From the NCBI GenBank assembly GCA_903885375.1, contig CAISIK010000118.1:1-64000 (forward strand): DNA of 64,000 bases, written 5' to 3'. The notes under the pieces were generated by a model. The model worked only from the letters and a program-made list of their open reading frames with translations, ran no database searches and was not told where the DNA came from. A program made the position numbers and the translations under genes. Positions within the stretch are counted from its first letter, which is position 1; every line of letters starts with the position of its first letter. This DNA is from an uncultured Pseudomonadota bacterium. Its GTDB lineage: Bacteria; Myxococcota_A; UBA796; SXON01. This document shows, piece by piece, positions 1 to 64,000 of the stretch.

Positions 1-1770
1 GAGCAGGCGCACCCGGCTGCCCTTGGCCGCGCCGGCGGCGCGAATGGCGGTCTCGGGGTCGGGCACGAGCACCACGTCGAGCCCGCCCTCGAGGGCCACG
101 CCCACCGCCTGCTCCCGCTCGGCGGGAACGCGCAGGTGCTGGGCGAGCGTGCCGGCGGCGCCCGGGGTGGCCAGCGCGGCGCGGGCGCCATCCGGCAGGT
201 CCACGTTGCGACGCTCCATGTCCACCAGCGCGTCGTGGCGGGCCTGCAGCCGCTCCCGCTCGCGGCTGGCTTCCGCCAGCGCCTGCTCCGCGCGACGGAC
301 GACCTCGGCCGCGGCCCCTCGCGCGGCGATGCATGAGGCCACCAGAGCGCGGGCCGCCTCGATGGCCTGCCGGCCCTGCGCGGCGCGAGCCTCCACCTCG
401 GCGCGGGCTGCCGTCACGGCGGCTTCGGCTGCCGTGTGCGCCCCCCTCACCCGCCCCAGCTCCTCCTGCGCGCGCCCCGGCCCCGCCTCGGCCACGGCGC
501 GCGTGTGCCGCTCGGTGCGCGCATCGAGCTCCTGCCGCCGCGCGGCGAGCCCCGCGAGCAGGGCGCTGGCGCGCACCTTCGTTTCCATCGCCCGTTGGGC
601 GGCGGACCGGGCGCGCTCGAGGGCCGTGCGCGCCTCGCCGTGGGCGCGGTGCGCGGCCTGGAGGCGGGCCTGGCCGAGCTCCGCCTCCGCGCGCGTTCGC
701 GAGAGCTCGGCCTCGGCGGCGGAGGCCGCCACGCCGGCCCGCTCGGCTTCCGCCGCGCCGGCATCCCGTTCGAGGCGCTGCTCCTCCTGATCCCGATCGA
801 GCTGCGCGAGGCGGGTGGCGTCCTTCTGCTGCTCGCGCTCCTGGAAGATGCGGGCGCTCTCCTCCACGCGCCGCTGCGCCTCCAACTCGTTGAGGCGGTC
901 ACGCACGCGCCCTGCCTCCGCTTCGGCGGCCTCGTGGAGCTGGCGCCGCTGCACGAGCTCCTCCTCGTGCCGGGCCACCGCGCGCTGCACCTCTTCGAGC
1001 TCGGTGGTGGCCGCGCGGAGGCGCTCCAGCAGGGCCTTGCGATCGGCCGCCAGCGTGCCGAAGCGGGCGAGCGCGAGGTGCAGCTCCTCCTGCCGGAAGC
1101 GCGCCCCGAGGTTCTTGGCCCGCAACGCCCGCTGCACCTGCCGCTCCGCCGACTTCATCTCGCGGCCGAGGCCGTCGTGCAGGTCGGCCACCTTGTCGAG
1201 CGCATCCCGCGTCTGTGCCAGCTTCTCCAGCGACTCCTCGCGGCGGAGCTTGTAGCGGCTGATGCCGGCCGCCTCCTCGATGAGGCTACGGCGCTCGGCG
1301 GGGCGCGCGTGCACGATCTGCCCGATGCGGCCTTGCTCGATGAAGGAATAGAGGCGGTTGCCCACGCCGGTGTCGAGGAAGAGGTCGGCGATGTCGCGCA
1401 GCCGCACCTTCTCGGTGTTCACGCGGTACTCGCTCTGCCCATCCTTGTAGAGGCGCCGGCTCACCTCCAGCTCGGCAAACCGCTGCCACACGCCGGGGAA
1501 GGGCTCGCTCCCCGCCACGAAGGTGAGCGCCACCTCCGCAAAACCCACGCCCTGCCGCGAGGCGCTGCCGGCAAAGATGACGTCGCTCATCGAATCGCCC
1601 CGCAGGGAGCGGGCGGACTGCTCGCCGATGCACCAGCGCACCGCATCCACGATGTTGCTCTTGCCGCAGCCGTTTGGGCCGACCACGCCAGAGATGCCCG
1701 GGCCAAAGTGCAGGACCGCCCGATCGGCAAAGGACTTGAAGCCCTGCAGTTCGAGCTTCCGGATTCGCAC
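1..1770 (-). CDS. smc: Chromosome segregation protein SMC, N-terminal part (gene runs off window start)
   Basis: Reverse frame from GTG at 1770 reads VRIRKLELQGFKSFADRAVLHFGPGISGVVGPNGCGKSNIVDAVRWCIGEQSARSLRG (SMC Walker A), then long coiled coil; absent from ORF track because it is open-ended. Confidence 0.93.
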   Translation of the reverse strand, partial: MRIRKLELQGFKSFADRAVLHFGPGISGVVGPNGCGKSNIVDAVRWCIGEQSARSLRGDSMSDVIFAGSASRQGVGFAEVALTFVAGSEPFPGVWQRFAELEVSRRLYKDGQSEYRVNTEKVRLRDIADLFLDTGVGNRLYSFIEQGRIGQIVHARPAERRSLIEEAAGISRYKLRREESLEKLAQTRDALDKVADLHDGLGREMKSAERQVQRALRAKNLGARFRQEELHLALARFGTLAADRKALLERLRAATTELEEVQRAVARHEEELVQRRQLHEAAEAEAGRVRDRLNELEAQRRVEESARIFQEREQQKDATRLAQLDRDQEEQRLERDAGAAEAERAGVAASAAEAELSRTRAEAELGQARLQAAHRAHGEARTALERARSAAQRAMETKVRASALLAGLAARRQELDARTERHTRAVAEAGPGRAQEELGRVRGAHTAAEAAVTAARAEVEARAAQGRQAIEAARALVASCIAARGAAAEVVRRAEQALAEASRERERLQARHDALVDMERRNVDLPDGARAALATPGAAGTLAQHLRVPAEREQAVGVALEGGLDVVLVPDPETAIRAAGAAKGSRVRLL

Positions 1771-1886
1771 GCCTGGCTACCTCGCGGGTGCGGGGCTTAT
1801 CGCGCTCACGAGGGAGAAGCCCCGGCCGGCCGACTACTTGGCGGGCGGGTGGCGGTGCTTGGGCGTGGGGAGCGCGGTGGCCATGC

Positions 1887-3176
1887 TCACGGAGTAACCG
1901 GCCGACCGCGGTCCAGCCGGTCGAGCGCCACGGCCACCACCATGTCGGCGAGCACGTTCACGCCGCTCCGCACCCGCGCGAGCACCCAGTCCACGGGGAC
2001 GATGAGCGGAATGGCCACGGCCACCGCGGCCTCGGGAATGCCCGCCGCCGTGAGCACGAGGGGGAGGATGACGAGCCCCGCCTCCGGGATGCCCGCGATG
2101 CCCACGCCCGCCATGATGCTGGCGAGCACGATGGTGACCTGCTTGCTGGCATCGAGGTGGTAGCCGAGCGCCTGGCACAGGAACAGCGTGGCCATGGCCT
2201 CGTAGAGCATCACGCCGTCGTTGTTGAAGTTCGTGCCCACGCAGGCGGAGAGCCGGGCCGAGCGCTCCCGGACGCCGAGGGCGGCGAGCGCCCGCAGGGT
2301 GACGGGCATCGTGGCGAGCGAGCTGTTGCAGGACACCGCCGTGACGACGGGATCGGTGGCGCCGCGCAGGAACCGCAGGGGTGACATCCCGCACAGGCCC
2401 GCGAGCAGGGGGTAGTACACGAGCGCCTGGAGCAGGAGCCCCGCGAGGATCGTGAGGAGGAAGACCTGGAGCACGGTGAACACCGCGAGCCCGGCCTTGC
2501 CCACCACCTCCGCCACGATGAGGCACACCGCGTAGGGCATCATGTCGGCCGCCCAGAGGAGCATCTTCGTGAGCGTGGCGTAAGCGAGCTCCACGAAGCC
2601 TTCGAGCTGCCGGGAGGCCTCCGCGAGCGAGCCCTCGGCCGTGGCGCGCACGGACCGGAGCGCCGCGCCGAGGAAAACAGCCACGAGCACCACGGAGATG
2701 ACGAGGTTCTTCGCGAAGGGGTCGACCAGGCTGGCCGGGATGAATGCCGCGAAGTTCTCCAACGGGCTGAGCGTGGCGCTCCCGGCCGAGGCGGGAGCGG
2801 CGCCGGCGAACGGAGCGAGGGCATCGAGCTTGCCGAGCCAACGGGCGCCGGGCTCGGCCAGGTTGAGGATGACGAGGCCGATGCCCATGGCCACCGACAC
2901 GTTCACGAGGCACACCACCGCGAGCTGGAGTCCGTTGCGGCCCGAGATGTCGGTCTTGTAGAAGCTGTCGAGGATCGCGAAGAGGATGAGCGGCGTGGCG
3001 AGCGCCTTGAGCACCCGGACCACGAGCATGCCGAGCGGGCCGAGGTCGGTGTTGGAGAGCCCGAAGAGCCAGGGGTCCGTCCCGAAGGCGGCACCGAGGC
3101 CGGCACCGATGGCCACCCCGATCGCCACGCGGAGCGCGAGCGGAACGTGGACACCAGCCGGGAAGGGGGAGGACAT
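1887..3176 (-). CDS. Dicarboxylate/amino acid:cation symporter (SDF/DAACS family)
   Basis: Multi-TM protein with SDF-family motifs (VTAVSCNSSLATMPVTL, GTNFNNDGVMLYEAMATLFLCQ). Confidence 0.88.
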   Translation of the reverse strand: MSSPFPAGVHVPLALRVAIGVAIGAGLGAAFGTDPWLFGLSNTDLGPLGMLVVRVLKALATPLILFAILDSFYKTDISGRNGLQLAVVCLVNVSVAMGIGLVILNLAEPGARWLGKLDALAPFAGAAPASAGSATLSPLENFAAFIPASLVDPFAKNLVISVVLVAVFLGAALRSVRATAEGSLAEASRQLEGFVELAYATLTKMLLWAADMMPYAVCLIVAEVVGKAGLAVFTVLQVFLLTILAGLLLQALVYYPLLAGLCGMSPLRFLRGATDPVVTAVSCNSSLATMPVTLRALAALGVRERSARLSACVGTNFNNDGVMLYEAMATLFLCQALGYHLDASKQVTIVLASIMAGVGIAGIPEAGLVILPLVLTAAGIPEAAVAVAIPLIVPVDWVLARVRSGVNVLADMVVAVALDRLDRGRPVTP

Positions 3177-3222
3177 CGCGCGGCCTTAGCCGGCCCGGTC
3201 AACAAGCGGCTACATTCGAACG

Positions 3223-6200
3223 ATGCGCCTCCTCGCCCTCGTCCTCATGCTCGCCCCCTCCACGCTCGCCGGCACCGGCGGGCCCGATGGCCTGGGCGGC
3301 GTCTACACCGACAGCGATGAGGCCGACGGCCCCGCGTACACCTGGCTCGACTCCAGCGGCGGAACGGTGGTTTCCCTCGGCGATGACGACACCGTCGAGG
3401 TGACCCTCCCCTTCACCTTCACCTTCGAGGGCACCGATTACGACACCCTCACGGTGTCGAGCAACGGCGTGGCCTACTTCGCAGGCGCCTCCACCTCCGC
3501 CAGCCCCACCTGCCCGGCCACGGCGAACAGCTTCACCGGGGTAGCGGCGTTCTGGGACGATCTGGGCGCGGGCGATGTGAGCTACGACACCTTCGGCACC
3601 TATCCCTGGCGTACGTTCGTCGTGAGCTGGGAGGGCGTTCCCCACGCCACGGCAGGCGGCGATGCGAGCTTCCAGGTGTGGCTCATGGAGGGCCGCAACG
3701 AGGTGGTGGTGAGCCACGACGACCTCGAGTTCGGCGATCCGAGCGTGGACTTCGGCGCGAGCGCCGTGGTGGGCGCCTTCGCCTCCACCGCCGGCCTCCC
3801 CTACAGCTGTCTCACCGCCATGACCGACGAACGAAGCGTCTGGTTCGGCGACGAGGATGCGCGCCCGGCCCGTGCCGACATCTATACGGTCGACCTCGAC
3901 ACCCCCTGGTCGGGTGCCACGGACTTCGCCTACGCGAGCGCCTCGCTCCTCGTGGTCGACCTCAACGAAGACGGCGAGGACGACATGCTCATGGGCGCGC
4001 CCTCCTTGAGCACGGGCGCCGCCTACCTCATCCAGGGCCCCTGGTCCGAAGGCAGCGACGCTGACGATGCCGCGGCCTCCTTCAGCGGCTCGGCCTCCAA
4101 CGACCGCTTCGGCTACGCCATGGGCGCCGCCGACCTCGATGGCGACGGCATCGTCGACCTCGCGCTGGGCGCCCCCGGCTACGACTCCCCGGGGAGCGAC
4201 GCCGGCGCCGTCTGGCTGTTTGGCGATGGCGCTTACTCCGGCTCCGTGGCCACGAGCGATGCCACCGCCAAGCTCACCGGCCCCTCTTCGGGCAAGCCCG
4301 GCCTCGGTGTGGCCGTGGCCACCGGCGATCTCAACGGGGATGGGTACGCCGACCTCGTCGTCGGCGCACCGGGCGGGGACTCCGGCGGCACCGACTCCGG
4401 CACGGTCTACGTGCTCGATGGGCGCCCCGTGTTGAGCAGCACCTACACCTACACCTCGTCGAGCACGAGCGCCTACGGCGCCTCCGCGGGCGACAAGCTG
4501 GCCAACTCCGTGGCGGTGGCCGACATCGACGCGGATGGCCGCGAGGACATCGTGGTGGGCGCGCCCAGCAACGATGGCGGAGCGGCGAACGGGGGCGCGG
4601 CCTATGTGGTGCTGGCCTCCTCGCTCCCCGCCGGCAGCACGACGATCTCCGCGATCGCGAGCTGCACCACCACGGGTAGCCAGTCGAGCATGGGCTTGGG
4701 CACCACCGTGCTCGCCGCCGACCTCAACGGCGGTGGCAGCCCCGACCTCCTCCTCGGCGCCCCCCAGTACGACACCGCCGCCACCGATGCGGGCGGCGTC
4801 TTCCGGTTCGACGACATGGGCACCGGATGCGTAGCCAGCAGCACCGGCTACGACACGCTCTACACCGGGAGCGCGGCCAGCGCCCGGCATGGATCGAGCC
4901 TCGCGGCCGCCGATGTGAGCGGCGATGGCCGGATGGACCTCGTGGTCGGCGCGGCGAACGACCCCGCCTACACCCCGGGTGGCGGCGCCGCGTACGTGTA
5001 CACCAGCCTCCCCGCGACCACCTCGGTGGACACCACCAGCGCCGATCACCGCATCCTCGCCACCGAAAGCGGCGCGGCGGCCGGCTCCTCGGTGGGCGTG
5101 ATGGAAGGCGCCGAGGGCACCACGGTGCTGGTGGGCGCGCCCTACTCCGATGGCAGCGGCAGCAGCCAGGGAGCGGTCTACGACTGGACCTACCTGGCCG
5201 ACTTCGAAGACAGCGACGCCGATGGCTTCGTGAGCCGCCTCGGCGGCGGCAACGACTGCGACGACGAAGATGCCTCCGCCTTCCCCGGCGGTGTGGACGT
5301 GGACGGCGACTCGATCGACGGCGACTGCGACGGTTGGACCGACGGCGTGATCGCCGTGCGCGACCGGTACGACTGGTGGCTCTGGGACGTGGGGCAGATC
5401 GGCGGCGCCCCCACCACGGAGCTCGACTTCGAGACCGGCAGCGATGGCACCGCCATCACCTCGCTCGGCGGTGTCGACTTCGCGAGCGGCGAGTACGCGG
5501 ACACCGTGTCCGGCGCCTACCCCACGGGCGCGCTCGGCTTCCTCGTGGATGGCGACACCCTCGAGCTCACCTTCCCCGAGCCGGTCGACGCGATGTCGCT
5601 CTCCTGGCTCGACCCGGCCGACCAGTTCGCGATCCTCGCCTACGACGAGAGCTACGTGGAGGTGGCGCTCTTCGAGGAGGACCTCTACGCCCCCGGCCGC
5701 ACCGGCGGCACCTTCCGCGGCTACACCTTCGTGAGCCCCGTCAGCTACGTGCTGCTCGGCGCGAATGGCGGTGATGGTTTCGGCCTCGACGACCTGGCGC
5801 TGGTGGCCACCGCCGACACCGACCGCGATCGCGACGGGTACACCGAGAACGACGGCGACTGCGACGATGGCGACGACACCGTTTCGCCCGGCGCCACCGA
5901 GATCATGGGCAACGGGGTGGACGACGACTGCGACGGCACGGTGGATGGCGGCGCCATCACCCTCTGGACCGACGAGTCGAGCTGGTCCGCCGCCGCAGCC
6001 ATCACCAGCGAGACCATCGACTTCGAGGACCTCGCCATCTCCGAGTCGGTGACCAGCCAGTACGACACGCTCGGCGCCTCCTTCGATGGCACGCCGGTCG
6101 TGGCCGCCACCGTGGGCGGCACCGCGGCGGTGGGCGCCCAGGCGGCCGACGCCGGCTCCGGCCCGCTCGACATCCAGTTCACCGAGGTGCAGCCCTCGGT

Positions 6201-8322
6201 GGCCCTCACGCTCCTCGATGTCGGCGGCACCGTGGCCGTGGCCGGCTACGCCGATGGCGTCCTGCTCTACAGCACCACCTTCACCGGCACCGGCGGCCAG
6301 GACTTCCTCGGCATCACCACCGAGTACGGCCTCGACCGGCTGGTCATCACCGCGAGCGGCGATGACTTCGGCGCCGACGACGTGATCTTCTCCGCCCTCG
6401 GCCTCGACGACTCCGACGGCGACGGCCTCACCGAGCGTGAAGGGGACTGCGACGACGCCGACGACACCGTCTCGCCCGACACGGAGGAGGTCTGGTACGA
6501 CGGCGTGGACGGCGACTGCGACGGCGCCGACGACTACGACGCCGACGGCGACGGTGTGGAGCTGGTGGACGACTGCGACGACGGCGATGCGAGCGCCGTT
6601 CCCGGCGGCAGCGAGGTCTTCTACGACGGCGTGGACGGCGATTGCGACGGGGGCGACGACTACGACGCCGACAGCGACGGCGCCTCGAGCAGCACCTACG
6701 GCGGCACCGACTGCGACGACACCGATGCCGCCATCAGCCCCTCCGCCACCGAGACCTGGTACGACGGCGTGGACAGCGACTGCCGCGGCGACGATGACTA
6801 CGACGCCGACGGCGACGGGTACCGCGCCGGCGGCGGCTCCGGCGGCGGCGACTGCGACGACGGCGAGGCGGGCGAGAGCCCCGGCGGCACCGAGGTGCCG
6901 TACGACGGCCTCGACAACGACTGCAGCGAAGCAACGGCCGACGATGATGCCGACGGCGATGGCTACGTGGCTGTCTCGCAGGGCGGAACCGACTGCGAAG
7001 ACAGCATCGCCACCGCCTACCCGGGCGCCCCCGGCGATGCCTGCTACGACGGCATCGACACCGACTGCGATGGCTCCCCCGAGTACGACTGCGATGGCGA
7101 TGGCTACGACGTGGAATCGCACGGCGGCACCGACTGCGATGACTCCGACGACACCGTGAACGAGTCCGCCGCCGACACCATGGGCGATGGCATCGACAGC
7201 GACTGTGATGGCGGCCCGGACTACGACTTCGACTACGACGGCCAGGACGGCGAAGCCTACGGCGGCACCGACTGCGACGACACCGACGACACCGTCTTCC
7301 TCGGCGCCCCGGAGACCTGCTACGACGGCGCCGACAGCGACTGTGATGGCGCGAGCGACAACGACTGCGACGTGGACGGCTACGACGCCGAAGCCTACGG
7401 CGGCAGCGACTGCAACGACGCCGACGCCACCGTCAGCCCCGGCCGCGCGGACTTCCCCTACGACGGCATCGACCACGACTGCGATGGTTCGAGCGAGTAC
7501 GACGTCGATGGCGACGGCTTCCTCTCCAGCTGGTACGGCGGCGATGACTGTGACGACGCCGACGCCACCGTGTACCCGGGCGCCATCGATGCCTGCTACG
7601 ACGGCGTGGACAGCGACTGCGCCGCCGACGACGACTACGACTGCGATGACGACAGCCACACCTCCGATGCCTGGGGCGGCGACGACTGCAACGACCTCGA
7701 CGCGGCGGTAAACCCCGACGCCACCGAGATCGCCGGCGACGCCGTGGACGAGGACTGCGACGGTGAAGCCGCTGCCAGCTGCACCGACTGCGACGAGGAC
7801 GGCTTCGACGACGTGAGCGCCGGCGGCACCGACTGCGACGACGCCGACGCCAGCGTGAACCCCTCGGCCACGGACGTCCCCTACGACGGCGTCGACGCCG
7901 ACTGCGCCGGCGACGACGACTACGACCGCGATGGCGACGGCGATGCCGTGGAGAGCGGCGGCGGCTCCGACTGCAACGACGCCGACGCCTTCGTGAGCGG
8001 CACCTACACCACCGACGACTGCGGCCACGGCGATGAGGACTGCGACGGCAAGCTCGACGAGGACTGCACCGACGAGGACCCCGACACCGGCTCCACCGAC
8101 ACCGGCGACACCGGCACCGACACCGGCACCGACACCGGCACCTCCGGGGACACCGACACCGCCGACAACGACGACTGGCGGCCCGACGCGGACGAGGTGC
8201 GCGAGCCCGACGTGATCGAGCGGGGCACCGTCTGCGGCTGCGAGAGCACCAGTACGGGCGCGGCGGCCGGCACGCTCGGCGTGCTCCTCGCGGCGAGCCT
8301 CACCCGGCGGCGCCGGCGCTGA
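3223..8322 (+). CDS. Giant secreted protein: nidogen-like N-terminus, FG-GAP repeats, MopE-type DCDD metal-binding repeats, MYXO-CTERM-like tail
   Basis: Signal peptide; FG-GAP-like repeats (DLNGDGYADLVVGAP); many DADGDG...DCDD...YDGVDxDCDG repeats; C-terminal CGCESTSTGAAAGTLGVLLAASLTRRRRR. Confidence 0.9.
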   Translation: MRLLALVLMLAPSTLAGTGGPDGLGGVYTDSDEADGPAYTWLDSSGGTVVSLGDDDTVEVTLPFTFTFEGTDYDTLTVSSNGVAYFAGASTSASPTCPATANSFTGVAAFWDDLGAGDVSYDTFGTYPWRTFVVSWEGVPHATAGGDASFQVWLMEGRNEVVVSHDDLEFGDPSVDFGASAVVGAFASTAGLPYSCLTAMTDERSVWFGDEDARPARADIYTVDLDTPWSGATDFAYASASLLVVDLNEDGEDDMLMGAPSLSTGAAYLIQGPWSEGSDADDAAASFSGSASNDRFGYAMGAADLDGDGIVDLALGAPGYDSPGSDAGAVWLFGDGAYSGSVATSDATAKLTGPSSGKPGLGVAVATGDLNGDGYADLVVGAPGGDSGGTDSGTVYVLDGRPVLSSTYTYTSSSTSAYGASAGDKLANSVAVADIDADGREDIVVGAPSNDGGAANGGAAYVVLASSLPAGSTTISAIASCTTTGSQSSMGLGTTVLAADLNGGGSPDLLLGAPQYDTAATDAGGVFRFDDMGTGCVASSTGYDTLYTGSAASARHGSSLAAADVSGDGRMDLVVGAANDPAYTPGGGAAYVYTSLPATTSVDTTSADHRILATESGAAAGSSVGVMEGAEGTTVLVGAPYSDGSGSSQGAVYDWTYLADFEDSDADGFVSRLGGGNDCDDEDASAFPGGVDVDGDSIDGDCDGWTDGVIAVRDRYDWWLWDVGQIGGAPTTELDFETGSDGTAITSLGGVDFASGEYADTVSGAYPTGALGFLVDGDTLELTFPEPVDAMSLSWLDPADQFAILAYDESYVEVALFEEDLYAPGRTGGTFRGYTFVSPVSYVLLGANGGDGFGLDDLALVATADTDRDRDGYTENDGDCDDGDDTVSPGATEIMGNGVDDDCDGTVDGGAITLWTDESSWSAAAAITSETIDFEDLAISESVTSQYDTLGASFDGTPVVAATVGGTAAVGAQAADAGSGPLDIQFTEVQPSVALTLLDVGGTVAVAGYADGVLLYSTTFTGTGGQDFLGITTEYGLDRLVITASGDDFGADDVIFSALGLDDSDGDGLTEREGDCDDADDTVSPDTEEVWYDGVDGDCDGADDYDADGDGVELVDDCDDGDASAVPGGSEVFYDGVDGDCDGGDDYDADSDGASSSTYGGTDCDDTDAAISPSATETWYDGVDSDCRGDDDYDADGDGYRAGGGSGGGDCDDGEAGESPGGTEVPYDGLDNDCSEATADDDADGDGYVAVSQGGTDCEDSIATAYPGAPGDACYDGIDTDCDGSPEYDCDGDGYDVESHGGTDCDDSDDTVNESAADTMGDGIDSDCDGGPDYDFDYDGQDGEAYGGTDCDDTDDTVFLGAPETCYDGADSDCDGASDNDCDVDGYDAEAYGGSDCNDADATVSPGRADFPYDGIDHDCDGSSEYDVDGDGFLSSWYGGDDCDDADATVYPGAIDACYDGVDSDCAADDDYDCDDDSHTSDAWGGDDCNDLDAAVNPDATEIAGDAVDEDCDGEAAASCTDCDEDGFDDVSAGGTDCDDADASVNPSATDVPYDGVDADCAGDDDYDRDGDGDAVESGGGSDCNDADAFVSGTYTTDDCGHGDEDCDGKLDEDCTDEDPDTGSTDTGDTGTDTGTDTGTSGDTDTADNDDWRPDADEVREPDVIERGTVCGCESTSTGAAAGTLGVLLAASLTRRRRR

Positions 8323-8349
8323 GCGCGGGGGCCGGCGCCCCGAGGCGCC

Positions 8350-8400
8350 GCAAACCGCACCTGCCCGCGCCGGAACCCGATGCCGGGCCCGGCGGTTTGC
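8350..8400. terminator. Probable bidirectional hairpin terminator between convergent genes
   Basis: Perfect 9-bp inverted repeat GCAAACCGC (8350-8358) / GCGGTTTGC (8392-8400) in the convergent gap 8322/8413. Confidence 0.5.
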
Positions 8401-8412
8401 CCCGAACCGCCT

Positions 8413-9132
8413 TCAGTTCACCCGGTCGGAGGGGTCGCTGCGGCGGGGGCGCTCCCCGCTCTTGCCCCCTTCGATGACCGTGAGCCGGGAGAGCTGCTTC
8501 TCGATCTCCTTCCGGCGGCGGCGGAGCTTCCAGCGGCGCCAGCTGTCCTCGTCGAGGAGGAGCACGGAGAAGGCGGCGAGGTACGCGAAGAAGAGGTGCG
8601 CCGAGGCCAGATCGCGGAAGTAGAGGAGCCGCGCGAGGTCGAGCGCGCCGAAAAGCAGCACGGCCACCTCGGCGCGGAGCTCGATCGCGAACATCAGGCG
8701 TACGACCCGCCCGCGGTGGCGCACCCCCCAGAAAACGAGGATGGCCCCGAACCACCACGACGTGCCCGAGATCGGCACGAGGCCGTGCTCCGGCCACACC
8801 GCCCCCGCACCGACGACGGCCAGCGTGGAGAGCGCCCAGGTGGCCGCGGTGGCGAGCCAGAACGTGCGCGTGCCGAGCGCCGCCCAGCCCGACTCCAGCA
8901 GGAAGATGAGCACCACCCAGTCCACGATGGCCGACACGGCATCGGGCTGGGAGAGCGTATACGTGAAGGGCTGCCACGGCTGGAAGCCCACCCCCACGGG
9001 TTGGAGCGAGAGCATGGGGAGCTCTCCGCCGGCCGCCGACTGGAGCACGAAGAGCCCTACGAGCGTGCCCACCACCGCGAGCACACGCGGGGTGAGCAGG
9101 TCGCCAAAGCCCGGTCCCTGCTGGTACTGCAT
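8413..9132 (-). CDS. Rhomboid-family-like polytopic membrane protein
   Basis: Start MQYQQGPGFGDLLTPRVLAVVG; WQPFTYTLSQP, E-GWAALG, GTSWWFGAI and SAHLFFAY resemble rhomboid TM segments. Confidence 0.6.
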   Translation of the reverse strand: MQYQQGPGFGDLLTPRVLAVVGTLVGLFVLQSAAGGELPMLSLQPVGVGFQPWQPFTYTLSQPDAVSAIVDWVVLIFLLESGWAALGTRTFWLATAATWALSTLAVVGAGAVWPEHGLVPISGTSWWFGAILVFWGVRHRGRVVRLMFAIELRAEVAVLLFGALDLARLLYFRDLASAHLFFAYLAAFSVLLLDEDSWRRWKLRRRRKEIEKQLSRLTVIEGGKSGERPRRSDPSDRVN

Positions 9133-9184
9133 GCTCCTCTCGTATCGCCTTGCGCGATGGGCTGTGCCGGGCGAAGGCGAGACC

Positions 9185-9901
9185 GTGCTGCTCCTCGCCG
9201 CCTCCCTCACGCTCGCCCATCCGCTCGGGGCCTCTGGCGCGGCCGACCCCAACGGCGGAATGCCGGGACAACGCATCGAGTTGCGCGTGGCCGACGGGGA
9301 GCTCCGCGTGGACTACTACGCCGAGGTGGCCGCGCTCCGGCTCTACAAGGAGGCGAAAGCCGAGGGGGCCAGCGGGCCGAGCTGGGCCATGGGTCGGGCC
9401 GAGAGCTACCGGAGCGGCGTGAAGGCGCGCTGGAACGGCGAAACCCTGTCGCTCACCGCCGTGCCCGTCGAGCCCGCCGCCGACCTCAAGAACACCGGCT
9501 ACGTGGAGTTCCACATCGCCGCCACGGCCGCCCTGCCCGCGCCCGGCGGGGAGCTGGAGGTCCGCATGGACAACTACCCCGACGAGCCCTGCTACTACGC
9601 CGCCAGCGCCGTGATCGGCGGCGAGCTCGTGGTGGCCCGCACCTCGCTCGGCCGGGTGTACGACGGGCACCTGCGCGACAACCTCCACGGCGCGTGGCGG
9701 CGAAGCGACGCCGGGCGGGTGACGAGCCTCACGCTGCGGCCCACCCGCCCCTGGGAGAACGACGAGGCCGGGCCGCTCCCCGAACGGATGGAAGGGCTGG
9801 TGGACCCCAGCGGGTGGGTGTGGTCCGCCAGGGTGGGCGGCGCGGCCCTCCTTGCGGGGCTCACGCTGTGGGCCGGGTGGCGGAGGTGGCGCCGGCGGTG
9901 A
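9185..9901 (+). CDS. Hypothetical exported protein with C-terminal TM anchor (alternative ATG start at 9131)
   Basis: Signal-like VLLLAASLTLAHPLG, long soluble region, C-terminal TM plus RRWRRR. Confidence 0.6.
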   Translation: MLLLAASLTLAHPLGASGAADPNGGMPGQRIELRVADGELRVDYYAEVAALRLYKEAKAEGASGPSWAMGRAESYRSGVKARWNGETLSLTAVPVEPAADLKNTGYVEFHIAATAALPAPGGELEVRMDNYPDEPCYYAASAVIGGELVVARTSLGRVYDGHLRDNLHGAWRRSDAGRVTSLTLRPTRPWENDEAGPLPERMEGLVDPSGWVWSARVGGAALLAGLTLWAGWRRWRRR

Positions 9902-9908
9902 GGGGGCT

Positions 9909-10934
9909 TCAGCCCCGCGCGGCGGGGCGGGCGAGGGCCATCGTCTTGCGCGCGAGGGTGGAGAGCGCGAGGCCGTCGAGGGCGTCGAGGTGCACCCAGC
10001 GGAGCTCCGCTCCGGCGGCGGCCGCCGGCTCGCCCTCCGCTTCCACGCGGAACACGGCGGTGTGGAGCTGGAGGTGGGTGAAGACGTGCTTCACGGTGCC
10101 GCAGGCGTCGGCGCGGCGCACGCGCAGGTCAAGCGCCGCGTGCAGGTGGGCGGCGAGCGCCTCCGCGTCGTTCCCCTCCCCTTCCCGGCCCGGCAGCTCC
10201 CACAGGCCCGAGAGCCGGCCGCCCTCCGGCCGCCGCACGAGGAGCACCTCCTCGCCGCGCTGCACCCACCCGCACACCGCCTCGCGCTGGGGCACGGCCT
10301 TCCGGGCCTTTCGCGCCGGGTAGGCCTCCGGTGCCTCCACGCCGCGGCAGTCGGCCCGCACCGGGCAGCGGTCGCAGCGGGGGGCCCGCGGGGTGCACAC
10401 CAGCGCGCCCAGCTCCATGAGCGCCTGGTTCCAGTCGGCGGCGCGGCCCGGGGGCACACGCGCGGCGGCCTCCGACCACAGCCACGCGCGCGTGGGGGCG
10501 GGCTCCGCCGCCCAGCGCGAGAGCACCCGCTCCACGTTGCCATCCACCAGCGGGGTGTCCACCCCGAAGGCGATGGAGGCGATGGCGCCGGCCGTGTAGG
10601 GCCCCACGCCGGGGAGCGCGCGCAGGCCCTCCACGGTGCGCGGGAAGCCGCCGCCCGCCACCACCGCCTGGGCCGCGCGCTGGAGGTTGCGGGCGCGGCT
10701 GTAGTAGCCGAGCCCGCTCCACAGCTCGAGCACCCGCTCCGTCGGCGACTCGGCGAGGGCCTCCGGGGTGGGGAACTCCGCCATGAACCGCGCGAAGTAC
10801 GGCAGCACCGTGTCGATGCGGGTCTGCTGGCACATCAGCTCGCTCACGAGCGTGCGCCACGGGGACACCTCCAACCGCCACGGCAGCGGCCGGTGGTGGG
10901 CCGCGTACCAGTCGAGCAGCGCGCCGGGGCCCAC
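9909..10934 (-). CDS. mutY: A/G-specific adenine glycosylase
   Basis: HhH-GPD LPGVGPYTAGAIASIAFG, catalytic VDGNVERVLSR, 4Fe-4S Cys cluster CTPRAPRCDRCPVRADC, C-terminal NUDIX-like domain; GTG start touches upstream TAG. Confidence 0.93.
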   Translation of the reverse strand: MGPGALLDWYAAHHRPLPWRLEVSPWRTLVSELMCQQTRIDTVLPYFARFMAEFPTPEALAESPTERVLELWSGLGYYSRARNLQRAAQAVVAGGGFPRTVEGLRALPGVGPYTAGAIASIAFGVDTPLVDGNVERVLSRWAAEPAPTRAWLWSEAAARVPPGRAADWNQALMELGALVCTPRAPRCDRCPVRADCRGVEAPEAYPARKARKAVPQREAVCGWVQRGEEVLLVRRPEGGRLSGLWELPGREGEGNDAEALAAHLHAALDLRVRRADACGTVKHVFTHLQLHTAVFRVEAEGEPAAAAGAELRWVHLDALDGLALSTLARKTMALARPAARG

Positions 10935-12793
10935 TACTCCCAGTTGACCTCGGACTTTCCGGAGTCGAGGTAGAGCCGGGAAGCCTCGTCGTTGTTCTGC
11001 ACGGGGAGCACGGCCATCTCCTTCACGTCGACCTGGTCCCAGCCGCCGCCGGTGGGCCCCGCCATGTACGAGAAGGTCATCGGGCGGGCCGGCGCCTGCC
11101 AGGTGGACTCGCCACCGGCCGTGAGCGCGCCATCGCCGTTCTGGTCGGTGAAGTACCAGCCGAGGAGCCCGCGGTCGATGTAGAAGGAGAAGCTGTCGCC
11201 ATCGGTCGGCGGGGGCGAGAAGGCGTTGATCAGGAAGCTGATCGCCCCGTTGTCGGAGAGGTAACGCTGGCCATCGAAGGCCGTGGCCGCCTGCACCCCG
11301 GAGAGCGAACCCTCCACCTGCCAACCCGCGGTGGCGCTGTTGTAGGTGACCGTCCACGACTCGCTGCGCGCCACGCCCGCGCACTGCGAGAGGGTGATCT
11401 GCTCGCCCGTAGCGGGGTCGGCGGTGATGATGGCATCGCTCGTGGCGCCCACGTCGTTCAGAGAGGCCCAGTAGTAGCCCTCGCTGACCGAGGCGAGGTT
11501 CGGCCCGTGGGGGCCGATCTCGGTGGGCACACCGCAGCCGGTCGTGGCATCGAGCATGAGCGTGAAGCCATCCTGCGTGGACACCACGATGGCGGGCACC
11601 TCGGGCACCGCGCCCCAGTCGGTCTCCTGCTGCATGGCCACCGTGCCCACGCTCGCGGCGAGGCCCGACACCGGCGAGCCGAGGTTGAAGCCGGCCACCT
11701 CGGCGTCCGCCGGGTTCACGTCGACCCAGGTGCCGGTGGCCGCGTCGTAGACATCCACGCGCTGCAGGGCCACGGGGGCCACGAAGATGCGCGAGAAGGC
11801 GGCGCCGTCGGCGAGGGTGCCGGTTTGCCACACGAGGTCGATCACGGGTGCGGCGGTGGCGACGGTCTCCACCGTGGCCGTGGCGGCATCGCCCGGGGTG
11901 GGGAAGCGGATCACGTAGAAGGCGGCGCTGCGGGCATCGCCCACGAGCACGCTCCCATCGGGGCCGGCGGCGAGGCGCCAGGGGTGCGCGCCTTCGGGCA
12001 GCGCCACGCTGCCGAGCCACTCACCCGAGAAGGGATCGACCACGCCGATGAGCGGGGTGGCGCTCTCCACGCCCACGTACAGGAAGGTGCCATCGCCGTG
12101 GAGGCCGGTGGGGCGCCCATCGAGGGTGTACACCTTCACGCCCGTGTCGGTGGTGAACTCGAAACGGTCGCCCGCGGTGGCCTCGCCGTTGAGCGTGAAC
12201 TCGATCTCGCCGTGGTCGCTCACGAAGGATTCGCCGGACTCCGGCTGGCGCTCCTGGGTGCCGGAGAGGCTGCCCTTGGCCCACCAGCGCTCGCCGTCGA
12301 ACTCGATGGACCATGTCTCGGTGGTCGTGAAGCCCGAACGGAGCTTCACGCCGGTGAGCGTGGGGGAGTCGCCCGATCCGTCCTCGTCGAAGAACCCGGG
12401 CTCGCCGGCCGCGGGCTCGAACTCCTCGGGCGCGCCGTCGTCATCCACACCCACGACGTAGGGCACCGAGATGAGCTCGGCGCGGTACACGTCGGTGGTC
12501 CAGAGCTGGACGAGGCCCGCATCGGCGAAGGCCGCCAGCTCGCCGAGCTGGCGCGTGCGCCCGGTGGTGAGCAGCGAGGCCCGGAGGAAGGAGGCCATGC
12601 CATCGTCGGAGAGGAGGCGCCCCTCCTTGAGGTTGAGCGGCACGATGGTGCCGCTGCGGCTGTTGGCCACGAACCCCACGGGGGTCTGGAAGGGCTGGTC
12701 GTCGCTCTCGGCGAGCCACGCGGCCGACACGGGGCCCTCGAAGTGCAGCGGGATGCCGAACTCCTCGCTGCAGCCGAGCAGGAAGAGGATCAT
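10934..12793 (-). CDS. Predicted lipoprotein with beta-propeller-like region and a duplicated module
   Basis: MILFLLGCSEE lipobox; ATGA overlap with upstream gene; two copies of an E(T/S)W...GSLSG..(F/Y)(V/L)SD(H/N)G.I.F module. Confidence 0.75.
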   Translation of the reverse strand: MILFLLGCSEEFGIPLHFEGPVSAAWLAESDDQPFQTPVGFVANSRSGTIVPLNLKEGRLLSDDGMASFLRASLLTTGRTRQLGELAAFADAGLVQLWTTDVYRAELISVPYVVGVDDDGAPEEFEPAAGEPGFFDEDGSGDSPTLTGVKLRSGFTTTETWSIEFDGERWWAKGSLSGTQERQPESGESFVSDHGEIEFTLNGEATAGDRFEFTTDTGVKVYTLDGRPTGLHGDGTFLYVGVESATPLIGVVDPFSGEWLGSVALPEGAHPWRLAAGPDGSVLVGDARSAAFYVIRFPTPGDAATATVETVATAAPVIDLVWQTGTLADGAAFSRIFVAPVALQRVDVYDAATGTWVDVNPADAEVAGFNLGSPVSGLAASVGTVAMQQETDWGAVPEVPAIVVSTQDGFTLMLDATTGCGVPTEIGPHGPNLASVSEGYYWASLNDVGATSDAIITADPATGEQITLSQCAGVARSESWTVTYNSATAGWQVEGSLSGVQAATAFDGQRYLSDNGAISFLINAFSPPPTDGDSFSFYIDRGLLGWYFTDQNGDGALTAGGESTWQAPARPMTFSYMAGPTGGGWDQVDVKEMAVLPVQNNDEASRLYLDSGKSEVNWE

Positions 12794-15700
12794 CGGTTCA
12801 CAATCCAGGTGATGGGCGAGCCGAAGGCGGGGCTCGCCGGGTCGGCGTCGAGGACCACGAGCGTGGAGGACACGTAATCGTCGACCTCGCCGGAGTAGTT
12901 GGCCACGACGGCCCGGGTGCCATCGGGCGTGATGGCGAGCGCGTAGGGGTTCTCGCCGATGCCCTCCGCCTGCGCCACGAGGGTGCCGAGCGGGCCCAGC
13001 GTGAGGTCGAAAACACTCACGCTGTTGGCGTTGAAGTTGGTCACGAAGAGGTGCACGCCATCGGGGTGCATGGCCATCTGGCCCGGACCCACCGCCGCCT
13101 GCGTGCCCACGCCGGCGTCCCGCTCAAAACTGCGCGGGAGCGGGAGGGTGCCGAGGATCCGGTCGTACAGGAGGTCGGTGATCTGGTCGTCGACCACATC
13201 GTCGGCCCGGATGACGAGCAGGGCCTCGGGCTCGTCGGCGAGCGCGTAGAGGGTGCCCGATGCGGGGTTCACCACCACATCGCGGGCACCGCTCGCGGCG
13301 TTCAGCCCGAGCGAGAGGATGGCCTCCACGCCGAGGTAGTTGAGGTCGGCCCAGGAGGCGGTGCTGTCGTCGCGCACGTCGAGCACGTACACGTAGGGTG
13401 CGAGCTTGCAGCCCACGTAGAGCATGCCCGCCGGCTCATCGAAGGCGAGCGACATGCAGCCGAGCTGGCTCGCGGAGGGCGAGGCGTCGGCATCGAGCGA
13501 GATGGCGTCGGCATCGTTCGGCGGGATGACGGTGAAGCCCCAGGTATCGGCGAGGGTGGGGTACGCGAGCGACCGGTTGAGGCGGTCGGGCTCGAGCCCG
13601 GTGGCGAGGCCCACGCGGGCGCTCTCGGCATCCCAGCCGGCGAAGAGCACCGAGTACCGATCGGCCTCCACGCGCACGACCGGGCGCGACACGCCGGCCG
13701 CCCCGATCGAACCGCCCGCGGCGGTGAGGATGGCGCGGGCGGTGCCCTCGGAGTCGGAGGCGGTGGACCACGCCAGCTCACCCACCTCGCGCTCGGCGTA
13801 CCCAAGCTGCCAGAGGTCGCCGTCGGAGCCGGAGAACCACATGCGCTCGACCTCGCCGTCGGACACCACGTAGGGGTCCTTCACGCCGGAGTCGTTCCAG
13901 GTGCCCGGCGCGTCGGCGTCGAGCTGCCAGGCGTACGGGTCGCCCGCCACGGTCGACCAGGACTCGCCGCCGTCGGTGCTCTCGAGCGCCGCGATGCGGC
14001 TGTCGGCGCCATCGGTGCCGGGGGCCGCGGTGGAGTACCAGAGGCGGAGCGTGCCATCCTCGAGCACCTGCACGGAGCCGGGCACGGCCACGCCGACCTC
14101 CCACTCCTCCGCGGGCTCGTAGACGGCGTTCTTCCCGGCGGTCCACGTGAGGCCGTCGGGGCTGGTGGCGCGGCCGATCGAGGTGATCGCGCCGGAGTCG
14201 CCCGCGTAGAACATGAGCCACTCGCCGTCGGCCTCCACCACCACGGCATCGTGCACGCCATCGCTGTCGAACCGGCTCTTGGCACCCACATCGAGCGCGA
14301 GCTCATCGTCGAGCGTGAGCGCGCCATCCACCCAGGCGCCCTGGCCGATGCGCCAGGTTTCGCCGTCGTACACATCGGCCCACACGGACTCGCCGACCTG
14401 GCTCGTGACGGCCACGCCTTCGGAGCCGAAGTCCTCGAGGTCCTCCGGGCCGAGCTGGTGGCCCACCGCCACCGACACCCGCCAGCCCTGGTCGGACTGG
14501 CTGGCCACCACCCCGGCGCTCAGCGGCTCGGAGAAGAGGCGGCCGTCGGCATCCTCGAGCCGGAACGCGGACTCGTTGGTGATCTGCAGCGCGAGGCCAT
14601 CGGCGAGGTTGGTGCCCGGTTCGGGCATGAGCGCGATGCCCGCATCGGTCCAGCTGTACCCATCGGAGGAGAGCCACTCGCGGAAACCCGCGGAAGCGTC
14701 GTCGGCGGTGTAGGCGTGGAAACGACCGCTCCAATAGCCGATGGAGGGAGCGGGCATGTCGGCGGAGGTGGGGGCCTCGACCGTCCACTTGTCGAGGCTG
14801 TCGCTCCATGCGGTGTGCAGGAGCGGCGCGCCGCCTTCGGGGGTGACGCTGTACCAGGCCCGCCAGCGGGACTGCTCCGGATCCCACAGGACCGTCACGT
14901 CGGAGATGCTGCCCTCCTCGCTCTCGAGCGCCACGTCGCGGCGCTTGAAGGAGACGCCATCCGACGAGGTGGCGAGGCCCACCCAGCGGTTCCCCTCGCC
15001 GGCGGTGTAGAAGAGGTGCCAGGTGCCATCGGCCGCGAGGAGCCAGGGATCACCCAGCTCCACCTCGTCGTCGTCGGGGCTGAGGATGGCGGTGCCGATG
15101 GCGAAGGGGCCGGGAACGGTCTCGGAGGTGTCGGAGCCTTCGGGATCACCCGCCACGCGGATCTCGCCCTCGTCCACATAGGCGAGCTGCGCAGCGATGA
15201 TGCTGTCGTAGGAGAGCGCCACGGTGGCGTCGTGCGCGGTGGCCGCATCGCCCTCGTCGGCGAGGTCCACATCGTAGGGCACGCCGCTGCGCGCCCAGGT
15301 GCGCTCGCCGTTGCCCGTCATCCGGTAGAGGCCACCCTCGGTGGCGGCCCACGCCCGCACGGCACCCGCCGACCAGCGGAGCGACCACACATCGGGCTCC
15401 ACCACGGTGGACTCGATGGTGTCGAGGTGGACGAAGGAGGCGCGCGAGCCCGAACCGTCGGCATCGACGAAGCTCTCGCCCACGAGCCGGCCATCGCCGC
15501 CCGGCGGCACGAGCCGCGCCGGCACCGAGGCGAGATCGACCGTGCTCACGCTGTGGGAGGTACGGTTGACGGTCCAGCCGCGGTCGCTCCCGGCGTCGTA
15601 CACGACCTCCACGGGGTCGTACCCCACGGAGAGCGCGGCGCCGCCTTCTTCGGGGCCGACGGAGTTGGAAAGGCTGGGCTGCCGGGGGTTGGCCACGTTC

Positions 15701-16109
15701 ACGAAGCGCACCACGTCGGTGGACTCGCGCGTGCGTGCGCCCTCGCTGAGCCGGCCGGTGACCATGAGCAGCTCGTGCGGCTCGGCGTAGGCCGTGGCGC
15801 CCGCAAACGATGGCAACGACACCGCCGCGGGGGCGAGGTCGGTGACGAGGTTGCGGCCTTCGGACTCATCGAGGAGCGCGAGGTCGAGGCTCAGGAGGCT
15901 TCCGCCCGTGAAGTCGAGGAAGGGATTCGCGTTGGTGACCGCGAGCACCGAGCCGCCATCGAGGAAGGTCAGCGAGGCCGGGCCGGCGAGGCAGGTGCCC
16001 ACGCCGATCTGGCCGTACTCGTAGACCCCGTCGGGGTACACGGCGCAGTCGCCCACGAAGGGGAGCGGCTGCGACTCGACACAACCCTGCAGCGCGAGCG
16101 CGAGAAGAA

Positions 16110-16113
<4 letters not shown>
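12790..16113 (-). CDS. Large predicted lipoprotein, beta-propeller (sialidase / GH43-like and YVTN-like repeats)
   Basis: GTG start, VILLALALQGCVES lipobox; repeated blades (DGTWHLFYTAGEGNRWVGLATSSDGVSF; DGEWLMFYAGDSGAITSIGRATSPDGLTW). Confidence 0.78.
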
Positions 16114-18749
<2,636 letters not shown>

Positions 18750-18839
18750 GGAAACGCACCTCGCTAACAGGGCGCGCGTGCCTAATCCGGCGAAGCACCG
18801 CGCGCCTGTCGCGAAGGGTCGCCAATCCACATCCGGCGA

Positions 18840-19865
18840 CTAGGACCTCCGCTCTCCGAACACCGCGGCCGCGTGCGGACTCTGCAGCCGGTAGAGCGCC
18901 CAGGCCGCGAGCGGGAGCCCGGCGAAGCAGCAGGCGCCCGAGCAGGGGATGGCTCCCACCACCAGCAGAACCCGGACGAGCAGCAGGTTCCGCCGCGCCC
19001 GCATCCGCAGGCCAGCGGTGAAGAAGGCGCCCGCGAACACCACGGCGCCGAGAAAGGCCAGCAACGGCAGGGCGTTGACCGTGAGGAGATCAGGGACTCC
19101 TTTCAGTCCTGCGGTCAGGATGACGTCGGCGCGTTGGCGAAACACGTTGAACCCGGCCCAGGTGAGCCCCAGCCCGCCTACCAGCGCGCCGAGCACGGCG
19201 GCCACCATGAGACCCATCCCGAGGCTCTGCATGCTCCTCGCGTAGGCGCGCTCCTCGGGGCTCTGTGCCTCAGGCTCGACCGCCCCGAGGCGGAACGTGG
19301 GGTCCTGCCCCTCCCCCTTCCGGATGGCCCCGCCGAGCGCGATCGCCGTGTGGGCCGGAAGCCACCACCCCTCCGAGGGGCCGGCCTCCAGCGTCTGCCC
19401 GAGGGTGTAACGACGCTCGAGCAGGTCGACGAAGCCGCGCGATCCGCCATCGCCGCGGGGCGGGCGGATGGAGCGGGCTTCGGCGAGCCCGACCACGCCC
19501 CCCTGGGCGCGCCATTCGCGGAAGGCTTCGTTGTGCGCGCGCACATCGGTGAGGATGCGCGGACCGAGCTCGGCCGGCGGAACGCCCGCGTAGGCGTGCG
19601 AGAAGAGCGTGTCGCCGCAGGAAACCTGCACCGACCTGCCGAGCGCCACCACCACGTACACCCACTCCTCGTCCGGGTCGTGACCGGCGAAGGTGAGCAG
19701 GAGCCCATCGGCGCCCGCGTTGTGGCGTACGTTCTCGGCGGAAAAACCACCCTCCGCGGGAGCCTCGCCGCCCAGCGTGAGGTCGGGGACACCCGCCTCC
19801 ACCCACCCGCGAAGCACCCAGGCCAGCAGGTCGTCGGCAGCGCCCATCGCGCGGGGGATCACCAT
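18840..19865 (-). CDS. Hypothetical protein with C-terminal transmembrane segments
   Basis: Coherent ORF; start MVIPRAMGAADDLLAW more plausible than the upstream track start; several TM helices. Confidence 0.6.
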   Translation of the reverse strand: MVIPRAMGAADDLLAWVLRGWVEAGVPDLTLGGEAPAEGGFSAENVRHNAGADGLLLTFAGHDPDEEWVYVVVALGRSVQVSCGDTLFSHAYAGVPPAELGPRILTDVRAHNEAFREWRAQGGVVGLAEARSIRPPRGDGGSRGFVDLLERRYTLGQTLEAGPSEGWWLPAHTAIALGGAIRKGEGQDPTFRLGAVEPEAQSPEERAYARSMQSLGMGLMVAAVLGALVGGLGLTWAGFNVFRQRADVILTAGLKGVPDLLTVNALPLLAFLGAVVFAGAFFTAGLRMRARRNLLLVRVLLVVGAIPCSGACCFAGLPLAAWALYRLQSPHAAAVFGERRS

Positions 19866-19921
19866 GCCGCGCGGTCTATCCGGGATCGTTCGGGCCCGCC
19901 TCGCGCCAACGGCCAGACGCA

Positions 19922-19956
19922 CAACAGCCCCCGCGGCGGAACCGCGGAGGCTGTTG
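19922..19956. terminator. Strong stem-loop, likely terminator of the TM2-like gene
   Basis: CAACAGCCCCCGCGG-CGGAA-CCGCGGAGGCTGTTG: 15-bp stem, one mismatch, 5-nt loop. Confidence 0.6.
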
Positions 19957-19997
19957 TTTGCCGACCTGGGAAGGCGACCGAAGCCGCCCGACCGCGA

Positions 19998-20288
19998 TCA
20001 GTCCTTGAAGATCATGTTGAGGAACTCGAGACCGTTCTCGTTCTCGCCGATGGACTGGCCGTTCTGCAGCTTCTGGCCGAGCAGGTAGGCGTCGTAGGCG
20101 AACACGGCGATGATCGGCACCATGAGGGCGCCGCAGGTGATGCCACCGAGCAGCCAGAACATGACCGCCGCAATGAGGGCCTTCTTCTTCTGGCCCATGA
20201 GGAAGTACCCGAGGGCCCCCCAGCCGAACCAGTTGCAGACGGCCAGGATGATGGGGTTCGCGTCAGGCTTGGTGATCATCTCGCCCAT
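19998..20288 (-). CDS. Small TM2-domain-like membrane protein
   Basis: NPIILAVCNWFGWGALGYFLMGQKKKALIAAVMFWLLGGITCGALMVPIIAVFAYDAYLLGQ: two TM helices with GYFLMGQ-KK. Confidence 0.7.
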   Translation of the reverse strand: MGEMITKPDANPIILAVCNWFGWGALGYFLMGQKKKALIAAVMFWLLGGITCGALMVPIIAVFAYDAYLLGQKLQNGQSIGENENGLEFLNMIFKD

Positions 20289-20415
20289 GGGAGACTCCGT
20301 AAGAAAGCAGGTTGCCGCACACGGCGATGCCGCGGGGAGGTGGGCGCCGCTTACTGCGGCGTTCGGTGGGCGGCAAGGCGAGCATTGCCGGAATGCTTCA
20401 ATTCCCTTGGATTCC

Positions 20416-21114
20416 TCAGAGCCACACGACCGTCGGGAACACCGGCACCAAGCCCTCCTCGGGGAGGATGAACTCGAAAACGTCGGTGCCCATCTCGCCC
20501 GAGGAGCGCTCCACCGAAACCGTCACGTTGATGGCGCCCGCCGCAACCCCGAAAACGGCGTACACGCCGGTGCCGCCCGTGCCCTCGGCGTCGGCCGCGG
20601 AGAGCCCCTCGTCGTCGAGGTAGCAGCCCGTGTGGACCTCGCCGGTGCTGTCGAGCACCTCCACCACCACGTCGGGCAGGGTGGGCCACTGGTTGATGTC
20701 GTCGATCTCGCTCACGCCCGCGCGCACCTCGCCCACGACCATGCCGCCTTCGAGCGCGGCGCCAGCGCACTCCGCGTGGTCGGTGCGCAGCTCCTCGACC
20801 CACGCGGGCGTGGCCATCCACGGATAGCCCGTTCCGGCGTCGAAGTCGTCGAGCCCGGCCACCCCGGAGAAGCCCGTGGAGACGAGATCCGGATGGGTCA
20901 GGGTGAGGAAGAAGGGCACACCCGAGTCCACCGCCACGCTGAAGACGCCGTCGGCATCGGACTCCGACTCCCCGGTGACGTCGGCATCGCGGTTGCGCGC
21001 CACGAGCGCGGCCCCTTCCACTGGCGCCCCGCCGTTGAAGGGGGCATCCTGGACCATCCCCTCGAGGTTCACCTGGGTGATCGGAGTTTCACAGGCCAAA
21101 AGCAGCAAGATCAC
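20416..21114 (-). CDS. Predicted lipoprotein
   Basis: GTG start overlapping upstream TGA (GTGA); VILLLLACETP lipobox. Confidence 0.68.
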   Translation of the reverse strand: MILLLLACETPITQVNLEGMVQDAPFNGGAPVEGAALVARNRDADVTGESESDADGVFSVAVDSGVPFFLTLTHPDLVSTGFSGVAGLDDFDAGTGYPWMATPAWVEELRTDHAECAGAALEGGMVVGEVRAGVSEIDDINQWPTLPDVVVEVLDSTGEVHTGCYLDDEGLSAADAEGTGGTGVYAVFGVAAGAINVTVSVERSSGEMGTDVFEFILPEEGLVPVFPTVVWL

Positions 21115-21779
21115 GAACCACCTCCCGAGAGATACCACGGCAGGATCACCTCCCCTGCCTCGGCGGTCCAGCGCTCCTCGGCGCCGGCCATGCCCACGAC
21201 CACCTCGCCCGGCTCCGCCAGCGCGAGGAACCAGGTGACCGCAGACTCGGCAGCGGCGGGCGCGATCACCCCGGCTTCATCCACCGACCAGCACAGCGGC
21301 GCTTCGGCCCCGACCGTGAGCTGGGCGCACCCGAGCTCGCTGTCCGCGGGGTAGCCGAGCACCACCACACCCTCCGCGGAGGCTGCCAGCCAGGCATCTT
21401 CATCCTCGCCGAGCGCATCGAACACATCGAGCAGCCACGTGTCGCTCACCGCGAACAGCGCGCCGCCGAACCAGTTGCCGCGCGCGGTGGGCGCATCCCC
21501 GGCCCACCAGGTTCCCCGCTCGGCCGCTCCCGTGAGGTGCACGTTCGCCGGCACACCCGGCGAGAGGAAAACCTCCCAGTAGCCGGGGTAGTCCTCGATG
21601 TAGGGCTGCTCGGCCGCGACGGGCTCCTCCGCCCCTTCGGGCCAGAACTCCGCCGCACCCTCCGTGAGTACGTGCTCGTCGTCCTGATCCACGTACACCC
21701 ACCCGCTCCACGAGACCTCGTCGGAGGGCGCAGCCGCCTCCTCGCAGGCGGCAAGCAGGGTGAGCAGGAAGAGGCTCAT
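21111..21779 (-). CDS. Predicted lipoprotein
   Basis: MSLFLLTLLAACEEA lipobox; ATGA overlap with recO stop. Confidence 0.7.
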   Translation of the reverse strand: MSLFLLTLLAACEEAAAPSDEVSWSGWVYVDQDDEHVLTEGAAEFWPEGAEEPVAAEQPYIEDYPGYWEVFLSPGVPANVHLTGAAERGTWWAGDAPTARGNWFGGALFAVSDTWLLDVFDALGEDEDAWLAASAEGVVVLGYPADSELGCAQLTVGAEAPLCWSVDEAGVIAPAAAESAVTWFLALAEPGEVVVGMAGAEERWTAEAGEVILPWYLSGGGS

Positions 21780-22501
21780 GCAGGCCCTATAGCCGACCAG
21801 AGCGCGCGGCTCGCGAGGTCCACGCCGAGGTGGGCGCGCAGGAGCTCGAGGCTCGTCTCCACCGCCTCCGACGACACCGCCGTGTCGACGAGATCACGGA
21901 GCGGGGTGCGCCGGAGCGTGTCGAGCTCCAAGAGGAGCGCCGGGGGTGCCGGGCGGCCCGGGCGACACCGGGCGTGGGCCGCTCCGCCGGCACCGGCATC
22001 CAGCGTGGTCGTTTCGTCGAGCGGCTGGCCGCACACGGCGCAGCGGTCGAGCGCCGGGCCCACCCCGGCGAAGGTGAGCGTCTTCAGCTCGAGGGCGACC
22101 GCCGCCGCGAGGGTGGGGTCCTCGTCCACCGCCTCCAGCACCAGCAGCCAGGTTTCGAGCAGGCCGTAGAGGCGCGGCTCCGGCTGGCCCTCGCGGCCGA
22201 ACGCCGCCATCAGCTCGCACCCGTACTGGGCGAGCACCAGGCGCAGGTAGCTCGACCGAAGCCGCACGCGCGCGTTGACGACCGAGGCATCCACGAGCGT
22301 GTCGAGCCCGCCGGCCCTCCCCCGCAGCCGGAAGTTGGCGCAGACCCCCACGTCGAGCCCGGCCGGGCGCCGACGACCGAGCCGCTGGAAGACGCCGTGT
22401 TTGCCCTCCTGCGGCCCGAGCACCCGGAGGATGCGGTCGTCATCGCCGAAGGGGGCCGCGGAGAGCACGATGCCCACGCATTCCCGCCCGGGGTCACGCA
22501 C
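21776..22501 (-). CDS. recO: DNA repair protein RecO
   Basis: GIVLSAAPFGDDDRILRVLGPQEGKHGVFQRLGRRR, Zn-site CAVCGQPL...HARC, RecO size and layout. Confidence 0.82.
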   Translation of the reverse strand: MRDPGRECVGIVLSAAPFGDDDRILRVLGPQEGKHGVFQRLGRRRPAGLDVGVCANFRLRGRAGGLDTLVDASVVNARVRLRSSYLRLVLAQYGCELMAAFGREGQPEPRLYGLLETWLLVLEAVDEDPTLAAAVALELKTLTFAGVGPALDRCAVCGQPLDETTTLDAGAGGAAHARCRPGRPAPPALLLELDTLRRTPLRDLVDTAVSSEAVETSLELLRAHLGVDLASRALWSAIGPA

Positions 22502-23852
22502 CCAGATGGCCGAGGAGGACGGTGGCGGCGCCGAGGTAGATGGTGAGTCCGAGGACGTCCATCGCCGTGGTCACGAACGGGCCGGTGGCGATGGCGGGAT
22601 CGACGCCAAGCCGGCGGAAGGTGAGCGGAACGAGCGTGCCGACGAGCGCGGCGCTCGTCATGCCGGTGAGGACCGCGAGCGCCACGCTGAGCGCCACGCG
22701 CCCATCGCCGAAGCGCGCGAGGCAGTAGCCGCCGATCGCGAGCGCGAAGAAGAGGCCCAGCACCGCGCCGTTGAACACCTCCTGCCCCACGGCGCGGCTC
22801 ACGCTGCCATCGATTCGACCCGTGGCGATGCCGCGGACCGTAACGGTGGCCGCCTGGATGCCCACGTTGCCCTCCATGCCCATCACGATGGGGATGAAGC
22901 CGGCGAGCAGGAGCTCCTGGCGGAGGAGCGGATCGAAGTGGTGGATGAGCTCGGCGATGCCGAGACCGCCGAGGAGGGTGACCAGCAACCAGGGAAGCCG
23001 CTTGGCGGGGACGAGAAAGCGGCTGCCGCCCGTCTCCTCCGTGCTCTCACGCACACCGGCCATGAGCAGCATGTCCTCGGCCGCCTCCTCCTTGATGACG
23101 TCGATGACGTCGTCCACCGTCACGATGCCCACGAGGTTGCGCTGGCTGTCGACAACCGGCACGGCGAGCAGATCGTAGCGGCCGGCGATGCGCGCCACCT
23201 CCTCCTGGTCGGTCTCGGTGCGGACCGCGATCACGTCGCGAGACATGATGTCGGCGAGCCGCGTGGAAGGCGGGTGGGTGAGCAGGTTGCGGAGCGAGGT
23301 GACGCCCACGAGGTGGCCCTCGTCGTCCTCCACGTAGCAGTAGTAGATGAGCTCCTGGTCGCTCGCCTCCTGCACGGCGGCGATGGCATCGCGACAGGTC
23401 GTGTCGGCGCGCAACGTGAAGGCGCCCGGCGACATGATGCCGCCCGCGGTGTCGGGCGCGTAGGCGAGGAGCTCCTCGACCTCCTCGCGGGCCTCGCCCT
23501 TCATGCGCTGCATGACCGCCTCGCGCGACTCCTCGGGGAGGCGCTCGAGGAGATCGGTCTGGTCGTCGGCCGGGAGGTGCGTGAGCAGGAGCGCGATCCG
23601 CTCGGGCGCGACGTTCTCGACGAGGTGCATGAAGTCGTCGCCGTGCACGCGCGAGAGCACGTCGGCCGCCATGCGGTCTTCTTTCACCTGGGTGAAGACG
23701 AGGCGCTGCTCGGGCGCCGTGAGGTGCCCGATGATGGCCGCGATGTCCTCGGCGCGCGCCTTCGCGACGACCTTGGCTAGCGGAGCGGCATGTCCACGGC
23801 GAGCGAGGCGGCGGATGGCATCCACGCGCTGGCCGAGCAGGGTGTCGGCCAT
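22494..23852 (-). CDS. mgtE: Magnesium transporter MgtE (N domain, CBS pair, TM domain)
   Basis: YAPDTAGGIMSPGAFTLRADTT, VDSQRNLVGIVTVDDVIDVI, VMGMEGNVGIQAATVTVRGIATG. Confidence 0.94.
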   Translation of the reverse strand: MADTLLGQRVDAIRRLARRGHAAPLAKVVAKARAEDIAAIIGHLTAPEQRLVFTQVKEDRMAADVLSRVHGDDFMHLVENVAPERIALLLTHLPADDQTDLLERLPEESREAVMQRMKGEAREEVEELLAYAPDTAGGIMSPGAFTLRADTTCRDAIAAVQEASDQELIYYCYVEDDEGHLVGVTSLRNLLTHPPSTRLADIMSRDVIAVRTETDQEEVARIAGRYDLLAVPVVDSQRNLVGIVTVDDVIDVIKEEAAEDMLLMAGVRESTEETGGSRFLVPAKRLPWLLVTLLGGLGIAELIHHFDPLLRQELLLAGFIPIVMGMEGNVGIQAATVTVRGIATGRIDGSVSRAVGQEVFNGAVLGLFFALAIGGYCLARFGDGRVALSVALAVLTGMTSAALVGTLVPLTFRRLGVDPAIATGPFVTTAMDVLGLTIYLGAATVLLGHLGA

Positions 23853-23855
23853 CGG

Positions 23856-24593
23856 CTATCCTCCATGATCGTCCACAAAAACCAACCGCCTGGCGCGCGA
23901 CTGCGCCCCGAGCGGCTTCAACGTGCGGCCGTTGTAGACGAGCGCCACGTCGCTCAACGCGGCCAGCTCCACATCGAGCCGGTCGTGCGCGGCGAACTTC
24001 ACCTGCCGCCCCGGCTTCAGCATCCCGGCAAAGATTTCGCGCCCATCGGCCCGGACCGTGGCCCGAACCTCGGTGGCCGTGCTCACGAGCAGGACCTGAT
24101 CGGGCGGGATGTCCACCCCTTCCTCCACCACCTCGCCGCCGCGATTGAACGCGAACGCCAGAACGAGCATGGCCACAGCCGCGGAGACGCCGATGGCCGC
24201 CATCCGCCCGGCGCGCTGCACCCGCGCCCGGGGCGAGGTGAGCGTGACCGTGTTCTCGGCCCGGTGCACCTCGGAGACCGGATCGGCCTCCTCCGGCACC
24301 TGGGGGCGCCCAGGCCGGGCCTGGCCCTCCGGCGTTGCGGGGCGCGCCACCGGGAGCGGCGAGGCCGCCGGCACCGCCGTGCGGGCCCCCACCGTAGGCG
24401 TGGGCGCGGCGCCCAGCCCGAGGAAGGCGCGGTACTGGCGCGAGTAGCCGGCAAGGAAGGGGCCGGCCGGGAAGGCGCCCACATCCCCCCGCTCGAGCGC
24501 ATCGAGCCACTTCACCTGGATGCGCGTGCGCTCCGACACCTCCTCCAACGTGAGCCCCGCCCGCTCACGCGCCTCGCGCAGCTCGCTGCCCAC
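23856..24593 (-). CDS. RodZ-like protein: HTH + TM + C-terminal DUF4115-type domain
   Basis: MGSELREARERAGLTLEEVSERTRIQVKWLDALERGDVGAFPAGPFLAGYSRQYRAFLGL then single TM. Confidence 0.8.
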   Translation of the reverse strand: MGSELREARERAGLTLEEVSERTRIQVKWLDALERGDVGAFPAGPFLAGYSRQYRAFLGLGAAPTPTVGARTAVPAASPLPVARPATPEGQARPGRPQVPEEADPVSEVHRAENTVTLTSPRARVQRAGRMAAIGVSAAVAMLVLAFAFNRGGEVVEEGVDIPPDQVLLVSTATEVRATVRADGREIFAGMLKPGRQVKFAAHDRLDVELAALSDVALVYNGRTLKPLGAQSRARRLVFVDDHGG

Positions 24594-24594
24594 C

Positions 24595-25335
24595 TCAGCC
24601 CCCGGCGCTCTGCAGACAGCTGCGGGCCTCGTCGGCCATGGGCGTGTCGAGCGCGACGTCGGTCACGTGGCGGAGCGCGGCATCGGCCCCCGCATAGTCG
24701 CCCAGCTGCGCGAGGATGCAGCCGGTGCGGAGCCAGCCACCCAGCGACTCGTTCGGGCAGTCCTCGGCGAGCACGGCATAGTCGCGCAAGGCAGCGTCGG
24801 TCTTGCCGAGGGCCTCCTGGGCCAGGCCCCGGTGGAAGCGCGCGGGGCACATCTTGGGCACCCGACGCAGCGCCTCGTCGGCGGAGGCGAGGGCCTTCGC
24901 CGGGTTGCCGGAATCGAGGTGGGCGCGGGAAAGATTCGACATGACCATCGCAGGGTTGCGGTAGTCGAGGTCCTCGAGGGCCTTCTCGAACACGGGAATG
25001 GCATCGGTAGGGCGCCCGGCCTTCACCAGGAAGGCGCCGTAGTTCAACAGCAGCTCGCCCTCACCGGGGTTGATGGCGAGGCCCCGCTTGAACGAGGCCT
25101 CGGCCAGCTCGCCGCTGCCCTTGGCGGCGTAGGCCATGCCCAGCGCGTTGTGCGCGTGCCAGTTGCGGGGATCGAGCTTCACGGCCTCACGAAGCGCCGT
25201 GATCGCCCCCTCCGGGTTCTTCTCCTGCAGGTAGGCCACGCCGAGCGTGGCCTGCGCGTGGGCACGCTCCACACGTTTCGGCGACACACAGCCGAGGAGG
25301 CTCAGGACGACGAGGGCGGGAGTGAGCATGCGCAT
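24595..25335 (-). CDS. TPR-repeat lipoprotein (PilF/PilW-like)
   Basis: MLTPALVVLSLLGCVSPKR lipobox followed by TPRs. Confidence 0.75.
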   Translation of the reverse strand: MRMLTPALVVLSLLGCVSPKRVERAHAQATLGVAYLQEKNPEGAITALREAVKLDPRNWHAHNALGMAYAAKGSGELAEASFKRGLAINPGEGELLLNYGAFLVKAGRPTDAIPVFEKALEDLDYRNPAMVMSNLSRAHLDSGNPAKALASADEALRRVPKMCPARFHRGLAQEALGKTDAALRDYAVLAEDCPNESLGGWLRTGCILAQLGDYAGADAALRHVTDVALDTPMADEARSCLQSAGG

Positions 25336-25349
25336 CTGAAAACCCTAAC

Positions 25350-26210
25350 CTACGCAGGCATGTACTTCCCGATCAGGGGAGCGAGAGCCCGGCGGGTTTC
25401 TGCGGTGACGGCCGAGGGCTGGCTGAGGATGGCCGTGGCCAAGGCGTTGCTCTGGGGGGCGGGGCCGCCGTGGGCGAGGATGCGCGGCACGGCCGCGGCC
25501 ACCACCTGACGCGCCAGGGAGGCGTTCTTCAGCAGGACGGCCACGACCTGATCCACGGTGACGTGGTCGTGGTCGGGGTGCCAGCAGTCGTAGTCGGTGG
25601 CCATCGCGAGGGTGGCGTAGGAGAGCTCGGCTTCGCGGGCCAGCTTGGCCTCCGGCATGTTGGTCATGCCGATGACGCTCGCGCCCCAGCTCCGGTGGAG
25701 GTTGGACTCCGCCTTCGTGGAGAAGGCCGGCCCCTCCATGCACACGTAGGTGCCGCCATCGTGCGTGGTGGCGCCCGCCTCGCGCGCGGACTCCAGCAGG
25801 ATGCCCCGCAGCGTGGGGCATACCGGGTCGCCGAAGGCGACGTGCGCCACGAGGCCGTTCTCGAAGAAGGTGTTCTTGCGGTAGATCGTCTTGTCGATGA
25901 ACTGGTCGATCACCACGATGTGACCGGGCACGATCTCGTGCTTGAGCGACCCGACGGCGCTCACCGAGATCACCCACTCCACGCCGAGCTGCTTCAGCGC
26001 GAAGATGTTGGCGCGGTAGTTCACCTCGGAGGGGTTGAACCGGTGCCCGCGGCCGTGCCGGGGAAGGAAGACCAGCTCGGCATCGCCGAGGCGGCCGATA
26101 ATGCAGGCATCCGAAGGATCGCCGTAGGGGGTGGAGACGCGCTCCTCCCGCACATCTTCCAGTCCTTCCATCGCGTAGATGCCGCTGCCGCCGATAACGC
26201 CGATCCGCAT
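25350..26210 (-). CDS. mtnP: S-methyl-5'-thioadenosine phosphorylase / purine nucleoside phosphorylase
   Basis: MRIGVIGGSGIYAMEGL, PRHGRGHRFNPSEVNYRANI, CMEGPAFSTKAES, TDYDCW. Confidence 0.92.
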   Translation of the reverse strand: MRIGVIGGSGIYAMEGLEDVREERVSTPYGDPSDACIIGRLGDAELVFLPRHGRGHRFNPSEVNYRANIFALKQLGVEWVISVSAVGSLKHEIVPGHIVVIDQFIDKTIYRKNTFFENGLVAHVAFGDPVCPTLRGILLESAREAGATTHDGGTYVCMEGPAFSTKAESNLHRSWGASVIGMTNMPEAKLAREAELSYATLAMATDYDCWHPDHDHVTVDQVVAVLLKNASLARQVVAAAVPRILAHGGPAPQSNALATAILSQPSAVTAETRRALAPLIGKYMPA

Positions 26211-26259
26211 GGGTGCTCCGAAGCCCCCGGGGCTTATCCGACTTTGTGGATGCCGGCGC

Positions 26260-26901
26260 CTACCACCAGCTCGGCTTTGCCACCCACACGGGCTCGCCCC
26301 ACACGAAGGCGGGATCGGCGGTGAGCGCGGAGAGCACCTCGCCCACGCTGCGCTCGTCGGTCCACGCGATGCGCTGGAACGCGGCCTCGTCGGGGTCGGC
26401 GGCGCTGGTCGCATCGAGGCCCTCGGCGATGGCCGAAACCTCGGTTCCCTCCACGAACTGTGCGCGCACCTCGCCGCCGAGGTGATCCACGCCCTGCTCC
26501 ATCCACTCGAAACCCGCGCCCACGCCGTTGTAGTACATCACGAAGAGATCGCCCGGCTCGCCGGAGAACGCGCTGGAGGGGAAGGTCCCCTCCCCGGCCG
26601 CGGTGTTCTCGCAGTCGCTCCACGTCAGCGTGGCCTTCACCTGCTCAGCCTCCGGGAGCACGAGGCCTCCCCACAAGCCTCCGTCGGCCGGTTCGAGCGT
26701 GGCGCTCGCGAGGGCGGAGCTGTCGGCGGCCGACACCACATCGGCCCGCATCGTGCACGTGCTCTTCAGGGCGCCATCGTAGGTGTTCCCGGCCAGCGCG
26801 AGGAAGGTGGTGGCGAGCGGCGCGACCCACGGCCCGGTGTCGGTGTCGGGCGCGGGCTCCTCCTCGGCGCACCCCAGCGCGAGGACCAGGAGCACGATCA
26901 C
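26260..26901 (-). CDS. Predicted lipoprotein, tandem paralog of the upstream gene
   Basis: GTG start overlapping TGA; VIVLLVLALGCAEEE lipobox; C-terminus FVWGEPVWVAKPSWW. Confidence 0.7.
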   Translation of the reverse strand: MIVLLVLALGCAEEEPAPDTDTGPWVAPLATTFLALAGNTYDGALKSTCTMRADVVSAADSSALASATLEPADGGLWGGLVLPEAEQVKATLTWSDCENTAAGEGTFPSSAFSGEPGDLFVMYYNGVGAGFEWMEQGVDHLGGEVRAQFVEGTEVSAIAEGLDATSAADPDEAAFQRIAWTDERSVGEVLSALTADPAFVWGEPVWVAKPSWW

Positions 26902-27629
26902 TCCACGCACTTGGGCCACCAGGAGGGCTTGGAAATCCAGATGGGCTCGCCCGCCACGAAGTCGGTGCCGGCGCCGCTCGTGAAGTGGGCGAGCGCCTCG
27001 CCCACGTTGAGGTCGGACTCCCAGGTGACCCTGTAGGCGTTCCCGGAGGCGGCCGTGGTTTCGAGCGTGGCCGTGGCCTCGATCTGGTCGGCGAGCGCCT
27101 GCATGTTGTTGTCGGGGTAGCTGTTGGCCACGGTGACCTTCGCCTGCCCGCCGTAGAAGTCGCCCGACTCATCACCCTGTTCCAACGCCGAATAGCCGAT
27201 GTTTACGCCGGTGTACCACAGCGCGAAGATGTAGCCCTTCTGGCCCGAGAAGGCGCTGGACTCGTAGGTCTTGTCCTGACCGGCCACGCAGTTGGTGGCC
27301 GTGAAGGTGCCCTTGTACTGGGTGCCCCCCACGAGCGGCATCCCGGCCCAGTCGCACCCGCGCGCGGGCAGGTTCACGGTGCCGACCGCGCTGCCGTCGC
27401 TGTTGTTGGTCAGCTTGAGCTCGAGCTCGCACATGCTGCCCCAGCTCCCCGGCGAGGAGGCGCCCACCACGACGGCATAGGGATCGCCGAGCACGATCGT
27501 GGGCGGTTTTACCGCGGAGTCGTCGGTGTCGGCCGTGTCGACCTGGGCGCCCGTGTCATCGCCCGAGGCTTTCTTTTCTTCGCCCGTGCAGGCGGTGAGC
27601 GGCAGCAGGAAGAGGAGCAGGTTTCGCAT
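26898..27629 (-). CDS. Predicted lipoprotein, tandem paralog
   Basis: MRNLLLFLLPLTACTGEEK lipobox; C-terminus FVAGEPIWISKPSWWPKC. Confidence 0.72.
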   Translation of the reverse strand: MRNLLLFLLPLTACTGEEKKASGDDTGAQVDTADTDDSAVKPPTIVLGDPYAVVVGASSPGSWGSMCELELKLTNNSDGSAVGTVNLPARGCDWAGMPLVGGTQYKGTFTATNCVAGQDKTYESSAFSGQKGYIFALWYTGVNIGYSALEQGDESGDFYGGQAKVTVANSYPDNNMQALADQIEATATLETTAASGNAYRVTWESDLNVGEALAHFTSGAGTDFVAGEPIWISKPSWWPKCVE

Positions 27630-27671
27630 GCTCGCGAGTTTAGCCCACCCGACGCGGCTCCGGCGCCCGGA

Positions 27672-28820
27672 TCAGACGATGTCGTCGAACGCGAAGCGGC
27701 TGGCGTCGTAGCCCTCGCCCTCGCGGCGGATGCGGATGGCCGCGATCGAGGTGCCCTCCACCCGCGCGGCATCGGGGTCGGCCTTGCCGAGCTGGCCGCA
27801 CGCCGCGGAGATGTCGCGCCCGCGGGTGATCCGCACGCTCGCCTGCAGTCCGTGGGCCACGAGGTGGTGCTGGAAGGCGCGGACCACCCCATCGGCCGGC
27901 CGCTTGATGGCCCGCGCCGGATTCTCGTTGTACGGGATGAGGTTGATCTTCGACTTGATGCCGCGCATGAGGCGCACGAGCCGCTGGGCATCGGCGAGGC
28001 TGTCGTTGAAGCCGGCCATCATCACGTACTCGAAGGTGATGCGCTTGGTCTGCTTCAGGGGCAGCTCGCGGCAGGCATCGAGGAGCGCCTGCATCGAGTA
28101 CTTGCGGGTGATCGGCATCACCTCGCGGCGCTGCTCCTCGGTGGTGGCGTTGAGCGACACCGCGAGGTTGACTGGTGTGCTCTCGGCGAGCTTCTGGAGC
28201 TGCGGCACCAGTCCCACCGTGCTGACCGTGATCTTGCGGTGGCTGAAATTGAGCGCCTGCTCGTCGAGGTAGATTTCCAACGCGGGCAGCAGGTTGTCGA
28301 GGTTGTGGAGGGGCTCGCCCATGCCCATCATCACGATGTTGGAAATGCGGTACTGCGCGTCGAGGCGCTGCCGAACCTGGAGCGGCTGGTTGGCGATCTC
28401 GCTGGGGCGCAGGTGGCGGCGCAAGCCAAGGTCGCCCGTGAGGCAGAACGTGCACGCCATGGCACAGCCGGCCTGCGAGCTCACGCACAGCGTGTTCCGC
28501 CCATCGTCGGGGATCATCACCGACTCGATGCGATGGCCCTCCTCGGTGGCCCAGAGGAACTTGTGGGTGCCGTCGATGGAGGCCTGCACGGCGACCACCT
28601 CGAGAAACGCGATGTAGAAGCGCTCCTCGAGCAGCTCGCGCACCGAGCGGGCCACGTTGGTCATCTCGTCGAAGCGGGAGACCCCCCGCTGCCACAGCCA
28701 CTTGTATACCTGCACCGCCCGGAATCGTTCGCTGCCGAGGCCGGTCAGCGCTGCTTCGATCTCGGCGAGGGTGAGGCTCTTGATGTCGATGCGCCCATCG
28801 GCGCGCACGAACGTGGGCAT
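27672..28820 (-). CDS. rlmN: Dual-specificity 23S rRNA / tRNA m2A methyltransferase RlmN (radical SAM)
   Basis: SSQAGCAMACTFCLTGDLGLRRHL, MMGMGEPLHN, ITRGRDISAACGQL. Confidence 0.95.
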   Translation of the reverse strand: MPTFVRADGRIDIKSLTLAEIEAALTGLGSERFRAVQVYKWLWQRGVSRFDEMTNVARSVRELLEERFYIAFLEVVAVQASIDGTHKFLWATEEGHRIESVMIPDDGRNTLCVSSQAGCAMACTFCLTGDLGLRRHLRPSEIANQPLQVRQRLDAQYRISNIVMMGMGEPLHNLDNLLPALEIYLDEQALNFSHRKITVSTVGLVPQLQKLAESTPVNLAVSLNATTEEQRREVMPITRKYSMQALLDACRELPLKQTKRITFEYVMMAGFNDSLADAQRLVRLMRGIKSKINLIPYNENPARAIKRPADGVVRAFQHHLVAHGLQASVRITRGRDISAACGQLGKADPDAARVEGTSIAAIRIRREGEGYDASRFAFDDIV

Positions 28821-28867
28821 GGCGGCTCCGATGGCGTGCTAACCGCCGGGGCGGGATAGTCACGCGC

Positions 28868-29305
28868 ATGACCCCCAGCGAGCTTCTGGCCACGGTTCCT
28901 TTCGCCCACCGGGCCGACCTCGAGATCGTACATGCCGAGGGTGGCCACGTCGTCGTGCGCATCCCCAACGAAGCCAAGAACCAGAACCACGTGGGCACCG
29001 TGCATGCAGCGGCGCTCGTGCTCGTCGGCGAAACCGCCGGGGGCCTCGCGCTCCTGAACGAGCCCCGGTTCGCCGGTCTCCTCCTGCTCGCGAAGGGCCT
29101 CCAGATTCGGTACCGGAAGCCCTCCACCGGTGCGTGCTCGGCCTCGGCCCGCCTCGGCGAGGAGGCAGTCCTCGCCGCGCTCGCCGCCCTCGCCGAGCAC
29201 GGCAAGGTCGATGTTCCCCTCGCCATCGAGCTGCGCAACGACGGGGGCGACCTCCTCTGCGAGATGACGGTCGATTACCACCTCCGGGTGCGCGCTCCGG
29301 CCTGA
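28868..29305 (+). CDS. Hotdog-fold thioesterase-like protein (DUF4442 / PaaI-like)
   Basis: NHVGTVHAAALVLVGETAGGLALL, YRKPSTGACSASA. Confidence 0.75.
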   Translation: MTPSELLATVPFAHRADLEIVHAEGGHVVVRIPNEAKNQNHVGTVHAAALVLVGETAGGLALLNEPRFAGLLLLAKGLQIRYRKPSTGACSASARLGEEAVLAALAALAEHGKVDVPLAIELRNDGGDLLCEMTVDYHLRVRAPA

Positions 29306-29311
29306 ACCCCA

Positions 29312-29329
29312 CCCCCGCCCGCGCGGGGG
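29312..29329. terminator. GC-rich hairpin between convergent genes
   Basis: CCCCCGC-CCGC-GCGGGGG in the 37-bp convergent gap. Confidence 0.4.
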
Positions 29330-29342
29330 GGCACCGCCAGCC

Positions 29343-30410
29343 CTACAGCAGGTCCTGGATCGCGCGCACGTCGTTGGCCGCCATCGCCGCCACCGTGCGC
29401 GAGACGGCGCCCTGTTCGAGCAGGTAGCGCAGGTGATCCTCGAGCCGCTGCATGCCGGCTCCGCGCCCGGTGACCATGGCGTTGTGGAGTTGGTGGAGCT
29501 TCTGCTCCCGGATGAGGTTGCGGATGGCGTCGTTGGCCACGAGCACCTCGGCGGCGAGCACGCGCCCGCGACCATCCGCCCGGGGGAGGAGGCGCTGGGT
29601 GAGCACGGCCGTCAGGGTGGCCGCGAGCTGCACCTTGACCTGCTCCTGCTGGGCGGCCGGGAACACGTCGATGATGCGCGACACCGTGCCCATGGCGCTC
29701 GGCGTGTGGAGCGTGCCGAGCACGAGGTGGCCCGTTTCCGCCGCGGTGAGCGCGATGGCGATCGTTTCGAGGTCGCGCATCTCGCCGATGCAGATCACGT
29801 CGGGGTCCTGGCGGAGCGCGTGCCGCAGGGCGTCGGGGAAGCTGCGGGTGTCGGACCCCACCTCGAGCTGCACCACGAGCGCCTGCCGGTGCGCGTGCCG
29901 GTACTCCACCGGGTCCTCGATCGTGACGATCTTCACGCGCTTGCGCTGATTGATGTAGTCGATGAGCGCGTTGAAGCTGGTGGTCTTCCCCTGCCCCGTG
30001 GGCCCGGTGATGAGGACGAGCCCCGCATCCCGCAGCACGATCTCCTTGAAGATGTTGGGGACACCCAGCTCGTCGAGCGACCGCACGCGCCGAGGGGTGA
30101 CCCGGATGGCGGCCTCGGCGGCGCCATCGCGCAGGTGCACCGACACGCGGAAGTGCCCCATCGCCTGCCGACCCAGCGGATCGTCGAGCTCCACGCTCAC
30201 CGAGACCTGCCAGTCCCGCTCGAGCTGCTCGAGGTGGTGGTGCTGCAGGAGCGAGCGGACGAGCGCATCGCAGGTCGGCCGATCGAGGGGGGGATGGTCG
30301 AGCGGGCGGATGTCGCCGTGAAGCCGCATGGTGGGGGGCGCGCCGGCCACGAGGTGCAGATCGCTGCCCCCACGCGCGAGCACGTCGGCCACAAGGTCGA
30401 GGACGTCCAT
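29343..30410 (-). CDS. pilT: Type IV pilus twitching ATPase PilT
   Basis: GGSDLHLVAGAPPTMRLHGDI, Walker A ITGPTGQGKTTS, RQDPDVICIGEMRD, TAAETGHLVLGTLHT. Confidence 0.93.
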   Translation of the reverse strand: MDVLDLVADVLARGGSDLHLVAGAPPTMRLHGDIRPLDHPPLDRPTCDALVRSLLQHHHLEQLERDWQVSVSVELDDPLGRQAMGHFRVSVHLRDGAAEAAIRVTPRRVRSLDELGVPNIFKEIVLRDAGLVLITGPTGQGKTTSFNALIDYINQRKRVKIVTIEDPVEYRHAHRQALVVQLEVGSDTRSFPDALRHALRQDPDVICIGEMRDLETIAIALTAAETGHLVLGTLHTPSAMGTVSRIIDVFPAAQQEQVKVQLAATLTAVLTQRLLPRADGRGRVLAAEVLVANDAIRNLIREQKLHQLHNAMVTGRGAGMQRLEDHLRYLLEQGAVSRTVAAMAANDVRAIQDLL

Positions 30411-30455
30411 CCCACCACCGTAGCCGGTGGGCGCGGCGCCGCGCTACGATGGCGC

Positions 30456-32624
30456 ATGCGGCTTTTCCCCATCCTGTGTCTCCTGGCCTGCGAGTCGAAC
30501 GTCAAGACGGGCACATTCCTCCCCGGCGAGGGCCAGGAGTGCGAGGGCACCTGTGGCGACGACCTCGTGTGCACCCACGCAGGCGTGTGCGAGGCCCCCG
30601 GCGCGCCGGGCACCGCCAACGAGGGCGATGACTGCTCGGCCACCGCGGACTGCGCGTGGGAGCTCGAATGCGCCTCGAACAACGTCTGCGCCCAGGCCGA
30701 TGCGCCGGGCACCGGCGGCGGCAAGAGCGCCTGCGAGAACGACGACGACTGCCAGGCGGGGTTCGCCTGCGAGGACGAGGTCTGCACCGACGTCGAGGTC
30801 CCCTACTGGACCGGCGGCGCCTGCCCGGCCGACGCGGGCGACGACGCGGAATTCCGCGTGCTCTTCCAGATTCCCGACCTCCCCACCACGGACGAGCTCG
30901 ACTTCTTCTCGATGCCCTTCCCCAACGACCTCCGCCTCGATGCCGACGGGCGTCCCGTGCTCGATGGTTTCCCCGTCCCCGGCGAGTCGGCGCCCGCCGT
31001 CAGCCGTCTGCTGGAGTTCGTGGAAACCCAGAACGGGTGGGGTCTCGACCCGGTGGTGTACTTCCGCTTCAACAAGTCGCAGGACCTCGCCACCCTGCGC
31101 GCGCTCACCACCGACGCCACGATCCACTTCGCCAGCATCGATCCCGACGCGGAGGACTACGGCGAGCTCACGGCCTTCCAGTTCTTCACCCGCCAGTCGC
31201 GCGACCGCTACGTGTGCCAGAACTGGCTCGCCGTCACCACCTACGGCGGTCGTCCCCTCCTGCCGAACCAGGCGTACGCGGTGTGGCTCACCAAGGGCAT
31301 CACCCACGACGGCGACGAGATCTTCCGCGACGACGACTTCCCGCTCCTGATGCAGGACGAGCGGCCGAGCGACCTCACCGACGCCCGCGCCTTCGACAAG
31401 TTCGAACCCTTCCGCGCCTACGTAGACGCCGAAGGCCTCACCCGCGGTGAAATCGTGGCCGCCACGGTGTTCACCACCGGCGATCCCGCGCGCGACCTCC
31501 GCTACACCCGCGAGGTGGTCGAGGACGAGACGACGGATGTGTCGGTGGCCACGGTCGCGAGCTGCGAGGACTCGCCCTGCGGGCGCGCCTGCAGCGGCGC
31601 GAGCGGGTTCTCCGAGCTGCACGCTCAGGTGAACATTCCCCGGTTCACCAGCACCGACGGTGGCGTGGTTTCCTGGGGTTCGAACCTCCGCCCCGAGGTG
31701 CAGGGCACCGACACGGTCTGCGCGGTGGTCACGGTGCCCGAGGGCACCGCCCCCGAAGCCGGCTGGCCCGTGGCGCTGTGGTTCGGCGATCTCGGCGGCG
31801 TGGCCGAAACGGCGGCAGGCAACGGCCTCGCCGAGGCCATGGCCGCGGAAGGCGTGGCCACCCTCGCCGTCGACCTGCCCCAGCACGGCGATCGCGGCAC
31901 CGAGCAGGACGCCGCGGCGGCGTGGTTCACCCCCGAACGCCCGGGAACCTGGCGCGGCACCCTCTTCCAGAACTTCGCCGACGGGCACACCCTCGCGCGC
32001 CTCGCCAGCAGTCCCGAGCTCGGCCTCGACCCCGACTCGGTCTGGATCGTGGGCGAGGGCGTGGGCGCCGATGCGGCCGTGCCCATGCTGGCCTGGGGCA
32101 AGGACGTGCGTGGCGGCGTCGTGGGCAACGCCTCGGGCCTCACCGGCCAGCTCAGCGCCAGCCGCGGCGAGCCCTACGACCTCGAACACGCGCTCCAGCG
32201 CGCCTACGCCGACAGCAACCTCGGCCGGAACCACCCGGTCATCGCGCTGCTCCAGCAGTGGCTCGGCGCGCTCGACCCCATGAGCAGCGCCGCGGGCATG
32301 GTGCGCGAGCCCGACACCATCGCGAAGCACGTGCTGGTGATCGACGGGGTCGACGATGCGGAGATTCCCGCCGACAACCGCCACGCCTTCCTCCGCGCCG
32401 CCTCGCTCCCGGTGGCGGGCACCACCCTCGACGTGTACGACGAGGCGCAGGGCGAGTTCCCCCTCCCGGTGAAGGAGAACGTGACCACCCCCGACGGCAA
32501 GCGCACCGCAGCCGTGCTGCAGCTCGAGGCGGGGCACCACGCCCTCACGGAAGCTGCCGCCGCCACGGCCGCCGCCTTCGTGGGGAGCGGCGCCGACGGC
32601 GCGGCGCCCACCATCGCCGAGTAG
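30456..32624 (+). CDS. Lipoprotein with Cys-rich N-terminus and alpha/beta-hydrolase-like C-terminal domain (nucleophile Ser apparently replaced)
   Basis: MRLFPILCLLACESNVK lipobox; EGQECEGTCGDDLVCTHAGVCEAPG; fold-like VGEGVGADAAV, VIDGVDDAEIP, EAGHHALTEA. Confidence 0.72.
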   Translation: MRLFPILCLLACESNVKTGTFLPGEGQECEGTCGDDLVCTHAGVCEAPGAPGTANEGDDCSATADCAWELECASNNVCAQADAPGTGGGKSACENDDDCQAGFACEDEVCTDVEVPYWTGGACPADAGDDAEFRVLFQIPDLPTTDELDFFSMPFPNDLRLDADGRPVLDGFPVPGESAPAVSRLLEFVETQNGWGLDPVVYFRFNKSQDLATLRALTTDATIHFASIDPDAEDYGELTAFQFFTRQSRDRYVCQNWLAVTTYGGRPLLPNQAYAVWLTKGITHDGDEIFRDDDFPLLMQDERPSDLTDARAFDKFEPFRAYVDAEGLTRGEIVAATVFTTGDPARDLRYTREVVEDETTDVSVATVASCEDSPCGRACSGASGFSELHAQVNIPRFTSTDGGVVSWGSNLRPEVQGTDTVCAVVTVPEGTAPEAGWPVALWFGDLGGVAETAAGNGLAEAMAAEGVATLAVDLPQHGDRGTEQDAAAAWFTPERPGTWRGTLFQNFADGHTLARLASSPELGLDPDSVWIVGEGVGADAAVPMLAWGKDVRGGVVGNASGLTGQLSASRGEPYDLEHALQRAYADSNLGRNHPVIALLQQWLGALDPMSSAAGMVREPDTIAKHVLVIDGVDDAEIPADNRHAFLRAASLPVAGTTLDVYDEAQGEFPLPVKENVTTPDGKRTAAVLQLEAGHHALTEAAAATAAAFVGSGADGAAPTIAE

Positions 32625-32631
32625 GCGCCCG

Positions 32632-33039
32632 CTACCCGGCGGGCAGCACGAGCACGGGAACGCTCATCGAGAGGCGGGGCGGGCCGCCCTCGGCCACCTC
32701 CCCCGCGGGCACGTAGCCATCCCCATTGGCATCGCACCCCCAACGCAGGAAGGAGGGCGCCCGCTCGAGCCCCGACACCTGCCAGCGGCCCGCCTTCGCG
32801 CGGGAGCGACCCACGACCGTGCCCCCCGACCCGATCGCCTCGATGAGGATCGGCCCTCCGCACGTGCCCGAGACACGCCCCGCCACCGAGGCCATCCCGC
32901 CGGGGCCCGCGAGGTCCACCCGACTGTCGATGGGCGCCACGGCAAGGGCGACCGGCGCCGCATCGGGCTCGCGGAGGCAGCCCACCGAGGCGAGCACCGC
33001 CGCCAACGCCCCGCCCGCGCGCGCAGCCCGCGTGATCAG
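32632..33039 (-). CDS. Small predicted lipoprotein (possible CTG start overlapping upstream TGA)
   Basis: LITRAARAGGALAAVLASVGCLREPD then ~110 aa ending SMSVPVLVLPAG; no ATG/GTG at the expected start. Confidence 0.5.
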   Translation of the reverse strand: MITRAARAGGALAAVLASVGCLREPDAAPVALAVAPIDSRVDLAGPGGMASVAGRVSGTCGGPILIEAIGSGGTVVGRSRAKAGRWQVSGLERAPSFLRWGCDANGDGYVPAGEVAEGGPPRLSMSVPVLVLPAG

Positions 33040-35069
33040 GCCCGCTCCACCCGGCAGGAAAGCCCCGCGAGGATCGGCGCACCCGTGAACCGGTCGTAGC
33101 GGTCGCCCGGGACGAGCGCCCCCACGTCGGTGGCGTAGCCCGCCGGGAGGTCCACGACGTCGGCGCGCAGGGACTCGTCGAGCGAGACGACGGCCACCAC
33201 GGAGCCCGCTTCCGTGATGACGCGCACCCGCGCGCCCGCCTCGAAGCCGGCCTCGGGGTGGAGCGTCACGCCGGGGTCGGCGCCGGGCGGCCGGTCGAAC
33301 GCGCGGAGGGCTGCATCGCGCGGGGCCGCGGCCTGGAGCCAACGGTCCATGCCGGGCGCGAGCCGCGGCGGCTGCAGCTCCGCGAGGGCGCGGGCGATGG
33401 CCTCGGGCAGGAGCTCGATCCGCCCGGAGGCGGTGGTCACGTTGAAGTAGGCGCGGTCCACCTCGCCGCCCTGCCAGCTCCCCTGCTGCTTGAGCTCAGC
33501 CAGTGTGGTCTTGCCGCTGTAGTCGAGCGCGCGCGACTCCCACGCCGACAGGTCGGCGCGGGCCACGAGCGCGCCCAGCGCGCGGAGGTGCGCGCCGTGG
33601 GCGCCGCCGCGCACGGTGGGGCCCATCGCGGCGAAGAGCTGCCCGAGGATGTCGGCCTCGGTGCGGGCCTCGCCGGGGGGGCTCACGAGGGCGGGCGTCC
33701 AACCGGTTTCACGCCAGCCGAGGATGGAGGTGTCGTGCAGGTGCACATCCTCGCGCTCCCAGGGGTGGGTGGCCGGCAGGTGCCAGTGGGCGTGCGGCGA
33801 GGTTTCGTTGTCGGCCACGTCGATCTGCACGACGAGGTCGAGCCCATCGAGGGCGCCGCGCAGGCGCTCGCCGCCCGGCAGCTCGGCCGCGGGGTTCCCG
33901 AGCACCGACACGAGCGCGCGCACCTGGCCCTCGCCGGGGGTCAGGATCTCGTCGGCCAGGATGGTTCCCGGCGCCTGCAGGAGGAGCAGGGGGAGGCCGC
34001 CCACGCGGGTGAGCGGCGCCTTGTCGGTGGGGAGCTGGCCCACGACCGCCTGCACATCGAGCACGCCCTTGTTCTCGTAGAGACCGCCGGGGCGGAGGAG
34101 GTTGGCGGTGATGCCGTGCAGCGCGATGCAGGCCCAGGAGGCGAGCGTGGCGTGCTCGGCCTGGAGCATCTGGGGCGAGCGGTGCGCCAGCGCCATCGCG
34201 GCGCGCGAGAACTTGAGCGCCACGCCGGCGATGGCCTCCGGCGCCACGCCGCAGATCTCGCCCACGCGCTCCACCGGCCAGGCCGAAACGGCCTTGGCGA
34301 GCGCCTCGAAGCCGGTGGCGAAGTCGGCCACGTACTGCTTCTCGTGCCAGGCGTTCTTGATGATCGTGTCGAGGATGCCGAGCAGGAGGAAGAGCTCGGT
34401 GCCCGGGCGGATGGGCAGGTGGATGTCCGCGCCCGCGGCCATGGCGGTCTTCCGGGCATCGGCGGCGATGACCTTGGTGCCCTTGGTCTTGCGGGAGAAG
34501 GTGAGGTCGTCCGCGTGGTGGCGGCCGGCCTGCAATGGACCCCAACCTTCGGCTTCCTGGTTGGCGCCGAGGAGGATCACGTAGTGGGCGCGCCCCACGT
34601 CGCCCTGCAGGGCCACGGGGTGTCCGAGCATGAGCTCGCCCGCGCGCACCCACGGCCCGCCGCTGGAGGCCAGCGGCGAGAAGAGGTTGGGGGTGCCGAG
34701 GCCCAGCGCGAAGGCCAGCGTGCGGGTGCTGCCCTGCGAGCTCGTGGCCACCGGCGCGCCGGCGTACATCGCCACGGCGCGGGGGCCCGACTGCGAGCGG
34801 ATCGTGGAGAGCTTCTCGCCGATCTCCTTGATGGCCTGCGGCCAGGGCACGTCCTCCCAGCCGGTGGGGGTGCGCCGGCGGGGCACACGCCACCGCCGCG
34901 GGTCGGTGGAGGCGCCCATGCTCGCCCCGCAGAGGCCGCAGACCGGGCCCCGACCCGAGGCCACCGCCGTATTCGGCGCCAGCGACGTGATCTGGCCGCC
35001 ATCGATCGTGGCCACCAGCGAGGCCATGCACTCGCCCTGCCGACACCAGGTGTACCGCTCTTCGGCCAT
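33036..35069 (-). CDS. Molybdopterin-dependent oxidoreductase (4Fe-4S, bis-MGD type)
   Basis: MAEERYTWCRQGECMASLVATIDGGQITSLAPN...PVCGLCGAS; GPRAVAMYAGAPVATSSQG; KVIAADARKTAMAAGADIHLPIRPGTE; PHAHWHLPATHPWERED. Confidence 0.87.
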   Translation of the reverse strand: MAEERYTWCRQGECMASLVATIDGGQITSLAPNTAVASGRGPVCGLCGASMGASTDPRRWRVPRRRTPTGWEDVPWPQAIKEIGEKLSTIRSQSGPRAVAMYAGAPVATSSQGSTRTLAFALGLGTPNLFSPLASSGGPWVRAGELMLGHPVALQGDVGRAHYVILLGANQEAEGWGPLQAGRHHADDLTFSRKTKGTKVIAADARKTAMAAGADIHLPIRPGTELFLLLGILDTIIKNAWHEKQYVADFATGFEALAKAVSAWPVERVGEICGVAPEAIAGVALKFSRAAMALAHRSPQMLQAEHATLASWACIALHGITANLLRPGGLYENKGVLDVQAVVGQLPTDKAPLTRVGGLPLLLLQAPGTILADEILTPGEGQVRALVSVLGNPAAELPGGERLRGALDGLDLVVQIDVADNETSPHAHWHLPATHPWEREDVHLHDTSILGWRETGWTPALVSPPGEARTEADILGQLFAAMGPTVRGGAHGAHLRALGALVARADLSAWESRALDYSGKTTLAELKQQGSWQGGEVDRAYFNVTTASGRIELLPEAIARALAELQPPRLAPGMDRWLQAAAPRDAALRAFDRPPGADPGVTLHPEAGFEAGARVRVITEAGSVVAVVSLDESLRADVVDLPAGYATDVGALVPGDRYDRFTGAPILAGLSCRVERA

Positions 35070-35088
35070 CACGCCTCCGGCCCGCGGT

Positions 35089-35880
35089 CTATCCCGCCAT
35101 GCCCGGGATGACGGCGCGGAGAAGCCGGGACGTGTGAGGCAGGTGACGAGCTTGTGCGAGGAGCCCCTCCGCAGCGCTCCGCGTTCGGAGGTGGGAGACC
35201 ACCCGAACCACGAGCGCATCGGGCTCCGGACCCCACACCGCGGCGAGGTGGGCCACGACTGCGCTGCTCGGCCGGGTGGTGAGCGCCGCCGAGGCGGCCT
35301 TCGCGGCGAGCGTCACATCGAGGCCGAGGAGCGCGGCGGCGGGCTCGGGACGCCCGGTGGCCGCGGCTGCCGCGAGGAGCCCGAGCGAATGGCCCGCTTC
35401 CGCGTGCGCCGCGCAGCCCTGGGCAAAACTGGGGTGGGCGCCAGCCGCGGTGAGGTGGATGGTGCCCGCGGCCGCGCCTTCCACCTTACGCGAGAGCTTC
35501 ACGAGCCAGGCCGCCGCCGGGTGCCGCTCGGCCGCCACACGCAGCACCTCCGGCGCCACCTCGGGGGCCAGCTCGGCGAGGCGCGGGTACACCCCCCGCG
35601 CGGTGAGCTGCCGTTCCAGCAGCTCCACGTGGGCGAGCGCCGCCCGCACGTGCACGGGCCCGCCCGGCGCCCGCGCCCCGCAGGCCACCTCGGCGAGCGC
35701 CACGGCCGCCGTGGTGGCGAGCATCGCATAGAGCGGCGCGGGGTCCTCGATGGCGTGGGCCGCACGGAGGATATCCTCGATCTCCTCGCGGCCATCTACC
35801 GCACGCGGCGCCGACGGCGCGGCGGGTGCGCCCGGGAAGGGATCGGTCGCGTCGTCATCCTTCGGGCGTTTCGGGCTCAC
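35089..35880 (-). CDS. Hypothetical protein in molybdoenzyme cluster
   Basis: Starts VSPKRPKDDDATDPFPG at GTG overlapping upstream TGA. Confidence 0.6.
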   Translation of the reverse strand: MSPKRPKDDDATDPFPGAPAAPSAPRAVDGREEIEDILRAAHAIEDPAPLYAMLATTAAVALAEVACGARAPGGPVHVRAALAHVELLERQLTARGVYPRLAELAPEVAPEVLRVAAERHPAAAWLVKLSRKVEGAAAGTIHLTAAGAHPSFAQGCAAHAEAGHSLGLLAAAAATGRPEPAAALLGLDVTLAAKAASAALTTRPSSAVVAHLAAVWGPEPDALVVRVVSHLRTRSAAEGLLAQARHLPHTSRLLRAVIPGMAG

Positions 35881-36371
35881 GGGGCCACCCGGGCGCCGCA
35901 CGTCACGGCCACGCTCCCGCTCGGCCACTTGAGCCCCACCGGCAGGCCCACCCATTCTTGGCCGGACACGGTGGGGTGGAAGTAGCCCGGCCGCTCGCGT
36001 ACGCCCGGCTCGTCGAACAACGGGTGCCCGGCTTCGGCCGCCGGCTCTCCGCCCACACGGAGGTCGGCGAGCCCGCACGCCGCCACGCTGAGGCCCTCTG
36101 GATCACGCGCCACCAGCAGCACCGTGAGGTCCGCCCGCTCGAGCGTTCGCAGCGCCGCCCAGGCGCCGTCGATGAGGCCGAAACGGTCCTCGCCGGACAC
36201 AGCGGCCATCACGTCGCGCGCCGCTTCGGCGGCCGCCCACGCCTCCTCGGGCGCCGCGCTCCCCTTCACCCGGCCGGCCCACGCGAGCGAGGCGCCGCCC
36301 TGGTCCAGCCGGCCACGGAAGTGGCCCGAGAACGGCGATCGCCCCGGCGAGCCCACGAGCAGCGCGCGCAC
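35877..36371 (-). CDS. Hypothetical protein in molybdoenzyme cluster
   Basis: Starts VRALLVGSPGRSPFSGHFRGRL; 2-nt gap from thiolase stop, GTGA overlap with next gene. Confidence 0.6.
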   Translation of the reverse strand: MRALLVGSPGRSPFSGHFRGRLDQGGASLAWAGRVKGSAAPEEAWAAAEAARDVMAAVSGEDRFGLIDGAWAALRTLERADLTVLLVARDPEGLSVAACGLADLRVGGEPAAEAGHPLFDEPGVRERPGYFHPTVSGQEWVGLPVGLKWPSGSVAVTCGARVAP

Positions 36372-36373
36372 CG

Positions 36374-37519
<1,146 letters not shown>

Positions 37520-37648
37520 CCCGCGGATCTATCCGGTTGGGGCGACCCGCGGGTCCAGTCACCGGGGTGGGCGCGGGCAGGCGCGGGTCGCGGCGCGATT
37601 GACACGTCAAGAGTTTCGTGCGACGCTTCTCGCCAACCGGGTTGAACG

Positions 37649-38551
37649 ATGCGTCTCTCCATGGGGTCCCTCACTGGTGTACAGCGCGTGGCGGCGAAGT
37701 CGCTCGCGCCCGGCAAGAAGGAAGCCATCGTGATCGCCGTGGCTGCCCAGAAGGGCGGCGTGGGCAAGACCACCACCACCGTGACCCTCGGCGCGGCCCT
37801 CGCCCGCTTCTTCGAGAAGGAGGTCCTCCTCGTGGACCTCGACGCCCAGGCGCACGTGCACCTTTCGCTTCGCGAGATGGTGAACGCCGGCGGCGACTCG
37901 CTCGCCGAGCTGCTCGAGGAGCCCACCACCCGAGAGGTGGCGGAGGTGGCGGTGGGGACGAAGATTCCCGGCCTCGAGGTCACGCCCGGCTGCCCAGAGC
38001 TGGCCCGTGCGGAGAACCGGCTCTCCACGCGCATCGGGAAGGAGCTGGTGCTCCGCGAGCTCCTGAGCGTGAGCCGCACCCACTACGACGTCATCCTGCT
38101 CGACTGCCCCCCGAACCTCGGCAACCTCACCATCAACGGCCTCGTCGCCGCCGACTGCGTGCTCATCCCCTGCAACCCGGCGATGCTCTCGGTGTCGGGC
38201 GTGGAGGGCCTGATGGGCGCCGTGGGCGAGGTGCAGGCGGCGCTGAACCCCTCGCTGTCGGTGCTCGGGCTGGTCCTCACCCGTGTGGACCAGCGGAACT
38301 CCGCCACCAACACGCTCATCGCCTCGCTCCTTGCCGAGAACTTCGGCGACCTGCTCTCCACCGTGCAGATCGGCGCCGACGCCGCGCTCTCGCGCGCGCA
38401 GCTCGCCGGCAAGGACGTGTTCGCCTACGACCCGCACAGCCGCGCCGCTGGGCAGTACGTGGAGCTCGCGGAGTGGGTGCTCGGGCGCGTGGCGGCGCTG
38501 CGCCAGCCCGCCCACGAAGAAGCGGCGACCGACAGCTCCGCCAGCGGCTAG
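37649..38551 (+). CDS. ParA/Soj-family ATPase
   Basis: Deviant Walker A AAQKGGVGKTTTTVTLGAALARFFEKEVLLVDLDAQAHVHLSL; DVILLDCPPNLGNLT. Confidence 0.92.
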   Translation: MRLSMGSLTGVQRVAAKSLAPGKKEAIVIAVAAQKGGVGKTTTTVTLGAALARFFEKEVLLVDLDAQAHVHLSLREMVNAGGDSLAELLEEPTTREVAEVAVGTKIPGLEVTPGCPELARAENRLSTRIGKELVLRELLSVSRTHYDVILLDCPPNLGNLTINGLVAADCVLIPCNPAMLSVSGVEGLMGAVGEVQAALNPSLSVLGLVLTRVDQRNSATNTLIASLLAENFGDLLSTVQIGADAALSRAQLAGKDVFAYDPHSRAAGQYVELAEWVLGRVAALRQPAHEEAATDSSASG

Positions 38552-38555
38552 CCCG

Positions 38556-39473
38556 CTACTCGATCCAGTCCACCGATCGCGCCGTACGCAGCTCGAGCGT
38601 CGTGTCGGCCGTGCCCGCGAGGAGGTCCACGACCACGAGCCCCTCGCGGGTGGCGGTCACGAAGTGGCGACCGTCCTCGGCGGCGCGGCCGTCGTAGTGT
38701 ACGGTGTCCAGGAAGGTGACCTGCTCGGGTTCGCCGCCCTCCACCGACACGCGCCACCAGTCGCCGGGCACGTCGTGGCTGCCATGCGCCCGGGCCCGCG
38801 GCACGAGGAGGTCGAGGCGGGTGAGCGCGGTGGGGGTGGGCACCACGAAGTACACCGCGGCGCCGTCGGCGCTGAAGAAGGGGCGGGCGAGGTCGTCGAG
38901 GGTGCCGGCGGGCACCAGCGTGCGCAGCCAGGTGCCTTCGGCATCCCCCAACTCCAGGCTGCGCGCGCCGTTCGGTGGCTCGAAGGCCACCCACGCCACG
39001 CGGTCGTCGGCCAAAGCGGGCTCCGTGGCCCAGGGCACGACCGGGTGCACCTCGCCCCCGGGTTCCTCCACCCACGAGAGCGTGGTGCCGTCCACGAACC
39101 AGGTGCGGTCACCCAGCACGGCCGGGAAGAAACACCACACGCCGGCGGCGTCGGCGCAGGCGAGGTCGGTGAGCGTGTCGTCGGCGTTCACGCGCACGAT
39201 GCGGCTGCGATCGAAGCCCGCGCCGCCGTCGGTGGGCGGGGCGGTGTAGGCAAGCGTGAAGGTGCCCCCCTCGCCGGCCTCCACCTCGTAGGCGAACCCG
39301 CCGGAGGGCACGCTGAAGCGGGTGTCCACCACGCCGGTGGCGAGGTCGAGCCGACTCACCAGCGGGGGGCCCAGCTCCTGCAGGAAGAGCACCTCGCCCA
39401 CGGGCGCGGCGGAGGCTTCGCCCCGGGGGGCGTCCGCGACCCCGTCGCACGCGAGGAGCACCAGGGAGATCAT
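38556..39473 (-). CDS. Predicted beta-propeller lipoprotein
   Basis: MISLVLLACDG lipobox; ATGA overlap with YHYH gene stop; TolB-like repeats. Confidence 0.7.
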   Translation of the reverse strand: MISLVLLACDGVADAPRGEASAAPVGEVLFLQELGPPLVSRLDLATGVVDTRFSVPSGGFAYEVEAGEGGTFTLAYTAPPTDGGAGFDRSRIVRVNADDTLTDLACADAAGVWCFFPAVLGDRTWFVDGTTLSWVEEPGGEVHPVVPWATEPALADDRVAWVAFEPPNGARSLELGDAEGTWLRTLVPAGTLDDLARPFFSADGAAVYFVVPTPTALTRLDLLVPRARAHGSHDVPGDWWRVSVEGGEPEQVTFLDTVHYDGRAAEDGRHFVTATREGLVVVDLLAGTADTTLELRTARSVDWIE

Positions 39474-40219
39474 GGCCGCGACGGCACCTCCACCTCGCCG
39501 TGGTAGCAGTCGATGCTGTACGGCGCGGTCTCGGTGAGGTGGTAGTGGTACACGCCGGCCGGGAACTCGGGGGTGGCGCCGGTGTGGCCGCTGCACTCGT
39601 CGAGGTCCGTCGGGGCCGTGCCGCCCTCGCCCTGCGGGCCGTACACCGCGAACCCGTCGAGCAGCACGCCGATGAGGACCGAGTGCGCCCCGTCCTCGTC
39701 GACCTCGTCGGTGATGCAGTAGGGAACGCCGTGGTAGTGGTAGTCGGCGCCGTCGGGCAGCGGGTGGGCGTTGCAGGTGTCCAGGAAGGGCACGCCGTCC
39801 ACCACAAAGTTGTTGTCCACCGCGATGCTGGTCCCGTCGCCCTCGTAGGGGTTGAAGTACACGCCGCCGCTGATGGCCACGCCGATGGTGCCCATGTTCG
39901 TGTCGGTGGTGGAGTCGGAGTAGACGGGCGTCACCGGAATCTCCACGGAGTAGGCGCGCGCCGAAACGCCGGTCGTCGTGCCATCCATGAGCGCGTAGGC
40001 CTCGAGCACGTCGTGGTCGGGGATGCCGTCGTCGCCGAGGGTCAGGGCCTCGTCGCCGAGGCTCACGGTCATGTCGTCGGCCCAGCCGGCGTCGGCGAGG
40101 GTCGCGCCGTAATCGGCGTTCTGCGCCGCGGCGGGATCGGTGGCCGTGTCGTCGGCTTCGGTGGCTTCGCAGGCGGAGAGGCCAGCGAGGATGAGGAGGA
40201 ACGGGAGGGTTCGGGGCAT
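39470..40219 (-). CDS. YHYH-domain lipoprotein
   Basis: LLILAGLSACEATE lipobox; two YHYH motifs (ADYHYHGVPYC, GVYHYHLTETAPY). Confidence 0.85.
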   Translation of the reverse strand: MPRTLPFLLILAGLSACEATEADDTATDPAAAQNADYGATLADAGWADDMTVSLGDEALTLGDDGIPDHDVLEAYALMDGTTTGVSARAYSVEIPVTPVYSDSTTDTNMGTIGVAISGGVYFNPYEGDGTSIAVDNNFVVDGVPFLDTCNAHPLPDGADYHYHGVPYCITDEVDEDGAHSVLIGVLLDGFAVYGPQGEGGTAPTDLDECSGHTGATPEFPAGVYHYHLTETAPYSIDCYHGEVEVPSRP

Positions 40220-40323
40220 GGGTCCGGGGGGTGCACGAGGACAACGCGCGAGCGCGCGGAAGCTGGAGCCGGGGATCGAAGATTTCTCCCCCGCGAGGCG
40301 CCCGCCTGGCGGTGGCCCGACGC

Positions 40324-40731
40324 CTACGGTTCGGCTGGTTCGAATCGAGCAATGGTTCCCGCGGCGAAGAGGGGAGCGAAGTCGTCATCGAGTGTCCAGA
40401 GCGCGATCGACTCCCGGAGGGCGACGGCAGCCAGCAGGCAGTCAACGAGGGCCAGGGTGACGCCGCGTGCACGCCACTCGTGTCCGAGGCCCCCAGCGGC
40501 GAGCCAGACCTCCAGATCAAGCTCCGGCCGCCGCACACTCTCTGCGAGTTGCCGGATGACGGTCTGCTCGCGCTCGGATCGTGCGCCGTAGAGCAGCTCG
40601 GCGACCACCGGATCGACGATGACCACGGCGCCCTGTTCGAGCAACTCGACCAACCGCGGGCGCCACGGCGACCGCGCGGACCGTCGGAAGAAGTCGACCC
40701 ACACGGACGTGTCCACGAGAACATCAGCCAC
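40324..40731 (-). CDS. vapC: Type II toxin, VapC-like PIN-domain ribonuclease
   Basis: VADVLVDTSVWVDFFRR, E in ELLYGARSERE, ALVDCLLAAVAL, TLDDDF. Confidence 0.9.
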   Translation of the reverse strand: MADVLVDTSVWVDFFRRSARSPWRPRLVELLEQGAVVIVDPVVAELLYGARSEREQTVIRQLAESVRRPELDLEVWLAAGGLGHEWRARGVTLALVDCLLAAVALRESIALWTLDDDFAPLFAAGTIARFEPAEP

Positions 40732-40936
40732 GGGAACGCCGCCGGTCCGCGCTTCGGAGTGCGCGCACGTCCATATCCAGATCGAGGTCACCGGCCGCGC
40801 TGATGACGGCCCGCAGCTTCTGGCGGCGGAGGTAGTCCTCCAGGGCGATCACGAGCGCCTCACGCCGCGTAGAGGCTCGCGTAACCGCCTGTACTTCATC
40901 GAGGAGTCCCTCCGGAAGATCGACGGTGGTGCGCAT
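40724..40936 (-). CDS. vapB: Type II antitoxin, VapB-like
   Basis: 70-aa MRTTVDLPEGLLDEVQAVTRASTRREALVIALEDYLRRQKL; 8-bp overlap with vapC start. Confidence 0.88.
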   Translation of the reverse strand: MRTTVDLPEGLLDEVQAVTRASTRREALVIALEDYLRRQKLRAVISAAGDLDLDMDVRALRSADRRRSRG

Positions 40937-40949
40937 GGAGGATGACCCT

Positions 40950-40987
40950 GATGCACACATCATATGCGCATCTCTCGGAGGCGTCAT
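40950..40987 (-). promoter_or_regulatory. Putative vapBC promoter with overlapping inverted-repeat operator
   Basis: GATGCACACAT-C-ATATGCGCATC (9/11 paired) at 40950-40972; minus-strand -35 ATGACG, 17-nt spacer, -10 TATGAT. Confidence 0.55.
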
Positions 40988-41077
40988 CGGGGATCGCGAC
41001 GCACACCCCCGCCGCTGAGCCGGGGACCGGTCCCGCGGCGTTCGCCTCGCCCCCCTTGCCGGGCTACCCGCCGCGCG

Positions 41078-42103
41078 ATGCCCGCCGCCCTCGCCAACGA
41101 CCTCCGCGACCTCCTGCGCGCGGCGATCGGGCACCCGCCGGAGTCCCCCGCGCTCGTGATCACCGACGCCCGGTCCGCCCTCTCGCGCACACTCGCGCGG
41201 GGCTACCGCGATGCCCGCCCCGCCGCGGTCTTCCTCGACGTGGACGAGGCCGCGCCCGCCGTCGTGTTCGCCGCGATCGACGCGCTCCCGGCCGGGAGCC
41301 TCGTCGTGCTCGTCGAGTCCACCCGCTTCGAGCTGGGCGAGTTCCGGTTCCGGTTGGAGCTGTTCAAGCGCGGGCTCGCGGTGGTCGAGCACCCCCACCT
41401 CGAGCGGGTGCCGGAGGCGGAGATTCCCGTGTACCTCGCGGCCCTCGCCTACGACCCGGCCCGCTTCCGCGGGGTGGGGTGGGCGCTGCAGTCGCGCATC
41501 GATCGTGCCGACCACATCGAGGTGGCCACGCCGTTGGGCACCGCCCGCTGGGAGGGCCCCTTCGAGGCGGCCCGCCTCAACGTGGGCGACTACCGGAAGA
41601 TGCCCAACGTCGGCGGGCAGTTCCCGATCGGCGAGGTGTTCACCGAGGCGGTAGACCTCGAAGGCCTCAACGGCCGGGTGGGCCTCTTCGCCTACGGCGC
41701 TGCCGACTTCTCCGTGGCCTTCCCGGAGCCGTTCGCGCTCGTGCTCGAGCGCGGCCGCGTGGTGGATGCACCCGCCGCCCCGCCCGCCTTCCACGACATC
41801 CTCGACACGATCCGCGCCACCGAGGGCGAGGTGTGGGTGCGCGAGCTCGGCTTCGGCCTCAACCCGGCGCTGACCGCCACCCGCCGCCTCTCCGACGTGA
41901 GCGCCTACGAACGGATGACGGGCGTGCACCTCTCGCTCGGCGCCAAGCACTCGGTGTACCCCAAGCCCCGCTTCAACAAGCGCCAGGTGCGCTTCCACGT
42001 GGACGTGTTCGTCCATGATCCGGTCGTGCGGATCGCGGGCGAGGTCTGTTTTGCCGAGGGTGCGTGGACCGTGCCGCCCGCGCCCGAAGCCGTGGCGCCG
42101 TGA
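41078..42103 (+). CDS. M29-like aminopeptidase / NicX-like metalloprotein
   Basis: FPIGEVFTEAVD, VRELGFGLNP, AYERMTGVHLSLG, FHVDVFV match M29 metal-ligand motifs. Confidence 0.7.
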   Translation: MPAALANDLRDLLRAAIGHPPESPALVITDARSALSRTLARGYRDARPAAVFLDVDEAAPAVVFAAIDALPAGSLVVLVESTRFELGEFRFRLELFKRGLAVVEHPHLERVPEAEIPVYLAALAYDPARFRGVGWALQSRIDRADHIEVATPLGTARWEGPFEAARLNVGDYRKMPNVGGQFPIGEVFTEAVDLEGLNGRVGLFAYGAADFSVAFPEPFALVLERGRVVDAPAAPPAFHDILDTIRATEGEVWVRELGFGLNPALTATRRLSDVSAYERMTGVHLSLGAKHSVYPKPRFNKRQVRFHVDVFVHDPVVRIAGEVCFAEGAWTVPPAPEAVAP

Positions 42104-42987
42104 ACTTCGTCCGCCGCCGGCGGCTCCTCCTCTCGCTCCTCGCCGTGTGGTTCATCTGGGGCTCCACCTACCTGGCCATCCGGGTGGCGCTGGACTCCTT
42201 TCCGCCGCTGGGCATGGCCGGTCTCCGCCTCACCGCCGCGGGGCTGGTCCTCCTCGCGATCGGGCGCTGGAACGGCGAGCCTTGGCTCCTCACGCGGGAG
42301 TGGGGCGCTGCGTTCGTGGTCGGCACGCTCATGTTCGTGCTCGGCAACGGGAGCGTCATGCTGGCGGAGGAGACGGTGTCCTCCGGGGTGGTGGCGGTGA
42401 TGGTGGGGGCGGTGCCGCTCTACACGGTCGCCATCGGCCGGGCCTTCGGCGCGCGGGCCACCGTTCGCCAATGGCTCAGCCTCGTGCTGGGCCTCGGCGG
42501 GATCGGCCTCCTCAACGCCGGCGTGGAGCTCTCGGGCCAACTCGGCATCGCGGCGCTCCTCACCGTGGGGTCGGTGGGCTGGGCGCTCGGTTCGGTCGTA
42601 TCGAAGAAGGTGGGGTTCGTGTCCACCACGATGGCGGCCGGCGGCCAGATGCTCGCGGGCGGGCTCCTGCTCGGAATCGGGGGCCTGGTCACCGGCGAGG
42701 AGCTGCCCCCGGAGCCGAGCCTCCAGAGCATCCTCGCGGTGGTCTACCTCTTCGTTTTCGGCTCGATCGTGGCCTTCACCGCCTACAGCTACCTCCTGCG
42801 GCACGCCTCCCTGGCGCTGGCCACCAGCTACGCCTACGTGAACCCGGTGGTGGCCGTGCTCCTCGGCGCGCTCCTCCGGGGCGAGCGCCTCGATGCTTGG
42901 GGCGCGGCCGGGCTCGGCGTGATCGTGCTGGCCGTGGTGCTGCTGACCCTGCCCGAACGCACCGTGGCGGTGCCCGAACCGGCCTGA
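42100..42987 (+). CDS. EamA/DMT-family transporter
   Basis: ~10 TM helices; VWFIWGSTYLAIRVALDSFPPLGMAGLRL; GTG start overlapping upstream TGA. Confidence 0.9.
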   Translation: MNFVRRRRLLLSLLAVWFIWGSTYLAIRVALDSFPPLGMAGLRLTAAGLVLLAIGRWNGEPWLLTREWGAAFVVGTLMFVLGNGSVMLAEETVSSGVVAVMVGAVPLYTVAIGRAFGARATVRQWLSLVLGLGGIGLLNAGVELSGQLGIAALLTVGSVGWALGSVVSKKVGFVSTTMAAGGQMLAGGLLLGIGGLVTGEELPPEPSLQSILAVVYLFVFGSIVAFTAYSYLLRHASLALATSYAYVNPVVAVLLGALLRGERLDAWGAAGLGVIVLAVVLLTLPERTVAVPEPA

Positions 42988-42998
42988 GCGGCGGCCCG

Positions 42999-43904
42999 CT
43001 ACACCCGCGCCACGATCGCCTCGGTGGCCTCCCACAACTTCGCCGCGAGGCCCATGTCGGCGCCGAGCCGGCTCGACGCGGCCACGTTGCAGTCGGCGAG
43101 GTACTCGCCGTTGAGCGCCGCCGCGCCCGGGCTCACCGAGGCCCACGTCTGGGTGGCCGCCCCCTGGGGGATCGACTTCAGGAGCAACGGGCCCGCCAGC
43201 GACCAGGCCGCCTGCATCACCGGGTTCATGCTCCTGGCGAGGCCCGTGGCGATCACGCCGGGGTGCACGGCGTTTGCCCGCCGGCCGCCGTCGAGCCGCC
43301 GCGCCAGCTCGCGCGCAAAGAGCAGGTTGGCGAGCTTGGCCTGGCCGTAGTTGGCCCACGCGCTGTACGCCCGCTCGGCGCCGAGGTCGTCGAGGCGGAT
43401 GCCCTCCTTCGGAGCGGTCTTGTGGGCCGCGGAGCTGAGCACGACCACGCGCCCCCCCTCCACGAGCCGCGACAGCAGACCCGTGACCAGGATGAAGTGC
43501 CCCACGTGGTTGGTGAAGAACTGGAGCTCCACGCCATGCATGACCTGCCGCTCGGGCAGCGCCATGATGCCGGCGTTGCACACAATCGCGTCGAGCCGTG
43601 GGCCGTTGCCGAGGCTGGCCACGGCGGCCCGCACCGAGGCGGGGTCGGACAGCTCGCACGCCACGCCGCGCCCCCCCATCGGGCGCACGGCCGCTTCGGC
43701 CTTCTCGACCGTGCGGGCCGCGCCGATCACCGTAGCGCCTCGCAGGGCGAGCACGCGGCAGGTTTCGAGGCCGAGGCCGGAGTTGCACCCGGTCACGAGG
43801 ATGTGGCGACCCGCGAGATCGAGCCCCGCGGAGACCTGCTCCGCCGTGGAACCGGCCCCGAAGCCGCTGGGGCCCGTCCCACCAAGCGCGTACAGAATGG
43901 ACAT
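42999..43904 (-). CDS. Short-chain dehydrogenase/reductase
   Basis: ILVTGCNSGLGLETCRVLALRGA, CNAGIMA, YGQAKLANLLFARELARR. Confidence 0.92.
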   Translation of the reverse strand: MSILYALGGTGPSGFGAGSTAEQVSAGLDLAGRHILVTGCNSGLGLETCRVLALRGATVIGAARTVEKAEAAVRPMGGRGVACELSDPASVRAAVASLGNGPRLDAIVCNAGIMALPERQVMHGVELQFFTNHVGHFILVTGLLSRLVEGGRVVVLSSAAHKTAPKEGIRLDDLGAERAYSAWANYGQAKLANLLFARELARRLDGGRRANAVHPGVIATGLARSMNPVMQAAWSLAGPLLLKSIPQGAATQTWASVSPGAAALNGEYLADCNVAASSRLGADMGLAAKLWEATEAIVARV

Positions 43905-43912
43905 GCGGTCTC

Positions 43913-44344
43913 CTAACGAACGACGGTGACGGGTTGGTTCGCGTGGTGCACGACCCGGTCGCTCACCGAGCCGAGCAGCAGCCGCTCGGCGGGGTTCATG
44001 CCGCGTGCGCCCACCACGATGAGGTCGGCGGGCAGCTCGTCGGCCACCTTGCAGATGGTGTCGGCGGCCGGCCCGAAGGCCACCCGGGTGTGCACCCGGG
44101 CCTCGCCGAACTCGCTCCGGATCGACGCGATCATCTCCTGGGCCGTGGCCACCTCCTCTGGAGAGGGGCTCTGCGCGGTGGTGAGGAAGCCATCGAACGG
44201 GGCGATGGGGAGCACGCTCGGCGGCTCGATCGCCACCAGCAGCGTGACCTGGCACTCGGGGTCGGCGAGGAGCGCACGAACGTGCTGGGCGGCGCGGCGG
44301 GAGGCCGCCGAACCATCGACGGCGAGCAGGATGTGGCGCAGCAA
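43913..44344 (-). CDS. Universal stress protein (UspA family)
   Basis: MLRHILLAVDGSAASRRAAQHV, DLIVVGARGMNPAERLLLGSVSDRVVHHANQPVTVVR. Confidence 0.93.
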   Translation of the reverse strand: MLRHILLAVDGSAASRRAAQHVRALLADPECQVTLLVAIEPPSVLPIAPFDGFLTTAQSPSPEEVATAQEMIASIRSEFGEARVHTRVAFGPAADTICKVADELPADLIVVGARGMNPAERLLLGSVSDRVVHHANQPVTVVR

Positions 44345-44398
44345 GGCAGCTCCGGATGAGGAGAACGGACTATCCGGTTGGCGACGCCGACCGGCCCC

Positions 44399-45790
44399 TC
44401 ACGGGCGCTCCGGGAAGCCCCCGCCTACATTCTGCAGGCGCGCAGCGAAGCCGAACTGCCCGCCGGCCGGCAGGACGAGGCTCTGCGCGAGCTCGCCGGT
44501 CGGCGCCACCTCGTCGATCTGGCCCGCGGAGCTGAAGCACACGAGCGTGCCGCCGCCAGCGAGCTTTTGGGCCGAGCCAAGCCACTCGACCGGCAGGCAC
44601 TCATCGGGCGAATAGTCCCATTGCCGGGAGACCTCGCCCGCTTCCACGTCGTATTTCACCCGCACAGCGTTTCCGCAGTCGGGGATGCCCTCCCGGGGGG
44701 TGTGGCGGTTGAACACCACCAGCTCGTCCCCGACCGCCTGCACGGAGTGCGGTCGCGCAAAAAGCGGCTCCCCCCCTTCCACGAGGAAGTCCCCCACCGT
44801 GGCGCCCATGCGCCACGTCATCTCGCCGCTCGCCCTGTCCACCCGGGCCACCGAATCATCGAGCGTGATCGACACGTAGTACGCCCCCGCCTCGGGGTCG
44901 TAGGAGAGGCCGTTGACGTGGGTCCAGTCCTCGACCTCGGGGTCGTCGCGGTACCAGCCCTTGTCGTACTGCCGGGTCAGGTCGGGCTCGATGCTGTCGA
45001 ACGTGGACCACACCACCCGGGTGTTCCCGGACTCGTCGAACTCCACGATCGTGTCGCCCATGAGCCGGCGCCCTTCGATCTCGCGGATCTCCCAGCCGAG
45101 CATGGCGTACTCGTGCGGGGCGAACTCCACGAAGTCGGTGTGACCGCCGGGGAGCATGAAGCTCTCGCGCACCTCGCCGTCGAGCGACACCCGGTAGAGC
45201 ACACCAGGCTGCTCCAGGCTGTTCGCGGTTTCGTTGTAGAGGATCGACTCGCCGTCGAGGGAAGGGAGCACCCGGTACACGGGGCGCCCCGCGCCCTCGA
45301 TCGCCGCGGCCCACACGACCACGCCTTCTTCATCGAGAAGCGTGGCCGCCGCGGCCCCACCCGCGATGATCGACACCGCGGTGAGGCCGGCATCCGCGGC
45401 CTCGGGTGAGCTGATCCGCGGCTCCACATCCGGGAGCCTGACGTTCAACGAGCCGGTCGTGGCCGTGCCCTCCCCCCCGCAGGCCACCTCGCCGTCCACC
45501 AGCAGCGTGAACGCCACCTCGCTCTGCGGCCGGAGACCCACCAGGAGCACCTCGTGGGTGGTTCCAAACGTGGAGGCCGTCAGCCGGGTGGCCTGCCCCT
45601 GTCCGGCGAAGCGCACCTGCCCGGTGGTCTCCGTTTCCGTTTCCCAGGTCACCCGCAACACCGTGGGCATCTCGGTGACCTCCACCACGGGAGCCACCGT
45701 GACCGCACAGGCGGTCGACTCCGACGCGGAGTCGGGGGAGGGAGGATTCGACTCGGCGACGCAGGCGGCGAGGGACAGCAGGAAAAGCAA
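44399..45790 (-). CDS. Lipoprotein, arylsulfotransferase (ASST)-like beta-propeller
   Basis: LLFLLSLAACVAESN lipobox (TTG start likely); DWTHVNGLSYDPEAGAYYVSITLDDSVARVDRASGEMTWRMG, FARPHSVQAVGDELVVFNR. Confidence 0.68.
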   Translation of the reverse strand: MLFLLSLAACVAESNPPSPDSASESTACAVTVAPVVEVTEMPTVLRVTWETETETTGQVRFAGQGQATRLTASTFGTTHEVLLVGLRPQSEVAFTLLVDGEVACGGEGTATTGSLNVRLPDVEPRISSPEAADAGLTAVSIIAGGAAAATLLDEEGVVVWAAAIEGAGRPVYRVLPSLDGESILYNETANSLEQPGVLYRVSLDGEVRESFMLPGGHTDFVEFAPHEYAMLGWEIREIEGRRLMGDTIVEFDESGNTRVVWSTFDSIEPDLTRQYDKGWYRDDPEVEDWTHVNGLSYDPEAGAYYVSITLDDSVARVDRASGEMTWRMGATVGDFLVEGGEPLFARPHSVQAVGDELVVFNRHTPREGIPDCGNAVRVKYDVEAGEVSRQWDYSPDECLPVEWLGSAQKLAGGGTLVCFSSAGQIDEVAPTGELAQSLVLPAGGQFGFAARLQNVGGGFPERP

Positions 45791-45915
45791 GTGGGCGGCT
45801 CCCAGGCGATGGCCACGCCGGGAGAATGCCCTCCCCTGCGGGAACCGATCCCCCCGGGCGACGACCTGACGACCGCTTGACGCGCGGGCTTGCGCCCCCG
45901 ACGGCCTCCCGTGGA

Positions 45916-46755
45916 CTAGGCCGGAAGCAGCCGGACGTTGACCCGGAACTTCTTTCGCCGCGGCTGGTCGGCCGGGGGGGTGCGGTCGCTGGACAACACC
46001 GGCCGACCGAGAAGGCGATTCACCACCGTGCCCGCGAGCGCGAGCCCGAACATCGCCGGCATCCAGCTCACGGTGCCCTGCACCACGTTGCGGTGGCTGC
46101 AGGTGTGGTGCTCGTTCTCGTCGTTGGGGCAGATGCAGTGGAAGGCGTCGGCCACCACCGGGTCGAGCACGTTGGGCTCCTCGTCGGTCCAGCAGCACTC
46201 GATGCCGCTCTGCACGCCGCGCGCACGAAGCTCGTTGCGCACCACCCGGGCCAGCGGGTCCTTCTCCGTGCGGCTGATGTCGGTCACGCGGATGCGGGTC
46301 GGGTCCATGCGGCCGCCGGCCCCCATCGCGCTCACCACCCGCTGGCCGCGTTGGTGGCAGGCGTGGAGGAGCGCGATCTTGGCGGTGACGTTGTCGATGG
46401 CATCCACCACGAAGTCGTACCCGGGGTCGAGGAGCTCGCCCGCGTTCTCGGCATCGAAGAACCGCTGCTCCGGCACGAGGGTGACCTTCGGGTTGATCGA
46501 CCGGCAGCGCTCCACCATGAGCCCCACCTTGCTCGCGCCGATGGTGCGGCGCGTGGCGTGGAGCTGGCGGTTGAGGTTGGTGAGGCAGACCTGATCGAAG
46601 TCGACGAGCGTGAGGTGGCCCACGCCCGAGCGCACCAGCGCCTCCACGGCGTAGGACCCGACGCCGCCCACGCCGACCACCATCACGCGCGCCGCTTGGA
46701 GGCGATCCCAGCCGCCCTGGCCCACGAGGAGCTCCGTCCGTTGGAAGGGGTGCAT
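45916..46755 (-). CDS. tcdA: tRNA threonylcarbamoyladenosine dehydratase TcdA/CsdL (ThiF family)
   Basis: VMVVGVGGVGSYAVEALVRSGVGHLTLVDFDQVCLTNLNRQ; DAIDNVTAKIALLHAC; GAGGRMDPTRI. Confidence 0.93.
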   Translation of the reverse strand: MHPFQRTELLVGQGGWDRLQAARVMVVGVGGVGSYAVEALVRSGVGHLTLVDFDQVCLTNLNRQLHATRRTIGASKVGLMVERCRSINPKVTLVPEQRFFDAENAGELLDPGYDFVVDAIDNVTAKIALLHACHQRGQRVVSAMGAGGRMDPTRIRVTDISRTEKDPLARVVRNELRARGVQSGIECCWTDEEPNVLDPVVADAFHCICPNDENEHHTCSHRNVVQGTVSWMPAMFGLALAGTVVNRLLGRPVLSSDRTPPADQPRRKKFRVNVRLLPA

Positions 46756-46758
46756 CGG

Positions 46759-47526
46759 CTAGATCGGGTCGGCCACAAAGGTGCCGGCGATCCGCAGGCG
46801 TTCGCCGCTGTCGTTGAAGGTCTTGTCCCACGCCGCTTCCTGCGTGGAGCCATCGGTGCCCGTGCCGGTGAACGGCGTGCGGTACTCGGTGCCATCACTC
46901 TCGGCGATGAGCGAGCCGGAGATCTCGCCGCGTCCCTGCACGCCTTCGAGCGTGTAGTAGAAGTCGTACTCGCCATCGAGCAGGCACCAGCCGGTGCCGG
47001 ACAGCGTGCCCGCCTCGTCGATCGTGAAGTCGACGGTGCCGGGACAGTCGCCATCGAACGATCCGTACTCGCCGTCGTACCAGATGTGGCTGGCCATGGT
47101 GCCGGTGTAGGTGATGGTGCCGGGCGTGGTGCCCGTGTCGTTGCCGGTGTCCTTGCCGGTGTCCTTGCCGGTGTCGCCCCCGCCGCCGATCGTGATGCTG
47201 AGCTTCTCGTTGTATTGGTTGCCGCCGTAGGAGACGTCCACCGACACGTCCACCTTGCCGGCATCGAGCCGCGAGGCCTCCACGAACGTGGTGGCGCCGC
47301 GCTCGGTGAGCTCGCCCACCGTCCACACCACCGAGCGGGCATCCACCAGCTTGCCGCCCACCTTCACCTGCACCTGAAGGTCGATGGTGTCGCCCTCGGC
47401 GTAGTCGGCGCCATCCTCCGGACTCTTGACCACGAGCACCACGGCCTCGGCCGCGGCTGCCGGATCTTCGCCTTCGGTGGCGCAGGAGACGAACATCAAC
47501 GGTGCGAGGGGCAGGAGGAAACGCAT
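46759..47526 (-). CDS. Predicted lipoprotein with DTG-repeat linker
   Basis: MRFLLPLAPLMFVSCATEG lipobox; DTGKDTGKDTGNDTGT linker (12-bp DNA repeats at 47135-47175). Confidence 0.7.
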   Translation of the reverse strand: MRFLLPLAPLMFVSCATEGEDPAAAAEAVVLVVKSPEDGADYAEGDTIDLQVQVKVGGKLVDARSVVWTVGELTERGATTFVEASRLDAGKVDVSVDVSYGGNQYNEKLSITIGGGGDTGKDTGKDTGNDTGTTPGTITYTGTMASHIWYDGEYGSFDGDCPGTVDFTIDEAGTLSGTGWCLLDGEYDFYYTLEGVQGRGEISGSLIAESDGTEYRTPFTGTGTDGSTQEAAWDKTFNDSGERLRIAGTFVADPI

Positions 47527-47567
47527 CGGGCCATGATAACCGGCGAAACCACCGACCCGGAGCATCC

Positions 47568-48008
47568 ATGGGCCTCATCGACCGCATCAAGCGCCGCCTC
47601 CCCATCGTGGGCGGCTCCCCTCCCCCGCGCTCTGCCCCCGTGCCGCAGTACCGCCCCCCCCCCCGCGAGGAGGTGGAGGCCGAACCCGTTTCGCCCCGCG
47701 GCAGCCAGCCGGTGGCCGAGTACATCGACGGGGTGGTGAAGGGCAACCAGATCGTGATGTTCATGAAGGGCACGCCCTCCGCGCCGGCGTGCGGCTTCTC
47801 GGCCGGGGCCATCGGCATCCTCAAGAGCTACAACAAGCCGCTCTTCACGTTCGACGTGCTCTCCGACGGCGATGTGCGCGAGGGCGTGAAGTCCTACAGC
47901 AGCTGGCCCACGATCCCGCAGATCTTCGTGAACGGCGAATTCCTCGGCGGGGCCGACATCCTCAAGCAGCTCCACGAGTCGGGCGACCTCCGGACGATGT
48001 TGGAGTAG
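47568..48008 (+). CDS. Monothiol glutaredoxin (Grx4-like) with N-terminal extension
   Basis: VMFMKGTPSAPACGFSAGAIGIL...WPTIPQIFVNGEFLGGADIL, CGFS active site. Confidence 0.93.
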   Translation: MGLIDRIKRRLPIVGGSPPPRSAPVPQYRPPPREEVEAEPVSPRGSQPVAEYIDGVVKGNQIVMFMKGTPSAPACGFSAGAIGILKSYNKPLFTFDVLSDGDVREGVKSYSSWPTIPQIFVNGEFLGGADILKQLHESGDLRTMLE

Positions 48009-48023
48009 CGCCGAGCGGGCTAC

Positions 48024-49043
48024 TTGGGTCGAGGTCCGGAGCCTCCCTTGTTTCTCCTGCTGTCGCTCTTGAGCGTGGTGTGCGCGTCGGTGCCCATGCT
48101 GGCGTTCCTGATGCTGGTCTGGTTCATGGACCGGCACGACCGCGAGCCGCTTTGGCTGTTCCTCCTCACCTTCCTGTGGGGGGCGTGCGGCGCCGTGAGC
48201 TTCGCCCTCATCGGCAACGAAACGCTGGTCGGCGTGCTCGGCTTCCTCGTGGGCGAGGGCCGCGCGGAGACCTTCGCCGCCCTGGTGGTGGCCCCGATCG
48301 TGGAGGAGCCCATGAAGGCGCTCGTCCTCTTCGCGGTCATGTTCTCCCGTCACTTCGACAACGCCACCGACGGGTTCGTGTACGGCGCCGCGGCCGGCCT
48401 CGGCTTCGGCATGACCGAGAACCTGTTCTACTTCCTGAACGTGGCCGCCTCCGGCGATGCGGTGGGCTGGGCGCTGACCGTCTTCATCCGCACGTTCTTC
48501 TCCGCGGTGATGCACGCCTGCGCCACGAGCTGCGTGGGCGCCATGCTCGGGTTCGCCCGCTTCCGCGGGTGGGGCTGGAAGATCGCCGCCCTCCCGCTCG
48601 GCTTCGGCTTCGCCATGGGCATCCACGCCGTGTGGAACGGCATGCTCACCGTGGGCGACATCGTGGGCAGCGAGTCCTACATGTTCGCGAACCTCGGCCT
48701 GTTCATCCTGGAGTTCCTCGTGCTCTTCGGGGTGTTCCAGCTCGCGCTCTGGGAGGAGCGGGGCACGATCCGTCGCGAGCTCGCCGACGAGGTGCAGCGC
48801 GAGCTCCTGCCGCTCGCGCACGCGAAGAACGCGGGCAGCTGGTTCAAGCGGGCGCGGCCGGAGTGGGTGCCCAAGGGCGTTCCGCACCGCCAGTACGTCC
48901 AGGCGCTCACGCGGCTCGCGCTGCGCAAGCACCAGGCCCGCAACGCCTCGCGCGGCGCCTACCCGTTCTACAGCGAGGAGGTGGTCCGGCTCCGGCACGA
49001 GGTCAAGGCGCTGCTCGCGCTCGCCCGCCCGGCCGGGGCCTGA
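48024..49043 (+). CDS. PrsW-family intramembrane metalloprotease
   Basis: DRHDREPLWLFLLTFLWG, VVAPIVEEPMKALVL, DNATDGFVYGAAAGLGFGMTENLFYF, GIHAVWN. Confidence 0.9.
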   Translation: MGRGPEPPLFLLLSLLSVVCASVPMLAFLMLVWFMDRHDREPLWLFLLTFLWGACGAVSFALIGNETLVGVLGFLVGEGRAETFAALVVAPIVEEPMKALVLFAVMFSRHFDNATDGFVYGAAAGLGFGMTENLFYFLNVAASGDAVGWALTVFIRTFFSAVMHACATSCVGAMLGFARFRGWGWKIAALPLGFGFAMGIHAVWNGMLTVGDIVGSESYMFANLGLFILEFLVLFGVFQLALWEERGTIRRELADEVQRELLPLAHAKNAGSWFKRARPEWVPKGVPHRQYVQALTRLALRKHQARNASRGAYPFYSEEVVRLRHEVKALLALARPAGA

Positions 49044-49085
49044 TCGCGGCGGGGTGCGGGCGCCCGTACCCGCCCCCTCGCCGCC

Positions 49086-49622
49086 TCACCCCTCTCCCGC
49101 CGCCGCCGCCAGCTCGAGGCTGACCGCGGCTGCCTGCACCACGGCGCCGATCCGCACGGCGTCGTGCACCTGGTCCACGGACACCCCGCCCGCCGTCACC
49201 ACCGCCTCGTGGCTGCCCACGCAGGTCTCGCAGGCGTTCTGCGCGCTCGCCACGAGGCAGAAGAGCTCGAAGTCCACCTTGGACCCCGCGGGCTTCACCA
49301 TCCGGTTCATGCGCAGGCGCGCCGGCCGTTCGGCGTAGGCGGGCTTCCCCACCATGTGCCGGAAGCGGTAGAAGACGTTGTTCATGGCCATGAGCGAGGC
49401 GGCGGCGAGGGCATCCTCCACCACGGCTTCGGGCACGGCCGCGCGGGCATCGGCGAGCATGGCGCGCAGGAGCCCAGGATGGCGGGCGGTGGCGGCCGCG
49501 GTCACGGCGCACCCCCACTTCTGCGCATCGCTCAGGCTGCCGGCGCCGAGCACCGACTGCAGGTTCAGCCGCGCGTCCTTCGCGAAGTCCGGCAACGCCG
49601 CGAGGAGCTCGATCGCGGCCAT
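49086..49622 (-). CDS. ahpD: Alkyl hydroperoxidase AhpD
   Basis: NACETCVGSHEAVV active site; immediately follows ahpC. Confidence 0.93.
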   Translation of the reverse strand: MAAIELLAALPDFAKDARLNLQSVLGAGSLSDAQKWGCAVTAAATARHPGLLRAMLADARAAVPEAVVEDALAAASLMAMNNVFYRFRHMVGKPAYAERPARLRMNRMVKPAGSKVDFELFCLVASAQNACETCVGSHEAVVTAGGVSVDQVHDAVRIGAVVQAAAVSLELAAAAGEG

Positions 49623-49623
49623 C

Positions 49624-50163
49624 TCAGGACCCCGCGAGGGTGGCTTCACCCTTCTTCCAGTTGCACGGGCAGAGCTCGTCGGTCTGGAGTGCGTCGAGCA
49701 CGCGGAGCGTCTCGTCCACGTTTCGGCCCACCGAGAGGTCGTTCACGGACACGTGCCGGATGAGGCCCTGCGGATCCACGATGAAGGTGGCCCGGAGCGC
49801 CACGCCATCCTGCTTGTGGAGGATGCCGAGGTTGGCGCACAGCTCCCGCTTCTGGTCCGCGAGCATCGGGAAGGGGAGGTCGCGGAGGTCGGGGTGCGAC
49901 TTGCGCCACGCGAGGTGCACGTAGTGCGAGTCGGTGCTCAGGCCGAGCACCACCGTGTCCCGGTCGTTGAAGTCCGCGTTCTTCTTTCCGAACGAAGCGA
50001 TCTCGGTCGGGCAGATGAAGGTGAAGTCCATCGGCCAGGCGAAGAGCACCAGCCACTTCTCGGGGTAGCTGGTGTCGGTGATGGAGGTGAACTCCTCGCC
50101 GGCGGTGAGGGAGGTGACGGCGTTGAGGGCGAATGAAGGGAGGCGATCTCCGACGGTCAACAT
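49624..50163 (-). CDS. ahpC: Alkyl hydroperoxide reductase AhpC (peroxiredoxin)
   Basis: FAWPMDFTFICPTEIASFG peroxidatic Cys; DELCPCNWKKGE resolving Cys. Confidence 0.93.
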   Translation of the reverse strand: MLTVGDRLPSFALNAVTSLTAGEEFTSITDTSYPEKWLVLFAWPMDFTFICPTEIASFGKKNADFNDRDTVVLGLSTDSHYVHLAWRKSHPDLRDLPFPMLADQKRELCANLGILHKQDGVALRATFIVDPQGLIRHVSVNDLSVGRNVDETLRVLDALQTDELCPCNWKKGEATLAGS

Positions 50164-50239
50164 GGCTTCTTCCTGGGTGTGCCGGCCGGTGCATCCGACC
50201 TGGCCCCACGAATATGCGCCCTCCAGAACGATAGGGCCA

Positions 50240-50276
50240 ATACATCGTTTCAATGGTAATGATAGTATGAAACTAT
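50240..50276. promoter_or_regulatory. OxyR-type binding site (tetrad)
   Basis: ATAC-N7-CAAT-N7-ATAG-N7-CTAT, 14/16 core matches to ATAG-N7-CTAT-N7-ATAG-N7-CTAT, between ahpC and oxyR. Confidence 0.65.
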
Positions 50277-50399
50277 CGCTCAACCAAAAAGGCCCTGGCA
50301 AGGGCGATGGCCGTTCGCCCCACCTCGCGGCGGGCGGCACCGCCGGCCATCGCGGCGCCTTCGGGGCGCAGGCCTGCCAACCCTCCCGCCCCCACCACC

Positions 50400-51299
50400 A
50401 TGACCGACCCCTTCCCCTTCACGCTCCGCCAGCTCCAGTACGTGGTGGCCGTGGCCGATCTCCACAGCTTCCGCCGGGCGGCGCTGCGCTGCCGCGTGGC
50501 CCAGCCTTCGCTCTCCCAGCAGATCGCCTCGCTCGAGTCCGCAATCGGGCTGCAGCTCTTCGAGCGCACCGCCAGGTCGGTGCGCACCACCGCAGCGGGG
50601 GCCGGGTTCATCGCGCGCGCGCAGGTGCTGCTGCGCGATGCCCACGATCTCGGGGAGGAGGCCCGCCGCGCCCGCGATCCGCTGAGCGGGCCGCTGCGCC
50701 TCGGGGTCATCCCCACGCTGGCGCCCTACCTGCTGCCGGATGCCGTGGCCCGACTGGGCCGGGCCTTTCCGCTCCTGCGGCCGATCTGGCGCGAAGACAA
50801 GACGGCGGTGCTCCTCGAGGGGCTCCGCGCCGGCGAGCTCGATGCCGCCCTCCTCGCCGAGGGCGCCGACCTCGGCGACCTCCGCCGGGTACCCCTCTTC
50901 ACCGACCCCTTCTTCCTCCTCCTGCCGGTGGGGCACGCGCTCGCGAGGCGTCCCGGGCCCGTCCGCTCCGAGCAGCTCGCCCACGAGGTCGTGCTGCTGC
51001 TCGACGAGGGCCACTGCCTCCGGGAGAACGCCCTCCCCTTCTGCGGCCGCGCCGGGCTCCGCGAGTCGGAGTTCCGGGCCACGAGCCTCACCACGCTCGT
51101 GCATCTCGTGGCCAGCGGGGCCGGCCTCACGCTGCTCCCGGAGCTCGCGCTCGCCGCCGAAACCCAGCGCACCGACGTGGCGGTACGCCGGCTCGCCTCG
51201 CCGGAGCCCTCGCGCACGGTGGTGCTGGCGTGGCGGCAGGGGAACGCGCTCTCCGCCGCGCTCTCGCAGGTGGCGAAGTGCCTGACGCGCGTGGGCTGA
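50400..51299 (+). CDS. oxyR: LysR-family hydrogen peroxide sensor OxyR
   Basis: HTH FTLRQLQYVVAVADLHSFRRAALRCRVAQPSLSQQI; redox region LLDEGHCLRENALPFCG; divergent from ahpCD. Confidence 0.93.
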   Translation: MTDPFPFTLRQLQYVVAVADLHSFRRAALRCRVAQPSLSQQIASLESAIGLQLFERTARSVRTTAAGAGFIARAQVLLRDAHDLGEEARRARDPLSGPLRLGVIPTLAPYLLPDAVARLGRAFPLLRPIWREDKTAVLLEGLRAGELDAALLAEGADLGDLRRVPLFTDPFFLLLPVGHALARRPGPVRSEQLAHEVVLLLDEGHCLRENALPFCGRAGLRESEFRATSLTTLVHLVASGAGLTLLPELALAAETQRTDVAVRRLASPEPSRTVVLAWRQGNALSAALSQVAKCLTRVG

Positions 51300-51376
51300 T
51301 CCCTCCGGCGGCGCCCCGATGTCGGGCGGCGCCCCTGCGACGAGCTTCCGGGCCTACGACATCGGCCCGATGCCCT

Positions 51377-51583
51377 TCAGGCCCCCGGACGCCCGGCCCG
51401 GCGCTGCTCCTCGACCGGCCAGGGACAGTGCCGACAACCCCGACCGCAGCACGCCCGCTGGCGCAGCAGGGCGGAGGCCGTCATCACGAACAGGCCGGAC
51501 CAGGGGTCGAGGTAGCCGGCCTGCCCGCGGGCCTCGGCTTCATCGTGGGCGCGCTGCTGGCGCGCGTCGGGAGGGGGAGACAT
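51377..51583 (-). CDS. Small DUF5522-like Cys-rich protein
   Basis: YLDPWSGLFVMTASALLRQRACCGRGCRHCPW. Confidence 0.72.
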   Translation of the reverse strand: MSPPPDARQQRAHDEAEARGQAGYLDPWSGLFVMTASALLRQRACCGRGCRHCPWPVEEQRRAGRPGA

Positions 51584-51592
51584 GCGCGGCCG

Positions 51593-52759
51593 CTATCGCT
51601 GGACCGGCTCCCGCGCGACCAGCGGGGCGAGGAGGAGGGCGGGGAGCGCGAGCACGGCGGTGAAGCCGAACCAGCCGGCGTAGCCCCAGGACTCGGTGGC
51701 GATCCCGGACACCAGCCCCGCGAGCACGCGGCTCAGCGCCGCGGCGGCCGTGAGGATGGCGTAGCGCACGGTGGGCTGCGAACGGCCGCACGCCCGCATG
51801 AGCACCGCGAAGAGCGGCGCCGTGCCGAGCCCCTGCGAGAGCGACTCGAACACCCCCGCCGCGAGGATGCCTTCGCGAAAGGGCGCGACCGCCACCCAGG
51901 CGTACACCGCGTTGCTGAGGAGCTGCAGCCCGCCGAGGAGCCACACCCCCCGCCGCAAGCCCACCCGGCTCACCAGCTCGCCGCCGACGAGCGCCCCGCC
52001 GGCCGTGAGCAGCGAGCCCACGAGCACGCTGTAGAGGCCCACGTCTTCGAGGGACAGGCCCGAGGCCAGCCAGAAGGGCTTGACCATCGGGGCCATCGCC
52101 GCATCGCCCAGCTTGTAGAGGATCGCGAAGAGGATGGCGGTGAGCGAGCCGCGTTCGGCCAGCCAGCGGAGGAGCTCGCCCCACCACTCCGCGCCGCCGC
52201 TCGGCGCGGGGCGCACGGGCGCGGGGAGCGCGCCCATGGCGAGCACCAGCGCCGCCGCTAGCGCCGCCACCGCCGCCCAGGCCACGGGCCAGGCCAACCG
52301 GCCGGCGAGCCACACCGCGCCGCCGCCGCTGAGCGCCATCGCCGCGCGGTAGCCCGCCACCCGGAGGCCGCTGGCGCGGCCCTGGTGCTCGGGGGGAACG
52401 ATGCCCACCACCCAGCCATCCACCGCCACGTCCTGGGTGGCGCTCAACACCGCCGCCACCGTGAACGCCGGGAGGAGCCAGGGCCCCCAGGCCCCGCCCA
52501 CCGCGCACACCGCGGCCACACCGGCGAGGGTGAGCATGGCCCACAGCCGCAGCGTGCCCAGCCTCTCTACCGCCGGCGACCAGAGCGCCTTGAACGTGTA
52601 GGGCGCGAGGAGCCCGGTGGTGGCGCCGACGACGGCGAGGCTCGCCCCCGTGTCCCGGAGGTATACCGGCAGGAGCTCGCTAAGCACGCCCATGGGGAGC
52701 CCCGAGGCCATGGCCAGCACGCCGGTGGCCACGAGCACCTCGCGGGGGGCGGGCTTCAC
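51593..52759 (-). CDS. AmpG-like MFS transporter
   Basis: ASGLPMGVLSELLPVYLRDTGASLAVVG, LLAPYTFKALWSPAVERLG, ATQDVAVDGW. Confidence 0.8.
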   Translation of the reverse strand: MKPAPREVLVATGVLAMASGLPMGVLSELLPVYLRDTGASLAVVGATTGLLAPYTFKALWSPAVERLGTLRLWAMLTLAGVAAVCAVGGAWGPWLLPAFTVAAVLSATQDVAVDGWVVGIVPPEHQGRASGLRVAGYRAAMALSGGGAVWLAGRLAWPVAWAAVAALAAALVLAMGALPAPVRPAPSGGAEWWGELLRWLAERGSLTAILFAILYKLGDAAMAPMVKPFWLASGLSLEDVGLYSVLVGSLLTAGGALVGGELVSRVGLRRGVWLLGGLQLLSNAVYAWVAVAPFREGILAAGVFESLSQGLGTAPLFAVLMRACGRSQPTVRYAILTAAAALSRVLAGLVSGIATESWGYAGWFGFTAVLALPALLLAPLVAREPVQR

Positions 52760-52807
52760 GGCGACGCGGCCTTTACGCTCCCGGCGGGCGACATCCGGCG
52801 CCCCGCC

Positions 52808-53380
52808 CTACTTCCCGAACAGGCTGGCCAGCTCGAGGGCGGCCTCGGGGAAGGGCGGCGCGCGCAGCACGCCCTCCACGGCCGCGATGTCGAGGATGAG
52901 GTAGCCATCGAGGTTCCAGCGCATCACGGTGACCTCTTCGCGCATCGGGTCGACCAGCCAGTAGTGGTCGACCTTGGCGGCATGGTACACGCGCCGCTTG
53001 TGCACGAGATCGTGCGGGGCGTTGCCGGGCGAGAGCACCTCGCACACCCAGTCCGGCACCAGGTGGATCGGAAAACCGGTGGGCCGGTTGGGCGCCCGCT
53101 CGCGCCGCCACCCCGCGAGGTCGGGTCGATAAACCTCGCGCAGCGTGAGCTGCACCGTGGGCTCGACGTAGATCCACCAGCCGCCCGGACCGCGGTCACC
53201 CCCGCCGGTGCGGTGGTAGCTGGACCGCACGCAGGCCAGCACCCCGGCCTGGGCGTCGGCATGCTCCCCGGAGGTCTCCACCCCGGAGAGCGCGCCATCC
53301 ACGAGCTCCAAGCGCGCATCCTCTCCGGCCGCCAGCAGCTCGGCGAGGGGCGAAGCGGGAAAACGCGCGGCGCTCGACAT
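52808..53380 (-). CDS. Uma2-family (DUF820) putative endonuclease
   Basis: RLELVDGALSG, VYRPDLAGW, PDWVCEVLSPGNAPHDLVHKRRVYHAAKVDHYWLVDP. Confidence 0.9.
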   Translation of the reverse strand: MSSAARFPASPLAELLAAGEDARLELVDGALSGVETSGEHADAQAGVLACVRSSYHRTGGGDRGPGGWWIYVEPTVQLTLREVYRPDLAGWRRERAPNRPTGFPIHLVPDWVCEVLSPGNAPHDLVHKRRVYHAAKVDHYWLVDPMREEVTVMRWNLDGYLILDIAAVEGVLRAPPFPEAALELASLFGK

Positions 53381-53402
53381 GCCGCATTGTACCGCGGCCC
53401 GT

Positions 53403-54113
53403 TCAGGAGCGCGAGACGGTGTACAGCTCGCTCAAGCCGTGGGGAAGCGGCAGCGGCGCGGGCCGGAAGTCGAGGACGGTGCCCTCCACATCGAGGCGGC
53501 GGGGCACCGAGCCCGCCTCGATCCAGGCGAGCACCGCCACCCGGAGCCAGCGGGGGCCGGCGTCGGTCACGAACTCGGGGGCGCCCGCGGTATCGCTCAG
53601 GCCGAGCGTGGTGTGCCGCGGCCGCGCGCCGTCGGTGAAGCGGAGCTGCACGCCGCGGAGCTCCGCCGGGACGGCCGGGGGAAACAGCGGCCCCACGGCG
53701 TCGGCGGGGCCCACCGCGAGGTCGAGCGCGGCGCGACGGGTGAGCGCCACCAGCTCGGGGGCGGCGTCGGGGTGGGGCCAGGGGCCGCACCAGCCGAGGG
53801 CCGCGAGCGCGAGGACGGCACGGGCCTGTTTCACGCGCGGCGCCGCATCCTCCCGCTCCCCCAGCACCCACCCCACCTCGCCCTCGGGCACCTCGCCGGA
53901 GAGCAGCCGGTCGAGGTCGGCAGGCTGGGCGAGCAGGCGCGCATCGACCGGCTCCCCGCCCCAAGGGACGACCCGGTCGGTCGCGAGGAGCAGCGCGTCG
54001 TCTCCACACTGGAGCGCCAGCCGCGCCCCGCGCAGCCAGTCACCCCCGAAGGGCGAGCGCCGCAAACGGTCCAGGAGCGGCAGCGCCACCCGCGAAGCGA
54101 GGGGCGAGGACAC
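53403..54113 (-). CDS. Hypothetical protein
   Basis: Coherent codon usage; 1-bp gap from CotH gene stop. Confidence 0.6.
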   Translation of the reverse strand: MSSPLASRVALPLLDRLRRSPFGGDWLRGARLALQCGDDALLLATDRVVPWGGEPVDARLLAQPADLDRLLSGEVPEGEVGWVLGEREDAAPRVKQARAVLALAALGWCGPWPHPDAAPELVALTRRAALDLAVGPADAVGPLFPPAVPAELRGVQLRFTDGARPRHTTLGLSDTAGAPEFVTDAGPRWLRVAVLAWIEAGSVPRRLDVEGTVLDFRPAPLPLPHGLSELYTVSRS

Positions 54114-54114
54114 C

Positions 54115-55278
54115 TCAGCCGGACTCGAGTTCCGCGCGAACGACGCCCGGACGGGCCTCCACCCAGCTCCGGAGCTCGATCAGCGCGTCCCTGCAGCCGT
54201 AGTCGCCCCACTGGCTGCGCGGGTCGGTGCGGCAATCGTTCTCGATGCGGGCGGTCTCCGCCTCCACCCAACCGCTGAAGCCCGAGTCCTCCCAGGTGGT
54301 AAGCGTGTCCTCCACGCGCTCGTGGAGGCGATCCGCGCACTCCGACGACGCGAGGCAGCGTTGGGCGAGCGCGCCGCCAATCTCCCCGTACAGCGGCTCA
54401 TCCCCGGCGAAGGCCTGATCGGCGCCCCAGGGAATGAGCGACCACTGCCCGGAGGGCGCGTGGTAGGCGTAGTAGTTGTTTCCCAGCGTGGTGTAGGCGT
54501 CGTCGTTGCTCGAGATGAGCTCCACCGCCCAGCCCGTGAGGAGGCGGTCCGCGTCGAAGTTCTCCTCCAGGAGCGTGAGGAACGTGGAAGGCGTGGAGGC
54601 CTCCACGGTGTCGATCATCGCTTCGAGGTCGGCGCGACTCGTGTCCACACCCTCCTTCTGTTCGAACAACCTGGCACAGCCCTCGGAGAAGTCGCCCCCG
54701 TAGCCGCCCTCGTAGAGGTTGCCTTCGTCGTCGTCCGGGAAGGCCCGTTCGAGGAAGTCGTCGTCAACCGTCTCGACCAGCGAGTAGAGGCCGAACCACT
54801 CACCGTTCACGGTGACCCGCGCGTACCCGTGGCGCGGGCTGGCGGTCCCCACCCGCTGGTGCAGCCCGTAGGAGAGGTGCTCCGAGGACATCGTGCTGTC
54901 CTGGATCATGTTGTTCAGCGTGAGGCGCTTCAGGCCGTGGAAGCGGCCTTCCGGGTCCCACTGGTGGAAATCGATCTTGAAGGCGGCCTTGGCGCTCATG
55001 TCGCGGAACGACGTCGATCCTTTGAGGTGAACGCCGGCATCCTGGCTCTCCCCGTCGTACGTGAACGTGACGTGGACGTCGGTGGTGGGGTCCGCCTCGA
55101 GCGAGGCGAGCGACGCATCATCGAGGGTGAGGGCGAAGTCGAGCGTGGTGTCGCCGAACGGAAAGTCCGCGCCGGGCTCGACGCCGGTGTCATCGGCGGT
55201 GTCTCCTCCGCCTTCCTCGGTGTCGGTGCTGCTGTCGAGGAGCTCAGTGCCACAAGCCAGCATCAGCAGGATCGTCAC
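54115..55278 (-). CDS. CotH-kinase-family lipoprotein
   Basis: GTG start, VTILLMLACGTE lipobox; GVHLKGSTSFRDMSAKAAFKIDFHQWDPEGRFHGLKRLTLNNMIQDSTMSSEHLSYGLHQRVGTASPRHGYARVTVNGEWFGLYSLVETVDDDFL. Confidence 0.9.
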   Translation of the reverse strand: MTILLMLACGTELLDSSTDTEEGGGDTADDTGVEPGADFPFGDTTLDFALTLDDASLASLEADPTTDVHVTFTYDGESQDAGVHLKGSTSFRDMSAKAAFKIDFHQWDPEGRFHGLKRLTLNNMIQDSTMSSEHLSYGLHQRVGTASPRHGYARVTVNGEWFGLYSLVETVDDDFLERAFPDDDEGNLYEGGYGGDFSEGCARLFEQKEGVDTSRADLEAMIDTVEASTPSTFLTLLEENFDADRLLTGWAVELISSNDDAYTTLGNNYYAYHAPSGQWSLIPWGADQAFAGDEPLYGEIGGALAQRCLASSECADRLHERVEDTLTTWEDSGFSGWVEAETARIENDCRTDPRSQWGDYGCRDALIELRSWVEARPGVVRAELESG

Positions 55279-55306
55279 GAGTCGCGCTCCGTCATGCGCT
55301 CATTCT

Positions 55307-55616
55307 AACCACGCGACAGCGCGAGACGACGGGGTCACAGCGCTCCAGAGAAGACGACCCTACCCCCCGCCGGGCCCGCGCCCGGGCCCAGAGTCGCAAG
55401 GCCCTACGAGGCTCGGGTCGTGCTGCTCAACCGTGGGCGCCCCTCGAAGTAGGCGACGGTCCCGCCCGGGCGGCCCGACAACAGCGGTGCGAGCGTGTCG
55501 GCGACGAGGCTCGACTTGCGCGCGCCGCTCGGGCCGGTCACCGCGAGGAGGAGGCCGAGGGTCGGCTCGGCGTCGCCTCCGCAGGTTGCACCCCGACAGA
55601 CCACGGAGGACGAGCC
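55307..55616 (-). pseudogene. Internally deleted fragment of a second uvrA-like gene
   Basis: GLLLAVTGPSGARKSSLVADTLAPLLSGRPGGTVAYFEGR matches GLLLAVTGPSGAGKSSLVADTLAPLLSDRPGLPVAGFEGR of the UvrA-like gene at 58844-61450; then ATLGPGAGPAGGRVVFSGAL* matches its C-terminus VRLGPGAGAAGGRVVFSGAV*. Confidence 0.85.
55312..55394. repeat. Direct repeat, copy 1 (pairs with 58821-58902)
   Basis: Shared CGCGACAGCGCGAG and exact 27-mer CGCTCCAGAGAAGACGACCCTACCCCC (55341-55367 and 58850-58876). Confidence 0.85.
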
Positions 55617-55778
55617 ACAATACCGCTTGGATGGCCGAGTTCGGCAATTTGGAGCCGCGTGTGATCTCGCCGATGCGGATGTCGACCTCGCGGCCGATTT
55701 CGATGTTCACATGGTAGTCGTAGTCGTTGTCGTCCTCGATGCCGATGACGGGGTCACCGTTGTCGGGTTCGTGGCCTC

Positions 55779-56081
55779 GTGTTCCGGCGATCCGTCGGCA
55801 TCGCCTGCTGGTTGCTCGCCCAACATTTCCTGCAACGATGCTCGGATTTGTCGGCTCAGGTCATCCGGGCGTCGCAGTCGGTCGTCCTCAACCTCGCGGA
55901 GGGCGCCGCCCGCGGCGGGCCCGCCGGGCGCTACCACTTCGACCGGGGTCGCATACGAATCGCGCTCGGTTCCGCCGCGGAGGTCAGCGCGGTGCTGGAT
56001 CTGGTGGATCGTCCGGATGTTGCGGTTCGTCCCGTCGAACTGCAGCGCGTCGGGGCCATGCTTCGCGGGCTCACCCGGTAG
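55779..56081 (+). CDS. Four-helix-bundle (S23 / IVP-like) protein, N-terminus possibly missing
   Basis: RASQSVVLNLAEGAARGGPAGRYHFDRGRIRIALGSAAEVSAVLDL matches four-helix-bundle signature; upstream in-frame TGA. Confidence 0.6.
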   Translation: MFRRSVGIACWLLAQHFLQRCSDLSAQVIRASQSVVLNLAEGAARGGPAGRYHFDRGRIRIALGSAAEVSAVLDLVDRPDVAVRPVELQRVGAMLRGLTR

Positions 56082-56282
56082 GGCCGGGCGGGCCCCTACG
56101 GTACGCCCGGAGCCTTCCGCGCATATCGACCAACGGGCATCGTGACGGCCCGTGGATAGTGCCGGTCTGTTCGACGTTCCGGGAGAACCAACCAACGCAG
56201 CTCGTTGAGCAAGAGGACTTCGCGATCGGACCCCTTCGACGGCGGCGTACCCGCTGAGAGGGGTGGTCCGTTCGGAGAAGCC

Positions 56283-56309
56283 GGCGGGTCTGTACCCGCC
56301 ATCTTTTCC
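56283..56309 (+). terminator. Rho-independent-like terminator (plus strand)
   Basis: GGCGGGT-CTGT-ACCCGCC followed by ATCTTTTCC. Confidence 0.45.
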
Positions 56310-56337
56310 GGATCATCAGCCGCCATCTTTTCCGGAT
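56296..56337. repeat. Two 18-bp direct repeats, period 24 bp
   Basis: CCGCCATCTTTTCCGGAT at 56296-56313 and 56320-56337. Confidence 0.9.
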
Positions 56338-56981
56338 TCCACAGCGATCAGCGCGTCCCGCTCCGCCGGGGTCTCGACACCTTCGGCCACGAGCTCAATC
56401 CCGAGGTCCCGGCAGAGCGCAATCATGGAGCCGATGAGGCGCTGGCGAACCGGGTCGCCGTCGACTCCACGAACCAGGGACATGTCGATCTTGGCGACTT
56501 CCGGGTTGAGGGCGGCAAAGGCGGCGAGGCCGGCATAGCCCGCTCCGAGGTCGTCGATCGCCACACGGAAGCCGAGCTCACGCAGCCGATCGATCCTCGC
56601 CCGCACGTCAGGAACGCGATCCAGGGAGCTCCGCTCGGTGATCTCGAGGACCACGCGCGCAGCGAGGCGGGAAAGCGCTGCATCGGAGGAGTAGAGGTGC
56701 TCATCGAGCAGATCCATCGGGTAGAGATTCACGAATACGAGACCTTCCGCCGGGGCCTCGACGCGCGCGCGGATGGCGCGGCCCAGGTCTGGCAAACGGT
56801 CAAGCCGTTCGGCTGCGTCAAGCAGCGCGCCGGGATGGGGGAGCTTCGCCTCTCGCGAGCGCACCAGCGCCTCGAAGGCGTACACGGTGCGCGTCGACCA
56901 GCGTACGATCGGCTGGTAGGCAAGCCAGAGCTCGGCAAGCGCGCTGCCGAACGCGGCTTCGAGCCCGACGAGGTCGCCGAC
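56316..56981 (-). pseudogene. EAL (c-di-GMP phosphodiesterase) segment, in frame with upstream REC but separated by TAG; C-terminus truncated
   Basis: LWLAYQPIVRWSTRTVYAFEALVRSRE, VFVNLYP, LEITERSS, AIDDLGAGYAGL, AKIDMSLVRG, VAEGVETPAE then early stop. Confidence 0.75.
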
Positions 56982-57425
56982 CTACCCGTCCGTGCGCCCG
57001 CTCAGCTCGAGCAGTTCACGCTTCAGGCGCGCGAGCCGGGAGAGGTGAACCGCCCGAGTCACCTCGCGACGGAGCTCCACCGGCGCCAGCGGCTTCGCGA
57101 GGTAGGACAACGCGCCCAGCCTGACCGCCTCCATCGCGGACCGGAGCTCGGGCGCACCAGTCACGAGCAGCACGGGGACGTCGAGATCGAGCTGCCGTAC
57201 GGCATGCAGTAGCGACAACCCGTTCATCCCGGGCAAGCCGATGTCGCTGATGACGACATCCGGGCGGCGTGCACGAAAAGCCGCCAGCGCCGCCTCCCCG
57301 TCCTGGACCAGGTCGAGCGTGCGCTCCGGGGATTCCAGAACCGGCTTCATGATCTGCAGCGTCGTACGATCATCATCGACCAGGAGAATATGAGAAACGT
57401 TCTCGTACGCGGGCGCTATCTGCAT
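56982..57425 (-). CDS. Response-regulator receiver (REC) domain protein
   Basis: HILLVDDDRTTLQIMKPVLE, DVVISDIGLPGMNGLSLL, VLLVTGAPEL, YLAKPLAPVEL; ends GRTDG-TAG. Confidence 0.88.
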   Translation of the reverse strand: MQIAPAYENVSHILLVDDDRTTLQIMKPVLESPERTLDLVQDGEAALAAFRARRPDVVISDIGLPGMNGLSLLHAVRQLDLDVPVLLVTGAPELRSAMEAVRLGALSYLAKPLAPVELRREVTRAVHLSRLARLKRELLELSGRTDG

Positions 57426-57589
57426 CGAGGGGACTCCAGGAGGTCTTTACGGGGACTACTGAGGCTCGCATTTAGCGCGGTCGAGCCTGAGCCCGCAAGA
57501 AGCGTGAGTAATCGCATCGGTGGGCCTTTTGCCCCCGGTTCGGTGCCGACCGGGTAGCGGTTCAGCGCCAATTTCCCTGACCTCACGAG

Positions 57590-57755
57590 CTACGTCGGGG
57601 CGGGCACCAAGCGGGGCGTGCCGTGCGTCGTCCGGCGCCAGATCACCCCGGACCGAATGCCCTGCTCTGCGGTGTTGTTGGTGGGTTCGACCCCCTCGAC
57701 GTCGAGAAACAGAAACACGGCCTCCCATTGCCGGAGCAGGTCGCGACCGAGCGGC
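57590..57755 (-). mobile_element. IS66-type transposase C-terminal remnant
   Basis: LLRQWEAVFLFLDVEGVEPTNNTAEQGIRSGVIWRRTTHGT matches IS66-type '..VEPTNNxAERxIRxxVIWRK..' signature. Confidence 0.75.
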
Positions 57756-58449
57756 CCCATCGGCTTCATGGAGGACATGTCGAACTCGGAGTGACACGCG
57801 GTGCACAGGGCGACATGGTCGGCGAGATAGGCGCCGTCCTCCGGGCTCGGCGCCTCCGACGGCGGCACGTGGGCAGGGGCCCCGCCGTCCGCCGGTGCGA
57901 TCGTGATCAGCGCGAGCATCACCTTGCCCAGCGGCCCCCACTCGCCGGCCGGGACCGGGTTGCGAACCGGTGGGACGGAGCGAAGGTAGGACAGGATGGC
58001 GATGAGGTCCTCATCGCTCGGCTTGGCCGCCGATACCGCCATGAACAGCGAGTAGCGCCCGTCCGCGAGCACGCCCGTCCGGATGGCGCGGGCCAGCTCG
58101 GCGTCGGTGCTGCGCCCGATGCCGGTCTCGGGGTCGGGGGTCAGGTTCGCGGCCCAGGTCCTAGCGATGGGCCCCATGGCGAACTCAAAGCAACCCTGAA
58201 GCGGCGTAGTGAGAACCTGCTCGGGGTGCTCGCGGACCGCGCCAGAGTGGCACTGCGCGCAGTGGGCCGGCCCCTGCACGAGGTAGCGGCCGCGTTCGAT
58301 CACCGCGGGGTCCATGCTCGCGGCGAGTCCTTCCGGGTAGGGAGTGGTGGGAACGAGACCCGGCTGGACCAGGTGGCGAAAGCATATCCGACGAACGCAC
58401 CGAGCCCGAGGAGCACGAGGGCGAAGCCGATGGCCAGATACTTCAACAT
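57756..58449 (-). pseudogene. Di-heme cytochrome c, frameshifted near 58350 and fused to the transposase remnant
   Basis: Signal anchor MLKYLAIGFALVLLGLGAFVGYAFATWSSRVSF in one frame; PTTPYPEGLAASMDPAVIERGRYLVQGPAHCAQCH...LCTACHSEFD in the adjacent frame; two CxxCH motifs. Confidence 0.75.
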
Positions 58450-58820
58450 ACGACGAAGCACGAGCGTGTCTACTTGTGAAAGCATGAGAATGTGGAATAT
58501 CGTACGAATGTTTAGCCACGAAGCCCGCCCGACACGCTTGTGTCCGCGTCGGCGCTTCTCCTGCCCGCCATCCCACCCTCGAGTCCTGGCGCCGCCACCG
58601 GGGGCCAGGATGCGCCTCTCCCAGCTTCTCCGGCCTTGCTCGACGCACGGCGGCACCTCGACACGCCCCTGCCTCCCTCGGCCCCAGGCGGACCGGGGCG
58701 CGCGTGCCGCCCGTGGAGGCCCTACCCGCGCCCGGCCCGCGGATCGTCGACAGCCTCGAAATCCTCGCGTCCGCCGTTAATCCGGAAATCTTCGGTGAAG
58801 ACCCGAGGCTCGTCCAACCC

Positions 58821-58902
58821 CGCGACAGCGCGAGCCGACGGGATCACACCGCTCCAGAGAAGACGACCCTACCCCCGGCCGCGCCTGCGCCCGGGCCGAG
58901 AC
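58821..58902. repeat. Direct repeat, copy 2 (3' end of UvrA-like gene)
   Basis: See copy 1 at 55312-55394. Confidence 0.85.
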
Positions 58903-61450
58903 GCACCTCCCAGTCGCACGCCTGCACGAACACCGGGTCGTGCTCCACGGCGATCACGCTCCCTCCGAGGGTGACGAGCCGGCGCAACGCCTCGATCAGC
59001 ACGGCTACGTCTGCAGGGTGGAGACCCACGGAGGGCTCGTCGAGCAGGTAGACCGCCCCCTCCACCTCGCCCGGCCGCCCGAGCTCCCGCGCGAGCCGGA
59101 TGCGCTGCGCCTCGCCGCCGGAGAGCGAGTCGACCCCCTGGCCCAGCGGCAGGTAGCCCAGGCCCAGGGCGTCGAGGGTTTCGAGCACGCCCCCGATGGC
59201 GGGCACCGCCCCGAAGAGCGCGCGCGCCTCGTGCACCCGCGCCGCGAGCACATCGCCGATCGAGTGCCCCTTCCACATGACCGAGAGCGTGGCCTCGTCG
59301 AACCGACGCCCCTCGCACACCTCGCAGGGCACGAGCACATCGGGCAGCACGTGCATCGAAACCCGCCGGGCGCCCTCCCCCTGGCAGGCTTCGCAACGCC
59401 CGCCGGCAACCGCCGTGGAGAACCGCTCGGCCCCGAAGCCGCGCGCCTTCGCTTCGGGCGTGCGGGCGAAGAGCTGGCGGATCGGGTCGAAAATGCGCGT
59501 GGCGGTGGCCACCGTGGAACGGGCGGTGCGGGCGAGGGCGGCGCCGTTCACGGTGACGAGGCGGCCCACCCGCTGGCGCCCCTCGAACCCGGCCACCGGG
59601 AGGCCCGGACGATCGGACAGGAGCGGCGCGAGCGTGTCGGCCACGAGGCTCGACTTGCCCGCCCCGCTGGGCCCCGTGACCGCCAGGAGCAGCCCGAGGG
59701 GCAGCTCGGCATCGCCGCGCAGGTTGCGGCCCGACAGCCCCCGCAGGACCAGCGCGCCCCGGGGCGCGAGCCGCGCATGCTCGGCCACGCCCGCGCGGCC
59801 GGAGAGCCACCGGCCCGTGAGGGTGTCGGCGAGGCGCAGCGCGGCCGGCGTGCCGGCAAAGACGATGCGCCCGCCCTCCGCGCCCGCCCCCGGGCCGACC
59901 TCGATCACGTGGTCGGCGGCGTCGATCACCGCGGGGTCGTGCTCCACGACGAGCAGCGTGTTGCCGGCGGCCACGAGCTCGCGGAGGAGGCCGACGAGCC
60001 GCGTTGTGTCGCTCTCGTGGAGGCCGGCGGTGGGCTCGTCGAGGACGTAGAGCACGCCGCTGAGCTGGTTGCCCACCTGCGCGCCGAGGCGGAGCCGCTG
60101 CCACTCGCCGCCGGAGAGGGTGCCGGCCGCGCGGCCGAGCGGGATGTAGTCGAGGCCCACCCGCACGAGAAAACCGAGGCGACGGGCCAGCTCGTCGAGC
60201 AGGGGGCCGGTGATGGCGGTGCGCGCGCCCTCCTCGAGCGCCAGAAGCGCCTCCTGCACCGTGAGGTCGAGCCGCTCGGGCAGGGAACGCCCGCCCCACG
60301 TGACGGCGCGGGCCTCCGGTGAGAGCCGCGCGCCGCTGCAGGCGGGGCAGGCGCGCTCCCGTGACCAGCGCTCCTCGGGGCGCTTGCGCGCCACCGCGAG
60401 GATGCCGTCGGTGCGCTCATCGCCGTTGAGGAGGCGGTCGCGCGCCTCCCACGGCAGGCTCGACCACGGCACCTCCGTAGGGATGCCGGCCTTCTCGGCC
60501 CACCGGAGCATCGTGGTGCGCTGGGCATCGGTCCACGGGAGCGCCGCACCTTCGGCGAGGGAGAGCACCGGATCGACCACGGCGGCGGCATCCACCTCGG
60601 TCACGGTGCCCACGCCGCGGCAGCCGGAGCACGCGCCCACCGGGGAGTTGAGCGAGAAGAGGCGCGGGCTCAGGGGCGGGAGCTCCCGGTCGCAGTTGCC
60701 GCAGCGCGGGCGTGTGGCGTACTCGCGGAGCTCGCCGCCGCAGTCGGCGAGGAGCGCGCCCCGACCGAGCTTCAGCGCCGTGGCCACGGCCTCCTGTACC
60801 CGCTCCCGGCGGTCCGGCGCCACCTTGAGACGGTCCACCACCACGTCCACCTCGAAGGGGCCCGCGCCGGCGGGGGGCGCTTCGTCGAAGAGCACCGGCT
60901 GGCCGTCCACCCGCCCCCGCAGGAACCCCTGGCGGGCGTGGGCTTCGAACAACGGGCGCAGGGGGCCCGGCCGGCTCTTCGCCACCCGCGCCATCACCAC
61001 GAGCGCGGTGCCCTCGGGCAGCGCGGACAGCTCGCGAACGATGACATCCACCGGCGTGCTCCGCACGATCGCGCCGCAGGTGGGGCAGGACTGGGTGCCG
61101 GCGCGGGCGTAGAGCACCCGGAGGAGGTCGTAGAGCTCGGCGGACGTGGCCACGGTGGCGCGCGCGCTCGGGCCGGACACGGTGCGTTGCGCCACGCCGA
61201 TGCTCGGGAGCAGGCCCGTCATCGTTTCGTACTGGGGGCGAGGGGCCTGGCCGACCTGGGCGCGGACCCAGCTCGACATCGACTCCACGAAGCGCCGCTG
61301 GGCCTCGGCGTGGAGCGTGTCGAAGGCCAGCGTGGTCTTGCCGGAGCCGCTCACGCCGCACACCACGGTGAGCGCGCGGTGGGGCACCTCCACCGTCACG
61401 GACTGCAGGTTGTGCTCCGCCGCGCCCTCCACGCGCAGGGTGCCGCTCAT
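58844..61450 (-). CDS. UvrA-like excinuclease ABC ATPase
   Basis: VVCGVSGSGKTTLAFDTLHAEAQRRFVESMSSWVRAQ; two LSGGE signatures (AAGTLSGGEWQRLRLG, VDSLSGGEAQRIRLA); Zn-finger Cys motifs; second Walker A GPSGAGKSS. Confidence 0.92.
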   Translation of the reverse strand: MSGTLRVEGAAEHNLQSVTVEVPHRALTVVCGVSGSGKTTLAFDTLHAEAQRRFVESMSSWVRAQVGQAPRPQYETMTGLLPSIGVAQRTVSGPSARATVATSAELYDLLRVLYARAGTQSCPTCGAIVRSTPVDVIVRELSALPEGTALVVMARVAKSRPGPLRPLFEAHARQGFLRGRVDGQPVLFDEAPPAGAGPFEVDVVVDRLKVAPDRRERVQEAVATALKLGRGALLADCGGELREYATRPRCGNCDRELPPLSPRLFSLNSPVGACSGCRGVGTVTEVDAAAVVDPVLSLAEGAALPWTDAQRTTMLRWAEKAGIPTEVPWSSLPWEARDRLLNGDERTDGILAVARKRPEERWSRERACPACSGARLSPEARAVTWGGRSLPERLDLTVQEALLALEEGARTAITGPLLDELARRLGFLVRVGLDYIPLGRAAGTLSGGEWQRLRLGAQVGNQLSGVLYVLDEPTAGLHESDTTRLVGLLRELVAAGNTLLVVEHDPAVIDAADHVIEVGPGAGAEGGRIVFAGTPAALRLADTLTGRWLSGRAGVAEHARLAPRGALVLRGLSGRNLRGDAELPLGLLLAVTGPSGAGKSSLVADTLAPLLSDRPGLPVAGFEGRQRVGRLVTVNGAALARTARSTVATATRIFDPIRQLFARTPEAKARGFGAERFSTAVAGGRCEACQGEGARRVSMHVLPDVLVPCEVCEGRRFDEATLSVMWKGHSIGDVLAARVHEARALFGAVPAIGGVLETLDALGLGYLPLGQGVDSLSGGEAQRIRLARELGRPGEVEGAVYLLDEPSVGLHPADVAVLIEALRRLVTLGGSVIAVEHDPVFVQACDWEVRLGPGAGAAGGRVVFSGAV

Positions 61451-62535
61451 GCGCCGCCCGCGAGGAGCTGGACGGCCTGGGCCGAAGCGCGGAGGCCGGT
61501 GAGCGGACCCAGCTTGAAGGCGTGGCCGCTGCACGCCGACAGCACCAGCACGTGCGGGTGGGTGGGAGCGCGTTGGAGGATGAACTGGTCCTCCGCCACG
61601 TTGGCGTACCAGCAGGTCTCCCCCCGCAGGAGCGGGCCCGGCGCGGCCACGAACCACTCCCGGAGCCGGGCTTCCACGGCAGAGAGCGACACGGGGGAGG
61701 CCTCCTCGACCACGTCGGGATCGTCGGGCTCGGCGCGGGTGGCGTGGAACGCCGCCTTCATCACGCCGCCCCCCAGCGTGGGCAGGCCGTAGTGCAAGCC
61801 CCCGGGAGCGAGGAAGACCCAGGCGGGCGTGTGCCCCGCGCGCGCCTCCATAGGCCAGAAGCCGACGTGCTGCCGCACGGGGACGACCGTCTTCGTGTAG
61901 CCGGGTAGCAGGCGCGGGAGCCACGGCCCGGCGCTCACCACGGCCGCGTGGGCGCGCACCACCTCCCCATCGGCGAGCACGAGCGCCACGCCCTCGCCCT
62001 CTTCGTGGAGTGCGCTCACCGTGGCCACCCGGCGCACCGCGCCACGCTCGGCGAGCCAGCCCTCGAGGGCGGCTAGCGTTTCGGCGGCGTGGATCACGCC
62101 GGCGTGCGGGTCGAGCAGCACGCGCTCCGCGTCGGGGAAGCGCATCGTGGGGAAGCGGTGGCGGGCCTCGGCCGGCGTGAGCGCGTGCGCCACGCCGCCC
62201 GCCTCGGCCACGGCGCGCGCATAGCTGGGCAGCGGGCCCGACTCGGGCCCCCAAAACACCGCCGGGCCCAGGGTGACCAGGCGCCGGCCGACATCCGCTT
62301 CGAGGGCGGGCCAGAGCTCCGACTGCACCCGCCGCGCATCGGCGGCGAACGCGGCGGTTTCGTAGCTGGTGCGGGTGATGCGCTCCTCCCCCTGGCTCGC
62401 CCCGCGCCGATGACCGGCAGGAAAAGCGTCGAGCAGCAGGAGCTCTCCCGCGAACCCGGCGCGGAGGAGCGCCCAGGCCGTGCAGAGCCCGTTCACCCCG
62501 AGGCCCACGATCGCCAACCGGGAGCCGCGGCTCAC
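61447..62535 (-). CDS. FAD-dependent oxidoreductase (DAO; sarcosine/N-methyltryptophan oxidase-like)
   Basis: GTG start VSRGSRLAIVGLGVNGLCTAWALLRAGFAGELLLLDAF; SACSGHAFKLGPLTG. Confidence 0.85.
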   Translation of the reverse strand: MSRGSRLAIVGLGVNGLCTAWALLRAGFAGELLLLDAFPAGHRRGASQGEERITRTSYETAAFAADARRVQSELWPALEADVGRRLVTLGPAVFWGPESGPLPSYARAVAEAGGVAHALTPAEARHRFPTMRFPDAERVLLDPHAGVIHAAETLAALEGWLAERGAVRRVATVSALHEEGEGVALVLADGEVVRAHAAVVSAGPWLPRLLPGYTKTVVPVRQHVGFWPMEARAGHTPAWVFLAPGGLHYGLPTLGGGVMKAAFHATRAEPDDPDVVEEASPVSLSAVEARLREWFVAAPGPLLRGETCWYANVAEDQFILQRAPTHPHVLVLSACSGHAFKLGPLTGLRASAQAVQLLAGGA

Positions 62536-63446
62536 CACCCCCTCCGGGTGAGCTCGGCGCGCGCGCCGAGGAGGCCGAGCGCCGGGTGGGCGGCGAGGAA
62601 CACCGGCACGCCGGCCAGCGCCGCGCCCACCTTGCCCTTCTCGCGGAACCGGCGCTCGAAGACGCCGGAACGCAGGAGCGGGAGCATCCGCGGCGCGATG
62701 CCGCCAGCGAGGTACACGCTCCCGGCCAGCACGCGCAAGGCGAGGTTGCCGGCTTCGGCGCCGTAGAGCTCGGCGAACCACGCCAGGACCGCGGGCTCGG
62801 CTTCGGCCACGCGGGCGGGGGCATCGGGCGCCTCCACCCAGTCGGGAGCGGCCACCCCCCGCTCGGCCCAGGAGAAACGGGCGAGGTTCACGAGCCCGGG
62901 GCCGGAGAGCACCGACTCCCAACTGGCGCGCCCGAAACGGTCGATGAGCCAGCCGGCGAGGCGCACCTCGCGCGTGCTGCCCGGGCCGAACTCCGCGTGC
63001 CCACCCTCGCCGGGCAGCACCACGTCGCCCACCACGACCGCCTCGCCCAGCCCCGTTCCCGCGCCGAGCACCGCCACGGGCGCATCGGCCCGGGCGGCCC
63101 CCTCCACCACCGCCTCGCACCCCGCGGGGCCGAGCGCACGGGCACCGAGCGCGGCGGCATGGAAGTCATTGACCAGCACGACCGGGAAGCCCAGCGAAGC
63201 GGAGAGGGAGTCGCCTTCCACCACCCACGGCAGGTTCGTGGCCACGCATCGCCCCTCGCGCACCGGCCCCGCGAGCGCGAGGCAGGCGGCAGTCGGTCGC
63301 ACCACCGAGCCCGCGAGCCACGCGCGCACCAACGCCTCGGGGCCGGGAAAGTCTGCGCTCGCAAACTCCACGACCGGCCCCACCTCCGCACCCGCGAACG
63401 CGAAGCGCGCCCGGGTTCCACCAATGTCCCCGCACACGAAAGTCAC
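62532..63446 (-). CDS. glk: Glucokinase
   Basis: MTFVCGDIGGTRARFAF, LALAGPV, VLVNDFHAAALG, LGAGTGLGEA, PGEGGHAEFGP, YLAGGIAPRML. Confidence 0.93.
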   Translation of the reverse strand: MTFVCGDIGGTRARFAFAGAEVGPVVEFASADFPGPEALVRAWLAGSVVRPTAACLALAGPVREGRCVATNLPWVVEGDSLSASLGFPVVLVNDFHAAALGARALGPAGCEAVVEGAARADAPVAVLGAGTGLGEAVVVGDVVLPGEGGHAEFGPGSTREVRLAGWLIDRFGRASWESVLSGPGLVNLARFSWAERGVAAPDWVEAPDAPARVAEAEPAVLAWFAELYGAEAGNLALRVLAGSVYLAGGIAPRMLPLLRSGVFERRFREKGKVGAALAGVPVFLAAHPALGLLGARAELTRRGW

Positions 63447-63494
63447 GCCTGCGGCCTATCCCGCTCGGTGGGCCCGGCGTGGTAGTCTGAAGGG

Positions 63495-64000
63495 GTGACA
63501 CCGCCCCCCGAGACCCCGCCCGTCGATCCGGAACTCCCCCTCGAGAGCGCAGGTGCTGCCGAGGACTCCCTTCATGGCGAAGTCACCGTTGGCGGCACGC
63601 CCCGGGGCCTCGCCGCCAACGGCGTGCTGCTCGCGCTCTCGCGCGCGGCCCGCTCGTTTCTCATCTACGAGCCGAGCAACGAAGCCATCCGCGCCTTCCT
63701 GCAGAACCTCAAGTACACGGCCGAGAGCTTCCTCCAGCGGTACGGCGAGCTCGAATTCGGCATCCGGCCGTTCGAGATCGTGCTCGCCGGCGAGATCGTG
63801 TACCTCGACCGCGATCGCGAACGGTCCCTCGCCTTCCGCCTGTACCGCGATGGTGTGCGGAAGCTCACCCTCCGCCCGGGGCTGGAGTGGCACGAGCTGC
63901 TGAAGCTCCTCGAGGTGGTGTCGATCCGCTACGTGGGCGTGCGGCAAACGGAAGACGACCTCGTCGTGCTGCTGTGGAAGGCCGGTTTTACGCACGTGGC
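63495..64000 (+). CDS. Conserved hypothetical protein (partial, runs off window end)
   Basis: GTG start; open frame VTPPPETPPVDPELPLES...AIRAFLQNLKYTAESFLQRYGELEFGIRPFEIVLAGEIVYLDRDRERSLAFRLYRDGVRKLTL. Confidence 0.65.
   Translation, partial: MTPPPETPPVDPELPLESAGAAEDSLHGEVTVGGTPRGLAANGVLLALSRAARSFLIYEPSNEAIRAFLQNLKYTAESFLQRYGELEFGIRPFEIVLAGEIVYLDRDRERSLAFRLYRDGVRKLTLRPGLEWHELLKLLEVVSIRYVGVRQTEDDLVVLLWKAGFTHV

Follow-up and report, generated by a model that had tools for sequence, protein, structure and literature searches.

A REC-EAL response regulator gene with an in-frame amber codon and an IS21-family end is probably a recently inactivated pseudogene

Within the 64,000-nucleotide stretch of DNA that we analyzed (the window), a response regulator receiver (REC) frame with a GGAG ribosome-binding-like motif immediately 5' of its ATG encodes a 147-aa protein that ends in ...LSGRTDG at a TAG codon (Table 1). 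Past the TAG, the REC frame runs on as VGDLVGLEAAFGSALAELWLAYQPIVRWSTRTVYAFEALVR through a linker and into an EAL domain, the Pfam match of which covers profile positions 12–223 of 236. The order, REC and then EAL in a single frame, is that of REC-EAL regulators (PF00072 and PF00563), and what interrupts this frame is the TAG at 56984–56982. An earlier note on this DNA had described such a TAG-split REC-EAL frame; its coordinates, strand and frame were all correct, and Pfam supports both halves. GC content by codon position is 0.76/0.42/0.82 before the TAG versus 0.79/0.46/0.81 after it, and because this composition is the same on either side, we reasoned that both halves were once coding, in one frame.

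Table 1. Features of the REC-EAL locus, in window coordinates
Feature	Position	Strand	Evidence
istA-side end (67 bp) of an IS21-family element (TGTGGA..., two TCCGGAAAAGATGGCGG copies); cuts the EAL gene	56277..56343	-	exact repeat, alignment to complete element
Linker and EAL remnant in the frame of REC, without the last barrel unit (LLQGYLFxxP)	56344..56981	-	PF00563, E=8.8e-41
In-frame TAG in the REC-EAL linker	56982..56984	-	relatives have varied sense codons, Gln among the commonest
REC (response regulator receiver) frame, ATG to TAG, 147 codons	56982..57425	-	PF00072, E=1.3e-25
IS66 transposase scrap at the end of a cytochrome c-like ORF (in-frame fusion)	57590..57780 (approximate)	-	PF03050, ORF residues 292-341, E=1.9e-5

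Judged by its domains, the gene product is predicted to be a phosphorylation-controlled c-di-GMP phosphodiesterase, a REC-EAL response regulator. It has the REC-linker-EAL order in common with RocR of Pseudomonas aeruginosa (PDB 3sy8) and other REC-EAL c-di-GMP phosphodiesterases, and a phmmer match to RocR spans both domains (query 33–360) with modest similarity (E=6.4e-13). Unlike RocR, the window frame has a stop in its linker and lacks the last EAL barrel unit.

To place the stop in context, we compared the gene with homologues drawn from 58 related genomes, 63 genomes of the order and a species-level genome collection. The best homologues were about 51–54% identical over their full length (53% for the best within the order). 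REC and EAL lie in one open frame in 97 of the 110 aligned homologues; the remaining ones differ at the N-terminus or are cut off by the contig end. Those sharing both the architecture and the linker at about 51–54% identity come mostly from Myxococcota-type metagenome genomes (L009, L041, L039 and L044 among them) and are intact, with no stop and with a full C-terminus such as ...GCDLLQGYLFARPGxPFP, whereas the window gene is broken. We observed no internal stop in the other matches listed from the 58- and 63-genome searches, where the window's copy alone carries one, and no stop at the TAG site in any aligned relative that spans the linker, the closest being about 53–54% identical. The TAG column itself is variable in the relatives, with G (19) and Q (15) as the commonest residues. 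Since the window's *VGD corresponds to RQLGD, KQLGD or EQPGD in several relatives, the TAG most simply lies one step from a CAG glutamine codon, and the stop may well have originated as a CAG-to-TAG change. The earlier note had offered a nonsense mutation or programmed readthrough as alternatives and had proposed an ortholog check. The sense codon of the relatives at the linker site, within one continuous REC-EAL frame, supports the nonsense mutation.

The first ATG, GTG, TTG or CTG after the TAG is the GTG at 56885, which comes after 32 codons and past the YQPIV strand, just as had been noted before. This GTG could serve a reading with REC and EAL as separate genes, as in a split-gene lineage, and with EAL begun there or coupled at the TAG. 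However, starting at 56885 would lose the YQPIV strand, no start codon overlaps the TAG, the relatives are single-frame and the 3' end of EAL is gone, and we give this reading next to no chance. Because no start codon is present at the TAG, we also rejected reinitiation or coupling at this site.

The amber codon was taken in the earlier note as the sole break in the gene, and a second lesion had been overlooked. EAL homology stops at ...ERDALIA at window position 56344, and from 56343 onward the sequence reads TGTGGAATCCGGAAAAGATGGCGGCTGATGATCCGGAAAAGATGGCGG.... In 109 of 110 relatives, a QG[YFHWL] motif follows past the point corresponding to the window's junction; we did not find it in any of the three minus-strand frames within 1 kb beyond the junction. 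What has been lost is the last barrel unit of EAL, GCDLLQGYLFARP in the relatives (GCDLLQGYLFxxP), so that the C-terminal QGYxxxxP unit of a complete EAL barrel is cut away at 56344/56343. The far end of the span 56316–57425, which had been assigned as a whole to REC-EAL, is therefore not native: from about 56343 to 56316 (ESGKDGG and TGA) it is transposon-end sequence.

The 67 bp from 56343 are repeated exactly in contigs C191 and C163 of the same genome, and in C118, C191 and C163 unrelated DNA lies directly before the TGTGG of each copy. We also found the 67-bp stretch to align with the terminus of a complete istA-istB element from a congener genome (G005:C175, L180), which has IstB (E=4e-60) and a 471-aa transposase ORF with an integrase core just under the Pfam cut-off (E=5.7e-6). 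Paired repeats, L1/L2, occur at IS21 ends (PMC10122671); two internal repeats, the TG start and the istA-side match are features that the window's 67 bp have in common with IS21-family ends. The element continues toward the istA start in C191 and C163. By comparison with a full IS21-family element (istA/istB), only this 67-bp end, with neither istA nor istB, is left in the window. Two further loci of the same genome, L122 (G000:C130, which carries an IstB gene, E=3.2e-57) and L121 (G000:C224), have IS21-type ends of related but different sequence, probably either the opposite terminus of this element or part of a sister element.

We considered whether the junction could be a misassembly at the 67-bp repeat. 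In both C191 and C163, the contig breaks off after exactly 141 bp of the element, a length that points to an assembly k-mer of 141. Because such a k-mer would be longer than the 67-bp shared stretch, a false join at the repeat is unlikely.

Next, we asked how the genome decodes UAG. RF1 is present, above the curated cut-off, and UAG terminates prfA, a prfB-like gene and several other genes; RF1 together with UAG ending prfA itself rules out a reassignment of the genetic code. A genome search with RF00005, the matches of which were scanned with ARAGORN, detected 42 tRNAs, none with a CUA anticodon, so the search for a suppressor tRNA that had been proposed came back empty. The genome is about 90% complete, and a missed suppressor tRNA is possible but unsupported.

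These observations bear on programmed or leaky amber readthrough, by which the locus would make both REC-only and REC-EAL products. Conserved readthrough-type in-frame stops have been proposed for bacterial genes (PMC7918605), and in those genes, as in the window gene, one in-frame stop interrupts what is otherwise a coding frame. The long intact frame and coding composition after the TAG, together with the lack of another start before YQPIV, would fit such a mechanism. However, unlike the candidates of that study, the window stop is not shared by any relative and the gene is truncated at its 3' end; long deletions are taken there as a mark of real decay (PMC7918605). The decoding machinery offers no help either, with RF1 at hand, UAG in ordinary use as a stop and no CUA tRNA detected. 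Above all, the last EAL barrel unit is gone whatever happens at the TAG: because the IS21 end truncates EAL, a complete domain is out of reach via readthrough, and a readthrough product would consist of a truncated EAL and a few transposon-derived residues. Conservation of the stop (among relatives of no more than about 53–54% identity), a CUA tRNA or loss of RF1, and a complete extended domain were thus all lacking, and we regard readthrough, the second of the earlier alternatives, as highly improbable.

Overall, we favor, with a probability of roughly 90%, a recently inactivated REC-EAL response regulator pseudogene with two separate lesions. A nonsense substitution in the linker would be one disabling lesion; an IS21-family element would have inserted into the EAL codons, and most of that element would later have been lost along with the 3' end of the gene. 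Expression, if any, would yield only the 147-aa REC protein without an output domain. Upstream of the junction, the consensus residue is retained in 52 of the 53 most strongly conserved columns of the family, with one departure. Neither the REC nor the EAL codons contain a frameshift, and outside the two lesions they have decayed little. From this conservation we infer that inactivation was probably recent, just as we infer the order of events; consequently, the missing decay does not count in favor of readthrough. With codons so little decayed, the gene may only very recently have lost an active role, or its REC part may still have one.

The TAG and the IS junction were both seen in the assembly alone, that of a draft genome in 224 contigs. 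A sequencing or assembly error at the TAG, with a sense codon in the linker and the gene broken by the IS21 end only, would need just one base (TAG for CAG) in a frame that is otherwise clean. We consider this unlikely, as the sequence bears no sign of an error and the second, independent lesion shows that constraint on the gene had been lost. A base-call error would, moreover, leave the verdict of a pseudogene unchanged because the IS21 lesion is independent of it.

The REC frame has kept its conserved sites and is intact, with a plausible start and ribosome-binding site, as would be expected had the truncated protein been kept as a neofunctionalized stand-alone receiver of the CheY/Spo0F kind. 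Such intactness is equally expected soon after inactivation, though; we found no relative with the same split, and scraps of transposons and of uvrA border the locus. We therefore rate a stand-alone receiver as quite improbable. About as improbable is the case in which either a functional REC-only receiver is kept or partial readthrough gives a truncated EAL protein, probably without activity, for the binding of partners or c-di-GMP.

The locus is an ordinary decayed bacterial gene, and its significance overall is small. It adds one more case of a genome that has lost a c-di-GMP phosphodiesterase and still encodes another REC-EAL protein as well as other EAL proteins. Before readthrough is proposed for a lone in-frame stop, the far end of the gene should be weighed along with it; in the present case, the second lesion, made by a transposon, decides.

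The surroundings are rearranged and scarred by mobile elements, and pseudogenes are therefore to be expected here. The IS66 scrap, located some 165 bp upstream of the REC start, replaces in frame the C-terminus of a cytochrome c-like ORF (57590–58648, minus strand); gene callers would report this chimera as a single protein. The upstream DNA at 57430–57740 occurs only once in the genome. Adjacent to the IS21 scrap, on its far side, is a small 23S_rRNA_IVP-family ORF (PF05635, E=6.4e-9; 55779–56081, plus strand). A broken uvrA-like copy also lies beyond the scrap, as two pieces at 55304–55615 on the minus strand, in direct orientation, across the REC-EAL locus, to a gene region at 58.8–59.8 kb that we take to be uvrA-like from a translated motif: 55422–55615 is 78% identical to 59561–59753, and 55304–55392 is 90% identical to 58813–58901. 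This arrangement suggests that the pieces arose by duplication and then deletion. Elsewhere in the same genome, we observed a REC-like match near a contig end (G000:C70:71-445; 29% identity) with an internal TGA, possibly another pseudogene.
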